From Fibrobacterota bacterium (GTDB lineage: Bacteria > Fibrobacterota > Fibrobacteria > UBA11236), in the NCBI GenBank assembly GCA_947466585.1, contig CANIEU010000001.1, positions 1 to 48,413 of the forward strand: a stretch of DNA of 48,413 nt. The letters run 5' to 3'. Positions 1-48,413 of the stretch are shown piece by piece. The notes under the pieces were generated by a model. It was not told where the DNA came from. It ran no database searches and worked only from the letters and a program-made list of their open reading frames with translations. Within the stretch, counting starts at the first letter, position 1. Every line of letters starts with the position of its first letter. A program made the translations under genes and the position numbers.

Positions 1-169
1 GTAGTAGGTAGACGGTAGTAGGTAGACGGTAGTAGGTAGACGGTAGACGGTAGAAAGGGGTGGCTAGTAGATAGTGGTTCGTTGATCTGGACAGGCAAGA
101 AAGCTGTACGATTGTCGCAGAAAAATAGTGCCCTCGTTGTTCTCTACCGTCTACCTACTACCGTCTACC
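1..169. repeat. Heptamer inverted repeat, locus A
   Basis: Positions 1-56 are a tandem array of 7-bp units alternating GTAGGTA and GACGGTA. Positions 143-169 hold the reverse complement of the same units, so the two arms can pair around a spacer of about 85 nt. The spacer start (60-78) contains related GTGGCTA-type units, the unit type of locus F. The array is cut by the window edge. The right arm supplies the last codons and the TAG stop of the FkbM gene. Confidence 0.85.
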
Positions 170-978
170 GTCTCTTTTCTTTCTAAAAGCACCATTGAAT
201 CCCCGGTGAACAAATCCTGTCGCGACAGCGTGGTGTAACCCGCAGGACCCACCAGTTCGTAGAACTCGGGAAGGTGTTCGATTTTGACTTCGATGAACAG
301 GTGTTGAGCCGCGGTGAGCGATTCGGGGGCACCCCGCAACAGCGGCAACTCATGGCCTTCTACATCAACCTTGAACAGGTCTACCGAGCCCACGGAATTC
401 TCGACGCGCCACGCATCAAGAGTTTTGCATTCCACCGGAACGGTGCCGGTCTCGGAGATGCGGTTCAGCACGGAATACCCGTGCGGCGATTCCATGTAGA
501 TCGTGCCCGCACGATCGGAGAGCGCGAGCAAATGTGCCGTGCAGAAACCGTCGAGGCCGTTCGCGGTGAGGTTGCGCCGCAGGCGCTCGTAAGTGCCCGG
601 ATTCGGCTCGAAGAGGTGGATGGCCGCGAAACGTTCCCGACCATATTTGTAAACCAGGAACAAGGTGAACAAACCGATGTTGCCGCCCACGTCGAGCACC
701 ACCGCACCTTTTTCGGGGAGCGGCAGGTTTTCGTCTTCGTCGAAGAACACGGTTTTGATGTTGCCGAGTTCGCCGGTGAACTCTTTGTAAGCGATCGTGA
801 GTCCCGAAAACCGCAGGGTGCGGACCTTGGGTTGCAGCGGGATCTTCAGGGCGATGACGAGTGCGTGGCGGAAGGTGGACCACAAAAAGGTGGCGCGCGA
901 TCCGAAGCCGTCGAAGCGGCCCAAATTGGCGATGAGGCCGACGCCGACCTTGAAAGCATTGGTGTAGAAACCGGACAT
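151..978 (-). CDS. FkbM family SAM-dependent methyltransferase
   Basis: Predicted O-methyltransferase of the FkbM family, which methylates sugars or small metabolites; the substrate cannot be told. The Rossmann SAM site VLDVGGNIG lies near residues 94-102, followed by LFEPNP near 122 (acidic residue for the SAM ribose) and VDVEGHE near 205, all family hallmarks. The length (about 275 residues) is normal. Two ATGs lie six bases apart (984 and 978). I prefer 978 because a TAACTT box (987-992) ends 8 nt before it and no Shine-Dalgarno is visible. The C-terminus reads ETVDGSR followed by TAG, and these codons are the heptamer repeat of locus A, so the tail is repeat-derived. It is divergent from the DUF2007 gene. 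Confidence 0.85.
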   Translation of the reverse strand: MSGFYTNAFKVGVGLIANLGRFDGFGSRATFLWSTFRHALVIALKIPLQPKVRTLRFSGLTIAYKEFTGELGNIKTVFFDEDENLPLPEKGAVVLDVGGNIGLFTLFLVYKYGRERFAAIHLFEPNPGTYERLRRNLTANGLDGFCTAHLLALSDRAGTIYMESPHGYSVLNRISETGTVPVECKTLDAWRVENSVGSVDLFKVDVEGHELPLLRGAPESLTAAQHLFIEVKIEHLPEFYELVGPAGYTTLSRQDLFTGDSMVLLERKETVDGSR

Positions 979-1181
979 GGGCATGCAAGTTAGGCTTTTA
1001 CTCCCGGAATTGGGGAGGGTTTTCAGGAGGGGGATTTGATCGATGTACCCTGTATACCCGGCTCCGCCCGGTTCTCAATGCGGTATATTAGGGATAGGTC
1101 GCCCTCCGGTTTTCCAAATCGGGATGGGTCCGAGAAGAATCTCACGCCACGTTGCCGAATAGCCGGATTGCAGGAGGGTTC

Positions 1182-1598
1182 ATGAATTCTGCCGACTGGA
1201 TCGAAGCCGGAAACTACCCCACACCTATCGTGGCCGCGGTAGCTAAGGCGAAACTGGAGGGGCACGGCATCAATGCGGCACTCTTCGACGCCGAATTGGC
1301 CAACAGCTGGGTCTACACCAACGCCCTCGGGGGGGTGCGGCTGATGGTGGCTCCCGGCGATCTGGAGGCGGCCCGCGACGTTCTTTCGGCCGACGAAAGT
1401 TTGAGTGACGCAGATGCCGCCAACGCCGTTTCCGAAGCGGAGGATATTTTCGGCGCCGATCCCGATTCGTGGTGCCCCGATTGCCACTCAAAGGAAGTCG
1501 ACGTGCGCCGGGAGGCTCCACGAGGGTGGTTGCGGCGCTATTTGAATCCGGGCCCGGCCCTGCATTGCCGCGCCTGCGGAAACTCTTGGAGAGGCTAA
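1182..1598 (+). CDS. DUF2007 domain protein with C-terminal zinc ribbon
   Basis: A 138-residue protein. Residues 1-70 resemble the DUF2007 fold (small ferredoxin-like domain, called a putative signal-transducing protein, role unproven), with the typical pattern of avoiding stale subunits (VAAVAKAKLEGHGI) and the end LMVAPGDLEAARDVL. An acidic linker is followed by CPDC and CRAC pairs that would bind zinc. The start at 1182 is chosen because AGGAGGG (1172-1178) is a strong ribosome binding site. An in-frame upstream start at 1152 would add ten residues without such a site. It sits alone between the FkbM gene and aconitase. Confidence 0.75.
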   Translation: MNSADWIEAGNYPTPIVAAVAKAKLEGHGINAALFDAELANSWVYTNALGGVRLMVAPGDLEAARDVLSADESLSDADAANAVSEAEDIFGADPDSWCPDCHSKEVDVRREAPRGWLRRYLNPGPALHCRACGNSWRG

Positions 1599-1693
1599 GG
1601 TGGGGGTACGGTTGGGGTACGGCGGGGGGAATGCGGGGCTGACCCCCTCCCCCCAAAATTCTATCCTTGAAAAATCACCCGCCGTGCCTGAGC

Positions 1694-1707
1694 CCCTGAA
1701 TTCAGGG
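1694..1707. promoter_or_regulatory. 14-bp perfect palindrome upstream of aconitase
   Basis: CCCTGAATTCAGGG is a perfect inverted repeat ending 28 nt before the aconitase start codon. A dimeric repressor or an RNA hairpin in the leader would both fit. No regulator can be named. Confidence 0.35.
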
Positions 1708-1735
1708 CCTTCCGGCTGATTTCAAGGACTCCCGC

Positions 1736-3985
1736 ATGCAAACCGTCGACGTCAAATCCCTCTACGCCTCGCTTGAAAAATCCCACGCGCACGCCCGCAC
1801 CACCTTGGGCACGCCGTTGACGCTCGCGGAAAAAATCCTTTGGTCCCATATGGACGACAAGAATCAGGGCGCGCTCGTGCGCGGCAAATCCTTCGTGCTG
1901 TTGCGCCCCGATCGCGTTGCCATGCAAGATGCAACGGCACAAATGGCGATTCTCCAGTTCATGCAAGCGGGCAAGCCTCAGGTGGCGGTGCCCACCACGG
2001 TGCACTGCGACCATTTGATCATCGCGCAAGACGGCGCGAACCGCGATCTCGACATCGCAAACCACGCCAACCACGAAGTGTTCGCCTTCCTTGCTTCCGC
2101 CGCAAACAAATACGGCATGGGCTTCTGGAAGCCCGGCTCGGGCATCATCCACCAGGTCGTGCTCGAGAACTACGCCTTCCCCGGCGGCATGATGATCGGC
2201 ACTGATTCTCACACGCCCAATGCGGGCGGACTCGGCATGTTCGCTTCAGGGGTGGGCGGAGGCGACGCCGTCGACGTGATGGTCGGCATGCCGTGGGAAG
2301 TTCTCTACCCCAAGGTCTGCGGCGTGCGCCTTACCGGCAAGCTCAACGGATGGACCTCGGGCAAGGACGTCATTCTCAAGCTTCTCGAAATCCTCACCGT
2401 GAAGGGCGGCACCAACAAGGTGGTCGAGTACTTCGGCCCCGGCGTGGAATCGCTGTCGGCGACCGCGCAGGCGACCATTACCAACATGGGCGCCGAATTG
2501 GGAGCGACCTGCTCGATCTTCCCGTACCACAAGGCCATGGGCGACTACCTGCGTCTCACCCGCCGCGCCGACATCGCCGATCTCGCCGATGCCTACGCAT
2601 CCGCATTGTGCCCCGACGCCGAAGTGACGGGAAATCCGGAAGCCTTCTACGACGAAGTGATCACCATCGACCTCGATACCTTGGAGCCCTACATCGTCGG
2701 ACCGCACAGCCCCGACAAGGCGCGTCCGTTGTCGGCTTTCAAGGCCGAGATCGAGGCCGAAGGTTACCCAGCCGAACTGGGCGCCGCGCTCATCGGTTCC
2801 TGCACCAACTCTTCGTACGAAGATATGGGTCGCTCGGCTTTCGTGGCCACCAGCGCGCTCAAAAACGGCCTCACGCTGAAATCGAAGTTCTATGTGTCCC
2901 CCGGTTCGGAGCAGGTGTTCGACACCGCCCGTCGCGACGGCTATCTCGGCACGCTCGACGCGCTCGGCGCCGTTGTGATGGCCAACGCCTGCGGCCCGTG
3001 CATCGGCCAGTGGAACCGCAAGGACATGCCCGAAGGCGCGAACAGCATCATCACCTCGTTCAACCGCAACTTCCGTGGGCGCAACGACGGCAACAACGCG
3101 ACCCTGGCCTTCATCGCTTCTCCCGAACTGGTGACCGCGTATGCGTTGGCCGGCGACCTGCGCTTCAACCCCATCACCGACAGCCTCACCGCACCCGACG
3201 GCACCACCTTCAAGCTCGCCGCCCCCGTGGCCGACGCGCTGCCGAAGAGCTTCCAGTTCAACGACGGCGGCTTCGTGCCCCCGGCGGCCGACGGCTCGAA
3301 GATCGAAGTGGCCGTGAGCCCCGAAAGCCCGCGTCTGCAGATCCTCGCGCCCTTCGCGAAGTGGGACGGAAAGGATGTCACCGGGGCGCGCGTGCTGGTG
3401 AAAGCCGCCGGCAAGTGCACCACCGACCACATCTCCCCCGCCGGCAAGTGGCTCGCGTTCCGCGGCCATCTCGACAAGATTTCCGACAACGCCTTCCTGG
3501 GCGCGACCAACGCCTTCGCAGGCGAAGGCCGTGGCATCGGCACCGGAGCCAACGTTGTCTCGGGCGAATCCGGCAAAACCTTTTCGGCCATCGCCCGCGA
3601 CTACAAAGCGCGCGGCCTTGGCTGGGTGGTGTTCGGCGAAGAGAACTACGGCGAAGGCAGCTCGCGTGAGCACGCGGCCATGTCGCCGCGCTTCCTCGGC
3701 GGCAAAGCCATCATCGTGAAGAGCTTCGCGCGCATCCACGAGACCAACCTGAAAAAGCAGGGTTTGCTCCCGCTCCACTTCGTCAACGGGACCGATTACG
3801 ACAAGGTGTGCGAAGACGACACGGTGGACGTCACCGGCCTCGCGGACTTCGCCCCCGGCAAAACCCTTACGGTGACGCTGACGCATGGCAACGGCTCGAA
3901 GGATTCCTTCGCGGTGTCGCATACCTTCAACGCGGAGCAAATCGCTTGGTTCAAAGCGGGCGGCGCGCTCAACTTGATGCGCTGA
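1736..3985 (+). CDS. acn: Aconitate hydratase (mitochondrial-type)
   Basis: Citrate to isocitrate interconversion in the TCA cycle, by a [4Fe-4S] enzyme of the cytoplasm. The 749-residue length and motifs match the mitochondrial-type aconitase: VPTTVHCDHLI near 80, GTDSHTPNAGGLGM near 165, cluster ligands in IGSCTNSSYEDM near 355 and ACGPCIGQW near 420, and the swivelling domain KCTTDHISPAGKW near 560 with GEGSSREHAA near 640. The start has AAGGA 8 nt upstream. A 14-bp palindrome lies just before it. A long antisense reading frame covers the gene and is a GC-bias shadow. The gene is monocistronic, with a stem-loop after it (4008-4039). The decarboxylating dehydrogenase at 39111 acts on related organic acids but is unlinked. 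Confidence 0.95.
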   Translation: MQTVDVKSLYASLEKSHAHARTTLGTPLTLAEKILWSHMDDKNQGALVRGKSFVLLRPDRVAMQDATAQMAILQFMQAGKPQVAVPTTVHCDHLIIAQDGANRDLDIANHANHEVFAFLASAANKYGMGFWKPGSGIIHQVVLENYAFPGGMMIGTDSHTPNAGGLGMFASGVGGGDAVDVMVGMPWEVLYPKVCGVRLTGKLNGWTSGKDVILKLLEILTVKGGTNKVVEYFGPGVESLSATAQATITNMGAELGATCSIFPYHKAMGDYLRLTRRADIADLADAYASALCPDAEVTGNPEAFYDEVITIDLDTLEPYIVGPHSPDKARPLSAFKAEIEAEGYPAELGAALIGSCTNSSYEDMGRSAFVATSALKNGLTLKSKFYVSPGSEQVFDTARRDGYLGTLDALGAVVMANACGPCIGQWNRKDMPEGANSIITSFNRNFRGRNDGNNATLAFIASPELVTAYALAGDLRFNPITDSLTAPDGTTFKLAAPVADALPKSFQFNDGGFVPPAADGSKIEVAVSPESPRLQILAPFAKWDGKDVTGARVLVKAAGKCTTDHISPAGKWLAFRGHLDKISDNAFLGATNAFAGEGRGIGTGANVVSGESGKTFSAIARDYKARGLGWVVFGEENYGEGSSREHAAMSPRFLGGKAIIVKSFARIHETNLKKQGLLPLHFVNGTDYDKVCEDDTVDVTGLADFAPGKTLTVTLTHGNGSKDSFAVSHTFNAEQIAWFKAGGALNLMR

Positions 3986-4299
3986 AGAGTCGACCGGAAT
4001 CCGCGATCCGACGCGCCGCTCGGTAAGGGAGCGCGTCGGGAAGTCCCCCTGCGTCGGCGTGGGGTCCCGAAAACCGAGTCGATCACGGGGATTTCCGATC
4101 CCTTTCGGTAGAATCACGTCACCCGTTGAGCAAATTCACACTTGTCCCCACCGGGACGGCGCTTTTCATCAGCCAGAAAACCCGGTTTCCCTTATATTGC
4201 GCGTAGTGTTTTTGCTGATGATTTTCGATGATGATTTTCGATGATGGTGTTTCCTGATCTTGTTTCCTGAGGTTGTTTCCTGATTTCGGAAGGTTGTCC
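3986..4299 (+). other. Intergenic region with stem-loop and 13-bp tandem repeats
   Basis: No gene is seen. A 9-bp perfect stem CCGACGCGC (4008-4016) pairs with 4031-4039 across a 14-nt loop and could end aconitase transcription, though no T-run follows. A TATATT hexamer at 4193-4198 is a possible -10 box for the next gene. From about 4209 to 4286 the leader consists of six degenerate 13-bp units: three of the form TTTCGATGATGAT, then three of the form GTTTCCTGATCTT. Confidence 0.6.
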
Positions 4300-6186
4300 A
4301 TGTCACGTTTCGCGCCGCTCTCCCACCGCCCTTCCGCCGCAACCCTGGTCACTCTCCTGATTTCCATTTTCACGGTGAATGCCCTCCATGCAGCCACAGT
4401 GCCCTCGACCGTGCATCCGAACTGGACCAAGATCGAATTGCGACCAGCGGGTTTTCAACCGCAGGTTTCCGGTTTGGCGTTTCTTTCCGATGGCCGTATG
4501 GTGATCTCGAACTGGGATACCACACGCGGGCGCGGGGATAATGTGACCGAGACCGTACGCGCCTACAGTGGCAAGGTTTACGTCGTCTCCGGCGTGCTCG
4601 GAAACGCACCGTCGGTCACGATCGACACAATCGCACGCGGCTTGGAAGACATCATGGGGCTTGCGGTGGTGAACGATACCATCTACGTCTCGGGCGGCAA
4701 CACCATCGTCCGTCTGAACCGCACGGACAACAATGGTCTCGTCACGCGCGTCGACACGATTTTCATCCTTCCCGGCACTCCCGCCGACGGATCGACCGAC
4801 TCGCTCAAACCCCGGCATGGCAGTCAGGAGTACCTCAACGGTTTGCTTTACCGAAACGGAAAATTCTACGTCAGCCCTTCGTCGGTGGACCCCATCGGTA
4901 CCCTTCAGGGCAACCCTCAGGTCAGTCCCTATCGCGGCACGCTTCTCGAAGTGACGCCCGGAAACGGTACTACCAACAAACTTGGAAGCTTCCATATCGT
5001 GGCCAACGGCATTCGCGCAGCCTCGGGCTTAGGATTCGGGCCCGACGGGCTTCCCTGCCAGTCGGACAACCAAGGCGAATGGCTGCCCAGCAGTAAATTG
5101 GTTTGCGTACAGGAAGGGAAATTCTACGGCGCGAAAAAATCGGGCGGCATAGCCGCGGCGTATTATACGCCCTGGGACAACCTCACCGAAACCCCGCCTA
5201 CGGTGTGGGCCGTGCACAATGAAATTTCCAACTCGCCCACTGCCCCGCTCATGATGCCCTCTGGTCCCTACGCGGGCCAAATGCTCATGGGCGATGTGCG
5301 TTGGGGCGGCATCCAACGCTACTTTCTCGAGAAGAATGCACAAGGCAACCTGCAGGGGGCTGTGTTTGTTTTCACGGGTGGTCTCGAGGCGGGCGTGTTT
5401 CGTATGGCGATCGGTCCCGATTCCATGCTCTACGTCGGCATGCTCGGCGGCCGCAACGACGCCGACGGTTACCCCAAGAGCCAAAACAGTTCGACGCGCG
5501 TCGATTTCGGACTCGCGAAGCTGCGTTTCAACAGCGGAACTCCCGCTTTTGAAATGCTGGCGGTTCGTTCGCGACCGACCGGATTCGAAATCGAATTCAC
5601 CAAGCCCGTCGATACCACGGTGGCGAAACTCACCTCGAGTTATACCGTGCAAAGCTATTACATGACCCCGTCCAGCTCGTACGGCGGAGGCAACAAAACG
5701 GGTTCGAAAACCCTCACCCCGAAATCCATTCAGTTTTCGCCCGACCGCCGCAAGGTCTTTCTCGCGCTGGACAGCCTCGTGCCTTCCACGCCGACGCAAA
5801 TGCGCGTGGTTTATTTCAAGCTCAACAGCTACAAGTCCGAAAACAACGACACGACCTGGGCCAAGGAAGCTTGGTATACTCTCAACGCATTCGGCACGGG
5901 TAACCCGTTCGATCCGCCCCTTTCCATTTCTGCGGGTCGGTCGCAGAACGCAGCGGCTTCCGATGTGCGCTGGCGGGTGCGGGAAGGCACGCTCACGTTA
6001 CACGTCCCTACCGCAGGTTCTTACTCCGTGAATCTGCGCGACGTGCAGGGCAGGCATCTCGCCTCCTTCCGCGGTGACGGTTCTCAAGAACAAACCTTCG
6101 CTGTGCAGGGGATTTCCGCACGCTTCGCCTTCATGGAGGTGCGGGGCAAAGGCCTCCGGTTCGCTAGCTGGGTGGAGTTGCGCTGA
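4300..6186 (+). CDS. Secreted beta-propeller protein with C-terminal sorting-like tail
   Basis: A 628-residue exported protein. A signal peptide spans residues 1-31 (hydrophobic LVTLLISIF, cleavage after ALHA). The body has repeated blade-like strands (GLAFLSDGRMVI, GLAVVNDTIYV, GLGFGPDGL, MAIGPDSMLYVG), as in glucose/sorbosone dehydrogenase-like propellers, but I see no PQQ site to prove catalysis. Residues about 425-540 form an Ig-like linker domain shared with the protein at 42290. The last 75 residues form a beta-sandwich tail (LRDVQGRHLASF) like type IX sorting domains. The start is set by GGAAGG 7 nt upstream of ATG 4300. It belongs to a group of six tailed exported proteins in this window; substrate unknown. 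Confidence 0.8.
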   Translation: MSRFAPLSHRPSAATLVTLLISIFTVNALHAATVPSTVHPNWTKIELRPAGFQPQVSGLAFLSDGRMVISNWDTTRGRGDNVTETVRAYSGKVYVVSGVLGNAPSVTIDTIARGLEDIMGLAVVNDTIYVSGGNTIVRLNRTDNNGLVTRVDTIFILPGTPADGSTDSLKPRHGSQEYLNGLLYRNGKFYVSPSSVDPIGTLQGNPQVSPYRGTLLEVTPGNGTTNKLGSFHIVANGIRAASGLGFGPDGLPCQSDNQGEWLPSSKLVCVQEGKFYGAKKSGGIAAAYYTPWDNLTETPPTVWAVHNEISNSPTAPLMMPSGPYAGQMLMGDVRWGGIQRYFLEKNAQGNLQGAVFVFTGGLEAGVFRMAIGPDSMLYVGMLGGRNDADGYPKSQNSSTRVDFGLAKLRFNSGTPAFEMLAVRSRPTGFEIEFTKPVDTTVAKLTSSYTVQSYYMTPSSSYGGGNKTGSKTLTPKSIQFSPDRRKVFLALDSLVPSTPTQMRVVYFKLNSYKSENNDTTWAKEAWYTLNAFGTGNPFDPPLSISAGRSQNAAASDVRWRVREGTLTLHVPTAGSYSVNLRDVQGRHLASFRGDGSQEQTFAVQGISARFAFMEVRGKGLRFASWVELR

Positions 6187-6222
6187 CCCGAAACTAGTCC
6201 GATATTTTTCAATTAAGCATCC

Positions 6223-6258
6223 AAAAAGGGTCGATATCTGCGGAGTCGGCCCTTTTTT
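6223..6258 (+). terminator. Rho-independent terminator after beta-propeller gene
   Basis: AAAAAGGG (6223-6230) pairs with CCCTTTTTT (6250-6258) around a 19-nt loop, with the T-run at the 3' end. Confidence 0.55.
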
Positions 6259-6480
6259 CGAGCCTTCGTCCTATCTGAACGTTCATTTATTTTAGAACCA
6301 TGCGCGCCCGGGATCCCCTCAAGGAAAAAGCCTACCTGGAACGGGAACCTTCGCGCTGAACGAACGACTCCTCAATCAAACGCTTGAGTTGACCCTCAAG
6401 GCACGGACACCAGAGTCAGCGCCTGCACCTGCAGATCCTGCCAGGCCTGCACCCCGAAATACACAACAAGGAAAGTCGAA
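6259..6480 (+). other. Intergenic leader before MFS gene
   Basis: No recognisable gene. A 20-codon reading frame begins with ATG at 6300 and ends at 6359; it could be a leader peptide but has no clear ribosome binding site. Nothing else stands out. Confidence 0.3.
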
Positions 6481-7728
6481 ATGACGCACGCCCCCGAAAA
6501 GAAACCGGTCCACGTTTTTACGGGCTATCAAAAGTTCGTGATTGCGCTGCTGGCGTTCCTGCAATTCACCATCATCCTCGACTTCATGATCCTTTCGCCT
6601 CTGGGCGCGATCCTGATGCACGATCTCTCCATCCCCACCGCGCACTTCGGTTGGGCCGTGTCGATTTATGCCTTCAGCGCCGGTACCTCGGGCCTGCTGG
6701 CGGCGGGTTTCGCCGACCGCTTCGACCGCAAAAAACTTTTGCTGTTCTTCTACAGCGGATTCATTCTGGGAACCTTTCTGTGTGGCATCGCCCCCAACTA
6801 CCCCATGCTGCTGGCGGCGCGCATGGTCACGGGACTGTTCGGCGGTGTGGTCGGATCGATTGCCATGGCGATCTCGGTGGACCTGTTTCCCCTATCGGTG
6901 CGCGGCCGCGTGATGGGCTTCATTCAGGCGGCCTTCGCGGCGAGTCAAGTGCTCGGCATCCCGCTCGGCCTTTACCTCTCCAATCTGTGGGGTTGGCATG
7001 CGCCCTTCTTGATGATCGCCGGCGTCGGCGCCGCAGCGGGCTTCGCCATCATGTTCTACCTGAGACCTGTAACTGCGCACCTGCAATTGCAGGCGCAGCC
7101 GAACCCGTTCCGGCACTTGTTCCACACCGTCTCCAAGGCGCGGTATCTGCAAGGGTTTGCCGCCACGACCCTGCTCGTCACTGGCGGCTTCATGCTCATG
7201 CCCTTCGGCAGTGCTTTTACCGTAAACAACATGGGCATTCCGTTTCATAAACTCCCGACCATCTACATGGTCACGGGATTGTTCGCGATCCTGGTCGGCC
7301 CGCTGGCTGGCAAACTCAGCGACAACATCGGCAAGTATGCGGTGTTCTGCGGAGGCACGATACTCAGCATGTTGATGGTGTTCATTTACACCCACCTCGG
7401 CAACACGCCGCTTTGGCTGGTGATTGTGGTGAACGTGGTGTTATTCATCGGCGTCTCGTCGCGCATGGTACCTTCGCAGGCGTTGATGTCGGCCGTTCCG
7501 GATGCCGCCGACCGCGGGGCCTACATGGCCGTGAACGCATCGATCCAGCAATTTTCGGGCGGCATCGCCGCGGGTTTGGCTGGCCTGATCGTGGTGCAAA
7601 CCTCTACCGGCAAATTGGAGCACTACGACATTTTGGGGTATGTGGTGATGGGAGCCATGACGCTCACCATGGGCATGCTGTACTTCATCCATCGGAGCAT
7701 CCAGCGCCGGGGATTCAAGACCGCATGA
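6481..7728 (+). CDS. MFS transporter, AraJ/drug-efflux-like
   Basis: A 415-residue inner-membrane protein with about 12 predicted helices and no long loops, as in the 12-TM major facilitator family. The loop 2-3 signature is GFADRFDRKKLLLFF (residues about 75-89), and the end of the first half carries LSVRGRVMGFIQAAFAASQVLGIPLG (about 140-165), typical of AraJ/YdhP-type efflux proteins. The substrate cannot be inferred. The ribosome binding site AAGGAAA lies 6 nt upstream. It follows a terminator and precedes the dihydroorotate dehydrogenase by about 80 nt. Confidence 0.85.
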   Translation: MTHAPEKKPVHVFTGYQKFVIALLAFLQFTIILDFMILSPLGAILMHDLSIPTAHFGWAVSIYAFSAGTSGLLAAGFADRFDRKKLLLFFYSGFILGTFLCGIAPNYPMLLAARMVTGLFGGVVGSIAMAISVDLFPLSVRGRVMGFIQAAFAASQVLGIPLGLYLSNLWGWHAPFLMIAGVGAAAGFAIMFYLRPVTAHLQLQAQPNPFRHLFHTVSKARYLQGFAATTLLVTGGFMLMPFGSAFTVNNMGIPFHKLPTIYMVTGLFAILVGPLAGKLSDNIGKYAVFCGGTILSMLMVFIYTHLGNTPLWLVIVVNVVLFIGVSSRMVPSQALMSAVPDAADRGAYMAVNASIQQFSGGIAAGLAGLIVVQTSTGKLEHYDILGYVVMGAMTLTMGMLYFIHRSIQRRGFKTA

Positions 7729-7808
7729 ACCGTTTGAAAAACCCGTAAAAAGCGGCTCTTTGGGGCGGTTGCCTGACCGTGTCGGCCGCTCTATCTATCT
7801 TGCACCCC

Positions 7809-9005
7809 GTGGATCAACCTTTCGCGTCCCCCCCTACGACAGACACCGCTCCCGCGGTGCGGGATTACGATTATTCCGTCACCTGGGGCGACCGTTTCCT
7901 CGAACTCATCAAGCGCGCCGTTCCCAATGAGGAAAAGCGCCACCACGCCCTCGCCCGGTACGCGCGCTTCCTGTCCCTGTTTCCGCCGCATTACGTCGTT
8001 CCCGGAGCCTTGGAGAAGACCCTGCGATTCCATGACCGCAGCCTGCCCATCCAGCTTGGTGCGCCCATCCTGCTGGCGGCGGGCGGCAACAAAACCGCTG
8101 AGCATCTACCCGCCTTCGCAGAGCTCGGTTTCGGAGGCGTCACCGCCGGTTCCGCAACGTTGAAGGCCTGGGAGGGGAATCCCTTCCGACCGCGCGTGCG
8201 CCTGCTTCCGCTCGACCGCGCGATGCAGAACTCCATGGGCCTCAACAATCCCGGCATCGAAGCCATCGCCCGTCAAGTGGATGTTTCCCTTGGGCGCTGC
8301 CATCGCCGCAAGATGGCTATCGGCATCAGCGTCACCGACACGCCGGGAGTGACGGACCACGACCGTATCCTCGTCGAAATCGAGGCCACATTCCGGCGCG
8401 CCTATGGTGTGGCCGATTACGTGGAGCTCAACCTCAGCTGCCCCAACACCGGAACGGCGCGACTCGACCTCGACACGGTACTGATGGCGCGCATCCTCGA
8501 CCATGTGATGCAACTGCGCAAAAACCTTGTTCCGCGCAAGGCCGTGTTCGTGAAGCTTTCTCCCGACATGGGGATGAAAACCCTCGACGCCGTGCTACAG
8601 GTCGTCTCCGATGCCGGCATCACGGGACTCGTGCTCTTCAACACCTTCCCCGGCGACAAAGGCAAATTCCTGCGTCTCAAAACACCAGCGGCTGAAGTGG
8701 AACCCTTGACGGTTTCGGGCAGCAAGGGCGGCATTTCCGGTCGCATCTTGTATCAAAACACCCTGCCGGCCATCCGTTTCATCCGGTCGCAGCTGCCGCA
8801 CTTCACCCTCATCGCCAGCGGCGGCATCGATCATGGCGCGAAGGTGCTGGATCTGCTCGAGGCCGGTGCAGACGCTGTGCAGGCCTACACGGTGCTGGCT
8901 TACCGGTGGAATGCCATTCGCACGATGAACAAGGAATTGCTCGCTGCCATGCGCGCCAAGGGCCTGACCACGCTCGACGGCTACGCACCGTGGAAGAGGG
9001 ATTAG
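7809..9005 (+). CDS. pyrD: Dihydroorotate dehydrogenase (PyrD-like)
   Basis: Oxidises dihydroorotate to orotate in pyrimidine synthesis, using FMN. The N-terminal helical extension (about 60 residues) and the run AGGNKTAEHLPAFAELGFG, then NSMGLNNPG, ISGR and ASGGI, resemble the membrane-associated class 2 enzymes. However, the catalytic loop reads LNLSCPNTG, with the Cys usual in class 1 enzymes where class 2 has Ser. A GTG start at 7809 is chosen because TATCTT (7796-7801) ends 7 nt before it and there is no Shine-Dalgarno; an earlier in-frame GTG at 7779 is the alternative. TTGCCT at 7769-7774 is a possible -35. The gene ends at the heptamer hairpin of locus B. Confidence 0.85.
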   Translation: MDQPFASPPTTDTAPAVRDYDYSVTWGDRFLELIKRAVPNEEKRHHALARYARFLSLFPPHYVVPGALEKTLRFHDRSLPIQLGAPILLAAGGNKTAEHLPAFAELGFGGVTAGSATLKAWEGNPFRPRVRLLPLDRAMQNSMGLNNPGIEAIARQVDVSLGRCHRRKMAIGISVTDTPGVTDHDRILVEIEATFRRAYGVADYVELNLSCPNTGTARLDLDTVLMARILDHVMQLRKNLVPRKAVFVKLSPDMGMKTLDAVLQVVSDAGITGLVLFNTFPGDKGKFLRLKTPAAEVEPLTVSGSKGGISGRILYQNTLPAIRFIRSQLPHFTLIASGGIDHGAKVLDLLEAGADAVQAYTVLAYRWNAIRTMNKELLAAMRAKGLTTLDGYAPWKRD

Positions 9006-9011
9006 GAAAAG

Positions 9012-9069
9012 GTCGGAAGTCGGAAGCAAAAGTCCTTTTAATCTCCTGTGTTCTCTTCCGACTTCCGAC
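9012..9069. repeat. Heptamer inverted repeat, locus B
   Basis: GTCGGAAGTCGGAAG (9012-9026), two GTCGGAA units plus one base, is perfectly inverted at 9055-9069 across 28 nt. It lies in the 67-nt gap between convergent genes and may act as a bidirectional terminator. Both flanking stop codons are TAG. Confidence 0.85.
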
Positions 9070-9072
9070 TTT

Positions 9073-9981
9073 CTATCGATCGACCCCGAAGAACACCCTG
9101 TCTTCCCAAGTCATCTCAGGTTTCTCCGCTTCCAGAAATTTACGGCCACCGGTTCCCGCTTTGGAATCGAGCGCCAGCATCCTCCACTCGCGCCGCGAGC
9201 GGTCATCCAAACGCTTAGGCATTGCCGCGGCGAGCAAGACCCAATTGCTGTCGGTCGCGCGAAGCAGCATCTCGCGCACCTTATGCCGGTTGAATTGCTG
9301 CGCGTTCGCGAGCAATGGAACCAATCGCAACCCGTCGCGCAAGGGAGAATGCGCATCGAGAGCCCAGAGGCGTTGATGCAATTCCAACCCTTGTAAGGTA
9401 TCGAGACCGATCCAGAGCAACGGCAGATTGTCGGGGCGCGGCGAGGCGCCCAAGGCACGCACGGCCATACGGCGCACACTTTCGGAGGAGGCCCCGAGCC
9501 ATGGAAGCGCGACCGCACGAAAGGCGGTATCGGCCATGCGAGAGCCGATATACAGCCACTGCGCCCGCACGGTATCGTTGGGTGCCGACACCACGGCGCG
9601 CGCCAGCACGGTGCGCGGCAGCGGGTTCCGACCCGAGTCCGCCATCACCGTGAACAAGTGTTCCACATATTGACGCTGGCGCGGGGTGCGGTCGCGGGTC
9701 GCCGCGGCCACGAGATAGTCCAATGTCGCTGCGCCGGAGGCGAGCAGGATTTTCTCGGAAGAGTCGCGGGCGGATTGAAAGCGAGGCTCACCGGTGGCCG
9801 CCGTGAGAAACAAACTGTCCATGCGGGTGAACGTCAGCGTCGCGGACGCAGCGTCGCCGGCGCAGACCTCGACCGGAATCCCAAATATTCCATACGAAAT
9901 GGCGCAGAATGCAAATCCGGAAACGATCCCTTTTCGAAGGAACCGTGACAGTTGAAACTTCATTTTTTTTCTATTCGGCAT
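9073..9981 (-). CDS. Exported HEAT-repeat-like protein, unknown function
   Basis: A protein of about 302 residues with an N-terminal signal peptide (basic start, then IVSGFAFCAISYGIF, likely cleavage near VCAG). The mature part is all-helical with repeating pairs such as ALPWLGASSESVRRMAVRALG and LVPLLANAQQFNRHKVREMLL, like HEAT repeats, which form scaffolds for protein contacts. ATG 9981 overlaps the stop codon of the upstream gene (TAG 9971-9973), so the two are probably translationally coupled; ATG 9963 is the alternative and keeps the signal peptide. The partner is the 27-residue-repeat protein, and the pair is likely periplasmic or surface-exposed. I do not recognise a named family. Confidence 0.65.
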   Translation of the reverse strand: MPNRKKMKFQLSRFLRKGIVSGFAFCAISYGIFGIPVEVCAGDAASATLTFTRMDSLFLTAATGEPRFQSARDSSEKILLASGAATLDYLVAAATRDRTPRQRQYVEHLFTVMADSGRNPLPRTVLARAVVSAPNDTVRAQWLYIGSRMADTAFRAVALPWLGASSESVRRMAVRALGASPRPDNLPLLWIGLDTLQGLELHQRLWALDAHSPLRDGLRLVPLLANAQQFNRHKVREMLLRATDSNWVLLAAAMPKRLDDRSRREWRMLALDSKAGTGGRKFLEAEKPEMTWEDRVFFGVDR

Positions 9982-11848
9982 CCCACCCCTGCCCGTGTCC
10001 GCGTCGGATGCCGTCGTAGGTGCGCCACACCGCATTTTCCGTGGCGGCGGATGATTGCGGATACGCATCGCGCCCGCCGAGGTCCAGGAAGAAGCCGAGG
10101 CTTCCGCGATCTCGGCGCATGTCGCCGTGCCCCAGCGTCATCGCGGGGTTGCCCATTCCGTAGGCATCTTCTCCGGCAAAATCGACGAGCATGCCAAGAC
10201 CGTTCGCGCTGCCTGCGCCGGCGCTCATGTCCACGGCGCTGTCGCGATCGTCACCTTGCGCGTCGGCGAACAGGCCAAAGCCTCCGTCGTGCCCGCATCC
10301 TTGGCTCACGCCCTTGCTGACGCGCACGTCCTCACCGGCGGCGTCGAGCAGCATGCCCACCGCAAAGTGCACCCCAGCACCCTGCGCATATTGATGCGCG
10401 ACCAGACTGTCGTCGCCCGCATCATCCATCAGAGCACCCCACCCGAACCAATAACCCGCGCCCTGTCCGAAAATGTCCGCGGTATATCGATCCGCTCCTC
10501 CACGGTCCCACAACACCGCGATACCGCCGCCGTAGCGCGGAGCCATGCCGGTAGAAAATCCCTGGCTCATGCTGAGATAATGTTCGCGATAGCGGAGATC
10601 GTCGACGAACACCGCGCGCGACAAATAGCGGTCGTTGCCGCTCTCGTCCATCAACAGCCCGAACCCGAAGGAGGAGGAGGCACCTTGGGACATGTAGGCT
10701 GCGGAATAGGTATCGTCACCGTCACGATCCTGTAGAATGCCGATGCCTCGAAAGGCAAAGCCCAGGGCGGCGCAGCGCCCGGTGTAGGTATCGTTGCCCG
10801 CCGCGTCGAACAGGCGGCTGAAGCCGAGGATCGCCGAGCCGAAGGCAAAATCACCTCCGATGTACCGGTCGTCGCCTTGCAGGTCGGCGATCACGTGCAC
10901 CGACAGAAACGCCCCCGCCCCTTCCCCGGTGTCAGGCGCCTGGTAAGTGTCTTTCCCGGAGAGATCCAGCACCAGCAGCCAACTTCCCGGAACAACCGTG
11001 TCGGCATACACATAGCGATCGTTCCCACCCGGGTCGAATACGATGCCGTTCTCCAGTCGATGGACATCCGGTCCACGTGTCCCAATGGTCACGGGTACAC
11101 CCAGTTTTTTCAACTGCTGCAAGCGGGCGGTCACCGCCGCGATATCGATCTTCGGGTTGATCCCGGCCTTGTTCCCCTTTCTTTTCCCCCCGTTTTTGGT
11201 TTGATACGAAAGCAGATCCCCGAGCAGCCCGTCCACGGCGGCCGCAGCCTGCGCCAGTTGCTCCAGCGGCAGACGTTGCGCGAGGTGCATCACGGAATCC
11301 AGCGTTGCGTCACCGTGCACGCGGGAGATTTCGCGTTCGATCGGATTTAGCAGGGTGTCTTCGGTCTCGGGCCGAAACAGCGCCGGAGTTTCACGCAACA
11401 AAAAGGCGCGTTGATCGAGATCAAGAGGGCGCAGGTACGCCTGCAGGCTTTTCTCCAGAATCCGGATTCGAGACTCCGGGGAGCCGTCCTGCGCGGTGCG
11501 CGATCTGGGAAACGTCGCCCCAATCCACGGCCACAGCCCGTCGGCGCGCACCATTCCCGTCAGCCCAGAAGTCGGATCAGAAGGCGGATCGAAAGTTTCG
11601 GACAAAGTGTGTCGCAAGGCCGGAACCAACGTATCGGCGCTGCGCGGGTTGTGGAGCATGCGGAGCACCGCGTCGGGACTTTGGGGAGGTGGGCCCCGAA
11701 AATTCACCAACAAGTCGAAATCCCCGGGATCGAAACCGGCCGGCCCGGCGAGGCGGTGGAAAACGGTATCGACCGAGGCGAGCGTATCGAAAGCGCAGGC
11801 CCCTGAGTAAGAGGGGAAAAGGCAAAAGACCGTTGCCGCCACAGTCAT
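9971..11848 (-). CDS. Exported protein with twelve D..G.D.Y repeats
   Basis: A protein of about 625 residues. The N-terminus is hydrophobic (TVAATVFCLFPSYSGACA). A TTG at 11905, 8 nt after the upstream stop, would add a basic n-region and may be the real start. Residues about 30-260 are helical. Residues about 271-597 hold twelve modules of the form hydrophobic-D-x-x-G-x-D-x-Y, most followed by QGxG and GxGxL. Eight of the eleven spacings are 26-27 residues; the exceptions are 23, 33 and 47. This is a regular solenoid pattern, and the Asp/Gly-rich turns could bind calcium, which is inference. Modules 8-10 have lost the Tyr. It is followed with overlap by the HEAT-like exported protein and preceded by the SEC-C gene. 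No named family is recognised. Confidence 0.7.
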   Translation of the reverse strand: MTVAATVFCLFPSYSGACAFDTLASVDTVFHRLAGPAGFDPGDFDLLVNFRGPPPQSPDAVLRMLHNPRSADTLVPALRHTLSETFDPPSDPTSGLTGMVRADGLWPWIGATFPRSRTAQDGSPESRIRILEKSLQAYLRPLDLDQRAFLLRETPALFRPETEDTLLNPIEREISRVHGDATLDSVMHLAQRLPLEQLAQAAAAVDGLLGDLLSYQTKNGGKRKGNKAGINPKIDIAAVTARLQQLKKLGVPVTIGTRGPDVHRLENGIVFDPGGNDRYVYADTVVPGSWLLVLDLSGKDTYQAPDTGEGAGAFLSVHVIADLQGDDRYIGGDFAFGSAILGFSRLFDAAGNDTYTGRCAALGFAFRGIGILQDRDGDDTYSAAYMSQGASSSFGFGLLMDESGNDRYLSRAVFVDDLRYREHYLSMSQGFSTGMAPRYGGGIAVLWDRGGADRYTADIFGQGAGYWFGWGALMDDAGDDSLVAHQYAQGAGVHFAVGMLLDAAGEDVRVSKGVSQGCGHDGGFGLFADAQGDDRDSAVDMSAGAGSANGLGMLVDFAGEDAYGMGNPAMTLGHGDMRRDRGSLGFFLDLGGRDAYPQSSAATENAVWRTYDGIRRGHGQGWDAE

Positions 11849-11912
11849 TGCGACGCCGAAACCCCGAAACCTTGCGGTCTTGTAGAATCTTATTGCGCGT
11901 ATCAAGGCGCGA

Positions 11913-13130
11913 TTAAAGGCCGAGGTGACTGCGCAGTGCCGAGATCGCATCACCCTGCAATTCGAGACGCGACAGTAGGGCGCTGAGACGGCGGCGCCCA
12001 AAGTCGTGGCGGCTCGCCTCGAGCGGAGATTCTCCGCCGAGGGCATCGTGCGGCGCGCGGGTCCACTCGTTCAAGCCGCCTGCTTCCGGCAATTGCGCCC
12101 TCTCAGAGGGAGTGGACGCATGCACGCGCGCGGGAGCATCGAGGTGATCACCGAGCCAATGGAAAACGTAAGGGCAATACGCTTCGTCGAGCAAGGTGAC
12201 GCGCAGCCATCCGTCGTTCTCGGCCTCCAATCGCGCCAACGTCAGCGCGCGGTAGCGCAACTCGAGACGCGTGGCATCGAGGGCAACCGCGCCGTCGGCG
12301 CGCAACTGCCGCGCAAGGTCTCCGCGCGCTGCGGCCGGCAACCGGAAGGAACGCGATGCGGCCATGGTGCGCGCCGGAATGCCCACGCGGGCATCGTACA
12401 CCGACTCGCGCCACAACCCGAGTACCAGCGCGCCGTGACGGCGCCATTCTTCGCATTGCACGTCGGGACGCAACCCCGCGCCCGATTTGATGCCGAGGTC
12501 GCGACACACGGCCCGAAGGCGATCGCGCAACGCCTCTTCGTGCCCGGCGGGAAAGGTGAGAATCGCAGGGTGCATCTGCTCGCGTCCGCGATAGGTCAGG
12601 ATGCGTCCGGCAAACACGCCGCCGGGCCCCGGGAGTTCGCCTCCGTGTTCCACCCGCACGGTGCGCCCCGTGTCGAGCATGGCGATGTGGGCGCGCGTCG
12701 CGTCGATCTCCAACACACGCCACAACCACAGCGGTGCCAGACTCCACTCGCGGAAGTCGTTGGCAAGACGGATGTTCTTCACTTCCACATCGCGAGCCGC
12801 ACGCAGCACCGGACGCGCATCGGAAAACTGCACAGAATAGTCCCAGAAAAAATTCGCCATCACGGCGCGGCCGTATTCGGGGTCAGCCATCAAAAGGTGA
12901 TGGGGATATTCTTCCTGACTCAACCTCTCCCAGTAGGCTTGGTAGAGGTTGCGCAGCGGGAAGAGATACATGTAGAGGTCGTGCAGATCGCGGCGGAAGG
13001 CCTCACGGCCGGCGGGATCGCTCCCTATGTTCCCGTCGGGAAGTCCCGGCTTGCTGTAACGCCCGCAACATTCCGCATAGGGCGCGGTGTTACCGCAAAT
13101 GCAGGAGTTCTTGAGCTTGACGGCGTCCAT
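11913..13130 (-). CDS. SEC-C zinc-motif protein
   Basis: A 405-residue protein whose N-terminus (residues 8-22, NSCICGNTAPYAECCG) is a SEC-C type zinc-binding motif, as found at the end of SecA and in many uncharacterised proteins. The rest is not recognised: a conserved-looking region with many Trp/Arg, no membrane segments. ATG 13130 is chosen because the SEC-C motif begins just after it and a TATCTT box (13138-13143) ends 7 nt upstream. Longer in-frame starts would translate the heptamer repeat (YYRLPT). The -10 box abuts the left arm of locus C, so any -35 element lies inside the repeat. Probably the first gene of an operon with the two exported proteins. Confidence 0.75.
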   Translation of the reverse strand: MDAVKLKNSCICGNTAPYAECCGRYSKPGLPDGNIGSDPAGREAFRRDLHDLYMYLFPLRNLYQAYWERLSQEEYPHHLLMADPEYGRAVMANFFWDYSVQFSDARPVLRAARDVEVKNIRLANDFREWSLAPLWLWRVLEIDATRAHIAMLDTGRTVRVEHGGELPGPGGVFAGRILTYRGREQMHPAILTFPAGHEEALRDRLRAVCRDLGIKSGAGLRPDVQCEEWRRHGALVLGLWRESVYDARVGIPARTMAASRSFRLPAAARGDLARQLRADGAVALDATRLELRYRALTLARLEAENDGWLRVTLLDEAYCPYVFHWLGDHLDAPARVHASTPSERAQLPEAGGLNEWTRAPHDALGGESPLEASRHDFGRRRLSALLSRLELQGDAISALRSHLGL

Positions 13131-13143
13131 GTGAAGTAAGATA

Positions 13144-13272
13144 GTAGGTAGACGGTAGTAGGTAGACGGTAGTGGAGATTTGATGCGAGGCATACCCGGC
13201 ATCACCCGAACCACCGAAAATGATCGGAATTAGAAAGGTTCCGCAACAACCTACCGTCTACCGTCTACCGTC
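13144..13272. repeat. Heptamer inverted repeat, locus C
   Basis: The left arm, 13144-13171, is GTAGGTA, GACGGTA, GTAGGTA, GACGGTA. The right arm, 13252-13272, is three TACCGTC units, the complement of GACGGTA. The spacer is 80 nt. Units are the same as in locus A, 13 kb away. The right arm contains the folC stop codon (13251-13253), and the left arm abuts the -10 box of the SEC-C gene. Confidence 0.85.
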
Positions 13273-14708
13273 TCCCCCAAAAGCCCCTCGAAGGCCTCCA
13301 AACCTGCGTAATGCGGCGCCAGCAGCGGGATGATCGCGCCGAGCAGGTAAAGAGACCCGCAAAACACTGCAGAATCCGGGCCGGGAACGTCTGCGGTGCC
13401 GGCACGCAATAGGGGTTCCAGCGAGGCCCAGGTTGGCAAGCAGTCTGCGACCGCGACGCTTCCTTCCCCACTCGTCGCACTTGTCTCACGCGCCGCACGG
13501 GTTTCGGCGTCCAAGGTCTCCCGCAATACCGCCGCGGAAAGCGCACGCGGGTTTTCTGCCGAAAGATCCACGAACACCAGATCATCCGAGAGCGAGCGCA
13601 AAATCCTGCAAACATCCAAATAATCTTTGTCACGCATCGAAGCGAAGAAGATGCGGGGACGCTTCCCCGGAGGATGGGCGCTCAAATGATCGCGCAACGC
13701 GTGTGCGGCGGCGGGATTGTGCGCGCCGTCGAGCAACACGGAAATATACCGCGGATTCAAGGGTTGCAAACGCTGCATGCGTCCCGCCATCCGGGCGCCC
13801 TCCGAACGTAAGGCGGGCAGCCAGATCGCTTCAGGGGGCAAGGCTTTCCCATAAAAAGCTTCCAGGGCCAGCACGGCGAGCGCCGCGTTGTGCCTCTGGT
13901 ATTCTTCCGCGCGCAAATCACCCGGCAAAGTGTAGTCGCGGTAGCGCCCGGGCACGATGTAGTCTGCATCCGGCGCCGTAGATATTTCGGAGACGGCACC
14001 GGTCACCGTGGCGGAACTCAGATGCTCCGCGAGATTGATCCAAGGCGCATCCGGCATGCCCGAGGCCTTCGCGACGGCATGGATGCGCGCGGCAGCAAGG
14101 CGGGCCAACGCGGGACGCGGCTCGTCGATCACCAAGGGAATCCCCGCCTTCACGATCCCCAGTTTTTCACCCATCACGGCTTCGAGTGTGTCGCCGAGAA
14201 TGCCGGTATGATCGAGCGCGATGGAAGTGATTGCCGTGACGCGCGGAGTCACCACATTGGTGGCGTCGAGTCGTCCTCCGAGTCCGGTCTCCAGCACCAC
14301 GGCACCGCAGCCCTGTTCACGGAACCACGCCAGCGCGAGCGCCGTGACGATCTCGAAGTACGTCGGATTCAGGAACTCGAGCGTGGCGATGTGGCGATTC
14401 AACCAACCCGTTACGAAGTCGGCGGGAACGGGTTGTCCGTCGACGCGGATGCGTTCGCGGAAGCTCACTAGATGCGGCGAGGTGTAAAGACCCACACGCC
14501 GCACGCCCAATGTAGGCAGCATCGCCGCGAGTGCGGCGCACACGCTGCCTTTACCGTTGGTGCCCGCAACGTGAAGATACACGCCGCCGTTTTCTGGATT
14601 TCCCAATGCTTTCAATAGTTCCCGCATTTTATCGAGGCCCATTTTCATGGCGAACTGGTTGCGGGCATACAACCAGGAAAGCGCGGAGGAGTAATCGGGA
14701 AAGGTCAC
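13251..14708 (-). CDS. folC: Bifunctional folylpolyglutamate/dihydrofolate synthase
   Basis: Adds glutamate to folates (and possibly to dihydropteroate) with ATP; a Mur-ligase-like cytoplasmic enzyme of about 485 residues. The P-loop HVAGTNGKGS is near residues 45-54, TSPHLVSFRERIRVDG near 75-90, ETGLGGRLDATNVV near 140-153, SIALDHTGILG near 160, and the C-terminal domain has LDGAHNPAAA near 335. GTG 14708 is chosen because the homologous region begins there; longer in-frame starts would translate the locus D repeat as SLIIHHSSFIIHH. No Shine-Dalgarno is seen. The C-terminus reads ETVDGRR then TAG, encoded by the locus C arm. It follows accD, as in many genomes where accD-folC are adjacent. 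Confidence 0.88.
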   Translation of the reverse strand: MTFPDYSSALSWLYARNQFAMKMGLDKMRELLKALGNPENGGVYLHVAGTNGKGSVCAALAAMLPTLGVRRVGLYTSPHLVSFRERIRVDGQPVPADFVTGWLNRHIATLEFLNPTYFEIVTALALAWFREQGCGAVVLETGLGGRLDATNVVTPRVTAITSIALDHTGILGDTLEAVMGEKLGIVKAGIPLVIDEPRPALARLAAARIHAVAKASGMPDAPWINLAEHLSSATVTGAVSEISTAPDADYIVPGRYRDYTLPGDLRAEEYQRHNAALAVLALEAFYGKALPPEAIWLPALRSEGARMAGRMQRLQPLNPRYISVLLDGAHNPAAAHALRDHLSAHPPGKRPRIFFASMRDKDYLDVCRILRSLSDDLVFVDLSAENPRALSAAVLRETLDAETRAARETSATSGEGSVAVADCLPTWASLEPLLRAGTADVPGPDSAVFCGSLYLLGAIIPLLAPHYAGLEAFEGLLGETVDGRR

Positions 14709-14716
14709 GGGGAGTA

Positions 14717-14875
<159 letters not shown>

Positions 14876-14887
14876 CTAAAAGTGTGA

Positions 14888-15730
14888 TTAACCGGGATAC
14901 AAGTGTCCCAGCACGCGTGCCACGGTCGCCTTGAGCTCGGGACGCGGAGCGATGAGGTCGACGAAACCCTTCTCCAGCAAAAACTCCGCGCGCTGAAAGC
15001 CCGGGGGAAGCTGCTGACGGATGGTTTCGCGAATGACGCGTTCGCCTGCGAAGCCGATCAACGAACCAGGCTCGGCGATGTGCACGTCGCCCAGCATCGC
15101 AAAGCTGGCGGTGACGCCGCCCATGGTGGGATTGGTGAGGATCGAAAGGAAGGGCAGACCCGCGTCGCGCATGCGGGCGATCTCGGCGGAGGTGCTGGCC
15201 ATTTGCATCAGGGAGAGCACGCCTTCCTGCATGCGTGCGCCGCCCGAGGCGGACACGATGATGGCGGGAACCTTGTCGCGCAGCGCTTTGCGGAACACGC
15301 GTGCGATCTTCTCACCCTCTACCGAGCCCATCGAACCGCCGATGAAGCGGAAATCCATGACGCCCAGAGCCACCGGGCGGCCTTCGATCTTACCGGTTCC
15401 GGAGAGAACACCCGAAGCCGCACCGGTCTTCTTTTCGGCCTCCTGAATGCTGTCCTTGTACTTCTTTTTGGCCACGAATTTAAGCGGATCGACCGAGCGC
15501 AACGTGGTGTCCATAGGGAACCAGGTGCCGGCGTCCACGAGAATACGGACGTACTCGGCGGCGCCGATGCGGAAGTGATGCCCGCAGTGGTCGCAAACGT
15601 GAAGATGCTGGGCCAGCTCCTTGCGGTAGAGCACTTCCTTGCACCCGTCGCACTTGACCCACAAATCAGCAGGCGTGTCCTTTTTGATCAGGGTGCCAAT
15701 GCCGGATTTTGCCTTGCGGAACCATTCCAT
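14888..15730 (-). CDS. accD: Acetyl-CoA carboxylase carboxyltransferase subunit beta
   Basis: Transfers the carboxyl group from carboxybiotin to acetyl-CoA, making malonyl-CoA, together with AccA (not in this window). The 280-residue length is standard. The zinc ribbon is formed by CDGC (residues about 28-31) and CDHC (about 47-50). The crotonase-fold core has ASGGARMQEG near 161-170, TNPTMGGVTASFAMLGD near 198-214 and GSLIGFAGERVIRET near 221-235. No ribosome binding site is clear. The gene is directly upstream of folC with the locus D repeat between them. Confidence 0.95.
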   Translation of the reverse strand: MEWFRKAKSGIGTLIKKDTPADLWVKCDGCKEVLYRKELAQHLHVCDHCGHHFRIGAAEYVRILVDAGTWFPMDTTLRSVDPLKFVAKKKYKDSIQEAEKKTGAASGVLSGTGKIEGRPVALGVMDFRFIGGSMGSVEGEKIARVFRKALRDKVPAIIVSASGGARMQEGVLSLMQMASTSAEIARMRDAGLPFLSILTNPTMGGVTASFAMLGDVHIAEPGSLIGFAGERVIRETIRQQLPPGFQRAEFLLEKGFVDLIAPRPELKATVARVLGHLYPG

Positions 15731-15818
15731 TGCGTGTGTTCACCCAAATTTTGTGGAAAAATCAAGATAACCTATGCCCCCGGGCGTGTCCACCGCCCCT
15801 CTTGAAAAACGGCCGTTT

Positions 15819-16379
15819 TCAGGGGGCCCTGCCCTCCACGCCCAAAACGCGCCAATAAATGTGGGGGTGCCACGGCTCGGGGAGTTCGCGGTAGAACAAT
15901 TTGTCCACGAGGGTACGCGGTGCGGCGTGGGTGAGCCGGGGTGCGAAAGGACGGTGCAGCGGTTCGAGTTCACCGGCCCGCGGCTTCCGGTTGCCCTTGC
16001 GACTGTTGCACGGCATGCAGGCCGACACCGTGTTTTCCCAGGTGGTCGCGCCCCCGAGACTGCGCGGATGCACATGGTCGATGGTGAAGCTGGAATAGGA
16101 AACGCGCTGTCCGCAATAGGCGCAACAACCGCCGTCGCGGCGATAGAGATTGCGGCGGGTAAAAGGCAACACGCGCGTGAAATTCCGGGGGGATACCGGC
16201 CCGTCGAGGCACTGCAAAACGCTGGGTAGCGGAATCGTAAGGCGCGGCGAATGCACGAAGCATCCATCGTATACGGCCAGCACTTCCGCCCGTCCGAGGG
16301 CCCAAAGCGTCACAGCCTTCTTCCAGGGAAGAATGTCGACGGGAATCCCCGCCCGATTCAATGCCAGTGCGTCCATCAT
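15819..16379 (-). CDS. HNH endonuclease family protein
   Basis: A 186-residue protein with a complete HNH/zinc-finger core: a CAYCG pair, then FTIDHVHPRSLGG with the catalytic histidine, then TWENTVSACMPCNSRKGNR (residues about 90-140). The N-terminal 80 residues (LALNRAGIPVDILPWKKAVTLWALGRAEVL) match the stand-alone bacterial HNH proteins often annotated only as HNH endonuclease, whose role is unknown; nothing links it to a restriction or mobile system here. A 16-bp inverted repeat lies about 45 nt upstream (16425-16440). There is no obvious partner; accD follows 88 nt downstream on the same strand. Confidence 0.8.
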   Translation of the reverse strand: MMDALALNRAGIPVDILPWKKAVTLWALGRAEVLAVYDGCFVHSPRLTIPLPSVLQCLDGPVSPRNFTRVLPFTRRNLYRRDGGCCAYCGQRVSYSSFTIDHVHPRSLGGATTWENTVSACMPCNSRKGNRKPRAGELEPLHRPFAPRLTHAAPRTLVDKLFYRELPEPWHPHIYWRVLGVEGRAP

Positions 16380-16424
16380 GACCGCCCCGCGAATCCGAGA
16401 TCCTGCAGTAACCGAGCCATTTAT

Positions 16425-16440
16425 CTGATCAACCGATCAG
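16425..16440. promoter_or_regulatory. Inverted repeat CTGATC-N4-GATCAG
   Basis: A perfect 6-bp inverted repeat with a 4-nt centre, upstream of the HNH gene and downstream of the terminator of the MFS gene. It could be an operator. No factor is known. Confidence 0.3.
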
Positions 16441-16475
16441 TATAGAAATGGGATTTTGGAAAAAAGGGTCGAAAT

Positions 16476-16514
16476 AAAAAAGCGCCTCCCCGGAAACCCG
16501 GGTGGCGCTTTTTG
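16476..16514 (-). terminator. Terminator of the MFS gene
   Basis: AAAAGCGCC (ending 16486) pairs with GGCGCTTTTT (16504-16513), with an inner CCCGG/CCGGG stem. The T-run on the minus strand suits termination of the MFS gene; the flanking A-run makes it potentially bidirectional. Confidence 0.85.
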
Positions 16515-16572
16515 GAAACGCGCCCGTTTCGGGACGCGTTGCAGACCAGAGGTCCTTGAGAACCTCGATGCC

Positions 16573-18129
16573 TTAGTGTGCGCTGGCCTCGATGCTCTTG
16601 GCACGGTACCCGCCGCGCGAGCGGAAGTACACCAGCAACAGCAGGTAGATGCCCGCCATCGTGAGGGGGACGAACGAGTCCACACCGAGGGTCTTGCGAT
16701 CGCCGGCTACGCTGGCGGAAACCAGAGCCTGCTGATCGGGCGTACGCTCGGTCGCGGCGCGCGCTTCCGCCATCGCGGTGCCGCTGATGGGGTTCACACC
16801 CTTGAAGAAGAGGAACTCGGAAGGCTTGTCGGCCTTCACCTGCTCGTACACTGCCGTGTTCGTGCGCTGCAGTTCTTCCGCGGCGAAACGATCCTTGGAG
16901 TAGCCGAGACCCGGGCCGCCGAGAAGACCGGCGGACAGGAAGCCGAGGCCGCCCATCACGGAGATGGCGACAGCACCCGAACGGGGGAACTGATCCGACA
17001 CGACCGCGAGCATCGTGGGCCAGAAGAACGTCTTGCCGATGGCGTAAATCGCGAGCGCGATCGTGGCCATGACGATGGTCTCCATGCCGCTGGCGAGGCG
17101 CAAGCCAACCACGGCCAACACCGCGCTGACGAACAGGATGCCGACGGGCGAGAGCTTCAGGTTGCGCTCGATGAAGTTGGCGGTGAAGCGCAGGCAGAAC
17201 ATGATGGCGGAGGTCCAGATGAACAGGAACTTGCCTTCCTCGGAAGTGAACAGGTTGCCCGTGATGTTCTGGATCCAGCCATCGGTGCCGAGCTCAACCG
17301 CGCCCACGAGAATGTGGGTGATGAAGAACACGAACAACAGGAGCGAACCGAACGAGAACTTGGTGAGGAAGCCGACCGCGATCACAATCGCGCCGCCGAT
17401 GCCCCAAGCCACGCTGGAAGGCAGATGCAGGCTCTGCGAGGCGAACAACATGACCATGTAGCCGACGATGGCTGCACCGATGAGACCGATATCCTTGGAC
17501 ATCTCGCCGAGTTTCGCGCCCTTGAGCGAAGCTTCCGACTTCGGGAACTTCTGGCCCATGAACATGATACCGTAGGCCAGGGTCGGCAAAAGGTACAGGG
17601 AAAGCTGGATCTTCCAACCGATCTGGAACTTGTCGTCCAGAATCCAGCCGGCGATCGCGCCAAGAACCATACCGGCAGGCCAGCTGGCGTGCAGAATGTT
17701 CAGGTAGTGCGTGCGATTTTTGGGATAGAGCGTCGCCACCAAGGGATTGGCGACCGCCTCCAGCGTTCCGTTGGCATAAGCAAACAGGAACATGCCCCAG
17801 AAGAGGAAGGTTTGCGCGTTCGCCGGAGTGCTTGCTCCAAAGGTGACGAAGGCGGAAATGATGTGCAATGCGAAAGCCAGCATCACCAGCTTGCCGTAGC
17901 CGATCTTGTCGACCACCACACCACCGAGAATGATACCGAAGCAGAAACCGGTGAAGCCGGCGCCGCCGATGATTCCCAGCTGGGTAGCAGAGAATCCGAA
18001 TTCCGAACCCCAGTTGTCGAAAATACCGCCGCGAAGGGCGAAGCCGACACCTGCGGCGAGAATGGCCATGAACCCAGCCCACAGCAATCGCGGCGCGTTC
18101 GGTGTGATTCCATCGGTTTTAACGGACAT
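16573..18129 (-). CDS. MFS transporter (sugar/nucleoside-porter-like)
   Basis: A 518-residue inner-membrane transporter with about 12 helices. The N-terminal helix reads [19 protein letters not shown], followed by [16 protein letters not shown] and [16 protein letters not shown]. Unlike the MFS protein at 6481, it has a hydrophilic insert of about 85 residues (near 410-495) before the last helix. The family is common in FCB/PVC bacteria with unknown substrate. ATG 18129 is chosen because AGGAGGG lies 8 nt upstream; the nearer in-frame ATG at 18135 is too close to that site. TAGATT at 18167-18172 is a possible -10. It has its own terminator. Confidence 0.8.
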
Positions 18130-18315
18130 GTGCATTCCCTCCTAAGGGTTTAAAAATGGAGCACCTAATCTACCGTGAACTTTTCACGCCGGGGGTGTGT
18201 TTTTCTCTTTTTTTTGAGCCCTGAGGTGGTAAAAACACCCCGAATTCGGAGAATACCCGCCGTTATTTAACTTTTATTTGACTTTTGAACCTTTTGGGAT
18301 GCCCTATGGGATGAC
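18130..18315 (-). other. Intergenic region between uppP and MFS genes
   Basis: A 186-nt region, AT-richer than its surroundings, with the Shine-Dalgarno (AGGAGGG) and a probable -10 TAGATT (18167-18172) of the MFS gene. No RNA gene is recognised. Confidence 0.4.
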
Positions 18316-19131
18316 TTACCGGGCCCAGGTCACCCAACCGCTCCAGACGCTTAAAAGCACGAGTCCGCCGAATACAATACGATACCAGGCGAAGGCTACG
18401 AAGTCATGGGATGCGACATAACGCAAAAGCCAGCGGATGCAAAACCACGCGGAGAAAAAGGCGGTTACGAAGCCCGTAAGGAAGAGCGGTGCGTCCGCAA
18501 GGGAGAGCGCGTGCCGCGCTTTGTAAAGCGAGTAGGCGCCCGCGCCGATCAAGGTGGGAATGGCTAGAAAAAAACTGAACTCGGTGGCCACGGGACGCGA
18601 AAGTCCGGTGATCATGCCACCGATAATGGTCGCGCCCGATCGACTTGTGCCGGGAATCAACGCAAAACATTGAAGCAGACCCACCTTCAAAGCATCGAAC
18701 ACCGTGAGGTCTTCGACCCGCGTGACGCGCGGAGCCGTCTGTTTGCGCCCACGCTCGGCCCACAGAATCACGAGCCCGCCGACGACCAGCGCGATCGCCA
18801 CCGCCACCGGATTGAACAAGCGCGCTTTGACGGCCTTGCCGAAGAGCAGCCCCAATACCACCGCCGGTGCGAACGCCACCGCGACGTTGAGGACGAACCG
18901 TCGCGAGACCGGATCGCGGGCGATGCCTTTTGCGGTCTCACGCAATTTTCCCGCGAAAATGCCGATCACGGCGAGAATCGCGCCGGTTTGAATGGCGATT
19001 TCAAAGACTTCCGCCTTCTCGCCGGTGAAGTTCAGCAACGACCCTGCGAGGATCAAATGACCGGTGGAGGAAATCGGTAAAAATTCGGTGAGGCCCTCGA
19101 CGAGGCCGAGAAGAATGGCGGTGATCAGCAT
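18316..19131 (-). CDS. uppP: Undecaprenyl-diphosphatase
   Basis: Dephosphorylates undecaprenyl diphosphate to recycle the lipid carrier for peptidoglycan and polysaccharide synthesis; an integral membrane protein, 271 residues, the normal length for the UppP/BacA family. The two signature regions are present: [20 protein letters not shown] (residues about 9-28) and [19 protein letters not shown] (about 156-174). A TAACTT box (19138-19143) ends 6 nt before the ATG and there is no Shine-Dalgarno, so the mRNA is probably leaderless. thiL lies 29 nt upstream on the same strand. Confidence 0.95.
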
Positions 19132-19159
19132 GCGGCGAAGTTAGGAATTCGACGGCCGA

Positions 19160-20188
19160 TTACCCGGCATCGGTCTTCGCTGGTCCATGTTCGAAACCGC
19201 CAGATTGCAAGGGCCGGGTCTCACCGCCCTCACGCAGAAACACGCCTTCTCCGTCTTCGACCGACCCGATCTCGGTCACCGGGGCGATGGCGCGCAAGCG
19301 TGCGAGTTCCGCGTCGGTAAAGGAACCTGTGAACAGCAACTGGTATTCTTCGCCGCCATGCAGCAGGTGTGCCCGGCGTGCTTCAGGTGACAGGGCGGAG
19401 AGCGACGGATGCGCGGGAATTTTTTCAAAATCGAGATGGAGCGCACAACCGGATTGCCGCGCGAGATGCCATAATTCGGAAGACAAGCCGTCGCTTACAT
19501 CGATGGCCGCTAGGGGGCGATCGGATCGGCAGAGCTTGGCCAGCAAGGGACCGAGGTCGAGGGGCGGCGCGGGGTCGAGATGCGCGTTCACCAACGAATC
19601 GAACGTGTCTTGTGACACTGCGCCGCCCGCGGCAGAACCCGCCCTGAGCAACTCGAGGCCCGCGGCAGAACCTCCGAAGGAACCCGTGGCATACAGCCGA
19701 TCACCGACCTGCGCAGCGCTCCGCAACAAAGGCCGACCTTCCACCGTGCCCAGAACCGTAATGGAAAAAAAACCGGATCCGATAACCGTGGTGGTGTCGC
19801 CGCCCGAAATGCGGAATCCGTGGCGCGTTTCCAGATCCAGCAAGGTGGCACCCAGCGACTCGTACACCGCCGTGTCCCAATCGCAGTGGGCCCCGAGGTT
19901 GAAGAGCGCGAACCGGGTGCGGGCTCCCATGGCATTGAGGTCGGAAAGATTGGAGAGGAAGGCCTTGCGCAAGGCCCGGGCGGGTGTGACCCAGTCGAGG
20001 CGGTAATGCACGCCTTCGACGCTGGCATCGGAGGCCGCCACCCAGGCGGAACCCGGGGCGGGTTGCCAAACGAAACCGTCGTCGCCGAGTCCGCGCCCGT
20101 CGCGGGCGAAATGATCGGGGCCGAACATCCGCTCGATGCGGGCGAACTCGGTGCCCGGCGCAAAAAACCGGTTCTGGGGCGCGTTCAT
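19160..20188 (-). CDS. thiL: Thiamine-monophosphate kinase
   Basis: Phosphorylates thiamine monophosphate to the coenzyme thiamine pyrophosphate. A 342-residue protein of the PurM/ThiL fold. Motifs: GLGDDGFV near 34-41 (usual GDDAAV), SDASVEGVHYRLDW near 53-66 (usual TDMLVEGVHF), SNLSDLNAMGA near 79-89, ISGGDTT near 127-133, and ATGSFGGSAAGLELL. Catalytic aspartates appear kept. A TAGCTT box (20198-20203) ends 9 nt before the ATG, suggesting a very short or absent leader. It is divergent from the DUF433 gene, 45 nt apart. No TPP riboswitch motif was seen. Confidence 0.92.
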   Translation of the reverse strand: MNAPQNRFFAPGTEFARIERMFGPDHFARDGRGLGDDGFVWQPAPGSAWVAASDASVEGVHYRLDWVTPARALRKAFLSNLSDLNAMGARTRFALFNLGAHCDWDTAVYESLGATLLDLETRHGFRISGGDTTTVIGSGFFSITVLGTVEGRPLLRSAAQVGDRLYATGSFGGSAAGLELLRAGSAAGGAVSQDTFDSLVNAHLDPAPPLDLGPLLAKLCRSDRPLAAIDVSDGLSSELWHLARQSGCALHLDFEKIPAHPSLSALSPEARRAHLLHGGEEYQLLFTGSFTDAELARLRAIAPVTEIGSVEDGEGVFLREGGETRPLQSGGFEHGPAKTDAG

Positions 20189-20233
20189 GGGTCCTTGAAG
20201 CTAGATTTTGCAGCCCACAGTCCCGGAATTGCC

Positions 20234-20431
20234 ATGGAATTTTCACGCATCGTTATCGACCCCTCCATCTGCGCCGGCAAGCCGCATATCCTCGGCACGC
20301 GCCTCACCGTGGACCTTTTGCAAGGTCAACTCGCTACCGGTTGGGGACGCGAAAACATTTTGGAGACTTACCCCTACCTGACCGCCGAAGAAGTCGATCA
20401 GGCGCTGGCCTATCCGCCCACTCAGGCCTAA
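20234..20431 (+). CDS. DUF433 small protein (antitoxin-like)
   Basis: A 65-residue protein with the DUF433 signature: RIVIDPSICAGKPHILGTRL, then GWGRENILETYPYLTAEEV. The family is a winged-helix-like fold often found as the antitoxin next to a DUF5615 PIN-like toxin. Here no toxin follows: the next 200 nt are non-coding and then comes a secreted protein. It may be a solitary regulator or a relic. The ATG gives the full domain at the N-terminus. Confidence 0.75.
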   Translation: MEFSRIVIDPSICAGKPHILGTRLTVDLLQGQLATGWGRENILETYPYLTAEEVDQALAYPPTQA

Positions 20432-20435
20432 ACAA

Positions 20436-20490
20436 GGTCCGTCCAAGGTCTGATCACGGTCTGTCCAAGGCCTTTCCATGGCCTGATACA
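20436..20490 (+). repeat. 11-bp degenerate tandem repeat in leader
   Basis: Five consecutive 11-nt units: AAGGTCCGTCC, AAGGTCTGATC, ACGGTCTGTCC, AAGGCCTTTCC, ATGGCCTGATA. They lie between the DUF433 gene and the sugar dehydrogenase gene and probably belong to the latter's 5' region. Confidence 0.6.
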
Positions 20491-20638
20491 ACGCCAAATC
20501 CTCCGATTATGATTTGATACCCGTACCAGACCGGCCAACAATCCTTCGTCTTTTCGGGAGAAAAAAACGTCGTTTGGCGGTAGGTTTGGAGAGTCTCGCG
20601 CCGGGGTTTCCATTCCGATGCTTTAGGAGGTTCCACCT

Positions 20639-22588
20639 ATGTTCGGTTTTCAAATCAATCGCCGGAATTTCTACGGGATCGCTGCCGCCCTCGCGTTCGC
20701 TGCGATGATTCCGTCCACGTCCTTGGCGCAAAGCTGCGCCATGCCGACCGCCAGTGATTTCCGGATCGACACCTTGGCGAACAACAGCACCGGCGATCTC
20801 TACGAGAACTCTACCACCAACAATGGCGAAAGCGGAAACTACGGTGTGGTGCAGATCGCGGTGGCCCCGAACGGCAAGGTATTCATCGCCAAAATGTGCT
20901 CGGGCCAGGTCCGCGTGTTTCGCCCGGGTGTCGGAGGCCCGGCCACAGCCACCCTGCTCGCCGGAGCCGTTCCCACGCATTGCGACAACGAGGACGGCCT
21001 GCTCGGCCTCGTGCTCGATCCGAACTTCATGACCAATCGCTGGGTCTATGTGTTCCATGCCTCCTCGAGCTATACGACCAGCCCGGCGAACGCCGACTCC
21101 GGCAAGCCGCACCTGCTCACGCGCTACACCTACGACTCCACCGCCGCGGCCGGCAGCCAACTGAAGAACCCCAAGGTGATCATGCGCTTTTCGCGGATGA
21201 TCGACAGCCGCGCCTACCACGCCGCAGGCGGCATCGACATGGGCGCCGACGGGGTGATGGTCATTGGCACCGGCGACGATACGAGCCCGCACAGCAGCGA
21301 GTGCAACAGCAACAACGCCGCGCCCATTCTCTGGAACGATCGCGGCTGCGATGCGCAAAAATCCGCCGGCAACACGGGGAGCCTGCGCGGCAAAATGTTG
21401 CGCATCCGTCCGATCGCCTTCCCCGACAGCCTCACGCCTGTGACCGGCATCGGCACCACCTACGACATTCCTCCCGGCAACCTCTGGGAATCGATCGATC
21501 AACCCGCCTTCAACCCCAATTGGGATCCGGCTTTCGACACGCTCTCCAAGGTGCGCAAAGAGATTTACACCATGGGTCATCGCAATCCGTACCACCCGCG
21601 TCGCGACACGCGGTCGGGTTGGATTTTCACCGGTGAAGTCGGCCTCGACATGTCCACCCCCACCGCCTATACGCCGAGCCGCGGTCCGGAAGGACGCGAA
21701 GAGTGGAACCTGGCCACCGCCCCCGGCTTCTACGGCCATCCGTATTGCGCCGGCAAAAACACTCCCTGGCGCAAATTCGTCTGGCCCTCCACTACCTGGA
21801 ACGCCGGCTCGGGAGACACGGCCCTCTTCAATTGCGCGGCCATCCAGAACGTTTCTCCAAACAACTACGGCATCCGCGACCTGCCCCCCGCACGTCAGGC
21901 TACGCTATTCTATTCCGATCAGTCCGGCAATGGCGACGACAGCTATCGCCTTGGTTTCACCTCGGGCGAAACGGCCATCGGCGGACCGATGTACCGGTAC
22001 GACAGCACCTTGGTTTCGTCGGTCAAATTTCCGCCGCAGTACGAAGGCAAAATCTTCTTCTTCGATTGGTCCGTAACCAACAAGAGTTCGTTCCGTTACA
22101 TCAACATCAAACCCGACGGTACGCTCGACAGTGGTACGGCCGCGACCCCGGCCTTCCCGGCCGCCACGCTGGCGGCGTTGCCCAACGGCGGCTACATCGA
22201 CATGCGCTTCGGACCGCACGACGGAGCCATGTACTTGCTGCGCAACAATACCGGCGGATCGGCCTACTCGGGCTTCAACAACGCCTCGCTCTACCGCATC
22301 GCCTACAAGGGCACCATCGACAACTCGTGCTACACGCCCTTCGTGACGACCGTGGGTCCGGGCCCCCTCGGCTTGATGCGCCCGACCCTGCGCAAATCGC
22401 TGACGTCTTTCAATGCGTTCGCGAACGGCATGGTGACCTTGCCGGTTGGTTACCGCAAGGTGTCGCTGTACGATCTCGCAGGCCGTCAAGTGTGGAGTCA
22501 CACGCGCGCAAACGCGGGAATGTCAGAAGTGGTGCGCGTGCCAACCAACCTCGGCACCGGCATCTTGCAGGCCCGCCTGAGGCCCTGA
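20639..22588 (+). CDS. Secreted PQQ-dependent sugar dehydrogenase-like protein
   Basis: A 649-residue exported protein with a signal peptide at residues 1-30 (IAAALAFAAMIPSTSLA). The body matches the glucose/sorbosone dehydrogenase propeller: IAVAPNGKVFIAKM near 75, DNEDGLLGLVLDP near 117, YHAAGGIDMGADGVMVIGTGD near 195, LRGKMLRIRPI near 243, YTMGHRNPYHP near 300, TGEVGLD and MRFGPHDGAMYLL near 520. The region corresponding to the catalytic His and PQQ contacts looks present, so sugar oxidation in the periplasm or outside is plausible. The last 70 residues are the sorting-like tail (LYDLAGRQVW). AGGAGG lies 8 nt before the ATG. A terminator follows. Confidence 0.82.
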   Translation: MFGFQINRRNFYGIAAALAFAAMIPSTSLAQSCAMPTASDFRIDTLANNSTGDLYENSTTNNGESGNYGVVQIAVAPNGKVFIAKMCSGQVRVFRPGVGGPATATLLAGAVPTHCDNEDGLLGLVLDPNFMTNRWVYVFHASSSYTTSPANADSGKPHLLTRYTYDSTAAAGSQLKNPKVIMRFSRMIDSRAYHAAGGIDMGADGVMVIGTGDDTSPHSSECNSNNAAPILWNDRGCDAQKSAGNTGSLRGKMLRIRPIAFPDSLTPVTGIGTTYDIPPGNLWESIDQPAFNPNWDPAFDTLSKVRKEIYTMGHRNPYHPRRDTRSGWIFTGEVGLDMSTPTAYTPSRGPEGREEWNLATAPGFYGHPYCAGKNTPWRKFVWPSTTWNAGSGDTALFNCAAIQNVSPNNYGIRDLPPARQATLFYSDQSGNGDDSYRLGFTSGETAIGGPMYRYDSTLVSSVKFPPQYEGKIFFFDWSVTNKSSFRYINIKPDGTLDSGTAATPAFPAATLAALPNGGYIDMRFGPHDGAMYLLRNNTGGSAYSGFNNASLYRIAYKGTIDNSCYTPFVTTVGPGPLGLMRPTLRKSLTSFNAFANGMVTLPVGYRKVSLYDLAGRQVWSHTRANAGMSEVVRVPTNLGTGILQARLRP

Positions 22589-22610
22589 GTCGGCGCATTG
22601 CCTTCAAAAC

Positions 22611-22649
22611 AAAAAAGCCCCGCTGGATAAAATCCGGCGGGGCTTTTTT
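22611..22649. terminator. Bidirectional terminator between convergent genes
   Basis: AAAAAAGCCCCGC (22611-22623) pairs with GCGGGGCTTTTTT (22637-22649). A and T runs on both sides suit termination of both the sugar dehydrogenase (+) and pdxJ (-). Confidence 0.95.
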
Positions 22650-22674
22650 GTTGAACTCAAGGAAACGCGAGAAT

Positions 22675-23397
22675 TTAAAGAGTGACAGCGGCTTTCATTT
22701 CTTCGACGGCGCGCGCAAGGCCGACGAAGACGGCGCGGCTGATGATGGCGTGTCCGATGTTCAATTCGACCACGCCTGCGATCTCGGCAATGGGACGCAC
22801 GTTGGCGAGGTTGAGCCCGTGCCCCATGTTCACACGGATTCCCAACGCTTGCGCCTGCTTCGTGGCCGCCACGATGCGGGCGAACTCGGCATCGCCGGCA
22901 GGTGTGCCGTACAGGCGCGCATACGCGCCGGTGTGAAACTCCACGAAAGCTGCGCCCATTCTGGCGGCGGCATCCAACTGCCCCGCATCGGGTTCAATGA
23001 AGAGTGAGGCCGGAATGCCCGCTGCACGCAACGCATCGACCGCACCGGATACCGCAGCATATTGCGACGGCGACACCGCATCGAGCCCGCCCTCGGTTGT
23101 CAATTCTTCCCGCCGCTCGGGTACCAGCGTCGCCATATCGGGCTTGATATCCAAGGCGATCGCGACGATGGCAGGCGTGGCGGCCATCTCAAGATTCAGG
23201 CGCGTCGACACGGTTCGACGCAAGGTCCGCACGTCCGCATCCTGAATGTGACGCCGGTCTTCTCGCAGATGCACGGTGATGCCGTCGGCACCGGCTGCCT
23301 CGCAAACGGCGGCCGCCGCCACGGGATCGGGTTCTTGTTCGCCGCGCGCCTGACGCAGCGTGGCCACATGGTCGATGTTGACGCCAAGCTTCGGCAT
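22675..23397 (-). CDS. pdxJ: Pyridoxine 5'-phosphate synthase
   Basis: Condenses 1-deoxyxylulose phosphate with aminoacetone phosphate to give pyridoxine phosphate (DXP-dependent vitamin B6 pathway). The 240-residue TIM barrel has [16 protein letters not shown] at 4-19, [18 protein letters not shown] near 35-52, LNLEMAAT near 67, EVHP-like PSQYAA, and GHGLNLANV near 195, [15 protein letters not shown] near 215. ATG 23397 matches the normal family N-terminus; it starts 5 nt after the stop of the upstream gene, whose last codons supply GAGGAG as ribosome binding site, so the two are co-transcribed. Confidence 0.95.
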
Positions 23398-23402
23398 GGG
23401 GA

Positions 23403-24557
23403 TCACTCCTCGTCGGGCCGGTGCAGTTGTTTGAGCGTGACCCAACGCGGGGCGGTTTCGCCGGGTGCGGGGGCCGCGCGCAAAACGCGGGCGAGTGTGG
23501 CGGCCAAGCCGGGCGACTGACGCATCACCCACACGCCTTCACCCGAACGGCTGGCGACGACGGCGCGGCGCGCCAGCTCGTCGGCCAAATCCTTTTCGTT
23601 TCCGGCATCACGCACCACGGCGGTGAAGCCTTCGGCGCCGGTGTGCAGCGACACCTGTTGGGTGAGACTACGCGACGAGCCCGTAAGGTCGAGGAAGAGC
23701 AGGCCGCGCGCGGCCGCGAACGACAACACGCTTTCCATCAAGCCCGGATGTTCGATGGCGCGATCGCCATAACGGGTGGCGAAGCCCACCGCGCCGCTAT
23801 TCATCTCGAGGCGTTCGCGCAATAGCGATTCGATGCGTTCGGGCTTTTGGTCGATGAACAAGGCGCGCGGGCCCGGTTTCACGTGCGGATACGCAGCCGG
23901 CTCCATGGGAAGTTCGACCAGGATGGCACGATCGGCGCCGGTAGGATTATCACGCTCCGGCGCGGCGACCGTGTCGGGAAGCACCAAGGTGACGGCGAAG
24001 GGAAAATCGAGCCACGCGCGGCGGTCCACCTCGGTGGCGCGCGCCCAATCGGTGATCACCAGCGCCATACGGAATGCACCCGGCGCTACGGCCTGTCCGA
24101 GCACGATGCGCAGAGCGAAAACATGGCCCGCCGCATCGGCAAGCGCGTATTCCACCTGATCGGCTGCATTGCCCACTTCGCGTCCTTCGGCCACGCGGAA
24201 GCCCGCGCGCGTTACACGGTTCTCCAACTCGTGGGCGATCACGTGGATGGGCCGACCGCGCGGAAAGGTCAGTTCCATGAATCCGCCCCGACGCTTCAGG
24301 TTGCGCGGGCCGAGCGAATCTTCGAGCGCGAAAGGCAACAGCAGCTTGTCGCGGAATTCCACCAGCGAGCTATCGCGGAACAACCACGGATTGGCCTTGC
24401 GCCAGGCAGCTTCTTGCGTCGAGTCGAGCAACGGCTTGGCGCCTGCGCCGATCGCTGCGACCGCTGCGCGCGGCAGCAATCGCCCGGAGAATTTTCCCAC
24501 CACGATCAAGGCGGCGAGCAGTAAAACGAGAATGAGAAGGCGGCGAAAGTTTTTCAC
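23403..24557 (-). CDS. Divergent polysaccharide deacetylase, membrane-anchored
   Basis: A 384-residue protein with an N-terminal membrane anchor or signal ([15 protein letters not shown]). The C-terminal half matches the divergent polysaccharide deacetylase family (YibQ/DUF610): [21 protein letters not shown] near 228-248, [14 protein letters not shown] near 273, and [17 protein letters not shown] near 300. In this family the metal-binding residues are partly kept and the substrate is unknown, perhaps peptidoglycan or other glycans in the periplasm. A GTG start is used: TAATTT (24564-24569) ends 6 nt before it, with no Shine-Dalgarno. It is followed by pdxJ in the same operon and divergent from miaA. 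Confidence 0.8.
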
Positions 24558-24656
24558 CGGACAAAATTACGAATCGGAGAGGCCATTTGATGCGATGAAC
24601 CGGGATTAGACGCGGAAGCAGGGGGAAGAATTCGCCCCACCGGTTACCTTTCCCCC

Positions 24657-25634
24657 ATGCCTCTTCTCGCCGTACTCGCGGGCCCTACCGCCTCCGGAAA
24701 AACCGCCCTTGCCCTCCACTGGGCTATGCAGCACCCATTCCCAGACGCCCCACGCGCCGAACACTCCGACCGCCGGATTGCGGTCATTTCGGCCGACTCC
24801 CGCCAAATCTACCGCGATTTCTGCGTCGGCACAGGAACTCCGACGGAGAGCGATCGGAACGGAATCGATCATCACTTGCTCGGCTTTCTCGATCCGATGG
24901 AAGCGTATTCCCCGCGTCGCTTCGCTGCAGACGCCACTGCCGTGGTCGCGGCGCATCCCGACACCGATTTTCTGGTGGTGGGCGGCACGGGACTGTATCT
25001 GCGCGAGTGGATGTATCCGGGAGCCGAAGATCGAGAGGAAACTCCGCGGGCCGTTCGCGAGGCCGCTGCCGCGGCCATCACCGCGTCGGGACTCGAGGCG
25101 GTCCACACCGACCTGACGGCCAAGGATCCCGCCGGAATGTACCGGGTGGACCCGCACGATGCCTACCGCATCACCAAGCGCTTGGAGAACTGGCTGCACA
25201 CGGGTCGCTCTTACGCAGCACCCAAACCCGAACAACCGCTCAACCCGGTGTTTGCAGGCGTGCCTTTTCTGTGGCTCGAACCCGAGCGCAAGGAACTGCA
25301 CCGCCGCATCGAAGCGCGCGCGGAGGAAATGTTCCGCAACGACTGGGTCGGCGAGGTGCGGTCCTTGATGACGCGGTACGATCCGCTGCGAACTCCGGCG
25401 TTCAACGCCATCGGCTATCGCGAAATCGCGGCCGCGCTTGCGGTGGAAAAACCGCCCGAAGCGGCGCTCGGCACCGTGGTGGCGCGCACCCGGCAGTATG
25501 CGAAAAAACAGGTGACGTTCTTTCGGCATCAGTTCCCGAACGCTGCGGCGTGGGAGCCTGCTGCACTCGAAAAAGCACTCATTGCTGCGGACTGGGTCGC
25601 ATCCGCCCTGCCTTCAGTCAAAATTTCGGCATAA
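24657..25634 (+). CDS. miaA: tRNA dimethylallyltransferase
   Basis: Adds the isopentenyl group to A37 of tRNAs reading UNN codons. A 325-residue protein with the P-loop AGPTASGKTALA near 8-19, ISADSRQIYRDFCVGTGTP near 49-67, HHLLGFLDPMEAYS near 77-90 and VVGGTGLYLREW near 108-119. The C-terminal ARQYAKKQ-type motif reads RTRQYAKKQVTFFRHQ. TACCTT (24645-24650) ends 6 nt before the ATG and no Shine-Dalgarno is present. GGGGGAA (24621-24627) could pair with TTCCCCC (24650-24656) directly before the ATG if transcription began earlier. The tRNA promoter follows the gene. Confidence 0.95.
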   Translation: MPLLAVLAGPTASGKTALALHWAMQHPFPDAPRAEHSDRRIAVISADSRQIYRDFCVGTGTPTESDRNGIDHHLLGFLDPMEAYSPRRFAADATAVVAAHPDTDFLVVGGTGLYLREWMYPGAEDREETPRAVREAAAAAITASGLEAVHTDLTAKDPAGMYRVDPHDAYRITKRLENWLHTGRSYAAPKPEQPLNPVFAGVPFLWLEPERKELHRRIEARAEEMFRNDWVGEVRSLMTRYDPLRTPAFNAIGYREIAAALAVEKPPEAALGTVVARTRQYAKKQVTFFRHQFPNAAAWEPAALEKALIAADWVASALPSVKISA

Positions 25635-25660
25635 ATCCGCGGTCGATTCGTTCGAAAGCG

Positions 25661-25690
25661 TTGACAACCGACCCCTCAACAGCCTAACTT
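25661..25690 (+). promoter_or_regulatory. Promoter of the tRNA pair
   Basis: TTGACA (25661-25666), an 18-nt spacer, then TAACTT (25685-25690). It is the strongest match to a housekeeping promoter in the window together with that of rpsU, and lies about 105 nt before tRNA-Ile. The leader that follows is T-rich with CTCGGGTTTTT repeats (25743-25765). Confidence 0.75.
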
Positions 25691-25796
25691 TGCGTGTCCG
25701 TTTTCGAGGGTTTTCCCGCGAAAACAGAGTTTTTCAGCTTTTCTCGGGTTTTTTCTCGGGTTTTTCGAATGGAAACAAGGTTTCGAAAGTTTCCTT

Positions 25797-25873
25797 GGGT
25801 CTGTAGCTCAGTTGGTTAGAGCATCGCTCTGATAAGGCGGGGGTCGGAAGTTCAAGTCTTCCCAGGCCCACCA
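25797..25873 (+). tRNA. tRNA-Ile (GAT)
   Basis: A full cloverleaf: acceptor GGGTCTG pairs with CAGGCCC, the D-loop has AGCTCAGTTGGTTAGAGC, the anticodon loop is CTGATAA, and the T-arm has TTCAAGT. The 3' CCA is encoded. No rRNA gene is adjacent although this tRNA normally lies in the 16S-23S spacer. Confidence 0.95.
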
Positions 25874-25971
25874 TTCGAATACTCGGGAAAACTCAGGGAA
25901 ACTCAGGAATCTCTGGCGACTTTTTATCGGTTCTCAGACGTTCGTTCGACTTTGACGTTATCAGAACTTTC

Positions 25972-26044
25972 GGGGTTATAGCTCAATTGGTAGAGCGCCT
26001 GCTTTGCAAGCAGGAGGTCAGCGGTTCGATTCCGCTTAACTCCA
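25972..26044 (+). tRNA. tRNA-Ala (TGC)
   Basis: Acceptor GGGGTTA pairs with TAACTCC (one G-T pair), the D-loop is AGCTCAATTGGTAGAGC, the anticodon loop is TTTGCAA, and the T-arm has GTTCGATTC. The discriminator is A; CCA is not encoded, unlike tRNA-Ile. A T-run follows directly. It lies 98 nt after tRNA-Ile and is probably co-transcribed. Confidence 0.95.
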
Positions 26045-26048
26045 TTTT

Positions 26049-26747
26049 TTACTCCCCCTTTTTCTTCGGCTCTTTCTTCGACTTTCCGCCTGGAACTTTT
26101 TCCGGCTTGGGAATTTCGTGCACCGTCAATTCCAGCACAGGTGCGCCGCGTAAGATGGCCATGGCCTGATCGGGCGTGGTGGCAGGATCGATCCACGCCT
26201 TCGCCGCCTGCGCATCGAGCACGATCGGGGTGCGCTCGTGCCAGATCGCCTGTAACGCGGGGATCGCATCGCTGGGCCCGGTGATCACCGTGCAGGAATC
26301 CAGCGCGTCGCCTTCGCGCGAGGTCCAGGTGTCGTACAAGGCCGCAAGAAAATGTGCTTGCTCCGGTTTCGGAGAAACCTCGTACTCGCGGCCGCGGAAG
26401 GCTGCGGGCGCACCGTCCATGTTGGGGCGCTCGCGCCACGATGCGACCGGCATGATGCCGCGATTCCCATCCTTCCACGCGCTCTTGAAAGCCCACAAAG
26501 ATTGCACCGTTTCGATACGGGCGTTGTAGGAACTGAATCCTTTGGAGTCTATCGCACGCGAATCTTTGGCCTTCAGGGCTTCGGGAAGATTCAAAGGTTG
26601 CTGCTGCATGAAACTGCGGGGAATCAGATCCAAACGCATCGGGCGCACGGCAGTGTCCGCATTGCGGTCCGACGTGATCACTTCCACCATGGCTTTCGGG
26701 TAAGAAAATCCGTCTGCAGATTCCTTGATCGCGCCCGCTTGCAACAA
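26049..26747 (-). CDS. SRAP (HMCES/YedK-like) protein, apparent frameshift
   Basis: The family protects abasic sites in single-stranded DNA by a covalent bond to Cys2. This frame matches the domain from ADGFSYPKAMVEVITSD through MRLDLIPRS, YNARIETVQ, CTVITGPSDAIP and WHERTPIVLDAQ. The expected N-terminus is missing: the frame opens only at weak starts (TTG 26747). In another frame, ATG 26788 reads MCYAYK, the expected Met-Cys start, with a TAAATT box 6 nt upstream. One extra base between 26747 and about 26770 would join the two. The usual GFYEW segment is replaced by VASWRE, so the conserved Glu may be lost. The C-terminus is Lys-rich. It is either a damaged gene or a sequence error. Confidence 0.7.
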   Translation of the reverse strand: MLQAGAIKESADGFSYPKAMVEVITSDRNADTAVRPMRLDLIPRSFMQQQPLNLPEALKAKDSRAIDSKGFSSYNARIETVQSLWAFKSAWKDGNRGIMPVASWRERPNMDGAPAAFRGREYEVSPKPEQAHFLAALYDTWTSREGDALDSCTVITGPSDAIPALQAIWHERTPIVLDAQAAKAWIDPATTPDQAMAILRGAPVLELTVHEIPKPEKVPGGKSKKEPKKKGE

Positions 26748-26816
26748 CCACCGGAGGGAAGGCGGACGGGCTTATACGCGTAGCACATGCCCGGAATTTA
26801 CTCGAACCAAGGGAAT

Positions 26817-26850
26817 AAAAAAGGGAGAAAACCTCGGCCTCCTCCCCTTT
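26817..26850 (-). terminator. Terminator of pgi
   Basis: On the minus strand AAAGGGGAG pairs with CTCCCTTTTTT across about 15 nt, 30 nt after the pgi stop codon. It overlaps the expected -35 region of the SRAP gene. Confidence 0.7.
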
Positions 26851-26879
26851 CCCGTTTCTCTCTTCCCAAAACCTTAGAC

Positions 26880-28541
26880 CTATCCTTTGTGCGACCAGTA
26901 ATAGCCCATCAGCGCGTTCGTGGACGCATCGTGCTTGAGAGCCTGTGCATCTTCGGCCACGAGCTCGCCCTCAATCTTCTTCGCAAGTTGCTTGCCGAGT
27001 TCCACGCCCCATTGGTCGTAGCTGTTCACACCCCAAATCACGCCCTGCACAAAGATCTTGTGCTCATACAGCGCCACAAGGGCCCCGAACGTTTCGGGGG
27101 TAACCTCTGGCATGACGATGGTATTCGTGGGACGATTGCCTTCGAACACCTTGTGCGGCGCCAGCGCTGCGATGTCGGTATCGTTCATGCCCTGCGCCTT
27201 CAACTCGGCAACGGCTTCCTCGCGCGTTTTACCGGTCATCAGCGCCTCGGTTTGGGCGAAGAAGTTGGCCATTAAAATGCGGTGGTGATCACCGGAGGGA
27301 TTGTGCGAACGCATCGGCGCGATGAAGTCGCACGGAACCAAACGCGTACCCTGATGAATGAGCTGGTAGAACGAATGCTGACCGTTGGTGCCGGGCTCGC
27401 CCCAGATCACGGGACCGGTTTTGTAATCGACGCGGGAACCGTTGCGGCGCACGAACTTTCCGTTCGATTCCATGTCGGCCTGCTGCAAATAGGCCGGCAG
27501 ACGGTGCAGATATTGGTCGTAAGGCATCACGCCTTGCGATTCCGCGCCGAAGAAGTCGGTGTACCATACGCCGAGCACGCCGAGAATCACCGGAAGGTTC
27601 TGCTCGAGCGGTGCTTCGCGGAAATGCCGGTCCATTGCGTCCGCACCTTGCAGCAGCTTCTCGAAGTTGTCGAAGCCCACATGCAACGCGATGGGCAGGC
27701 CGATGGCGCTCCACAGTGAGTAACGGCCGCCGACCCAATCCCAAAAGGCGAAAGCGTTTGCCGCAGAGATGCCAAAGGCCTCCACGGCGGGAATATTGGT
27801 CGACAGCGCGGCGAAGTGCTTCGCCACCGCCGACGCGTCGCCGCCCATGGCGGTAATCAAGGCCGCGCGCGCGGTGTGCGCGTTGGTCATGGTTTCTTGG
27901 GTGGTGAACGTCTTCGACGCCACGAGGAACAGCGTCTCCTCGAGATTCACGCGGCGCAGGATTTCGGCGATGTGCGTGCCGTCGACGTTGCTGACAAAGT
28001 GCACCGCGATCTGTTCGTGGCCCGATGCGTCGCGCGCGTAGGACTTGAGTGCCTCGGTCACCATCACCGGGCCGAGGTCGGAGCCGCCGATACCGATGTT
28101 CACCACATGACGGATCGCCTTGCCGGTGTGGCCTTTCCATGCGCCGGAGCGCACGCTTTCACAGAACGCCTTCATCTGAGCCAGCACGGCACGCACCTTC
28201 GGCATCACGTCTTCGCCGTCGACGAGTACGGGCTCCTTGCCCTGATGGCGCAACGCGGTGTGCAGCACGGCGCGCTTCTCGGTGAAGTTGATCTTGTCGC
28301 CAGCGAACATGGCCGCGCGCGCGGCCTCGACCTTCTCCTGACGGGCGAGGTCGAGAAGCAGTTTCAGGGAGTCGTCGATGATGCGGTTCTTGGAGAAGTC
28401 GAGGCGGAGGCCGCAGGCCTCAAGTGTGTAACGCTTGGCGCGCGCGGGATCCTGCGCGAAGAGCTCGCGCATCTGTAGGGGGGCGACGGCGTCGCGGTGG
28501 TTTTCGAGGGCCATCCAGGCCGGGGTCTGTGTGAGGGACAC
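26880..28541 (-). CDS. pgi: Glucose-6-phosphate isomerase
   Basis: Interconverts glucose 6-phosphate and fructose 6-phosphate in glycolysis and gluconeogenesis. At 553 residues it is the long (E. coli/eukaryote) type. Motifs: [19 protein letters not shown] near 151-169, [10 protein letters not shown] near 190, [13 protein letters not shown] near 213, [16 protein letters not shown] near 272 (signature 1), [16 protein letters not shown] near 385, and [17 protein letters not shown] near 513 (signature 2). The start is GTG 28541, 7 nt after AGGAG. It is divergent from the anchored protein at 28683, with about 140 nt between them. Confidence 0.97.
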
Positions 28542-28682
28542 GCTGTTCTCCTGAGGGATGTCGGGCCTTGCTTCAGGGTTCGGCGGACGAAAAATGGGGG
28601 AAGCGGGCTTGTCGGTTTGGATTGTTTTTGTCCTTTGAAATATAGCCCTGCCCCACGGGCTCCCGATTCTATTTTCGGAGGC

Positions 28683-29285
28683 ATGACCAAACCGACAGAC
28701 GGAACCGACCAGAAGCGCTATTCGGGTAAAAAAATCGTCCCTCTGGTATACGGCCTAGCCGTGCTGATGTGTGTCGGACTGCTCTGGTACGGCTTGTCGA
28801 TCCGGGGGCTGCGCGACAATGCGCCTCTCGGGGCGGACGAACAGGCGATTCTGGCCGGCATGCCGCGAGAGTGGACGCGCATCACCGATTTGAAAGAGCG
28901 CGTGGAAGGACAGGGTTGGTCGATTTACGTGCCCTGCAACGCGGAGGCGGGAACCCTTGTCACCCAAGGAGAGGCTGAGAACCCCCGCGTGCTGTGCTCC
29001 TTCTGTGATTCGGTGCAGGAAGGCAAGATCCGGCGGGTGGAATTCGCCGGTGAGGTGCCGCATCCGGTGCGTCTTCAGCTAGACGGCGGCGGCGAAGTGT
29101 TCATCGAACCGGTAGACGCCATGGTCGCCTCGCGTTTTGCCGGGGCGCGGCTGGAGGATTACGTGCTGACCTGGACGCTGGCCGACGCGACAAAGATGTT
29201 CTTCGTCCCCTCCCTCGCGGCACGGAATTTCAAAGTGCTCAAGGCGGAGGATAAGAACCCGGAGGGGTGCGGGAGTTCGAAGTAA
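28683..29285 (+). CDS. Membrane-anchored protein of unknown function
   Basis: A 200-residue protein. Residues 18-38 ([21 protein letters not shown]) form one membrane anchor with a basic, cytoplasmic N-terminus; the rest would be periplasmic and beta-rich. Three Cys ([11 protein letters not shown] and a C-terminal GCGSS) may form a disulfide. No family is recognised. TATTTT (28670-28675) ends 7 nt before the ATG, while GGAGG overlaps the same gap, so the gene could be leaderless or use a very close ribosome binding site. It overlaps the convergent rsmE by 47 nt. Confidence 0.65.
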
Positions 29286-30033
29286 GATCCAAGGCCCCTA
29301 GCGCCGCAATCCCTGCAATCGGCGCATGAATCGCCCGTAGCCGCGTCTCGCCCAGGCTGAGCCGATACACCGTCCCGGACGAAGCCGCGCCTGCGACAGA
29401 CTCGACCGCCCCCTCCTTCTCACCAAACAACCATTGCAACTCGCTTTCTGAAAACCCGCCTTCGGGTCCGGTGAGCAGATGCACGCTCGCTGGCATTGGC
29501 GCAGACACGGTGGTCTCCCCCGGATGCGCCACGACCAGCGGAACGGTAAGATGCTCCGCCCGCCACGCACGCAAATCCTGCGGCGGATGAATGCGCGTCA
29601 GCCACGATTTTTTCGCCTGCTTGAGCGCGGTCAAACTTTTCTGCCGCAATCGTTCCACCAACTTGGAATGATCCTGCCCCTTGAAGGTTTCGCAGTGATC
29701 CGTCTTCAGCAAAAACAAATCACGCACATTGAACTCGCACACGGCCTCGGCGGGTTGTTCCGTGTCGCGACCCTTGAGCAGCGGCAGTCCCACGCTGATC
29801 CCGGGAGGCAATGGTTCGTGTTGAATACGGCCGCCGATTTCGAGCAAGCCCTTTTCGTCGCGCAGGGTGGCGCGGTAGACGGAACCTTCTCCGTTGGTGA
29901 CCACGACTTCCGCGCCCGCACGCAGGCGCAGCACCTTGAGCGCGTGATGCAATTCCTCTTCGGGCAAAACAGCCGTCTCCGCCCCTTCGGGCACGGGAGC
30001 GTAGAACCAGGTTTCGTCAAAGAAAAGAGACAT
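29239..30033 (-). CDS. rsmE: 16S rRNA (uracil(1498)-N(3))-methyltransferase
   Basis: Methylates U1498 of 16S rRNA. A 264-residue SPOUT-fold protein: N-terminal PUA-like part with HHALKVLRLRAGAEVVVTNGEG (residues about 29-50, given in part), FLLKTDHCE, SLTALKQAKKSWLTRI near 135, and the knot with LLTGPEGGFSESEL near 195-208 and SLGETRLRA near 232, all typical. ATG 30033 is chosen over TTG 30042, which lies in the repeat. The heptamer array of locus E ends only 5 nt before the ATG and no Shine-Dalgarno is visible. The 3' end overlaps the gene at 28683. Confidence 0.92.
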   Translation of the reverse strand: MSLFFDETWFYAPVPEGAETAVLPEEELHHALKVLRLRAGAEVVVTNGEGSVYRATLRDEKGLLEIGGRIQHEPLPPGISVGLPLLKGRDTEQPAEAVCEFNVRDLFLLKTDHCETFKGQDHSKLVERLRQKSLTALKQAKKSWLTRIHPPQDLRAWRAEHLTVPLVVAHPGETTVSAPMPASVHLLTGPEGGFSESELQWLFGEKEGAVESVAGAASSGTVYRLSLGETRLRAIHAPIAGIAALGALDLTSNSRTPPGSYPPP

Positions 30034-30037
30034 GGTG

Positions 30038-30173
30038 TTCAATGAACAAAAATCAATGAGTAATGCTCAAGACGCATCACACGGGAAAGATTTCGGCAAG
30101 ATCCATTATTCATATAGCCCGATGATCTCATATTTTCTTGTTGCTTTGAGCATTGATCATTGTTCATTGAACC
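30038..30173. repeat. Heptamer inverted repeat, locus E
   Basis: The right arm (30143-30173) read on the minus strand is TCAATGA, ACAATGA, TCAATGC, TCAAAGC. The left arm (30038-30070) carries degenerate copies of the same units on the plus strand, so the arms are inverted around about 72 nt. It fills the gap between the radical SAM gene and rsmE. Confidence 0.75.
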
Positions 30174-30176
30174 TTG

Positions 30177-31037
30177 CTATTCAACCCCATACACATTCGC
30201 CGGGATTCCCAAATTTTCAACCCGACTACGGATGTCGGCTAGAAACTCCGGTGTCACTGGATGCACGAAGGATTCCGCAGGGCGACGCGCAAGCGTATAC
30301 AGCTGCACTTCCAAAATGCGCGCACCCGAATCACGCACGCGCGCGATGCGGCTAAGCCATGCGGCAATCTCCGCTTCGCTCCATCCCTGACCGCCGATGC
30401 TGCAAAAGAAGGACTGAATTTTGAACGGATGGTTTTTCCTCAGCGCGATCAAGTTGGCTTCGATGCGATCGAGCGACACACGGCTGATGTTGACCTTTTG
30501 GTACCACGCCTCCGTACCCGCATCCAGCTTGGCCCAAACTTCACCACGCTGTGCAAGCAACGAGGCAACCCCGGTCTGCACGGCAGGGCGATCGAGCAAG
30601 GTCGCGTTGGTGATCAGCACCAGTTTGAAATCGAGATCGGGCCGCGACGCCTGCAGCTGCGCCATCGCAGCGGCGACGGCAGCAAATTCGGGAACCATCG
30701 TGGGCTCGCCGTCACCCGACAGCGCGATGTCGCGCAACAACTTCTGATCGTCCGGGAGCGCGTCGAAAAGGGGAAGACGGCACACGCCCTTTTCATCCAC
30801 CGAATCGAGCAAGGCCTCCACTTCGGCGCGAATGCGCGCTACATCGAGCTGCTGCGGCTTGCCGGGAGTGGTGCGATCGACCTGGCAGTAAGGGCAATCG
30901 AAATTGCAAAGTTTGTCGAGATTGAGATTTACGCCGAAAGATACGCCGCCGGAGCGCCGCGAGAGCACGGGATACGCGTACGTAAAGTCCGCGAAGGAGC
31001 GCGGATGGAGGCGGAGGAGAGATTCTCGGCTGGGCAC
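30177..31037 (-). CDS. Radical SAM protein
   Basis: A 286-residue radical SAM enzyme. The cluster motif is CNFDCPYC (residues about 44-51), preceded by GVNLNLDKL. Further motifs are ALSGDGEPTM near 107, VLITNATLLDR near 142, and WAKLDAGTEAWYQKVN near 168, which resemble the wyosine-like/Elp3-neighbour group of radical SAM proteins with unknown substrate. GTG 31037 is chosen: TAGTTT (31044-31049) ends 6 nt before it and there is no Shine-Dalgarno; an in-frame TTG at 31043 overlaps the box. The lipoprotein gene is 22 nt upstream on the same strand. Confidence 0.82.
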   Translation of the reverse strand: MPSRESLLRLHPRSFADFTYAYPVLSRRSGGVSFGVNLNLDKLCNFDCPYCQVDRTTPGKPQQLDVARIRAEVEALLDSVDEKGVCRLPLFDALPDDQKLLRDIALSGDGEPTMVPEFAAVAAAMAQLQASRPDLDFKLVLITNATLLDRPAVQTGVASLLAQRGEVWAKLDAGTEAWYQKVNISRVSLDRIEANLIALRKNHPFKIQSFFCSIGGQGWSEAEIAAWLSRIARVRDSGARILEVQLYTLARRPAESFVHPVTPEFLADIRSRVENLGIPANVYGVE

Positions 31038-31059
31038 TGACAAAAACTACGTACAATCC

Positions 31060-31494
31060 CTAGTGAGTCATGCTCGCCGGATCCTTGGCCGCAGGTCCGC
31101 GCACTGGAAGAGGCTCCGAAACCGAATTTTGGCAAGAGTTGCTGGTTTGCTCGAGCGACTCCTTCATCATCCTTTGATTCTCACGCATCCCGAACAAGCG
31201 ATGCGACGCGGATGCCGCCGAGGCAGCGTCTCCCGATTTCAGATACTTCTTTTCCTGCTTGGCGAGTTTGGTGATTTCCGCATCGAGCTTTTGCTTTTCC
31301 CGGACCTGCGCTTTCAGCGAGGCGCAAGGATCCTGATAAACGAGCGCACTCTTCGGAGGGCTGTCCGAGGCGCTGTGGGATGTACCGGAGGCACAGGCCG
31401 ACAACATCAAAACTCCACCTAATACCGCAACGAAAACCGATATCAGGGAGGGGGCCGGGATTCGATAATCAGAGTGTGGAACTGCTATTTTCAT
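31060..31494 (-). CDS. Small lipoprotein with coiled-coil region
   Basis: A 144-residue protein. The signal peptide is residues 1-34 with the lipobox LSAC, so it should be lipid-anchored after cleavage. Residues about 55-120 are rich in Lys, Glu, Gln and Ala with heptad-like spacing (KAQVREKQKLDAEITKLAKQEK), suggesting a coiled coil. A Cys pair in the mature part may be oxidised. Function is unknown. ATG 31494 is used; TACGCT ends 10 nt before it as a possible -10. It is divergent from the phosphoesterase gene. Confidence 0.65.
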   Translation of the reverse strand: MKIAVPHSDYRIPAPSLISVFVAVLGGVLMLSACASGTSHSASDSPPKSALVYQDPCASLKAQVREKQKLDAEITKLAKQEKKYLKSGDAASAASASHRLFGMRENQRMMKESLEQTSNSCQNSVSEPLPVRGPAAKDPASMTH

Positions 31495-31551
31495 ATTGAG
31501 AAGTAGCGTAATATTTGCGATTCAGGCAATGGGGAAATCAATCCCGAAATA

Positions 31552-31578
31552 CCGCAACCCGGATCCGTCGGATTGCGG
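31552..31578 (+). promoter_or_regulatory. Stem-loop in leader of the phosphoesterase gene
   Basis: CCGCAA (31552-31557) pairs with TTGCGG (31573-31578) around a GGATCC-containing loop, about 33 nt before the start codon. A TAAAAT hexamer follows at once and may be the -10 box. Confidence 0.3.
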
Positions 31579-31610
31579 TAAAATCAAGGTTCAACACCCC
31601 GAGGTTAGTG

Positions 31611-32813
31611 ATGCTCCGAGTTTCCCTGTTCCTGATTCCGCTCTGCCTCGCCGCCACCCTGCCGGCCGCCACCGATCTGACGTTTTTTTTGACCTCCGAC
31701 GTCCACTACGGAAACCATACCGCGGCCAACGACACCAACCGCAACCGCCTCCCGACGTACATGAACAATTTACCCGGCACCGCTTACCCGACCACACTGG
31801 GCGGCACGGTGGCCTCGCCCCGGGGCGTGCTCATCGCGGGGGATTTGGTCGAGCGCATCGACACGGTCTACTGGAACGAATACACCGCGGACTACGGGAT
31901 CACGGGTGAGAAAAGGCTGAAGTATCCCGTTTTCGACGCCTTCGGCAATCACGATTTCTACACAACGGGAACCATTAAGGACACCTTGTACGGCGTGGGT
32001 AAGATGATCGCGCGCAACGCCCCGCGCAAATCCTACTTCACCGCCATGGACTCCTCTGGATACCACTATTCGTGGGACTGGGACGGGGTGCACTTCGTGA
32101 ACCTGAACATCTACGCGGGGAGTTCCGAACTCGGTTACAATGGCTATCGCCCCCTCAAGGCGCTCGAATTCCTGACGACCGACCTGGCTGCGAACGTTGG
32201 CAGCAGCGGACGTCCGGTGATTCTCTTCCAGCATTACACCATGGACGCCAACGGCAACGCCAACAACGACTGGACCAACTCCATGAAGACGCTGCTCTGG
32301 AACGTCGTCCAGAACTACAACGTCGTGGCCATTCTGCACGGCCACTCGCACTCCAAAAAAATGTACAAGTGGAATAACATCGATGTGATCGACAACGGGG
32401 CCGCCATTCTCGGCGACATGGTGGTCGTCAAAATCACCGACGGTCACATTCAGGCAATCTCACGCAGCGCCGCGGCCACGGCCACCTCACAGACTTGGAG
32501 CTCCACCTTGATCCTCAATAAGGACATCAGCATGGGCACCCCCATGGGCGTCCGTCCCCGGCAGGCCACCGCGGCGCACCAGCACATTCTGTTCTCCATT
32601 CCCGAAGCGAAATGGAACCATCAAATTCCCGCCGGCGTCCGCCGTCTCGAAGTGATCGACCTGCAAGGCCACAACGTGCGTACGCTGGTGGCGCGCAACG
32701 AACGCTTCGAATGGAACCGTAAGGACGCGCGCGGCCGTCGAGTGCCTCCCGGGTTGTATGCCTTCCGCGAGGCGGGCAAGTCCGGAGTGCTCGGCAAGGT
32801 TGTTTTGCCCTGA
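31611..32813 (+). CDS. Secreted calcineurin-like metallophosphoesterase with C-terminal tail
   Basis: A 400-residue exported enzyme. Signal peptide 1-19 (LRVSLFLIPLCLAATLPA). All metal-binding motifs of the family are present: SDVHYG near 26-31, GDLVE near 69-73, GNHDFY near 108-113, FQHYT near 206-210 and HGHSH near 243-247. Two metal ions would hydrolyse a phosphate ester; the substrate is unknown. After residue 310 comes a linker and a FlgD/type IX-like tail (VIDLQGHNVRTLV, GRRVPPGLYAFR). ATG 31611 is chosen because the signal peptide starts there; the upstream in-frame start gives a basic stretch without function. The start region has weak GAGG. Confidence 0.85.
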   Translation: MLRVSLFLIPLCLAATLPAATDLTFFLTSDVHYGNHTAANDTNRNRLPTYMNNLPGTAYPTTLGGTVASPRGVLIAGDLVERIDTVYWNEYTADYGITGEKRLKYPVFDAFGNHDFYTTGTIKDTLYGVGKMIARNAPRKSYFTAMDSSGYHYSWDWDGVHFVNLNIYAGSSELGYNGYRPLKALEFLTTDLAANVGSSGRPVILFQHYTMDANGNANNDWTNSMKTLLWNVVQNYNVVAILHGHSHSKKMYKWNNIDVIDNGAAILGDMVVVKITDGHIQAISRSAAATATSQTWSSTLILNKDISMGTPMGVRPRQATAAHQHILFSIPEAKWNHQIPAGVRRLEVIDLQGHNVRTLVARNERFEWNRKDARGRRVPPGLYAFREAGKSGVLGKVVLP

Positions 32814-33013
32814 ACCCGGCTCGAAAGGGTCTTGGGTTACCGCCGGGTATCTCGACCTACAATACCTACTTATTTAGTATGTATAAGCGGTTTTCCCCTC
32901 CAAATTATCGGAAATATCGCGATAAAATCCCTTAAAATTCCGTAATTCGCCCAATTATGGACGTTTCTCGATATACTTACTAAACTTATAGGGAAACATC
33001 GGGAGCCCCTGCC
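32814..33013 (+). promoter_or_regulatory. AT-rich regulatory region of the cysDNC operon
   Basis: 200 nt, clearly richer in A/T than its surroundings. It contains a perfect palindrome TATCGCGATA (32915-32924), an inverted CTTAT/ATAAG pair (32869-32886), and AACTTATAGGGAAAC close to the start, which includes a TATAGG -10-like box. GGGAG lies about 8 nt before the cysD GTG. The palindrome is the best operator candidate for sulfur control; the regulator is unknown. Confidence 0.45.
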
Positions 33014-33904
33014 GTGTCGCATTCTCAAGACCATCTCGACCAACTGGAAAACCAGAGCGTCTACATCCTTCGGGAAGCATACGCCAACTTCAAGAACCTC
33101 GCCATGCTATGGTCGATCGGCAAGGACAGCACCGTGCTGCTCTGGCTGGCCCGCAAGGCGTTCTTCGGCCACGTACCCATCACCTTGGTACACATCGATA
33201 CCAGCTACAAGATTCCGGCTATGATCGAGTACCGCGACCGCGTGGCGCTCGAATGGAACCTGAACATGGTATACGGGCAGAACACCGCCGTGCTCAAAAG
33301 CGGGGAGACCTTCCCGAACGGCAAGCTCACGCGCCTGCAATGCTGCAAGGCTTTGAAGACCGATGCGCTGCGCAACACGCTTTCGGGCGAGTGGCCGCGC
33401 TTCCGCATGAACCATGTGACCGGCAAGTACGAGGTGGACACCAACACGGACCCGTACACGGGCGTGATCGTGGGTGCCCGCGCCGACGAAGAAGGCTCGC
33501 GCTCTAAGGAACGCTACTTCTCGCCGCGCGACAAGAACAGCGAGTGGGACGTGGGCGATCAACCGCCCGAGTTGTGGAACCAGTTCAAGACGGACTTCGC
33601 GCCCGGTACGCACGTGCGCGTGCATCCGCTGCTCGACTGGACCGAGCTCAACATCTGGGAATACATCCAGCGCGAAAACATTCCCATCATCGATCTGTAC
33701 TTCGACAAAGGCGACGGCAAACGCTATCGCTCGCTCGGCTGCGCACCCTGCACGGGCATGGTCGACTCCGCGGCCAAGAACGTGGATGACATCGTCGAGG
33801 AACTGAAAACCGGCAAGTTCACGAACATCGCGGAGCGCTCCGGGCGCGCGCAAGACAAAGAGGACGGCGGGCTCGAAACGCTCCGTCGCGACGGGTACAT
33901 GTAA
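33014..33904 (+). CDS. cysD: Sulfate adenylyltransferase subunit 2
   Basis: Forms adenylylsulfate (APS) from sulfate and ATP with CysN, the first step of sulfate assimilation. A 296-residue PP-loop ATPase, normal length. Motifs: [19 protein letters not shown] near 33-51 (SGGKDS-type loop), [18 protein letters not shown] near 61-78, [20 protein letters not shown] near 156-175, and LGCAPCTG near 243. GTG start 33014 with GGGAG upstream. Its stop TAA overlaps the cysN ATG by one base (TAATG), indicating translational coupling. The upstream region holds candidate operators. Confidence 0.96.
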
Positions 33905-35604
33905 TGGCTACGCCGAATTCTTTCGCTCCCGCCGCCGTGAACGCGGCCGCAACTGCGGATCGCGAACGCGCACGCATGGACATCGTCATCGTGGGCCACG
34001 TGGACCACGGCAAGAGCACGGTGATCGGCCGCCTGCTCGCCGACACGGGCTCGTTGCCCGACGGCAAACTGGAATCGATCCGCGAATATTGCGCGCGGAA
34101 CTCCCGTCCGTTCGAATACGCGTTCTTGCTGGATGCGCTGAAAGACGAACAAGCGCAAGGCATCACCATCGATACGGCGCGTACGTTCTTCAAGTCGGCG
34201 AAGCGCGACTACGTGATCATCGACGCCCCGGGCCACATCGAGTTTCTCAAGAACATGGTGACCGGCGCCGCGCGCGCCGAGGCGGCCGTGCTGGTGATCG
34301 ACGCCAAGGAAGGCATTCAGGAGAACAGCAAGCGTCACGGTTATTTGCTCGCGATGCTGGGCATCAAGCAGATCGTGGTGGCTGTGAACAAGATGGACCT
34401 TGTGAATTACGATCGCAAGGCCTTCGAAGACATTCGCGATGAGTACGTGGCCTTTCTCGCCCGCATTGGCGCGACTCCGCGCTTCTTCGTGCCGCTCGCG
34501 GCCTTCACAGGAGAAGGCATGGTGGGCCCCTCCGACAAGATGCCCTGGTACAAGGGTCCCGATCTGCTCGCCGCCGTGGACCTTTTCGAGAAGGCACCGT
34601 CGAAGGACGCCCAGCCCTTCCGAATGCCGGTGCAGGACGTTTACAAGTTTACCGCCGGCGGCGACGATCGCCGCATCACCTCGGGCCGCGTCGAATCGGG
34701 CACGCTGCATGCGGGCGACAAGGTGGTTTTTTACCCTTCGGGCAAGGGCAGCACGGTTAAAACCATCGAGGTGTTCAACGCCACGGCGCGCACGCAGGTG
34801 GAAGCCGGCTGGTCTACGGGTGTGACGCTCGCTTCGCAGCTCTACGTGGGCCGCGGCGAGATCATGGCGCGCGCCGATGAGCCCGCGCCTCAGGTATCGG
34901 ACCGCATCCGCACCAACATCTTCTGGATGGGTCGCGCGCCCCTGCGTATGGGCAAGGATTACCTGCTCAAGCTGGGGACGGCCAAGGTTCCGGCTCGCTT
35001 AGAACACATCAACTACAAGATCGACGCCTCGGAGAGCGGTGGCGACGGAACCACCGATCTGGTGGAGCGTCACGACGTGGCCGACTGCGTGTTGCAATTG
35101 CGCAAGCCGCTCGCGTTCGACCCCACTGCTTCGCTCGAAGCCACGGGCCGTTTCGTGATCGTGGACGATTTCGAAATCGCGGGCGGCGGCATCATTCGTG
35201 AAGCCTTGTCTGACGATTCCCGCAAGACCACCGAAGCCGCGGGTGCTACGGGCACGCTGTGGGCGAATCTGCCCGAACAACCGGGCACGGTGGTATTCCT
35301 CGCAGGTTCCGGCCCGGCGCTCGACGAAGCGGCTGCGATTCTGCGCGCGAAGGCACCTGTGTTCGGACCGCTCAAGTCGAACGATTTGCTCGAGATCCTG
35401 GGCGAAACCTTGTTTCACGTGGCGACCGCCGGCATGCCGGTTGTAGTGCGTTTGGACGAGCTCGACACCTTCGACGTGGATCGCCTCAACGCGCGCCTAG
35501 GCGACGTGCCGCGCGTGTGGATCCAAGCCGCGGAGCATGCGGGTAAATCCGCAACCGATCTCGTGAAGGAAGTCGAAGCGCAATCGTCTCGATCGGCGCA
35601 ATAA
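33904..35604 (+). CDS. cysN: Sulfate adenylyltransferase subunit 1 with C-terminal extension
   Basis: The GTPase subunit that drives APS synthesis by CysD. Residues 24-435 carry GHVDHGKST near 32-40, DTARTFF near 92, DAPGHIEF near 107-114, NKMDLV near 163-168, and the beta-barrel domains ending in [13 protein letters not shown]. Residues 436-566 are an extra domain of about 130 residues. CysNC fusions carry APS kinase at this place, and the run [18 protein letters not shown] resembles a P-loop region that has lost GKS. A separate intact cysC follows, so the extension may be a decayed kinase domain or something new. Confidence 0.93.
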
Positions 35605-35634
35605 TCCGGGCTTTCCGAACCTTACCGAAATAGC

Positions 35635-36249
35635 ATGTCTGCCACGCCGCAACACTCCACGAACATCGTTCCGCAAAAAACGGCGGTGTCGCGCGAAGAT
35701 CGCATGCGCGTGAGCGGGCAGCGCGGCGCGGTGCTCTGGTTCACCGGGCTTTCGGGCAGTGGCAAATCCACAGTCGCGAGCGCAGTGGAACAGAAACTCA
35801 ACGCCGCCGGGCGCCTCACCTATCTGCTCGACGGCGATAACGTGCGCCACGGGCTCAACGGGGACCTCGGGTTCTCCGACATCGACCGGATGGAGAACAT
35901 CCGGCGCGTGGGTCACGTCGCCAAACTGTTCTGGGACGCGAACGTGATCACGCTGGTTTCCTTCATCTCGCCCTTCCGCTCGGAACGGCAATTCGCGCGG
36001 GAACTCATCGGCGCCGACTTCGCCGAAATCTTCGTGGACACCCCGATTGAACTCTGCGAGCAGCGCGACCCCAAGGGACTTTACAAGAAGGCGCGCAAGG
36101 GTGAAATCCCGGCCTTCACCGGAATCAGCTCGCCTTACGAAGCGCCGGAACAACCCGAGATCGTGCTGAAGACCGGCGAAGAATCGCTGGAGACCTGCGT
36201 CGATCATGTGCTCGCCTGGCTGCGCTACCGGGGCTATACCGAAGGATAG
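35635..36249 (+). CDS. cysC: Adenylylsulfate kinase
   Basis: Phosphorylates APS to PAPS. A 204-residue protein with the intact P-loop FTGLSGSGKST near 37-47, LDGDNVRHGLNGDLGFSD near 63-80, RMENIRRVGHVAKLF near 83-97, SFISPFRSER near 105-114, and FVDTPIELCEQRDPKGLYKKAR near 129-150, all standard. It follows cysN by 30 nt and is in the same operon. No PAPS reductase (cysH) is in the window, so the fate of PAPS (reduction or sulfation) cannot be told. Confidence 0.95.
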   Translation: MSATPQHSTNIVPQKTAVSREDRMRVSGQRGAVLWFTGLSGSGKSTVASAVEQKLNAAGRLTYLLDGDNVRHGLNGDLGFSDIDRMENIRRVGHVAKLFWDANVITLVSFISPFRSERQFARELIGADFAEIFVDTPIELCEQRDPKGLYKKARKGEIPAFTGISSPYEAPEQPEIVLKTGEESLETCVDHVLAWLRYRGYTEG

Positions 36250-36254
36250 ATTCC

Positions 36255-37058
36255 ATGTCCGACTCCTCCTCCACGATTCGTTTTGATGACGGCAATGCTT
36301 ACGAGCGCTATATGGGGATCTGGAGCCGGCTCGCCGGTGAAACCTTCCTCGACTGGCTGAATCCCGCGACGGGACTGCATTGGCTCGACGTCGGTTGCGG
36401 CAACGGAGCCTTCACCCTGCGACTCGCGGAGCGTTGTGCGCCGGCCTCACTGGCCGGAGTGGATCCCTCCGAGGCGCAGATCGCCTTTGCCAAAAATCGC
36501 AAGGACGTCATTGATCGCGGAGGCGCGGCATTCCGTACGGGCGATGCGATGGCGCTCCCCTACCCCGACGGCACATTCGACGCAGCCGTGATGCCGCTGG
36601 TGATTTTCTTCGTGCCCGAGCCGGCGCAAGGAGTCGCCGAAATGGTGCGCGTAGTGCGCCCTGGTGGAATGATTTCTGCCTATGCGTGGGACATGCCCGG
36701 CGGCGGATTTCCGTATGAGGCAGTGCGTCGGGAATTGACCGCCTTGAATGTGACTTTTTCGCGGGAACCGCACCCCGAAGCCTCCCGCCTCGAGGTGCTG
36801 CAAAGCCTCTGGACCAATGCGGGACTGGAAGAGGTGGAGACCTACAGAATTCCCGTGCAGCGTACCTTCGCCGACTTTGAAGAATATTGGGCGGTCGTGC
36901 GCGGCGGGCCCAGTTTCGGATCCCGAATCCAGGCGCTGTCTCCCGAAGTTCTCGACCTTCTCAAATCGCGTTTGCGTGCAGGTCTGCCTGCGGATGCCGA
37001 CGGCAGCATCACCTACGGCGCGGTGGCGCATGCGGTCAAGGGGCGGGTTCCGGGGTAG
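36255..37058 (+). CDS. Class I SAM-dependent methyltransferase
   Basis: A 267-residue protein of the Methyltransf_11 type. Motif I is LDVGCGNGAFTLRLAE (residues about 37-52), motif II GVDPSEAQIAFA near 62, post-motif GDAMALPYPDGTFDAAVM near 91-108, and MVRVVRPGGMISAYAWDMPG near 126. The substrate is not known. It begins 5 nt after cysC and has AAGGA 8-9 nt upstream inside the cysC end, so it belongs to the sulfate operon; a link to sulfur or arsenic/thiol methylation is only a guess from position. Confidence 0.85.
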   Translation: MSDSSSTIRFDDGNAYERYMGIWSRLAGETFLDWLNPATGLHWLDVGCGNGAFTLRLAERCAPASLAGVDPSEAQIAFAKNRKDVIDRGGAAFRTGDAMALPYPDGTFDAAVMPLVIFFVPEPAQGVAEMVRVVRPGGMISAYAWDMPGGGFPYEAVRRELTALNVTFSREPHPEASRLEVLQSLWTNAGLEEVETYRIPVQRTFADFEEYWAVVRGGPSFGSRIQALSPEVLDLLKSRLRAGLPADADGSITYGAVAHAVKGRVPG

Positions 37059-37192
37059 GACGATTTGTCCCCACCCCGCTTGCGGACCGAGTGGATTTTG
37101 GTTGTGAATTCGTGACACCGGACGTAAAATGAAGAGAGGGCTACGTTGAAGCCTCCTTTAAAATCCGCCTTTATTGCGGCCCGGAGTTCTCC

Positions 37193-38182
37193 ATGAATCT
37201 GCGAACCCTTATCACCTCCGGAATCGGCACCTTTGCCCTGCTTTCCATGGCGACGACCTCGGCCGTTTCCGCCGCTCCCACCTACATCGACGCTACCAAT
37301 GATGTCGCCATCAACGGCGAGTCCTTCTTCGGCGCGTCCAACATCCGCGACGAACTGACCCGGCTCGCCCGTCGCGACAGTGTGATCGCCCCCACTGCCA
37401 CCTTCCGTCAGATCGCCGTTTCCGGCGCCCTCATCGCACAGATCCAGGGCTATTACAAGAACGCCACCCCGAAGCCGAAATTCGTTATCAGCGACGGCGG
37501 CGGCAACGATCTCATGACCGCGTGCACCGCTCCGATCACGGCCGAATGCCCGGCCGTGAAGAACACCTTCAACGCGGTGAAAGTGCTCTTCGATAGCATG
37601 GCCACCGGAGGCACCAAGAAGGTGCTGTGGATGCGCTATCCCGACCCGCAGGGCACCAGCTGGGCCGCGCTCAAGACGAATCAGGATTTGTTCAACCCCT
37701 TGGTGAAGTCGCTCTGTGATACGATCAAGCTGCCGAAATGCGTGTGGATCGATCTGCGTCCGGTTTGGGCAGAGAACTACTCGTCCTATACCTCCGATGG
37801 CATCCACCCCACCAACGCAGGGGGCACAGCTACGGCGGAGGCGTTTTGGAAGGTGATCGTGGACAGCAACTTCTTCGACCTGTCGGGCACGGTTGTGGCG
37901 CTGACCCATGCGGCCTCGGTTGCAAACTCCGCCTCCACGATTCGGATGACCACTTCCGCTACCGGTTTGCATGTGCGTATCGCGGATGCAGGTTCCCACA
38001 CGGTGTTGGTAAACGATGCGTCGGGCCGTGAACTGGCTCGCCGGCAGGGCACCGGGGCTGCGGAGTATCGGTTCGCCGAAGCGAACAAGCCGGGGCTCTA
38101 CTTTGTGCGGGTGATTGTGAAGGACGGCTCCGCCAAACGCGAAACGGTCCGTCGAGTACTCATCAATCCCCGGGCGGATTGA
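37193..38182 (+). CDS. Secreted SGNH/GDSL hydrolase with C-terminal tail
   Basis: A 329-residue exported protein with signal peptide 1-28 (ITSGIGTFALLSMATTSAVSAA). The SGNH core has NGESFFGAS (nucleophile Ser) near 43, SDGGGNDL near 101 (block III Asn) and SDGIHPTNAGG near 202 (catalytic Asp and His), so it is likely an esterase/lipase active on acylated carbohydrate or lipid; substrate unknown. The last 80 residues form the sorting-like tail (VNDASGRELARRQG, GLYFVRVIV). Weak GGAG lies 9 nt before the ATG. It stands alone after the sulfate operon. Confidence 0.82.
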   Translation: MNLRTLITSGIGTFALLSMATTSAVSAAPTYIDATNDVAINGESFFGASNIRDELTRLARRDSVIAPTATFRQIAVSGALIAQIQGYYKNATPKPKFVISDGGGNDLMTACTAPITAECPAVKNTFNAVKVLFDSMATGGTKKVLWMRYPDPQGTSWAALKTNQDLFNPLVKSLCDTIKLPKCVWIDLRPVWAENYSSYTSDGIHPTNAGGTATAEAFWKVIVDSNFFDLSGTVVALTHAASVANSASTIRMTTSATGLHVRIADAGSHTVLVNDASGRELARRQGTGAAEYRFAEANKPGLYFVRVIVKDGSAKRETVRRVLINPRAD

Positions 38183-38375
38183 GCTCGACGGGGATACTCT
38201 GCGGTCTCTACTCTGCAGAGGAATCCGGATTTTCCGATGAAACCAAACGCCGACTGGTACAAAAAACACCCCATGGCAATGGGGACCAACATCGGTCAAC
38301 GCACAGACTGAATTTGGCGCGGCGAGGCGAAAAGCCCCCGGTGGGCAAACGCGGTTCCAACTAGCGACAAGGCCG

Positions 38376-38393
38376 GCGAAGTTTTAACTTCGC
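38376..38393. promoter_or_regulatory. 18-nt palindrome GCGAAGTT-TT-AACTTCGC
   Basis: Perfect 8-bp arms with two centre bases, 37 nt before the next gene. It contains TAACTT (38385-38390), the same hexamer as the tRNA -10 box, so a repressor bound here could block a promoter. A dispersed palindromic repeat is the alternative. Confidence 0.35.
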
Positions 38394-38430
38394 TTGAAAC
38401 CTCTCGCACCGCCATCAACCCGGAACCCAC

Positions 38431-39000
38431 ATGCCCATGCCCATCGTCGACGCGAACTACCGCTTTATCGCCGGTTACCAGGAAGTCAACGCCCGCGTCA
38501 CCCAGCGCCAGCAGGCCATGACGCTCTACGTCACCCTCATCGTCGGCCTACTCGCCGCCATCGTCGCCCTGAGGCCTGCGGCGGGCGGCCGCTCCGCCCC
38601 GGTCGAATGGCTCATCCTCGGCTTCCCCGCCGCCGCCATCTGCTTCGCCTTCCTCAACTATAAGGCCGAACGTGCGATCACGAATCTCCGCACCTTTCTC
38701 GCCGCGCTTGAGCGGTTGGGAGACGCGGACAAAATTTTGCCCAGTTATAACGCCGACCCGCGCTGGTCGCACGACGCGAACAAGGCGCGCCGCTACCACG
38801 ACTACGCCTCCGGCATGCTGGTCGCCGGCGGGAACATCGTCGGGCTCGGAGCCGCACAGGCCATCCACCCCGAGCGCATCGCCGCCGCTCCCGCCTTTTT
38901 CATCGTCGCGGCAATTCTCGCCTTCATCTCCCTCGCCGCCGTATTGCTGACACCCCGGTGGAGTTACGCTCCGCGCGCGGTGACATCATCCAGCACCTAA
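38431..39000 (+). CDS. Membrane protein of unknown function
   Basis: A 189-residue protein with four likely membrane helices in two pairs: residues about 30-47 (LYVTLIVGLLAAIVAL), 60-77 (VEWLILGFPAAAICFAFL), 130-145 and 152-175 (APAFFIVAAILAFISLAAVLL). Between the pairs is a soluble segment of about 50 residues with EKAITNLRTFLAALERLGD-like helix. No known family. The start is one of two nearby ATGs (38431 or 38437). A terminator shared with the convergent dehydrogenase follows. Confidence 0.65.
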   Translation: MPMPIVDANYRFIAGYQEVNARVTQRQQAMTLYVTLIVGLLAAIVALRPAAGGRSAPVEWLILGFPAAAICFAFLNYKAERAITNLRTFLAALERLGDADKILPSYNADPRWSHDANKARRYHDYASGMLVAGGNIVGLGAAQAIHPERIAAAPAFFIVAAILAFISLAAVLLTPRWSYAPRAVTSSST

Positions 39001-39039
39001 ACCGTATGAAGTGAGCGAGTAATCGCATTTTCCCCAACA

Positions 39040-39072
39040 AAAAACCCCGGTTCTTGCGAGCCGGGGTTTTTG
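39040..39072. terminator. Bidirectional terminator
   Basis: AAAAACCCCGG (39041-39050) pairs with CCGGGGTTTTT (39061-39071). It separates the convergent membrane-protein gene and dehydrogenase gene. Confidence 0.92.
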
Positions 39073-39110
39073 ATTTCAACTATTTCCGGATTTCTCCGGA
39101 AGTAGCAGAA

Positions 39111-40196
39111 TTACTTGGACGCGAGGAACTCCGCCGTGATCGCATCACCGATCTCGGAAGTGGTCGCGCTGCCGCCCATGTCGCGGGTCTTCACCTGACC
39201 GGCGGCAAGAACGGACTTCACAGCCTTCTGCAAGTGATTCGCGGCATCGTGTTCGCCGACATGATCGAGCATCATGCGCGCGGTCTCGATGGAGGCCACG
39301 GGATTAATGACGTTCTTGCCCGCATATTTCGGCGCCGAACCGTGGATCGGTTCGAACATCGACGGGTAATCGCGCTCGGGGTTGATGTTACCGCCGGCAG
39401 CGAAGCCCATGCCGCCCTGCAGCATCGCGCCCAGGTCGGTGATGATGTCGCCGAACAGATTGGAGGCCACGACCACGTCGAAGAAGTTCGGATTCTTCAC
39501 GAACCACATGCAGATGGCGTCTACCAACGCATGGTCGCGCTTGATGTCTGGGTAATCGGCGGCGACTTCGGCGTACACCGAATCCCAGAAAACCATCGAG
39601 TAGTTGAGGGCGTTCGCCTTCGAACAATTCGTGACCTGACCCGGGTAATTGCCCGAGGCCTTGCGCTGGGTGGCCAGCTCAAAGGCGTAGCGCATCACGC
39701 GGTCGCAACCCTTGTGGGTGAAGATGGCGTTCTGGATGGCGAAAGCGTCCGGCGTGCCCTTCTTGAAGAAGCCGCCCATCGAAGAATATTCGCCTTCGGT
39801 GTTCTCGCGCACCACGATGAAGTCCACCGATTCGGGAGTGGCCGTGCTGATGGGCGAATGCACGCCGGGGTAGAGCTGAATGGGGCGCAGGTTCACATAC
39901 TGATCGAAACCCTTGCGGATGCCCAGCAGCAGGCCGAGCGAAACGTGATCGGGCACCTTGGAGGCATCGCCGATGCAACCGAGAAAGATCGCGTCGGAGC
40001 CCTTGAGGGTCTCCAGCATGTTCGACGGATTCATTTCGCCGTGCTTCAGGAAGTAATCGCAACCCCAATCGAAGTTTTCGTAGCTGATTTTAAAGCCGAA
40101 CTTCGTCGCCGCGGCGTCCATCACCTTGACGGCTTCGCGGGCGATTTCCTGGCCTACGCCGTCACCCGGAATGTTTGCAAAATCATAGTGTTTCAT
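39111..40196 (-). CDS. Decarboxylating D-malate/tartrate-type dehydrogenase
   Basis: A 361-residue member of the isocitrate/isopropylmalate dehydrogenase family. Compared with LeuB and Icd it best fits the tartrate/D-malate dehydrogenase branch: IPGDGVGQEI near 9-18, the long WGCDYFLKHGEMNP segment near 44-57, VPDHVSLGLLLGIRKGFDQYVNLRP near 82-106 (shown by key residues), VVRENTEGEYS near 128-138, ASNLFGDIITDLGAML near 216-231, and FEPIHGSAPKYAGKN near 255. It oxidises and decarboxylates a 2-hydroxy acid with NAD. AGGAGA lies about 9 nt before the ATG. Confidence 0.85.
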   Translation of the reverse strand: MKHYDFANIPGDGVGQEIAREAVKVMDAAATKFGFKISYENFDWGCDYFLKHGEMNPSNMLETLKGSDAIFLGCIGDASKVPDHVSLGLLLGIRKGFDQYVNLRPIQLYPGVHSPISTATPESVDFIVVRENTEGEYSSMGGFFKKGTPDAFAIQNAIFTHKGCDRVMRYAFELATQRKASGNYPGQVTNCSKANALNYSMVFWDSVYAEVAADYPDIKRDHALVDAICMWFVKNPNFFDVVVASNLFGDIITDLGAMLQGGMGFAAGGNINPERDYPSMFEPIHGSAPKYAGKNVINPVASIETARMMLDHVGEHDAANHLQKAVKSVLAAGQVKTRDMGGSATTSEIGDAITAEFLASK

Positions 40197-40386
40197 GACG
40201 AATGATCTCCTGAAAAACGAAACGTGAAAAACAAGACGCGTAGGAAAGAACAGAAGCGAAAAGGAAAGAAACGAAACGGATGAATGGGACAGGAATAGTA
40301 GAATTCAGTGGCGGAACGCGGTTACTCCGCCATTATCAGGGGTAAAAAACCGACCAAACCCAGCCAAATCGGGTGGATTTGATCGA

Positions 40387-41964
40387 TTACTGTCCGGTCA
40401 CTACCACTTTTCGAGACGCCGTGTAGGCGCCCGCTTTCAGGTCGAAACCATACACCCCGCGCGGCAACTTTGCCGTCTGCAATTCCAGCACCTGCTCCCC
40501 CGCCTCGAATCGGCGCGGGGTCGACGCAGCGACCTGACGACCTTGCGTGGAATACAACGACCACGAGACCGACGCCGCTTGCGGCAGCACGAAGCGCAAC
40601 CGTGCGTTTGCGCCCGTGCGACTCGACACGAAGCGCACCGAAAAACCGGAAGCCTTCCCTGTGGTCGATCCGGATTCCGTTTTAATGGACGTCGCACCTT
40701 CGATGAAAAGATTGGTGTCGACGGAATTCCCCATGAACGCATAGCCCGCAATATTGGGATGCAATCCGTCGTTGTAATACGTCGCTTGCATGCGAGTAGT
40801 ATCCCCCGGAGCGGCGATGCGCAGCAATTTGTCGAAGTCCACCACGGCGTCGTATTTACCCGACGAGAGCGCAGTGGTGCGGACCCAGGTGTTGATGCGT
40901 TGGCGGCACGATTCGCTGTTCGTGCTGTAATAGCTGTTGCCGCCGAACGGCGTCAGCGTGGCGCCGTACACCTTGATGCCGCGCGCGTGCGCCGAATCGG
41001 CGATGGTGGTGTACGCGGCGATCACGTTGTTGGAGGTGGTCATGGAGCAACTTGTGTTGCCGATGTCGTTGACGGCCAAAAGAATCATGATCCACTTCAC
41101 GCCCGAGTGGTCGAAGAGGTCGCGCTTGTAGCGTTGCAGACCCGGCGTGCTGACGCCGCCGCTCACCAGGTTGCCCGCGCCGATGCCGCTGTTGAGCACG
41201 CCCACCTGGCTCGTTTTGGTATGCGCCAGCAGGTTCGTGGTGAGGGCATCCGTCCAACGCGTAAAACTTTCCGCGCTGACGCCGAGACCGTCGGTGATGG
41301 AGTTCCCGAGAATCGCAACGGCACCCGCCGTTTGGGGGGCGCGCACCTCGATACTGCTGATCACGAAGCTGCCTTGCGGCTGGCTCGTCGTTACGTACCC
41401 TGTGAAATTCGGGTCGCGCAGGTGATTGCCGGCGAGAATACGCGCGATGGTGCGCGATCCCCGATGCACGGTCATGCCCGGGTATGAGCCGGCGGGAGGC
41501 GCGCCCGCGCCGAACCAGAGGGTAATCTCCACCTTCATGCCGGGCGTCAGGGGGAAGGCCAGCGGGTCGGACCAGACGTAGGCGTTGGCCGGCATGGTGA
41601 TGGAATCTTGGCCACCAAACTGGAAGTTCCGGATTGTCGTTGTATCGATGAATCCCGGGCCTGTGGAAACGATGGAGATGTTCGCGCCGTTGATCTTGAC
41701 CGGCACATTGGTGTACTCGTTGCTGAACCGCATGCGGAGCGAATCGCCCCCGATGGAGACGCGCAGTTCCTGCCGCACCGAGTTGTTGGCCAGTCCAATC
41801 GAGGGGGGATTAAAACCGCTTTGCCCGCTTACCAGCGGCTCGGGCGCGGTCGCCCAAGTAGCTACCCATTTTGTTTGCGCGGAAACGGACCCCGCAACCA
41901 AGGTCAAGGAAACCGAAAGGGCAAGGAGATGCGAAAGGCGCGACAAATTTTTGGACAACGACAT
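40387..41964 (-). CDS. Secreted SGNH/GDSL hydrolase, two-domain, with C-terminal tail
   Basis: A 525-residue exported protein. Signal peptide about 1-29 (LLALSVSLTLVAGSVSA). Residues 30-190 form a beta-domain (WVATWATAP, LRMRFSNEY, TVHRGSRT) and then the SGNH hydrolase: ILGNSITDG near 218 (nucleophile), LLAVNDIG near 290, YNDGLHPNIAGY near 397 (Asp-x-x-His). This layout is typical of secreted GDSL esterases annotated as lipase-like. The last 80 residues are the sorting-like tail (LYSTQGRQVAAS, LPRGVYGFDL). ATG 41964 is preferred over GTG 41970 because GGGGTG lies 5 nt upstream of it. It is divergent from the second beta-propeller gene. Confidence 0.85.
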   Translation of the reverse strand: MSLSKNLSRLSHLLALSVSLTLVAGSVSAQTKWVATWATAPEPLVSGQSGFNPPSIGLANNSVRQELRVSIGGDSLRMRFSNEYTNVPVKINGANISIVSTGPGFIDTTTIRNFQFGGQDSITMPANAYVWSDPLAFPLTPGMKVEITLWFGAGAPPAGSYPGMTVHRGSRTIARILAGNHLRDPNFTGYVTTSQPQGSFVISSIEVRAPQTAGAVAILGNSITDGLGVSAESFTRWTDALTTNLLAHTKTSQVGVLNSGIGAGNLVSGGVSTPGLQRYKRDLFDHSGVKWIMILLAVNDIGNTSCSMTTSNNVIAAYTTIADSAHARGIKVYGATLTPFGGNSYYSTNSESCRQRINTWVRTTALSSGKYDAVVDFDKLLRIAAPGDTTRMQATYYNDGLHPNIAGYAFMGNSVDTNLFIEGATSIKTESGSTTGKASGFSVRFVSSRTGANARLRFVLPQAASVSWSLYSTQGRQVAASTPRRFEAGEQVLELQTAKLPRGVYGFDLKAGAYTASRKVVVTGQ

Positions 41965-42289
41965 GATCACCCCAGGAAACGGGAAATTGTTCTGCCCTAT
42001 AATACCCCTGTATGGGCGCTCCCACCGGGGGTATTCCGATTTTCGTCAATTAGGGCAACCCGCGTTTTTGTTTCCCCGAAATAAAAAAGGAACGCGGGAA
42101 TCAAATAACCCCGAAACAGGCGCTGAAAGCGATCATTTGACCACAATCGGAACTCCCAAAAACTTGTAGAAATTCATCTTTCTGCGGTATTATCGTCGAT
42201 TTGCGGATAACTTATAGGAATACGTTCAGGGATACCTGAAACCTTACAGGGAACCCTTTTAGGCTACCCCGCAGACCACGGAGCGTTTT
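41965..42289. promoter_or_regulatory. Divergent promoter region with palindrome and 32-bp repeat
   Basis: No gene is seen in 325 nt of AT-richer DNA between two divergent secreted-protein genes. AATACCCC (42001-42008) is inverted at 42028-42035 (GGGGTATT), about 40 nt before the SGNH start. From 42202 to 42265 two diverged 32-nt copies follow each other, sharing ACTTATAGGAA/CCTTACAGGGAA and TTCAGGGATACC/TTTTAGGCTACC. They lie in the leader of the plus-strand gene. TATTAT at 42190-42195 is a possible -10. Confidence 0.5.
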
Positions 42290-44299
42290 GTGTTAAAATC
42301 CTTTTTGACCTCACTGTCCATCGGAGCTCTACTCGTACTTCTGACCACGGTCGGAGCGCACGCGCAGGCCTTCCCCGCCACCGTAAACCCCAGCATCCAG
42401 ACGACTGCGGTGCCGAATTCTTCGTACCCAACTATGGGTCTCGGTTTCCTCTCCGACGGGCGCATGCTCATCCTCGGAGCGGCGATCAACACCAGTTCAG
42501 GCAACGGTGCGATGGGCCAAGGCTACATCACCCCGGCCGATGGCAATCAGGCCTTGTACATCGTCAGCGGCCTCAGCCGCACCGGTACACTCGCCAGTGG
42601 CGTGACGGTCACCAAGATTCTCGACTCCCTCACCGGCCCGCCGCCGGGCGTGGTGGTGGTGAACGACACCGTGTACGTACAGGACCGTACCGCCTTCTAC
42701 CGCGTTAAGAGCCTCAGCCCCGGCAGCGCCACCGCCAAGTCGCAAAACGCCGTGCGCATCATCAAGGCCATCACGCTCGACTCCAACTACGTGTGGCTGC
42801 GCGGCGAAAGCGGCCACCAGTTCCACTTCACGCCGCAATACCACAATGGCCGCTTTTACGTCGCCTACTCGGGCTGCATCAAAACGGGCGGCCAATCGGA
42901 CGCCCCGCCGACCAGCACCTATGCCGGCGGTCTGCTCTCGTTCGCGAAGGACTCGATCATTCCCGATAACGCTCCGGCAAATGCCGGTTACCGCAAGGAG
43001 TCCGGCGGCTTGCGCTCGCCGAACGGCATGGGCACCAATGGCGAATACATGCTCTATGCCGACAACCAGGGGAGCTTCAACCCGGGCAACGGCGTGCACT
43101 TGTTCAAGCCCGGCCAAATCCAGGTCACCTACGGCACGCGCCAGTCCACCACCGCCAACGCCGGCGGCGCCACGGGCATCACCAACACCAAGCGCGGCTG
43201 GGCCGAAGACCTGCCCTACCAGCCTCCTGTCATTTGGATCCCTTACAGCCCCTCGGCATCCACCAGCCAGCCGCTGTACCTGCCCTACGGGCCCTACAAA
43301 GGTCATTGGATTATGGGCGATGCGAACGCAGTCGGTTTAGGTCGCATGTGGGTCGACAACGTCGACGGATCGGGCAACTATCAGGCTTCCTACACCTTGT
43401 TGGCCGGCAGCGGCATCAATGCTACCGGCTCCTCGGAAGGCAAGGCAATCAACCGTATCGCCCTGTCGCCCGACTCGGCGGTGTACGTGGGCACCGTACT
43501 CAAGATCGGCAACTGGCCCACGGGTGCCGCCGGCCCGGTGTTCCGCATGACCTTCAAAGACACCAGCTTGTTCGAAATCCTCTCGGTGCGTTCGCGTAAG
43601 AGCGCGGATGGAACAGCCAACGGAATCGAAGTGTTCTTCTCGCAACCGGTCAACCCGGCCACGGTTTTGACGAGCGCCTTCGCCCTTCAGCAACTGAACT
43701 ACTCGCTGGGTGCGAACTACGGCTGCAACTCGACCCTTTGCGTGACCAAGACCCCGACGATTTCGACCGTCACCCTCTCGGACGACAACCGCAAGGTGTT
43801 CATCACCATCGCCACCCCCGACACCAGCGCGGGTGCCTCGCATATCGGCACCATCGGTGTGGGAAACAACGGCACCGGCGTGTGGGGCGGCCCCGGCAAG
43901 CAGGACCGCACCTTGCGTATTCAGGTCACCGGCGTCACCTCGGCGGGAGGATCGTCGCTGCTGTACAATTACGCGTGGATGGGTTGGTACTTCCAGGCAA
44001 CCACCCGCTTCGACCCGGCCAACACCGATCAAGTGCCCACCTCCATTCAGGGCTTGAAGCCCGACGTGGCGATGCTCGCGTCCTCCGTTAGCGTGGAAAC
44101 GCTCCCGGGCCAATTGACCGTGACGCTCGCGCGCCCCGGCCAGGCGACGGTGTCGCTCTACGGGATGAACGGCGCGCTCCACGCGCAACGTTCGGGCACG
44201 AGCAGCTTCAGCTTCGATACGCGCGCCTACGGACGCGGTCTGCATGTGCTGCGCGTCAAGCAGGGCGGCACCGTGTTCTCGCGTGCGATAATGTTTTAA
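42290..44299 (+). CDS. Secreted beta-propeller protein with C-terminal tail (paralogue of 4300)
   Basis: A 669-residue exported protein; signal peptide 1-24 (LSIGALLVLLTTVGAHA). The propeller has GLGFLSDGRMLIL, VVVNDTVYV, YHNGRFYV, GPYKGHWIMGDA and IALSPDSAVYVG, aligning by eye along most of its length with the protein at 4300, including the Ig-like region ILSVRSRKSADG with FFSQPVNPATVLTS. The last 70 residues are the sorting-like tail (VSLYGMNGALHAQ, GRGLHVLRV). The start is GTG with GGAG about 9 nt upstream. It is divergent from the SGNH gene at 40387 and ends in a terminator. Carbohydrate binding or oxidation outside the cell is a guess. Confidence 0.78.
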   Translation: MLKSFLTSLSIGALLVLLTTVGAHAQAFPATVNPSIQTTAVPNSSYPTMGLGFLSDGRMLILGAAINTSSGNGAMGQGYITPADGNQALYIVSGLSRTGTLASGVTVTKILDSLTGPPPGVVVVNDTVYVQDRTAFYRVKSLSPGSATAKSQNAVRIIKAITLDSNYVWLRGESGHQFHFTPQYHNGRFYVAYSGCIKTGGQSDAPPTSTYAGGLLSFAKDSIIPDNAPANAGYRKESGGLRSPNGMGTNGEYMLYADNQGSFNPGNGVHLFKPGQIQVTYGTRQSTTANAGGATGITNTKRGWAEDLPYQPPVIWIPYSPSASTSQPLYLPYGPYKGHWIMGDANAVGLGRMWVDNVDGSGNYQASYTLLAGSGINATGSSEGKAINRIALSPDSAVYVGTVLKIGNWPTGAAGPVFRMTFKDTSLFEILSVRSRKSADGTANGIEVFFSQPVNPATVLTSAFALQQLNYSLGANYGCNSTLCVTKTPTISTVTLSDDNRKVFITIATPDTSAGASHIGTIGVGNNGTGVWGGPGKQDRTLRIQVTGVTSAGGSSLLYNYAWMGWYFQATTRFDPANTDQVPTSIQGLKPDVAMLASSVSVETLPGQLTVTLARPGQATVSLYGMNGALHAQRSGTSSFSFDTRAYGRGLHVLRVKQGGTVFSRAIMF

Positions 44300-44322
44300 C
44301 GATCTTCACAAACCAAAAACGG

Positions 44323-44357
44323 AAAAACCCCGATCTCGCATGAGACCGGGGTTTTTT
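44323..44357. terminator. Bidirectional terminator
   Basis: AAAAACCCCG pairs with CGGGGTTTTTT (44347-44357) with a further ATCTC/GAGAC inner pairing. It serves the convergent beta-propeller gene and the hsp20 remnant. Confidence 0.9.
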
Positions 44358-44365
44358 GTTTTACT

Positions 44366-44410
44366 CCCCTCTCCCTCTGGGAGAGGGGTCGGGGGTGAGG
44401 GTAGGGGTGT
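44366..44410. repeat. REP-like palindromic element
   Basis: CCCCTCTCCC (44366-44375), TCT, GGGAGAGGGG (44379-44388): a perfect 10-bp stem, followed by a G-rich TCGGGGGTGAGGGTAGGGG tail. Sequences of this form are found between genes in many bacterial genomes. It lies directly after the terminator and before the hsp20 end. Confidence 0.6.
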
Positions 44411-44416
44411 GTCTGC

Positions 44417-44839
44417 TTACCGGATTTCGACCGACTTCGGCTTGGCTTCGTCGGCCTTCGGAATGCGCAACGTGAGCGCGCCATCCTTGAAGGTCGCTTC
44501 GACCGCATCCGCCTTCACATTGCGCGGCAGTTCGAAGCTGCGCGAGAAGGTGCCGGAGCGCGATTCAATGGAACGATACGCGCCCTCTTCGCCGCGCTGC
44601 ACGGATTCTTTTTTACCGCTCAGCACGAGATGATTTTCTTTCACCTCGACCTGGATGTCTTCGCGGGCCACGCCGGCAAGCTAGGCGCGCAACACGTAGG
44701 CGTCATTGTTCTCCACGACGTCCACGGCGGGGACGAAGCTGTTGGTGGGTGCCGCAGTGCCGAAACCGCGATCGAGATCGGTAAAGAACTGTTCGATCCA
44801 GTTTGACGCATTGTAAGGGCGGGCAAAGGTATAAGTCAT
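44417..44839 (-). pseudogene. Hsp20/alpha-crystallin small heat shock protein, in-frame TAG
   Basis: ATP-independent chaperone that holds unfolding proteins. From ATG 44839 (AAGGAG 7 nt upstream) the frame reads an N-terminal arm, then FVPAVDVVENNDAYVLRA, then TAG (complement of 44681-44683), then LAGVAREDIQVEV and the full alpha-crystallin domain with GTFSRSFELPRNV and the C-terminal ALTLRIPKADE to 44417. The usual motif here is RAELPGV, so one base change GAG to TAG explains the stop. Everything else, including length (139 residues) and reading frame, is intact. Reinitiation at GTG 44671 would give only a truncated domain. TAG ends many other genes here, so recoding is unlikely. Either a recent nonsense mutation or a sequence error. 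Confidence 0.85.
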
Positions 44840-45063
44840 GACAAACTCCTTGATATGGTTTCAATGTTTTCCAGGCCGAAAATCCGGCGGATGGTCACAA
44901 GGAATGCAAGCCGCGTGCCAGACAAAGAGAAGCCCGGATCGCAGGTCGGATTCCTCCGGAGTCTCGGAAATTTTTGGGTTTTCAACGAGGCCGACCCCTG
45001 CCCCCTTCTCATCTTCGAACAGTGGACAAAACAGTCCGTCCGGGATTGATACATTGGCTTTCC
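44840..45063. other. Intergenic region between hsp20 and PG-binding gene
   Basis: 224 nt with the hsp20 ribosome binding site (AAGGAG, minus strand) and TACATT (45050-45055) 8 nt before the next start codon. No CIRCE-type inverted repeat was found. Confidence 0.4.
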
Positions 45064-45924
45064 ATGAAGTTCACGCTGGATACCACCACTCTGGAACGCC
45101 TGTTTGCAATTTGGAACGTCGCCGTTCCCCGCTCGAACCTGGTGCTCTTCGCCCTGCGCGGTGCACTGCCCTCTTCGGCACTTCGCGGCTGGGCCACGTC
45201 CATTGATCTTGAAACCGTGACGCCCGATTATCTCCACATGCGTTGCACGATCGGACTCTGGGACCGCAAGGCTGGACGCCTCTTCGTTGCCCCGGGCTCC
45301 ACCCTACCCCACCGCGACAACGTGCTCAAGGCCGCGGCGCGCAAGGGCGTAATGAAAGGCCGCGGCACCAATCAATTGGAGCCCGGATTCTATACCGACC
45401 TCACCAAGGGCGAACATTTGCAGGGCAAACCCGCGGGCCACGCGGCTCTGCGCCAAACCGGCTATCGCTTTTACCGGCGCGCGCACCTGAAGAAAAAAGG
45501 CGCCGCGCTTTATACCCAACACGATCCTCTCTACTTCGGAAACCCCTACGACAATCTCCACTGTGCCTGGAATCCGAATCCCGACGCGGCGGGCTTCCGC
45601 AGTTCCGGCTGCGTGGTCGTCTCCGGTTGGCCGCACTCGCCGCGCCTGCCAGATGCGCGTCCCAATAGTGGCGCTTGGAAAATCTTCCACGACCTACTCT
45701 ACGCCGCGCCGCAGAAAACCTTTCCCTTGCTGCTTCTTCCTGCGAACGAAGCCAGTGCCGCGCTCGCGAAAAAAAAACCTTCCCCCCAACTCGTGTATGG
45801 ATCCGAAGGCGATGCGGTGAAGGCGTTGCAGAAAAAACTGGCGGCAAAGGGTGCCTTCCAGGGCGCTATCAATGGAAAATTGGGCGTCGGAACGTATCGG
45901 GCCTGGATGAAGACGAAGGAGTAG
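45064..45924 (+). CDS. Peptidoglycan-binding domain protein with SSGC motif
   Basis: A 286-residue protein without a clear signal peptide. The C-terminal 45 residues match a peptidoglycan-binding type 1 domain: YGSEGDAVKALQKKLAAKG, then INGKLGVGTYRAW. The central part (residues about 55-200) has GRGTNQLEPGFYTD, YFGNPYDNLHCAW and FRSSGCVVVSGWP. A Ser-x-Gly-Cys or Ser-Ser-Gly-Cys placed after His recalls cysteine-based L,D-transpeptidase-like or murein-acting enzymes, but the fit is partial and I do not claim it. TACATT ends 8 nt before the ATG, no Shine-Dalgarno. Locus F follows the stop. Confidence 0.65.
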   Translation: MKFTLDTTTLERLFAIWNVAVPRSNLVLFALRGALPSSALRGWATSIDLETVTPDYLHMRCTIGLWDRKAGRLFVAPGSTLPHRDNVLKAAARKGVMKGRGTNQLEPGFYTDLTKGEHLQGKPAGHAALRQTGYRFYRRAHLKKKGAALYTQHDPLYFGNPYDNLHCAWNPNPDAAGFRSSGCVVVSGWPHSPRLPDARPNSGAWKIFHDLLYAAPQKTFPLLLLPANEASAALAKKKPSPQLVYGSEGDAVKALQKKLAAKGAFQGAINGKLGVGTYRAWMKTKE

Positions 45925-45933
45925 GGACATAGA

Positions 45934-46016
45934 GTGGCTAGTGGATAGTGGATAGCCTCCACTTTTCGTGTTTTGTGCTCGTTTTTCGTGTACTCTAACC
46001 ACTAGCCACTATCCAC
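45934..46016. repeat. Heptamer inverted repeat, locus F
   Basis: The left arm is exactly three units (GTGGCTA, GTGGATA, GTGGATA; 45934-45954). The right arm is exactly three inverted units (TAACCAC, TAGCCAC, TATCCAC; 45996-46016). The spacer is 41 nt and holds repeated TTTTCGTGT. It lies 10 nt after the PG-binding gene and ends 29 nt before the lipA -10 box. Confidence 0.88.
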
Positions 46017-46059
46017 TTTTCCCTGTCCGCTACCCATACTTCGCTATCTTTACCCCCCG

Positions 46060-46938
46060 ATGTCCGCACCTTCTGCGCCTACCCGCAAACCGACCTGGCT
46101 CAAGGCCAAAATCCCCGGCGGGGCCGATTACGCCGCCTTGCGCGACAACGTGCGCGAGCATAAGCTCCACACCGTGTGCGAAAGCGCCAGCTGCCCCAAC
46201 CTGGGCGAATGCTGGTCGGCCGGTACGGCCACCGTGATGATCCTCGGCAACACCTGCACGCGCGGCTGCCGCTTTTGCGACGTGCCCAAGGGCAAACCCG
46301 ACGGCCTCGACGGCGAAGAGCCCGAGCGCGTGGCGGAATCGGTGCGCCTGATGGGCCTCAAGTACGTGGTAATTACGTCGGTCGCGCGCGACGACCTCGC
46401 CGACCAGGGCGCCGATGTGTGGCACGAAACCATTCTGCGCACACGGCTCGAAAACCCAGGCACGCGTGTCGAGGTGCTGATCCCCGACATGCAGGGCCAC
46501 ACCGACTTGATCGATCACATCCTCGACGCGAAGCCCGACGTGCTCAACCACAACTTCGAAACCGTGCAGCGTCTGCAGAAGCAAGTGCGCGGACGCGGCA
46601 ACATCCGCGATACGTCCGCCGTGTTGCGCCGCGCCAAGGAGCGCGGCTTCATCACCAAGACCAGTCTGATGGTGGGCGTGGGCGAAACGCGCGAGGAGAT
46701 GGAAGACATCATCCGCCACATCGCGGAACTGAAGGTGGACATCCTCACGATCGGCCAGTATTTGTCGCCGGGGGGCCCGGCCCACTTGCCGGTCACACGC
46801 TTTGTGCCGCCCGAAGAGTTCGACGCGCTGCGCGACTACGCGCTCTCGCAGGGCATCCGCGTTTGCCAGTCGGGTCCGCTGGTGCGCTCGTCGTACAAGG
46901 CGGACGAGGCGGCGGCGGTATTATTCACCGATTCTTGA
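46060..46938 (+). CDS. lipA: Lipoyl synthase
   Basis: A radical SAM enzyme that inserts two sulfurs into octanoyl groups on 2-oxoacid dehydrogenases. A 292-residue protein with both cluster motifs: the auxiliary cluster CESASCPNLGECW near 39-51 and the radical SAM motif CTRGCRFCDV near 65-75. Further marks are VVITSVARDDLADQGA near 101-116, ILDAKPDVLNHNFETV near 150-165 and KTSLMVGVGE near 201-210. TATCTT (46045-46050) ends 9 nt before the ATG and no Shine-Dalgarno exists. The stop overlaps the convergent plsC by 14 nt. Confidence 0.96.
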   Translation: MSAPSAPTRKPTWLKAKIPGGADYAALRDNVREHKLHTVCESASCPNLGECWSAGTATVMILGNTCTRGCRFCDVPKGKPDGLDGEEPERVAESVRLMGLKYVVITSVARDDLADQGADVWHETILRTRLENPGTRVEVLIPDMQGHTDLIDHILDAKPDVLNHNFETVQRLQKQVRGRGNIRDTSAVLRRAKERGFITKTSLMVGVGETREEMEDIIRHIAELKVDILTIGQYLSPGGPAHLPVTRFVPPEEFDALRDYALSQGIRVCQSGPLVRSSYKADEAAAVLFTDS

Positions 46939-47665
46939 TGTCCGCCTCGGCGGCGTCCCAGCAATCTTCCACATACTGCTTCATGCGGTTCCATGTGACC
47001 TTGTCGTCCTCCATGCCCCGCGTGTCGAGCGCCGGGAAGAACCGCACGTCCACGGGTAAAGGAATCGGACCCTTCGGGTCGAAGGCCTCATAGGCCGCGC
47101 GCGAATTGTTGATGTGGACGGGAATGATGCGCGCCCCGGCCATCAGCGCCATGCGCATGCCCCCCATCTTGAGCGGAAGGCGCTTGCCGGTTTTGCTGCG
47201 CGTGCCTTCGGGAAACACCACCAATGGGCGTGACGTAAGTTGGCGCGCGGTATTCTCCAGAGCATTGCGCGCGCCCCGTTTATCGGACCGGTCGATGAAC
47301 ACGCAGCCGGTCGCGCGCATCCAGAAAGCCAGCAGGGGTATGCGCCCGAGCTCGCGCTTGGCCACAAAACCCATGCCTTCTTCGGCGGCGGCGAGCGTGG
47401 CGGGAATGTCGAGCCAGCTGTTGTGGTTGACCAAAAACACGCGCGGCGTGTCGCGCTCGGTGGGCAGCAGATCGTGCCCGGTCACGCGCAGGTCGACCTG
47501 AAAAACGCGCAGGAGAAAAAATCCCCACTCGACGAAGAGCCGATCGATCACGCGTTGCCGTTCCGCTTTGCCGCCGAGCGCCGCGAGGGAATAGTCCCAC
47601 AGGCAGTACGCCATGAAGGCCAGAATGCGGATCACACGCCACACTGTTTTCAAAATTTTCAACAT
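46925..47665 (-). CDS. plsC: 1-acyl-sn-glycerol-3-phosphate acyltransferase
   Basis: Acylates lysophosphatidate to phosphatidate in phospholipid synthesis, at the inner membrane. A 246-residue protein with an N-terminal hydrophobic segment and the four acyltransferase blocks: NHNSWLDIP (H-x4-D) near 77-85, GCVFIDRSDKRGA near 113, VVFPEGTRSKTGK near 143-155, and IIPVHINNSR near 176. GAGG lies about 8 nt before the ATG. It overlaps lipA tail to tail. Confidence 0.92.
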   Translation of the reverse strand: MLKILKTVWRVIRILAFMAYCLWDYSLAALGGKAERQRVIDRLFVEWGFFLLRVFQVDLRVTGHDLLPTERDTPRVFLVNHNSWLDIPATLAAAEEGMGFVAKRELGRIPLLAFWMRATGCVFIDRSDKRGARNALENTARQLTSRPLVVFPEGTRSKTGKRLPLKMGGMRMALMAGARIIPVHINNSRAAYEAFDPKGPIPLPVDVRFFPALDTRGMEDDKVTWNRMKQYVEDCWDAAEADIKNR

Positions 47666-47714
47666 CGGTCCTCGGAAGGAAGGTCAGACAAATAGATAGT
47701 CCAAGAATCGGGGG

Positions 47715-47743
47715 AAAAAGAAAAGGCCCCCTTGCGGGAGCCC
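47715..47743 (-). terminator. Terminator of rpsU
   Basis: On the minus strand GGCTCCC, a GCAA loop, GGGGGCC, then TTTTCTTTTT. The hairpin has one mismatch and a stable tetraloop. Confidence 0.85.
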
Positions 47744-47765
47744 CATCTTCAAAATCGTCCGCTGT

Positions 47766-47963
47766 TTAGCGGGCAGATTCCATCCGCTCCTTGAGGGTGC
47801 GACGGATGGCCTGGTTCAAGCGGCGCTTCCGCTCTTCCGAGGGCTTTTCGTGACGCTGCTTCTTCTTCATGTCGGAAAGAATGCCAGCTTTTTCGCAAGT
47901 TTTGGTGAACCGACGCAGAGCCTTCTCGAAGGACTCGCCGGGACGCACGATGACGCCTGTCAT
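47766..47963 (-). CDS. rpsU: 30S ribosomal protein S21
   Basis: A 65-residue protein of the small ribosomal subunit, needed for translation initiation in many bacteria. It is basic and of the expected length; GVIVRPGESFEKALRRF at the N-terminus and EERKRRLNQAIRR toward the end are family features. The ribosome binding site is GAGGTG about 10 nt upstream. It has its own promoter (48027-48056) and terminator, and a leader of roughly 55 nt. Confidence 0.95.
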   Translation of the reverse strand: MTGVIVRPGESFEKALRRFTKTCEKAGILSDMKKKQRHEKPSEERKRRLNQAIRRTLKERMESAR

Positions 47964-48264
47964 GATATTGTATTCACCTCTTTTCGGGTGTTTTAAGAGA
48001 TTGGTCGTTTTTAGATCAAGGGGTTGAATCTACCTCGTTGGGGAGGGGGGTGTCAACCCAAAAGTTTTTTCAAACGTTCCGGAACCCCTGAAATTTGGCG
48101 AATTTCAGTGATTTTAGCCTGTTTTTCTGAGAATTCGACCATTCCACCTCGCCCGTTGCCACCCGATTTCGGCGATTGCGAACAATTCGGGGCCTTTGGA
48201 TTATTATTGCTTGCGTTCCTTGGTTTTGTTTCCCGACACTCTTCGTCTGAAAAAGAGGCCGAAA
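47964..48264. other. Divergent intergenic region of rpsU and the lipoprotein gene
   Basis: About 300 nt. The rpsU promoter and leader take the left part. The right part (48060-48264) is AT-richer and should hold the promoter of the plus-strand lipoprotein gene; TTATTAT near 48200 is a possible -10. No RNA gene is seen. Confidence 0.5.
48027..48056 (-). promoter_or_regulatory. Promoter of rpsU
   Basis: On the minus strand TTGACA (48051-48056), an 18-nt spacer, TAGATT (48027-48032). The same spacing as the tRNA promoter at 25661. Confidence 0.75.
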
Positions 48265-48413
48265 ATGCTCAAACGGACACCCACACCCTTGTTGTCCTCC
48301 CTGAAATGGGCCCTGCCGGCTCTGGCGATGCTGGTGCTCTCCCTCGCCTTACTCACCGGCTGCAAGAAGGAAGAAGCCAAGAAGATCGAGCCCGCTCCCG
48401 ACACGGTGGCCAC
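48265..48413 (+). CDS. Lipoprotein, N-terminal part
   Basis: The window ends inside this gene. The first 49 residues show a basic start, a hydrophobic stretch (ALPALAMLVLSLALLTGC) and the lipobox LTGC, followed by charged KKEEAKKIEP. AGAGG lies about 8 nt before the ATG. The mature protein is anchored in a membrane by its lipid; the function cannot be read from this part. A solute-binding protein or an outer-membrane lipoprotein would both fit. Confidence 0.75.
   Translation, partial: MLKRTPTPLLSSLKWALPALAMLVLSLALLTGCKKEEAKKIEPAPDTVA

Follow-up and report, generated by a model that had tools for sequence, protein, structure and literature searches.

A conserved gene pair in Fibrobacterota and several other phyla encodes a predicted beta-solenoid protein and a HEAT-like partner

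The window analysed here, a stretch of 48,413 nucleotides from a Fibrobacterota genome of 2.24 Mb that is 98% complete, carries a pair of genes on the same strand, here called A and B (Table 1). A is present as a single copy in this genome. Counted from ATG 11848, its product has 625 aa; the start is uncertain, being ATG 11848, TTG 11905 or ATG 11950. Initiation at ATG 11848 yields an N-terminus that is hydrophobic but has no basic stretch, whereas either of the other two starts gives a better signal peptide. The B reading frame is open from ATG 10068, and its better start is ATG 9981, which is preceded by the Shine-Dalgarno-like sequence AGGGGTGGG. An earlier note on this DNA had B overlapping the stop codon of A. 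This is the case for a start at ATG 10068 (98 nt) or at ATG 9981 (11 nt) but not at ATG 9963, from which there is no overlap; a 4-nt overlap is common in relatives.

Table 1. Positions of the genes and features discussed, numbered along the window.
Feature	Position	Strand	Basis
Upstream gene, N-terminal SEC-C-like C.C...CC motif	11913..13214	(-)	ORF list, neighbourhood
Gene A, predicted exported helical domain + 12-coil beta-solenoid	9971..11848	(-)	ORF list, AlphaFold2, 10/10 family genomes
Helical N-terminal domain of A, ~residues 27-250 (625-aa form)	11099..11770	(-)	AlphaFold2 secondary structure
Predicted beta-solenoid of A, 12 D..G.D coils	10049..11092	(-)	Motif count + AlphaFold2
Most conserved surface strip of A, residues 458-521	10286..10477	(-)	Invariant or nearly so, 51 homologues
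Gene B, HEAT-like partner with predicted export, 302 aa (start ATG 9981)	9073..9981	(-)	ORF list, Pfam, start codons
HEAT_2-like stretch in B	9400..9597	(-)	PF13646, E 4.4e-4, under curated cut-off

The earlier note had described A as twelve D..G.D.Y modules, mostly 26-27 residues apart, with QGxG and GxGxL between them. We counted the motif in A and in 10,000 shuffled versions of its sequence. D..G.D occurs twelve times in A, compared to a shuffle mean of 0.7 and a maximum of 6, at spacings of 23, 27, 26, 26, 27, 47, 27, 27, 27, 27 and 33 residues, and both QGxG and GxGxL were found between the modules. The full D..G.D.Y was found in nine of the twelve modules (shuffle mean 0.02, maximum 2), so that the description was slightly overstated for the tyrosine.

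The structure of A was predicted using AlphaFold2. From ten rows, the window protein was modelled with a pTM of 0.71 as a helical N-terminal domain followed by repeating short strands. A fused A-B homologue (L056), modelled from 51 rows, had a mean pLDDT of 87, with a helical domain to residue ~230, strands every 26-27 residues at ~280-630 and an all-helical C-terminus of HEAT type from ~656. When the prediction was aligned to the sequence, each D..G.D turn was preceded by a 6-residue strand and followed by a 4-residue strand. The strands repeat regularly from coil to coil with a period of 26-27 residues, and A is predicted to be a 12-coil beta-solenoid, as had been supposed. Using Foldseek, the model of window A gave no match in PDB or BFVD at E<=0.001; its top weak matches were mixed, many of them solenoids, with adhesin and tailspike solenoids among those from PDB. 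The significant matches of the fused model were ARM/HEAT proteins.

B had been called HEAT-like. The window protein itself scored 20.9 bits against HEAT_2, below the Pfam cut-off of 27.7, whereas the fused homologues scored 45.8-98.6 bits, clearly above it. The assignment thus holds through the profile scores of the fused homologues and their ARM/HEAT structural matches, with the window's own B remaining below the cut-off. Besides the HEAT positions, B proteins share the specific N-terminal motif DSLF..ASSGE..F ... RERH, although the promiscuity of HEAT repeats means that a B profile can overestimate orthology. A signal-like hydrophobic segment was present in 51 of 57 A proteins and 48 of 54 B proteins, mostly with AxA-type ends and with few lipoboxes.

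Searches of the 51-row set against Pfam and NCBIfam gave no match outside the HEAT part, except for one marginal match of a single member to Pfam Big_3_5 (E 0.009). The helical N-terminal domain of A had no Pfam match, and the solenoid had none among PHROGs, PADLOC or PDB sequences. These results fit the idea of an undescribed system outside any named family. Membership of A in the RTX family was rejected, since PF00353 matched none of the 51 members at E<=0.01 and did not match window A at E<=10; pectate-lyase membership was rejected because there was neither a Pfam match nor a significant Foldseek match. A role in anti-phage defence was rejected as well, as window A and B had no PADLOC match and only HEAT-type models fitted the HEAT part of L056. 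The HEAT parts of seven fused members matched CpcE/CpcF/NblB models weakly, and identity of B with CpcE/CpcF or NblB was rejected on a score for L056 of 25.1 bits against the curated NCBIfam cut-off of 330 for CpcE. In the open literature on beta-solenoids, HEAT proteins, FCB phyla and novel protein families we found nothing describing the A-B pair, and it is not mentioned in passages of a study of novel protein families in FCB phyla (PMC9727166). The fold classes are known; the solenoid family and its pairing with a HEAT protein appear to be undescribed in the sources searched.

Of the 168 Fibrobacterota genomes, ten have A and the very same ten have B; all belong to the window's family (two genera), and in each the two genes are adjacent and on the same strand; the relatives are Fibrobacteria/Fibrobacteres MAGs. 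Other families of the phylum had neither gene, except for one marginal partial match (G003, E 0.004). A scan of ~85,000 species genomes, restricted to places with AHQYAQGA or SKGVSQGC, revealed 66 loci, including ones in Fibrobacteria, Zixibacteria, WOR-3, Eisenbacteria, Latescibacterota and Calditrichota. A profile built from a 51-row alignment (A3) detected the solenoid superfamily in 124/132 genomes of Zixibacteria, 19/20 of Eisenbacteria, 27/64 of Latescibacterota, 35/39 of Calditrichota and 115/147 of WOR-3, counts that take in B-less paralogues. Of the 124 Zixibacteria genomes, ~115 had a match better than 1e-140, where pair-form proteins score. The profile search, a check that the earlier note had proposed for the 27-residue module, found relatives in at least five other phyla and no named family. 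Collections of phages, plasmids and viral contigs contained no match, and a phage or plasmid origin was rejected.

In a maximum-likelihood tree the solenoids grouped largely by phylum, and the pattern suggests that descent has been mostly vertical. The ten Fibrobacteria came out together with full support, at the end of a long branch; the deepest joins are unsure because of long branches. The restriction to one family of Fibrobacterota may reflect either loss or a single transfer. True B-less paralogues lay together outside the main pair clade, beside two divergent Latescibacterota pair forms. B-less paralogues (L122, L134, L140, L126, L139, L124, L125) have the same coils and a degenerate site, and some genomes hold several copies, with three within 16 kb at L124. 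A further locus labelled B-less, L137, is probably mislabelled since it grouped with the pair form.

Of the 65 scorable loci, 53 have B immediately downstream of A and nine have the two fused in one open frame; the remaining three comprise two loci cut off by a contig edge and a fragmentary one (L092). Two more fusions were found in the Calditrichota group (L128, L129), and the many open frames of ~900-1000 aa in Calditrichota and WOR-3 suggest that there are others. The neighbourhood is thus conserved: in 62 of 65 loci the genes stand together, either side by side or as one frame, and fusion is found repeatedly. The earlier proposal of a two-part periplasmic or surface assembly fits the fusions and the predicted export of both proteins, from which we infer the physical contact of A with B and their location in the cell.

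We compared 51 homologues. The number and spacing of the coils were almost invariant, with zero indels between coils 3-4, 4-5 and 6 to 11, the 47-residue sixth module included. The same coil was on average 53% identical across proteins, compared to 33% between coils within one protein. This indicates that repeats have been neither gained nor lost since before the phyla diverged. The solenoid is strongly acidic, with a pI of 4.1-4.7 in 61 of 61 proteins and a median charge of -27 per 370 residues, and both Asp ladders (D1 and D6 of the D..G.D turns) are nearly invariant, suggesting that a bound cation is likely. Outside the scaffold, the invariant or nearly invariant residues include D416, R419, D458, Q462, Y466, W467, Q486, Y487, Q489, H494, K512, G513, Q516, C518, H520, D521, N549, R579 and W608. 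The most conserved strip of the surface consists of those listed from D458 to H494 together with K512-D521, including C518, H520 and D521. Cys518 is invariant in the 51-row set and present in six of nine further B-partnered rows. B-less paralogues keep the coil residues, H494 and D521 and have mostly lost D458, Q486, KGVSQGC and R579. The motif D...GQG..YW / QYAQGAG.H / KGVSQGCGHD / RR, kept with B and mostly lost without it, therefore tracks the HEAT partner.

The genes around the pair were also examined. The SEC-C-like gene immediately precedes A not only in the window but in all nine further genomes of the family, and it was not observed next to A and B in any other phylum; its C-terminus has a weak Xre/MbcA/ParS match, below cut-off. 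Elsewhere in the window, positions 6481-7728 encode an MFS exporter whose best NCBIfam match, the myxochelin exporter MxcK, scored 242 bits, far under the cut-off of 525. Many Zixibacteria loci (e.g. L065, L071, L073, L075, L059) have one to three tandem prepilin genes (PF07963, N_methyl) directly upstream of A. In several Zixibacteria loci an NtrC-type sigma-54 response regulator is directly upstream of the pair, and RNase_H_2 exonuclease-like and HDOD genes follow it downstream in this phylum. In Eisenbacteria (L042, L045, L048, L055, L057, L078, L094), a molybdopterin-binding, xanthine-dehydrogenase-like gene shares 4 nt with the start of A, an arrangement suggestive of translational coupling. 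The tatC gene is directly upstream of A, after an nrdR-like gene, in L038, L039, L070 and L135, with a 4-nt overlap in two of them, and a ComEC-like gene adjoins the pair in L135. Latescibacterota neighbours include ABC transporter, O-antigen ligase or sulfatase-like genes. Other neighbours are a Wzx-type flippase gene overlapping B and a TMEM260-like protein O-mannosyltransferase gene (L074), an O-antigen ligase gene (L130) and PMT_2 (L042). Because neighbours other than B differ by phylum, a single conserved pathway was rejected, and the context points to no consistent one.

Computation shows a repeat of fixed architecture, a predicted fold, N-termini resembling signal peptides, an obligate A-B neighbourhood and gene fusions. 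We propose, with slightly less than even confidence, that A and B form one exported two-part machine of the cell envelope, in which a cation-stabilised solenoid carries a site in coils 6-11 and is docked by its HEAT partner. A would be a beta-solenoid of fixed length, with Ca2+ or a comparable cation stabilising its Asp ladder (D1 and D6 of each D..G.D turn). One face of coils 6-11 would hold a specific site for a ligand or for catalysis, with D458, Q462, Y466, W467, Q486, H494, K512, C518, H520, D521, N549 and R579 as putative site residues. B, as a HEAT-like solenoid, would dock on A, and the specific function of this site would depend on it. Beta-solenoids are generally used for carbohydrates. 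From this use and from a few neighbourhoods (L074, L130, L042) we take an envelope glycan or lipid-linked glycan as a working guess for the substrate, at the strength of a weak inference; that glycan genes are common speaks against this lead.

A scaffold or adhesin of the envelope, with the solenoid as a spacer or binding rod, the HEAT partner as an adaptor and no catalysis, seems to us clearly unlikely. Surface adhesins typically have beta-solenoids that are acidic and perhaps stiffened by Ca2+ (RTX proteins), and the adhesin and tailspike solenoids among the weak PDB matches point the same way. However, coil number is near-invariant in the 51 homologues from several phyla, unlike that of adhesin repeats, A has no anchor or sorting domain, and the polar and aromatic strip is conserved beyond the needs of a scaffold and tracks B. 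The prepilins, sigma-54 regulator, RNase_H_2 and HDOD genes of many Zixibacteria and the ComEC-like gene of L135 would suit an accessory of type IV pili or DNA uptake, in which A and B work with prepilins in the periplasm. We regard this as quite improbable, since prepilins were seen next to A and B neither in the window nor in the loci inspected from Eisenbacteria, Latescibacterota and WOR-3, and the strong acidity of the solenoid is unfavourable for DNA binding.

It is very improbable that B is a maturation factor which acts on the Cys/His site of A, for instance by loading a cofactor there, as HEAT-type phycobilin lyases do. Such a role would make sense of the Cys518-Gly-His-Asp invariant in the 51 sequences and of the weak CpcE/CpcF/NblB matches in the fused members, but these matches are far under curated cut-offs and amount to generic HEAT similarity, bilin lyases are cytoplasmic whereas A and B look exported, and the cysteine is missing in three of the nine other B-partnered rows. 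The chance that A and B are two unrelated exported proteins merely sharing an operon is slimmer still. Neighbourhood alone never proves contact; yet the two are adjacent in 53 and fused in nine of 65 loci across several phyla while other neighbours change, and the motif is lost in B-less paralogues.

Returning to the two-part envelope machine, the pair recurs near-unchanged in several little-studied phyla without belonging to a named family and thereby marks a conserved cell-envelope system. The presence of the solenoid family in most genomes of several phyla, together with its near-invariant architecture, suggests that its role is likely to be basic. A wider claim, which we hold to be doubtful, is that the pair represents a new class of extracytoplasmic enzyme or receptor. 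It would combine a cation-dependent beta-solenoid of 12 coils, bearing a Cys-His-Asp/Arg site, with an obligate HEAT subunit, would have passed mainly by vertical descent through several candidate phyla of the FCB group, perhaps from their ancestor, and would serve a core envelope function in lineages whose genetics is hardly developed. The pair offers concrete residues to test and a minimal unit to express, and opens a way into the envelopes of uncultured FCB bacteria, which are poorly understood.

One close comparison is with the B-less paralogues of Zixibacteria, WOR-3, Calditrichota, Latescibacterota and Eisenbacteria, which share the D..G.D.Y scaffold and predicted export of A but are without an adjacent HEAT gene, have a degenerate motif and occupy a separate branch of the tree. 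The RTX beta-roll (PF00353) resembles A in its Asp-Gly turns (GGxGxD-like, here 'GGxDxY'), parallel beta stack, acidity and export. In contrast, A has coils of 27 rather than 9 or 18 residues in near-invariant number, no RTX secretion signal was seen in it, and it has a helical N-terminal domain and a HEAT partner. A also resembles the polysaccharide lyases and hydrolases with a right-handed beta-helix, in that conserved Asp, His, Arg and Tyr residues of its solenoid are in register on neighbouring coils, as they would be along an active-site groove. A differs from the pectate lyase superfamily in having Asp ladders at the coil turns and a link to a HEAT protein, and in lacking a significant sequence or fold match. 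B has the same HEAT_2-type repeat as CpcE/CpcF and NblB; this similarity is generic and below cut-off, and B differs from these proteins in having a predicted signal peptide and a solenoid partner.
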